NCBI GenBank assembly: GCA_022563055.1
Contig: JADFOB010000022.1
Coordinates: 1-10,027 of the forward strand
Reading direction: 5' to 3'
DNA from: Planctomycetota bacterium
GTDB taxonomy: Bacteria; Planctomycetota; Phycisphaerae; UBA1845
Length of the DNA stretch: 10,027 nucleotides
Positions 1 through 10,027 of this stretch are shown here, piece by piece. The position numbers and the translations under genes are program-made. Each line of letters begins with the position of its first letter. The stretch's first letter is position 1. The notes under the pieces are model-generated. The model made no database searches. It saw only the letters and a list, made by a program, of their open reading frames with translations, and was not told the DNA's origin.

Positions 1-22
1 GACAAACCATGTGTAGGTATGT

Positions 23-41
23 AGGAATGGGATCCATTCCT
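23..41. repeat. Perfect inverted repeat upstream of the first gene
   Basis: An 8-bp stem (aggaatgg / ccattcct) closes a 3-base loop, 20 bases before the first start codon and just before its ribosome binding site (aggag at 50-54). It could be an operator, an mRNA stem in the leader, or the end of an upstream unit. There is no T-run after it, so it is not a classical terminator. Only the sequence symmetry is certain. All three forward frames are closed by stops within bases 14-47, so an upstream gene may end here, but too little is present to call one. Confidence 0.4.
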
Positions 42-60
42 GAGTGATGAGGAGTGCACG

Positions 61-1071
61 ATGGTGAGAGTGGGTGTTATCGGCCTGGGCTATTGGGGTC
101 CGAACCTGGCCCGCAACTTTAACGCCGCCGACGGCGTGGAGCTCAGTGCGATCTGCGACCTGGACGAGCGACGCCTCAGCCAAATCGCGGGTAGCTATCC
201 GACCGCCAAGAAGACGCGGAGCGTCGAAGAGGTTCTGACGGATCCGGATATCGACGCGGTCGCCATCGCCACGCCGGTCAACACGCACTACCCCATTGCC
301 AAACATGCCCTAAACGCCGGCAAGCATGTGCTGGTGGAGAAGCCGCTCAGTTCCACGGTCGAGATGGCCGAGGAGCTGGTCGATCTCGCCCGGTCCAAGG
401 GGCTGGTGCTGATGGTCGACCACGTCTTCGCCTACAGCGCGCCGGTGCGAAAGATGAAGGAGATTTACTGTTCGGGCCAGCTCGGCGAGCTGTTCTTCAT
501 CGACAGCGTACGGATCAACCTTGGTCTCTTTCAGCACGATGTCAACGTCGTATGGGATCTGGCGCCGCACGATCTTTCCATCGTGGATTTTCTTCTGGGA
601 AGGTTGCCCAAGAGTCTGTCAGCCTTTGGGGCGATTCACGCCGGCAACGGCATCGAAGACGTGGCGCATCTCAATCTCGATTTCGGTAACGGGTTAATAG
701 CGAACTTTCACGTGAACTGGTTATCGCCGGTCAAGATTCGTCATACAATCATTGGCGGTTCGCGCAAGAGCCTTGTCTATAACGATCTCGATCCGAGCGA
801 ACCGCTCAAAGTGTATGACTGCGGGATCGAGGTGAAGGCGGTGGATGCCCAGGAACGCCACGGACTGCTGGTCGGCTATCGATCGGGGGATGTGTGGTCG
901 CCACACGTGGATCGCACGGAACCGCTTCGAGTCATGGCGGAGCACTTTGGCGACTGTGTTGCTAACGGCAAGAGGCCGATCACATCCGGCGAGGAAGGAC
1001 TCCGCGTCGTGAGAATCCTGGACGCAGCCCAGCGGAGCATCAAAGCTCAAGGTGGACGGATTACCTTATGA
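61..1071 (+). CDS. Gfo/Idh/MocA-family NAD(P)-dependent sugar dehydrogenase (WlbA/WbpB-like)
   Basis: This 336-aa protein has the normal length for the family. The N-terminal Rossmann domain opens with VGVIGLGYWGPNLARN (residues 4-19, the dinucleotide-binding glycine loop). The family EKP motif is at 93-95, with its catalytic-region lysine K94. The C-terminal alpha/beta domain carries WDLAPHD at 165-171, whose Asp and His match the family's substrate-site residues. By family, it would oxidise the C3 hydroxyl of a nucleotide sugar (for example UDP-GlcNAc or its uronic acid) to a 3-keto sugar in the cytoplasm. The start is supported by aggag at 50-54, six bases before ATG. The stop overlaps the next start (ATGA), so translation is probably coupled to the acetyltransferase. 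With that gene and the aminotransferase at 4827 it completes a 3-acetamido-sugar set. The exact substrate cannot be read from sequence; other sugar dehydrogenases of the family remain possible. Confidence 0.9.
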   Translation: MVRVGVIGLGYWGPNLARNFNAADGVELSAICDLDERRLSQIAGSYPTAKKTRSVEEVLTDPDIDAVAIATPVNTHYPIAKHALNAGKHVLVEKPLSSTVEMAEELVDLARSKGLVLMVDHVFAYSAPVRKMKEIYCSGQLGELFFIDSVRINLGLFQHDVNVVWDLAPHDLSIVDFLLGRLPKSLSAFGAIHAGNGIEDVAHLNLDFGNGLIANFHVNWLSPVKIRHTIIGGSRKSLVYNDLDPSEPLKVYDCGIEVKAVDAQERHGLLVGYRSGDVWSPHVDRTEPLRVMAEHFGDCVANGKRPITSGEEGLRVVRILDAAQRSIKAQGGRITL

Positions 1072-1574
1072 GCACGGGAGACTTCGTTCGTATTGCGGAT
1101 GACGTCAAGCTCGGCAAGGACGTCGCCATCCACGCCTTCGTCAACCTGTACGGCTGCACAATTGGCGATGAGACAAAGATCGGCACGTTCGTCGAGATTC
1201 AGAAAAACGCCACGGTCGGCAACCGGTGCAAGATATCGAGTCACACCTTCATCTGCGAGGGCGTCACGATCGAAGATGAGTGCTTCATCGGGCACGGGGT
1301 GATGTTCATCAACGACAAGTTCCCCCGAGCAACAACCGACCGAGGCGATGTGCAGAGCGAAGCGGACTGGAGGGTGACGCCGACGCGCGTGGAACGGGGT
1401 GCCTCCGTTGGATCGGGCGTCGTTGTGATGTGCGGCGTGACGATTGGCGCCCGGGCGATGATCGGTGCCGGGGCTGTCGTTACGAGGGATGTTCCGCCCG
1501 GCGCGGTGGTGGCGGGTGTACCTGCCCGCGTTGTGTCTATCCGAAACGGGTGCGAGTCTACAAGCAGTGTCTAA
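1068..1574 (+). CDS. Left-handed beta-helix (hexapeptide repeat) sugar N-acetyltransferase, WlbB/WbpD-like
   Basis: The 168-aa protein is made almost entirely of imperfect hexapeptide repeats ([IV]-G-x-x-x-x type). They run from about residue 8 to 80 (VKLGKD, TIGDET, TVGNRC, TIEDEC, FIGHGV) and again from 107 to 152 (SVGSGV, TIGARA, MIGAGA). This is the fold of trimeric acetyl-CoA-dependent acyltransferases. The loop GHGVMFINDKFPRA (75-88) is the signature of the WlbB/WbpD/QdtC-type sugar acetyltransferases, and DVPPGAVVAGVPARVV (141-156) is the usual C-terminal cap. It would acetylate the 3-amino group of a UDP- or dTDP-amino sugar in the cytoplasm. It starts at an ATG inside the preceding stop codon (4-base overlap), and its end overlaps the next GTG start by 8 bases. 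Assignment to the sugar N-acetyltransferase group is firm; the exact nucleotide sugar is inferred from the neighbours. Confidence 0.9.
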   Translation: MSTGDFVRIADDVKLGKDVAIHAFVNLYGCTIGDETKIGTFVEIQKNATVGNRCKISSHTFICEGVTIEDECFIGHGVMFINDKFPRATTDRGDVQSEADWRVTPTRVERGASVGSGVVVMCGVTIGARAMIGAGAVVTRDVPPGAVVAGVPARVVSIRNGCESTSSV

Positions 1575-2592
1575 CACGAATCACAGGGTCATCCTCGTGA
1601 CGGGGGGAGCCGGTTTCATCGGCTCGGAGCTGGTGCGCCAGTTGGCAGCGGAAGGTCACCGGGTCTGCGTCGTTGACAATCTGACAAACGGTCGGCGAGC
1701 GAATCTGGACGGCGTGCTCGGCGAGAACGTTCAACTGGTTGTAGCCGACGTTCGCGACCAAGAGCGGATGGCCGGGCTCCTGCGGCGCGTCGACCTTGTC
1801 TTCCACCTGGCGTGTCTGGGTGTGCGCCACTCGATCCACTCTCCTCACGAAAACCACGAGGTGAATGCGACGGCTACCCTGCGTCTGGTGTCGCTGGCGA
1901 GAGAGGTAAGCGTGAGGCGTTTCGTGTACGTCTCCAGCTCCGAGGTCTATGGCCATGCAGCCCGAGTACCCATGAGCGAGGAGCATCCGACCTTTCCGAC
2001 CACGGTTTACGGTGCTTCGAAACTGGCCGGCGAGTGCTACACACGAGCGTTCCACCGCACGCACGGGTACGAGACGGTTGTGGTCAGGCCCTTCAACGCC
2101 TTCGGTCCGCGCTGTCACCACGAGGGCGACTGCGGCGAGGTCATTCCGAAGTTCCTGCTGCGGTGCATGGCGGGTCAACCGTTGATTGTGTTTGGTGATG
2201 GGAATCAGACGCGCGACTTTACCTACGTGGGCGACACCGCTCGCGGGATCATGCTGGCTGGTTGGGCGGAGAGTGTGGTCGGTGAGACGATCAATCTTGG
2301 AAGCGGTCGCGAAATCTCGATGAACGAACTGGCAGAGCGAATTAAGGCGACCGTCGGAAGAGAGGATGTACGTGTCGTCCACGAAGAGGCTCGACCGGGT
2401 GACGTGTTGCGTCTATGCGCGGATGGCGGCAAGGCTCGCGAGCTGCTCGGGTTCACGCCGCGAATCGGCTTGCCGGAGGGACTGGCGATACTCAAGAACT
2501 GGTACGAGCGCGGCCCAACACCGGTGGAGGAACTCTTGGTGGATGAGCGCTCACGCAACTGGGAGCTCGAGCCCGTCCCGGTCGACGCCTAA
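1567..2592 (+). CDS. NAD-dependent extended SDR: nucleotide-sugar epimerase/dehydratase
   Basis: The protein is 341 aa when started at GTG 1567. It has the extended-SDR glycine loop GGAGFIG (13-19), the acidic NAD ribose-binding residue in VVDNLTNG (D37), SSSE (123-126) supplying the catalytic Ser, and YGASK (148-152) with catalytic Tyr148 and Lys152. RPFNAFGPR (174-182) and RDFTYVGD (216-223) mark the C-terminal substrate domain of GalE/WbpP/RmlB-like enzymes. It would epimerise or dehydrate a nucleoside-diphosphate sugar. An ATG at 1465 is also in frame. Starting there would add a 34-residue Arg/Leu-rich tail ahead of the Rossmann strand, lying wholly within the acetyltransferase gene. The GTG at 1567 gives the normal N-terminus, so I chose it. 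No clear Shine-Dalgarno precedes it, which fits coupled translation through the 8-base overlap. The sugar specificity cannot be decided from sequence. Confidence 0.88.
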   Translation: MSNTNHRVILVTGGAGFIGSELVRQLAAEGHRVCVVDNLTNGRRANLDGVLGENVQLVVADVRDQERMAGLLRRVDLVFHLACLGVRHSIHSPHENHEVNATATLRLVSLAREVSVRRFVYVSSSEVYGHAARVPMSEEHPTFPTTVYGASKLAGECYTRAFHRTHGYETVVVRPFNAFGPRCHHEGDCGEVIPKFLLRCMAGQPLIVFGDGNQTRDFTYVGDTARGIMLAGWAESVVGETINLGSGREISMNELAERIKATVGREDVRVVHEEARPGDVLRLCADGGKARELLGFTPRIGLPEGLAILKNWYERGPTPVEELLVDERSRNWELEPVPVDA

Positions 2593-2597
2593 GATGG

Positions 2598-2664
2598 GTG
2601 CCGCTGCCGGCAGAGCAGTGGCACACCGGGAGAATCGATCAGTTGGGTTGCGACAGAGCACCAG
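2598..2664. repeat. Dispersed palindromic repeat, intergenic copy
   Basis: The 99-bp gap between the two SDR genes is largely made of this element. Its left part is a hairpin (gtgccgctgc at 2598-2607 against gcagtggcac at 2615-2624, 9 of 10 pairs). From 2612 on, the sequence agagcagtggcacaccg and its right flank recur inside the gene at 6298-8352, at positions 7600-7652. By eye, 41 of 53 aligned bases are identical, including a perfect 17-mer. No Shine-Dalgarno for the next gene is visible in this gap. The element may affect mRNA stability between the two SDR genes, but that is a guess. Confidence 0.75.
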
Positions 2665-2691
2665 GGATGAAACGCAGTACGACAGTTTCGC

Positions 2692-3750
2692 ATGACGGTT
2701 GAACTTGCTATGGATCGACGCCAACCGCTCAAAATTCTCGTCACCGGAGGATCCGGTTTTGTGGGTTCAGCCGTTGTGGCCCAGCTCGTTTGCCGAGGTC
2801 ACAAGGTGATTGCCACCGCTCGTGATGTTTCCACGACAATGGATGATCGTGTGGAGTCGCCGGACGCGTCACCGGTCGATACTCCGCGCGGGCTCCCGAC
2901 AAGTCGGGATGGCATTGTGCCCGCGGCTCGGGGGCACGGCACCATTTTGCACGCCCAGCAAGGCGATGCTGCGAATCCATCCTGGGTCGAGTGGGACGCG
3001 TCCACATCTCCGATACCCGAAGTCGAGTGGCGGGGACTGGATTGCGTATTGCATCTGGCGACGCCCGCAAAGTTGTTTGACTTTCCCAACGAGGCAGCGC
3101 CGATCTTTGAGGTGAACGTGGCGGCCACGTTTCGTTTGTTGGAGGCTGCGCGGACCAACGGCGTCCCAAAGGTTCTGTTGGCTTCGACCGGCGACGTATT
3201 GGGGTCTGGTGAAAAGCCCGCGCACGAAGATGATACGCTTTACTCGCCCCGGAGTTTCTACGGTAGTGCCAAGGCGTGCGCGGAGTTGCTCTTGCGCGCG
3301 TATCAGCCGATTCTGTCGACGGCGATTCTTCGCATCTATCATCCCTACGGACCCCGAGGCGATCGGGTTCTGGTGAACCGCCTGGTCAAAGCCGTTGTGG
3401 AGGGTCGGGAGACTCGAATCGAAGGTCGAAATGGAATCCAACTCAACCCGGTGTGGATCGACGACTTGGCGCTTGGCATCTGTCTCGCCTTGGAATCAGA
3501 TGCCAACGGCGTCTTCCATTTTGGGGGACCACAAACCCTGTCGCTTCGCGCGTTGCTCGAAATGGTCGGAACGCTCGTTGGCAGAGAGCCCCTGATCGAA
3601 AGCGATTTGAGAGAACCGACGCGCTCGCACGTCGGCGGATTCGACCACACAAGCCGGATCCTGGGCTACGAGCCACGCGTAACCCTGCGCGATGGGATCG
3701 AGCGACTGCTGGAATCCTGGTCCGCGTGTTCGACGGTGGGAGGAGCGTAG
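2692..3750 (+). CDS. Divergent extended SDR (NAD-dependent epimerase/dehydratase) with a repeat-derived insertion
   Basis: The 352-aa protein has the glycine loop VTGGSGFVG (17-25), HLATPA (121-126), ASTGD (164-168) in place of the usual SSS region, and YGSAK (190-194) with catalytic Tyr190 and Lys194. RIYHPYGPR (214-222) corresponds to the RPxNxYGP substrate-domain motif. It is therefore an NAD(P)-binding sugar epimerase/dehydratase or reductase; its substrate is unknown. Between the second Rossmann strand (ATARD, 41-45) and the next expected strand (VEWDAS, 99-104) lie about 50 extra residues that are hydrophilic and poor in structure. The DNA for residues about 64-82 holds two hairpins (2894-2909 and 2917-2937), so the insertion looks repeat-derived. 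ATG 2692 is used here; ATG 2710 (residue 7) is equally possible, as neither has a good ribosome binding site. The stop is one base from the next start. Confidence 0.85.
   Translation: MTVELAMDRRQPLKILVTGGSGFVGSAVVAQLVCRGHKVIATARDVSTTMDDRVESPDASPVDTPRGLPTSRDGIVPAARGHGTILHAQQGDAANPSWVEWDASTSPIPEVEWRGLDCVLHLATPAKLFDFPNEAAPIFEVNVAATFRLLEAARTNGVPKVLLASTGDVLGSGEKPAHEDDTLYSPRSFYGSAKACAELLLRAYQPILSTAILRIYHPYGPRGDRVLVNRLVKAVVEGRETRIEGRNGIQLNPVWIDDLALGICLALESDANGVFHFGGPQTLSLRALLEMVGTLVGREPLIESDLREPTRSHVGGFDHTSRILGYEPRVTLRDGIERLLESWSACSTVGGA
2894..2937. repeat. Palindromic repeat inside the second SDR gene
   Basis: Two adjacent hairpins lie in the coding sequence: tcccgac-aa-gtcggga (2894-2909, perfect) and gtgccc...gggcac (2917-2937). 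The first has the same core as the palindrome at 7579-7596 in the GT39-like gene and is read in the same frame there. The encoded stretch is PTSRDGIVPAARGHG, within an extra loop of the Rossmann domain. Confidence 0.65.
3738..3744 (+). promoter_or_regulatory. Shine-Dalgarno site fixing the start of the GT2 gene
   Basis: The sequence gggagga lies inside the last codons of the second SDR gene, seven bases before ATG 3752. It selects this ATG over the in-frame ATG at 3692, which would add 20 residues ahead of the conserved N-terminal strand VSIIVPAFNE. Confidence 0.75.
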
Positions 3751-3751
3751 C

Positions 3752-4792
3752 ATGCGCACCGTCTCCATCATCGTGCCCGCGTTCAATGAGGTCGAGAATC
3801 TGCCCCCGTTCTACGAGCGACTTTGTGCGACGATGCAGTCTTGCAAGCTCGATTGGGAGTGGATCATTGTCGACGACCACTCCTGCGACGAGACGTACGC
3901 GGCTGCATCGAGCCTGGGCGAGCACGATCCTCGTGTCCGAGTGATCCGGCTTGCGCGCAACAGCGGTTCACACATTGCGATTGCCTGTGGCCTGCGCCAT
4001 GCCCGGAGTGACTGCGCGGTGATCATGGCGGTGGATCTCCAGGATCCGCCGGAGATGATTCCGGCGCTCGTTGAAAAGTGGCGGGAAGGTTCGCAAGTCG
4101 TGTGGGCCGCGCGGCGCCGCCGAGAGGGTGAGAAGACCGGCACGATCGCACTATCCCGTATTTACTACGCCATTATGCGCCACCTGGTCGGGATGAAGGA
4201 GATGCCGTCCCGCGGTGCCGACTTTGTTCTGGTGGACCGGCGCGTGGTCGACGCGCTGGGTCAGTTCAACGAGCGGAACATCAGCATCATGGCCCTGATA
4301 ACCTGGTTGGGCTTTGAGCAGACCGTCATCGCGTACGACAAGAAGGCCCGCCTGCACGGCGAGTCGGGTTGGGATCTCCAAAAGAAGCTCAAACTGGCCG
4401 TCGACTCGATCACCGCGTTCAGCTACTTTCCGATCCGCCTGATGTCACTCCTTGGCATCATCTTTGCCGCTTGCGGCGTTTGCTGGGCAGTCGTGGTCGT
4501 GGTGGGGCGCCTGTGCGGGTACATCGTCGCGGGGACGGGATATGCAGCCATCATGACCGTGCTGCTCCTTGGATTCGGTTTTTTGATGACTTTCCTCGGT
4601 GTGTTGGGGGAATACCTGTGGCGTACGCTGGACGAGGCGCGGGGGCGTCCTCGCTGCATCATTGAGCGAACGGTCAACCTCGACGGCGATGATCCCACTG
4701 GAATACCGTCGCTGGTGTCCGATGCTTCGGTGGACCGGCGCTGCGTGGAACGACGTGCGGCGCCGGAAGCAACCTCGATACCGATCGGGTAG
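3752..4792 (+). CDS. Membrane-anchored GT2 glycosyltransferase, DPM1/GtrB/ArnC-like (polyprenyl-phosphate sugar transferase)
   Basis: The 346-aa protein begins with the GT-A nucleotide-sugar domain: VSIIVPAFNEVENL (4-17), WIIVDDHSCDET (37-48), RLARNSGSHIAIACGL (66-81) and the metal/nucleotide-binding DLQDPPE (95-101). SRGADFVLVDRRVV (153-166) and GESGWDLQKKLKLAVDSI (203-220) are typical of the polyprenol-phosphate mannose/glucose transferase group. Two membrane helices follow (about 225-252 and 264-288), then a short cytosolic tail. By family it moves a sugar from a nucleotide donor to polyprenyl phosphate on the cytoplasmic face of the membrane. The product could feed a GT39/GT-C enzyme such as the one at 6298, which needs lipid-linked sugar; that link is inferred. 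The gene starts one base after the preceding stop with a strong ribosome binding site. The last 35 or so residues are polar and probably disordered. Confidence 0.9.
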   Translation: MRTVSIIVPAFNEVENLPPFYERLCATMQSCKLDWEWIIVDDHSCDETYAAASSLGEHDPRVRVIRLARNSGSHIAIACGLRHARSDCAVIMAVDLQDPPEMIPALVEKWREGSQVVWAARRRREGEKTGTIALSRIYYAIMRHLVGMKEMPSRGADFVLVDRRVVDALGQFNERNISIMALITWLGFEQTVIAYDKKARLHGESGWDLQKKLKLAVDSITAFSYFPIRLMSLLGIIFAACGVCWAVVVVVGRLCGYIVAGTGYAAIMTVLLLGFGFLMTFLGVLGEYLWRTLDEARGRPRCIIERTVNLDGDDPTGIPSLVSDASVDRRCVERRAAPEATSIPIG

Positions 4793-4826
4793 CGCGCAGC
4801 AGCGCCAACAGTCAAGGAATCCATCC

Positions 4827-5942
4827 ATGCAAACCGTTGCGTTTCTCGACCTGAAAGCGCAATACGCCCGGATCGAGACCGACGTGCTGTCGGCCTTGAA
4901 GGATGTGTGTCGGAGCGGTCGGTTCGTGCTTGGACCTGAGGTCGAGGCGTTCGAGGAAGAGTTCGCCACGTATTGCGAGGTGTCTCACTGCGTGGGGGTC
5001 AACAGCGGAACCAGTGCGCTGCACCTGGCCATGAGATGCTTGGACGTCGGACCGGGCGATGAGGTCATCACCGTACCCATGACGTTCGTGGCGACCGCTT
5101 GGGCGATCAGCTATGTCGGGGCGACACCGGTCTTTGTGGACATCGATCCGGCGACGCGATGCATGGATCCGGCGCAACTGGAGGCGGCGATCACGCCTCG
5201 GACCAAGGTCATCCTGCCGGTACACCTGTACGGTCAACCGGCTGATATGAAGGCCATCCTGCGCATCGCAGACGCACACGGCCTGGCCGTTGTCGAGGAT
5301 GCCTGTCAGGCTCACGGCGCAAGGTATCAGGGGCGTCGCGTCGGCGGGCTTGGTTGCATCGGGTGTTTCAGCTTTTATCCGGGCAAGAACCTGGGCGCCT
5401 ATGGTGAGGGTGGGGCGCTCGTCACGGACGATGAGGCGATCGCCGCGCGGGCTCGCGCCCTGCGCGATCATGGTCAAGGTGCCCGGTATCAGCACGAAAC
5501 GCTTGGATACAACTATCGCATGGATGCCTTTCAAGGCGCCGTGTTGCGGACGAAGCTCAAGCATCTGGATGAATGGAACGGTGCCCGACGGCGCCACGCC
5601 CAAACCTATCGGGAGTGTCTCGCCCATTGCGAGGGGATCACCCTTCCGGGCGAGCCCCAAGCGTGCCACGGCGTATACCATCTTTTCGTCGTCGAAGTCG
5701 ACGGGCGGGACGATGTGGCTGCCGAGTTGAACCGTGCAGGCGTCGCGACGGGTTTGCACTATCCCGTGCCCGTGCACCTACAGCCGGCGTACGCTCACTT
5801 GGGGTTGGGTGGTGGGGTTTTCCCGGTGTCCGAGCGCCTGGCGCGGCGATGTCTTAGTCTGCCCATGTTTCCCGAGCTGTCGACCGCCCAGATTGAGTAC
5901 GTCGCGGAACAGATCGCTTGCCCGGTAGCCTCGGTCCGGTAG
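4827..5942 (+). CDS. DegT/DnrJ/EryC1 (AHBA synthase family) PLP-dependent sugar aminotransferase
   Basis: The 371-aa protein has the normal length for the family. It shows FLDLKAQY (7-13), the phosphate-binding NSGTSAL (59-65), PMTFVATAWAI (84-94), the cofactor-ring aspartate in VVEDACQAHGA (155-165, D158) and the Schiff-base lysine in FSFYPGKNLGAYGEGG (181-196, K187). GYNYRMDAFQGAVL (227-240) is the usual substrate/dimer segment. It transfers an amino group, typically from glutamate, to a keto sugar nucleotide. The likely partner is the 3-keto sugar made by the dehydrogenase at 61, with the product acetylated by the protein at 1068, as in WlbC/WbpE. Start choice: aagga at 4814-4818 precedes ATG 4827 by eight bases, and the protein then begins exactly at the family N-terminus. 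A longer in-frame start at 4599 lies within the GT2 gene and adds unrelated residues. This is the last gene of the left block. Confidence 0.92.
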   Translation: MQTVAFLDLKAQYARIETDVLSALKDVCRSGRFVLGPEVEAFEEEFATYCEVSHCVGVNSGTSALHLAMRCLDVGPGDEVITVPMTFVATAWAISYVGATPVFVDIDPATRCMDPAQLEAAITPRTKVILPVHLYGQPADMKAILRIADAHGLAVVEDACQAHGARYQGRRVGGLGCIGCFSFYPGKNLGAYGEGGALVTDDEAIAARARALRDHGQGARYQHETLGYNYRMDAFQGAVLRTKLKHLDEWNGARRRHAQTYRECLAHCEGITLPGEPQACHGVYHLFVVEVDGRDDVAAELNRAGVATGLHYPVPVHLQPAYAHLGLGGGVFPVSERLARRCLSLPMFPELSTAQIEYVAEQIACPVASVR

Positions 5943-5961
5943 CCCCGTGTCGGGCAGAGTT

Positions 5962-5982
5962 GTCGGGCAGAGCCCGACCTAC
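5962..5982. repeat. Palindromic repeat, left copy of an inverted pair
   Basis: The perfect hairpin gtcgggc-aga-gcccgac (5962-5978) is followed by ctac. The 18 bases 5965-5982 match the reverse complement of 6267-6284 at 17 of 18 positions, so the same element flanks the intergenic region in both orientations. The first part of the repeat is also duplicated 13 bases upstream (5948-5959). Confidence 0.75.
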
Positions 5983-5991
5983 CGTCTGAGC

Positions 5992-6009
5992 CGCGGGCTT
6001 CAGCCCGCG
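5992..6009. repeat. Perfect GC-rich hairpin
   Basis: The sequence cgcgggct-tc-agcccgcg forms an 8-bp stem with a two-base loop, 50 bases after the aminotransferase stop. It might end or protect the upstream transcript. There is no T-run, so intrinsic termination is not supported. Confidence 0.6.
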
Positions 6010-6127
6010 CGAACGCTCGGGTTCGACGGCCACACATCCATGGTCCCGTAACTTCAGAGGTCTGACTTACCGGACGATAAGCCGCATGAGGCGAAATGAA
6101 TGCGCGCGCTGTGCGCGGTGTGCCACG

Positions 6128-6172
6128 GCGCGGGTTCCCCAGACTTGCTTCGCAAGGATGGGGCGCCCGCGC
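6128..6172. repeat. Large hairpin repeat, copy 1
   Basis: The outer arms gcgcggg / cccgcgc enclose an inner stem (ccccagacttgc at 6137-6148, gcaaggatgggg at 6152-6163, 10 of 12 pairs) with a ttc loop. The left side shares gggttcccca with the second large hairpin at 6221-6230. The bases just before it, ggtgtgccacggc (6117-6129), also recur at 7483-7495 inside the GT39-like gene. Confidence 0.7.
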
Positions 6173-6223
6173 TCGGCGTACTACGACCTCCACGGTGGGG
6201 CGGCCGCTACCAGAGATCCCGGG

Positions 6224-6258
6224 TTCCCCACGCTTCGCCTTGGGCGAACGGTGGGGAA
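6224..6258. repeat. Large hairpin repeat, copy 2
   Basis: Two 16-base arms (ttccccacgcttcgcc / ggcgaacggtggggaa, 14 of 16 pairs) close a three-base loop. It is related to the hairpin about 90 bases upstream through the shared gggttcccca and the cttcgc core. Confidence 0.7.
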
Positions 6259-6266
6259 CGGAGCAC

Positions 6267-6285
6267 GTAGGTCGGGCTCCGCCCG
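6267..6285. repeat. Palindromic repeat, right copy in inverted orientation
   Basis: This is the reverse complement of the 5965-5982 repeat with one mismatch, and contains the small stem cgggc-tcc-gcccg (6273-6285). It ends 12 bases before the start codon at 6298, so the repeat occupies the place where a ribosome binding site and leader would be expected. Confidence 0.7.
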
Positions 6286-6297
6286 TCGGAACCGTTT

Positions 6298-8352
6298 ATG
6301 ACGATGGCCCAAACACCTTCGGTGGCAGTAACTCTTCGCAGTCGCCCTGCGCGCGACGTCGCCGGCGCCAAGATGCCGACGCTGGGCACGCTCACGGCGG
6401 AGCGGGCGGGGATTGGCTATCTGCCGGCGCTTGGACTGCTCCTTATTCTGGGGATTGCAGCCGCGATTCGGTTCCACGGTTTGGCTCGCGAGGGGTTCTG
6501 GGGCGATGAGTACGCGCAGGTTCAGTTGTACAAGCTCCCGCTGCACTACACCTGCTGGTATGCGCTGACTCGCCACTGGCTTGGCCCGCTTGATTTCATC
6601 ATCGGGTGGTTCGCCTACCGTGTGGATCCCTCGGAATGGATGTGCCGATTCCCCGCGGCTTTGTGGGGCGTGGTCGCGGTGGGAGCGTGCTTCTTTCTGG
6701 CACGGCAGCTCGCCACGTGGCGCGAGGGGTTGATGGCTGCGGCGCTGATGGCCGTGTGCCCGATGCACTTGGTACTCTCGCAGGACGCGCGACCCTACAG
6801 CATCTGTTTGGCGATGATCCTGGTCATGCTGGTCCTTTTCCTGCGTGCTTTCGAGAAACCGAGCTATCGGCGCGTTGCGCTCTACGGACTCGTCGCCTAT
6901 GGGTCCACGCTCACGCGCACGTTCACACCGGCGGTGTTTCTTCTTGTGATCGGTCTTGTCTTGAGCGCCGCCGTTGTGGGCATTCGCCGTTCAGACGTTC
7001 GCACACAGGTTGCGGGTGCTGGTGCATCTGAGGGCGAGCGCCGGGCGGTGCGGCGGTTGTGGGTTGCGACATTGGCGGCGGGTTTGGCGGCCCTGCCGAT
7101 GATGCTGTTCCTCGCCAGGTTCGTCGCTCAAAAGAGCGGTATCTCGGGCAGCTTCATGCCCAACGCCTATGGGATTGATGTCCGACTGCCCGCCAAGCTC
7201 GTGAACTTCACCGGGATCGCGTGCCGCGTGTTGTTTGAGAACTACGGGCCTTGGGTGTTGGGACTTGCGTGTGTGGGTGGCGCTTTGCTGCTGTTCCGAT
7301 GGCGATCGCTCCCGTTGGCTACGCGGTGCATGACGGCGATCATGCTTATAGTAGGCCCCGCGATCCTGTTTGCGTACACCTACGTTTCCGGCGTGCTGTA
7401 TCTCTATGACCGGTACAACTTTCACCTGATGCCGATCGTGGCGACGCTGGCGGCTATTGGCTTTGTCGCAATTGTCCGGGTTGGTGTGCCACGGCTCTGG
7501 AGCCGTGTTCCGCGCAGGCGTGGAAATCGTATCGCTCAAGAGCAGTGCTCTTCGCACGAGCAGCCATGGTACCGTCCGGTCCCGACGCGTCGGGACTCAA
7601 GAGCAGTGGCACACCGAGAACGTCCATCAGTTGACAGGCAACGGAGCACTAGCACCGCTCGCTCTGTTTGGAAGCGAATCGCAGTGTGTGCGGGTCTGGC
7701 TGCGACGTTTGCTTATCCGGCGCTGATGAGCGCCGATGAGATGCGCAACTTTCGCCGGCGGGACTGGCGCGGTTGCGCTGCTTACCTCAGCGATCTTGTA
7801 ACGCCGGATGACGTTGTCATGGTGCTTACGGATCAACCTTTTGGGCGCGTGCAAAAGCGCTTCTTCGGGAAATACGAGTGGAACCCCAAGCGTCGCCCGC
7901 TCGGCGAGGCGATGTGGACGCTGGCGATATCGGATGGTCACTTTCAGCGGCTCTGCCGACAGTCCGGTCGCGTCTATACCGTGATCGCCTACCCGGTTGA
8001 TCCGCAGCCGGAGGAGGCCTATCGCTCGGTCGGCCTTAAGGAGGCGCCCGCCGGGTACCGTCTCGAGAAGTTTCGTGGGCTTGATCTGCTGATTCGCGAT
8101 GGGGGAATCGACAATCTCATGGAGGAGGTCGTCGCCATCTGCGGTGACCTTCTCGAGCTCCCCCGCGCGGACCCATCCACGAACATCGTTCCGCTGATCC
8201 TGCGATCGCGAATCCAGTTTCATCTCGGGAATGTCGACGAAGGCGAAGCGTTACTCGCCCGAGCGGCCGCGCTGGTGGTGCCGATCCAGGCTGATTACTT
8301 CGAGCGCGCGACCGTCGGATGGGTACCGCGCGGTTCACCGAACAAGGGATGA
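6298..8352 (+). CDS. GT39/PMT-like polytopic membrane glycosyltransferase with a repeat-derived cytoplasm-side insertion
   Basis: The 684-aa protein has a hydrophobic first helix (about 41-59) followed by GFWGDEYAQ (66-74). The Asp-Glu pair after the first helix is the GT-C catalytic-loop signature. SQDARPYSICLAM (161-173) matches the family's SQxARxY segment. Roughly ten hydrophobic segments run to residue 475. A soluble C-terminal part begins with FRRRDWRGCAAYLSD (485-499), the usual segment after the last helix, and ends in a helical TPR-like stretch (about 628-662). By family it transfers a sugar from a polyprenyl-phosphate donor on the periplasmic side; the acceptor is unknown. Between two helices (395 and 459) lie about 57 Arg/Pro-rich residues encoded by palindromic repeats. 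ATG 6298 is the first plausible start; ATG 6304 is also possible and neither has a good ribosome binding site. An undecaprenyl-linked donor from the GT2 at 3752 is a reasonable guess. Confidence 0.85.
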   Translation: MTMAQTPSVAVTLRSRPARDVAGAKMPTLGTLTAERAGIGYLPALGLLLILGIAAAIRFHGLAREGFWGDEYAQVQLYKLPLHYTCWYALTRHWLGPLDFIIGWFAYRVDPSEWMCRFPAALWGVVAVGACFFLARQLATWREGLMAAALMAVCPMHLVLSQDARPYSICLAMILVMLVLFLRAFEKPSYRRVALYGLVAYGSTLTRTFTPAVFLLVIGLVLSAAVVGIRRSDVRTQVAGAGASEGERRAVRRLWVATLAAGLAALPMMLFLARFVAQKSGISGSFMPNAYGIDVRLPAKLVNFTGIACRVLFENYGPWVLGLACVGGALLLFRWRSLPLATRCMTAIMLIVGPAILFAYTYVSGVLYLYDRYNFHLMPIVATLAAIGFVAIVRVGVPRLWSRVPRRRGNRIAQEQCSSHEQPWYRPVPTRRDSRAVAHRERPSVDRQRSTSTARSVWKRIAVCAGLAATFAYPALMSADEMRNFRRRDWRGCAAYLSDLVTPDDVVMVLTDQPFGRVQKRFFGKYEWNPKRRPLGEAMWTLAISDGHFQRLCRQSGRVYTVIAYPVDPQPEEAYRSVGLKEAPAGYRLEKFRGLDLLIRDGGIDNLMEEVVAICGDLLELPRADPSTNIVPLILRSRIQFHLGNVDEGEALLARAAALVVPIQADYFERATVGWVPRGSPNKG
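7483..7652. repeat. Composite palindromic repeat inside the GT39-like gene
   Basis: The element begins ggtgtgccac (7483-7492) and its inverse gtggcacacc lies at 7606-7615. Inside are the hairpins 7490-7507 (cacggctc-tg-gagccgtg), 7538-7552 (aagagc-agt-gctctt) and 7579-7596 (gtcccgac-gc-gtcgggac), all perfect. Also present is a direct repeat ctcaagagcagtg at 7535 and 7596. Bases 7600-7652 match the intergenic copy at 2612-2664. The open frame runs through all of it, giving residues about 396-452. Confidence 0.75.
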
Positions 8353-8422
8353 TTGCTTTGAAGCCGCCATGCCAACGTAGTCGGATGTTGATCACACCAC
8401 TGATTTCTCGGAGCCCTGTGGT

Positions 8423-9697
8423 ATGTGGGTAGTCATTCTGGGATTCGGTGTCACGACGTTGCTGCTGGGGTGGTTGCTGTTTGGCTACATCATCTGGCTG
8501 CGGTTTGTCGGGGATATGCGAAAGGTGGTGGACGTCATGCCCACGGCCTCGCACCCGAGGATATCCATCATTGTGCCCTGCTTGAACGAAGAGTCGCTGA
8601 TTGCCGAGAAGTGTCGCAACCTGCTCGAAACTTCCTATCCGGCCGACAGGATGGAGATCGTGTTTGCGGACGGTGGTTCCAGCGATCGCACGACGGAGAT
8701 TCTGGATGGACTCGCGCTGTGTGACGACCGCGTGCGGGTCATGAAGTGTCCTGTGGGTGGGAAGATTAACCAGCTCAACCACGTATTGCCGGGGCTTGGC
8801 GGCGACATTGTTTTTGTGACCGATGCGGATGCCCGGTTGGCGCCGGATGCGTTGACGCACATGGTGGCGGAGTTCGAGGCCAATCCAAAGATGGCGGTGG
8901 TTGGCGGATACACCTCGCCGCGCGGCGGATTGGTGGTGGAGCGTTGTTTCTGGGCCGCTCAAAACCGCGTCCGCCTGCTCGAGAGCAGCGTGTCGCACGT
9001 ATCGCTGGTGGTGGCGTGTTGCTATGCGTTCCGGCGTGAGCTTCTGGACGCCTTTCCGGAGGATGTTATCGCGGACGACGTGTACGTGGCCGCTTTGGCC
9101 AACACCGCCGGGTATCACACGACCTACTGCGACAAGGCGATGGTCGAGGAGCTCCGAACGGCGGGAACGCTGCCCGAGTTCTTCCGCCATAAATTCCGCA
9201 AGAGCAATGCGGTGCTCCGGGAGTTGCTGCGATTCTCCTACCGTCTCCCCGATATGAACGCTCGGTGGAGGTCGGTGCTCAGTACGCGAATCTTGCAGCA
9301 GTTGCTGCTGCCTTGGGCCACGGGGTTGTGGATCGCACTTTGGGCTGCGCTCCTGAATGCCGGTCAGATCGACGTACCCTGCCTCGGGGTGGCTCTGCTG
9401 CTCACCGCTCTACTTGCCACACGAAAGGCGGCGGTATCGGTGGAGTTGCCGGGTGAGACAGAGCATTTCAGCGGTGTGACGGTGGCGCTCGCGTACCTCT
9501 ATACAATGGCGGTTCTCTTTGCGACGGGACTGACCTACGTGTCGTTTCGACAGAGCAGTTGTTATGCCAGGTTGGGGGCTTTGACGTCGGACTCCCACTT
9601 GCCCCAGGTGGTCGGGCCGATCCGAACGGCCGCGCGGGTGGAGGTGTGTCCACCATTGGTTGATCGTGTGCCGGTCGTGCTCGGCAGTGTGGACTAG
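8423..9697 (+). CDS. Membrane-associated GT2 glycosyltransferase (processive/ExoA-like type)
   Basis: The 424-aa protein begins with a membrane helix (2-26). A GT-A domain follows: ISIIVPCLNEESLI (47-60), the UDP-binding FADGGSSDRTTEIL (81-94), the metal-binding TDADARL (133-139), CCYAFRR (199-205) and the acidic catalytic-base region EDVIADDVYVA (213-223). The motif KFRKSNAVLREL (257-268) stands where cellulose-synthase-like enzymes have Q/RxxRW. Three hydrophobic segments lie at about 290-312, 316-333 and 352-375. A polar tail of about 45 residues ends the protein. By family it adds sugars from a nucleotide donor to a growing lipid-linked or polymer acceptor at the inner face of the membrane; donor and acceptor are unknown. 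ATG 8423 has ggag at 8410-8413, nine bases upstream. The 70-bp gap after the GT39-like gene (8353-8422) shows no distinct signal, so the two may be cotranscribed. Confidence 0.88.
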   Translation: MWVVILGFGVTTLLLGWLLFGYIIWLRFVGDMRKVVDVMPTASHPRISIIVPCLNEESLIAEKCRNLLETSYPADRMEIVFADGGSSDRTTEILDGLALCDDRVRVMKCPVGGKINQLNHVLPGLGGDIVFVTDADARLAPDALTHMVAEFEANPKMAVVGGYTSPRGGLVVERCFWAAQNRVRLLESSVSHVSLVVACCYAFRRELLDAFPEDVIADDVYVAALANTAGYHTTYCDKAMVEELRTAGTLPEFFRHKFRKSNAVLRELLRFSYRLPDMNARWRSVLSTRILQQLLLPWATGLWIALWAALLNAGQIDVPCLGVALLLTALLATRKAAVSVELPGETEHFSGVTVALAYLYTMAVLFATGLTYVSFRQSSCYARLGALTSDSHLPQVVGPIRTAARVEVCPPLVDRVPVVLGSVD

Positions 9698-9728
9698 TTC
9701 GCCGTACGGGATCCTGTGCCACCGATCC

Positions 9729-9782
9729 GAGCCCCAAGCGCGAGCGCGGGGGTTTGTGACCGGTCGCTTGCGCTCGCGGCTC
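9729..9782. repeat. GC-rich inverted repeat in the last intergenic gap
   Basis: The 18-base arms (gagccccaagcgcgagcg and cgcttgcgctcgcggctc, 15 of 18 pairs) enclose an 18-base spacer containing the palindrome accggt. The arm sequence resembles repeats I associate with planctomycete genomes, but that memory is not a database result. A run of A, not T, follows, so it is not a typical intrinsic terminator for the upstream gene. The rest of the 9698-9912 gap shows nothing I can name. Confidence 0.65.
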
Positions 9783-9912
9783 CAAAAAGCGGCGCCTAAT
9801 CGCGCACAGTAGTTTCGGTTCACTGTGAGAGCCGCCGATTCGAACGGGTAGGAGGAGGACCAGACTTGGCGATCGTGATCGCCACGCACTGGACCGAAGA
9901 TTCGAAGAACGA

Positions 9913-10027
9913 ATGTCAACTTGCATCACCTCCAACCCCGGTTTCGTTGAGGCCGATCGCACGGATGCGTGGGACTGGCGCTGGTCTCTGGCATTGGTCA
10001 TTGGGTTTGCCGTCGTGGTCCGCCTGG
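9913..10027 (+). CDS. Partial membrane protein, N-terminus only (possible second GT39-like glycosyltransferase)
   Basis: An open frame from ATG 9913 runs without a stop for 38 codons to the window edge. About 23 polar residues ending in DAWDWRW are followed by the hydrophobic stretch SLALVIGFAVVVRL. A short polar N-terminus leading into a first helix that ends in -RL is how GT39/PMT-like proteins usually begin. It parallels GIAAAIRFHGL in the protein at 6298. Position after a GT2 in a polysaccharide cluster fits too. The upstream purine stretch (gaagaacga) is a weak ribosome binding site. Too little protein is present for a firm family assignment; any polytopic membrane protein remains possible. 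Confidence 0.5.
   Translation, partial: MSTCITSNPGFVEADRTDAWDWRWSLALVIGFAVVVRL

Follow-up and report, generated by a model that had tools for sequence, protein, structure and literature searches.

A palindromic segment read in frame within a membrane glycosyltransferase gene of Planctomycetota, probably an inserted array of GTGTGC-tagged REP sequences

The window, i.e. the whole stretch of 10,027 nt analyzed here (contig JADFOB010000022.1 of assembly GCA_022563055.1; Planctomycetota, Phycisphaerae, UBA1845), reads as a sugar-polymer gene cluster. Its genes encode a GFO/IDH/MocA oxidoreductase, a hexapeptide acetyltransferase, two NAD-dependent epimerases (1465-2592 and 2692-3750), a family 2 glycosyltransferase, a DegT aminotransferase, a PMT_2 membrane transferase and another family 2 glycosyltransferase. 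The PMT_2 gene, assigned to the GT-C fold membrane glycosyltransferases, is located at 6298-8352 of the forward strand, encodes a 684 aa protein and is the host of the insertion described below. The protein matches Pfam PF13231 at 40.9 bits (cut-off 26.1). Foldseek matched its predicted model with OST/STT3 chains and with ArnT (5f15, 5ezm), at a TM score by target of 0.50-0.52 and an rmsd of about 14, and the modeled fold is GT-C-like. Concerning related bacteria, a pattern scan of the genome collection led to a relative of the transferase on a contig of Phycisphaerae bacterium OFTM243 (L001, genome G001; 59% in the best segment), while a protein search gave matches in three of the 397 genomes of the class of G001, namely G001, G023 and G038.

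The palindromic insertion is located at 7483-7652 of the forward strand, is read in frame as 57 codons (7483-7653, residues 396-452) and lengthens the host protein by about 52-57 residues. An earlier note on this DNA described three perfect hairpins with outer inverted ends, and all of these are present. The first hairpin has arms of 8 nt (7490-7497/7500-7507), the second has arms of 7 nt (7538-7544/7546-7552), the third is the perfect 18-bp palindrome GTCCCGACGCGTCGGGAC at 7579-7596, and the outer 20 nt (7483-7502/7596-7615) form inverted ends with 90% agreement, that is imperfectly. RNA of the segment 7483-7670 is predicted to fold at -82 kcal/mol, against -69.5 ± 4.5 for shuffled sequences (z = -2.77; 1 of 200 shuffles equally good). 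The reading frame runs through the 57 codons (7483-7653) without a stop, as the same note had stated, and the peptide is Arg/Pro-rich as claimed there, with 14 Arg and 6 Pro among 57 residues and a net charge of +9. The highest net charge of the host protein, +10, is found in 57-residue spans starting at residues 404-406. GC content by codon position is 0.68/0.65/0.54 in the insert vs 0.65/0.48/0.73 in the remaining gene. The predicted model brackets the insert with helices at 377-396 and 452-483, in line with the claimed position between two membrane helices; residues 399-450 have a pLDDT below 50, and the mean pLDDT around the insert is 80.7.

Alignment of the window protein with 17 of the 18 proteins found (the most distant, P0018, was omitted) revealed that 16 of the 18 aligned proteins lack the insert, which is carried by the window protein and by P0001 (96% identical). 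The alignment gap spans residues about 400-451, so that the insertion predicted at residues about 396-452 is recovered with slightly narrower limits. At this position P0002 and P0005 bear a shorter, different stretch, and the remaining 14 proteins have neither. That stretch is APPASPLGKGG-like and possibly comes from another palindrome family. The copies of G001, G023 and G038 also lack the insert, as judged from alignment spans: 499 query residues align to 448 codons in L033, 79 query residues around the loop align to 27 codons in L034 and 619 align to 563 in L035. At the DNA level, no empty site was near enough to define the exact ends of the insert.

The 170-bp element was matched in 34 of 100 relatives of G001 (E-value up to 0.01, up to 8 candidates scored per genome). 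Comparison of 31 loci allowed us to recognize a REP unit with a tag, a hairpin and frequently a second, inverted unit. The unit consists of the tag GTGTGC and the hairpin CAC[T/G]GCTC-loop-GAGC[A/C]GTG, and tag-outward inverted dimers are often formed. When the loop is allowed 1-5 nt, the corresponding pattern is found at 621 sites, distributed over 45 of the 100 relatives (G001 included), and never with the reversed control; one relative carries up to 83 exact-pattern sites. Among 392 genomes drawn evenly from the phylum it occurs in seven (reversed control 0), with 11 sites in G001, 31 in G241 and 1-3 in each of five further genomes; G241 and these five mostly present a G-C stem and a 3-nt loop. 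A narrower pattern (2-nt loop, one mismatch) found G001 only among the same 392 genomes. The family is concentrated among the relatives of G001, yet it is not confined to them, since the wider pattern reaches seven genomes of the phylum. G241 (contig C1) lies outside the 100 relatives searched, and the G-C stem with 3-nt loop predominates among its listed sites.

The tag is one-sided. Among 342 strand-wise palindrome hits it lies upstream in 173 and not in 169, which is expected if nearly every REP site bears the tag on one side. Conservation drops abruptly at position -6, outside the tag and the stem, in sites that were oriented by the tag, a choice that favors it. Additionally, the variable stem pair changes between T-A and G-C in concert, being Watson-Crick in 158 of 164 cases vs a mean of 90 and a maximum of 107 in 2000 shuffles, a statistic that is optimistic because copies within one genome are related. 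REP neighbors at 120 nt or less in the fetched loci are arranged as in REPINs, with 16 pairs tag-outward, none tag-inward and seven in the same direction. Rfam gave no match at E-values up to 1.

The insert of the window can be read in terms of this unit. A complete REP unit, with the tag GTGTGC and the hairpin CACGGCTC-TG-GAGCCGTG, is located at 7484-7507 of the forward strand and fits the family consensus; together with the preceding base it translates as GVPRLWSR. About 26 nt further, what is probably a partial inner unit without a tag lies at 7534-7547 on the reverse strand; of 16 tag-outward dimers, 12 have spacers of 21-34 nt. The tag end of a third, inverted unit lies at 7596-7614 as an exact GTGTGCCACTGCTC on the reverse strand, its far arm being replaced by the 18-bp palindrome. 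Finally, 7616-7652 (reverse strand) is a leader module, CTAGTGCTCCGT...GATGG, which stands upstream of the tag in some REP units (11 of 237 unit matches, both window copies counted; 50 shuffles gave a mean of 0.54 and a maximum of 3). The window copy is a degenerate composite rather than a clean dimer. A second copy of the REP tag and leader module, with an exact tag, is intergenic at 2598-2664 on the reverse strand. The part at 2612-2664, which the earlier note had reported as non-coding DNA also present at 7600-7652, does lie in the gap separating the two epimerase frames (1465-2592 and 2692-3750), but it has 77% identity over 53 nt rather than being identical.

REP units were also found in frame within other genes. 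The dihydrolipoamide dehydrogenase frame of G067 has 44 residues between aligned blocks vs four in the solved relative 2eq7, and its insert holds two tandem REP units, each translated as TAQEQWHT. In a ThiD2-ThiE fusion of G071 (L093, contig C218), the peptide RLYVLITE, which presumably forms the first strand of ThiE, is followed by about 122 residues before the alignment to the ThiE domain begins. This extra segment contains a REP unit translated as GVPRLLSR, that is, in the frame used in the window. The extent of the ThiE insert is inferred, because solved ThiE relatives align only from residue 288-292. The same insert also has GGQDARPP and GEQDARPP segments, suggesting further repeats piled at one site. 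A coding test covered 228 unit matches, in which palindromes may count on both strands, and 190 unit-in-frame pairs, and was passed by nine pairs in six loci; one of these has a Pfam match above the cut-off (L168), one below it (L097) and four have none (L091, L098, L105 and L164). In L097 the REP precedes a transposase start. The ThiE locus L093 failed the coding test and was detected through Pfam, in a scan of 10 candidate open frames around REPs that placed L093 above the cut-off and L097 below it and left eight without a match. The two confirmed extra hosts are a minimum.

Another dispersed repeat, also palindromic, is found in frame in a second gene of the window. The NAD-dependent epimerase at 2692-3750 (forward strand), identified by Pfam Epimerase and by alignment, has an insert of about 42 residues at 2848-2973, with a dispersed-repeat core at 2883-2933. 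Of 159 proteins found, 19 were aligned with the epimerase, and among these only P0019 (99%) and P0020 (80%, with an insert 7 residues shorter) share the insert. With an E-value limit of 0.01, the DNA of the insert has matches in 16 of 100 relatives, in 12 of which the match falls in the core (best E-value = 8.5e-15, 94%), and eight copies were scored in each of G012, G032, G044, G048 and G063. Relative to P0020, 15 of 35 residues of the insert differ vs 54 of 310 in the remainder (p = 0.0012); relative to P0019, 2 of 42 differ vs 1 of 310 (p = 0.039). As far as these sequences tell, the insert appears to be kept open but weakly constrained, because it changes faster than the remainder and has 7 residues fewer, in frame, in P0020.

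Concerning the enzyme that may mobilize the REP family, the transposase frame of L097 (genome G011) lies between REPs and matches NCBIfam REP_Tyr_transpos at 99.1 bits (cut-off 80). Used as a RAYT query, it gave matches in 64 of 100 relatives, and 30 loci were examined, one from each of 30 genomes. In fourteen of these the RAYT is flanked on each side, at no more than 90 nt, by one or more REP units, and the other 16 have no REP unit within loci of 2.2-3.5 kb. Because the query began inside the REP of L097, the upstream unit touches the aligned start in about five of the 14, and a distance of 0 denotes an overlap with that start. In a tree with midpoint root, all 14 flanked RAYTs and the unflanked L113 form one clade of 15 (support 100/100), whereas none of the remaining 15, forming the sister clade, is flanked. 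Where the loop is unusual (TGT, TGC, TATT), several loci repeat it on either side of the RAYT. Apart from the sites in the RAYT locus itself, REPs occur in 14 of the 15 flanked-clade genomes vs 31 of 85 other relatives (Fisher p = 3.8e-5, relatedness ignored); RAYT loci had been fetched from 15 of these 85. A strict dependence of the REPs on this clade is counted against because the sister clade and the three richest genomes carry REPs: 10 of the 15 examined sister-clade genomes have REP sites, and G022 (83 sites), G071 (55) and G052 (40) have no close RAYT match (39, 45, and 42% identity). The RAYT locus of G071, the one fetched among these three, is unflanked; in all three genomes the enzyme may have been lost, missed or be a different one. 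From these sequence data, one RAYT clade likely mobilizes this REP family and provides the candidate enzyme in the relatives. The earlier suggestion of a mobile or amplified element gains support from the 621 REP sites in 45 of 100 relatives and from the REP-flanked RAYT clade. A scan for Pfam PF01797 transposases (E-value up to 1e-5; 30 loci, 20 genomes searched) showed no REP unit, and it missed the cognate RAYT because this scores 22.4 bits vs a cut-off of 23. In G054, contig C1, a stretch of less than 5 kb (about 2614645-2619425) holds four RAYT matches that score almost alike, possibly through local amplification.

Rickettsia palindromic elements (RPEs) are in-frame palindromic inserts by which a conserved protein gains a peptide where it tolerates one. 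The insert of the window, being in frame and absent from most homologs, would likewise add a peptide at a tolerant site as a coding palindromic element, but it has another sequence and tag, and its family has a RAYT linked in relatives. The comparison with RPEs drawn by the earlier note is thus sound as an analogy, but the family differs, as RPE-4 and RPE-6 are counted among the CGTC repeats (PMC3733652) and the consensus foot here is GTGTGC, which is neither the CGTC tag nor the GTAG or GT[AG]G foot of the GTAG superfamily. The same paper describes GTAG and CGTC REPs inside genes, as single, dimeric or clustered tagged palindromes, and reports REPs in Planctomycetes and Verrucomicrobia (PMC3733652). 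The window family resembles these intragenic REPs as short tagged palindromes placed singly or in clusters within open reading frames, and differs from them in tag, lineage and host genes. Classes of RAYT and atypical feet have also been described (PMC6006769). The window family shares with REPIN/RAYT systems of TnpA-REP class 2 the inverted REP pairs and a RAYT flanked by its own REPs, and the class 2 pattern fits EHVH, WQ and YIHANP in the L097 protein, as read by eye; unlike that class, its tag is without GT[AG]G. Class 3, mainly of Planctomycetes, is described with YV..EQ and a CnGA foot, and the L097 system is unlike it (PMC6006769). The open-licence literature, searched largely through titles and the starts of abstracts, gave no published family recognized as a GTGTGC REP. 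In-frame REPs as such are known, because in-frame REP clusters are in print, coding for 43-82 residues in Thauera and R. conorii (PMC3733652). The idea that the element was undescribed as a coding element consequently stands for this family in the literature searched, but not for REPs of other families; the family, its tag, its RAYT and its hosts look new.

Taken together, we consider it highly probable that a REP array was inserted in frame in a loop of the GT-C glycosyltransferase and is translated as a tolerated linker. The 170-bp segment would be an array of one complete and two partial units plus a leader module, of a REP family found mainly in Phycisphaerae-related bacteria and probably mobilized by the RAYT clade. 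In the GT-C fold the domain after the last helix faces outward; the array would have been inserted, or have grown in steps, in a probably cytoplasmic loop that precedes the final membrane helix. The gene stayed open because the array length keeps the frame and the frame used lacks a stop. Translation of the array would provide the enzyme with a disordered linker of positive charge, and a tolerated, near-neutral insertion is the best reading. REP insertions in genes would usually be lost, and those in frame and free of stops in exposed loops would survive as linkers. A RAYT-dependent process most likely moves or copies the REPs as single strands, a step suggested by the gene linkage and by published work on other TnpA-REP enzymes (PMC8266576).

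A wider claim, which we hold to be doubtful, is that new protein segments arise repeatedly from REP/RAYT systems in these bacteria. Several unrelated palindrome families would then enter exposed loops without breaking the frame, two of these families having reached genes of a single sugar-polymer cluster, and selection would retain some of the inserts as new linkers. That the glycosyltransferase insert itself was co-opted for a function and kept by selection, for example as an arginine-rich cytoplasmic loop binding a partner or a lipid, seems unlikely. It would agree with the identity of all 57 insert residues between the window protein and P0001, with the charge maximum of the protein at the insert and with the persistence of the epimerase insert in frame at 80% identity. 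However, the comparison with P0001 is not significant (29 of 627 residues differ outside the insert; Fisher p = 0.16), the epimerase insert diverges faster than its surroundings in both comparisons given above, and the glycosyltransferase insert is predicted to be disordered and has a GC profile by codon position unlike that of the gene. Removal before or during translation, by splicing of the mRNA or by ribosomes skipping the element as in translational bypass, would suit the strong hairpins of the transcript. It is very improbable, as an open frame would be needless in a removed segment, but inserts are in frame and stop-free in the membrane transferase, the epimerase, the dihydrolipoamide dehydrogenase and ThiE (the last two weigh less, having been found via an open-frame search), and the lack of an Rfam match points to no known intron family. 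An ancestral segment lost in most relatives, a reading favored by the short extra stretch that P0002 and P0005 have at this place, is hardly credible against its absence from 16 of 18 aligned proteins and from the G001, G023 and G038 copies and against the match of its DNA to a dispersed repeat. An intein was put aside as improbable, because the insert is short and apparently disordered.

With the probable REP array, a palindromic insert that is presumably translated can be assigned to a defined repeat family with a likely mobilizing enzyme, in a lineage other than those named for coding REPs in the consulted sections of PMC3733652. The enzyme-DNA pair has an unusual tag and is amenable to in vitro testing, and loops of conserved enzymes, dihydrolipoamide dehydrogenase among them, harbor small palindromes without loss of the open frame. 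Elsewhere in the window, a GC-rich, inverted-looking stretch at 9710-9790, past the last complete glycosyltransferase gene, is by eye unlike the GTGTGC REP. The intergenic region 5943-6297 has many inverted repeats, and at 6118 the REP-tag-like GTGTGCCACGGC leads into a different long hairpin.
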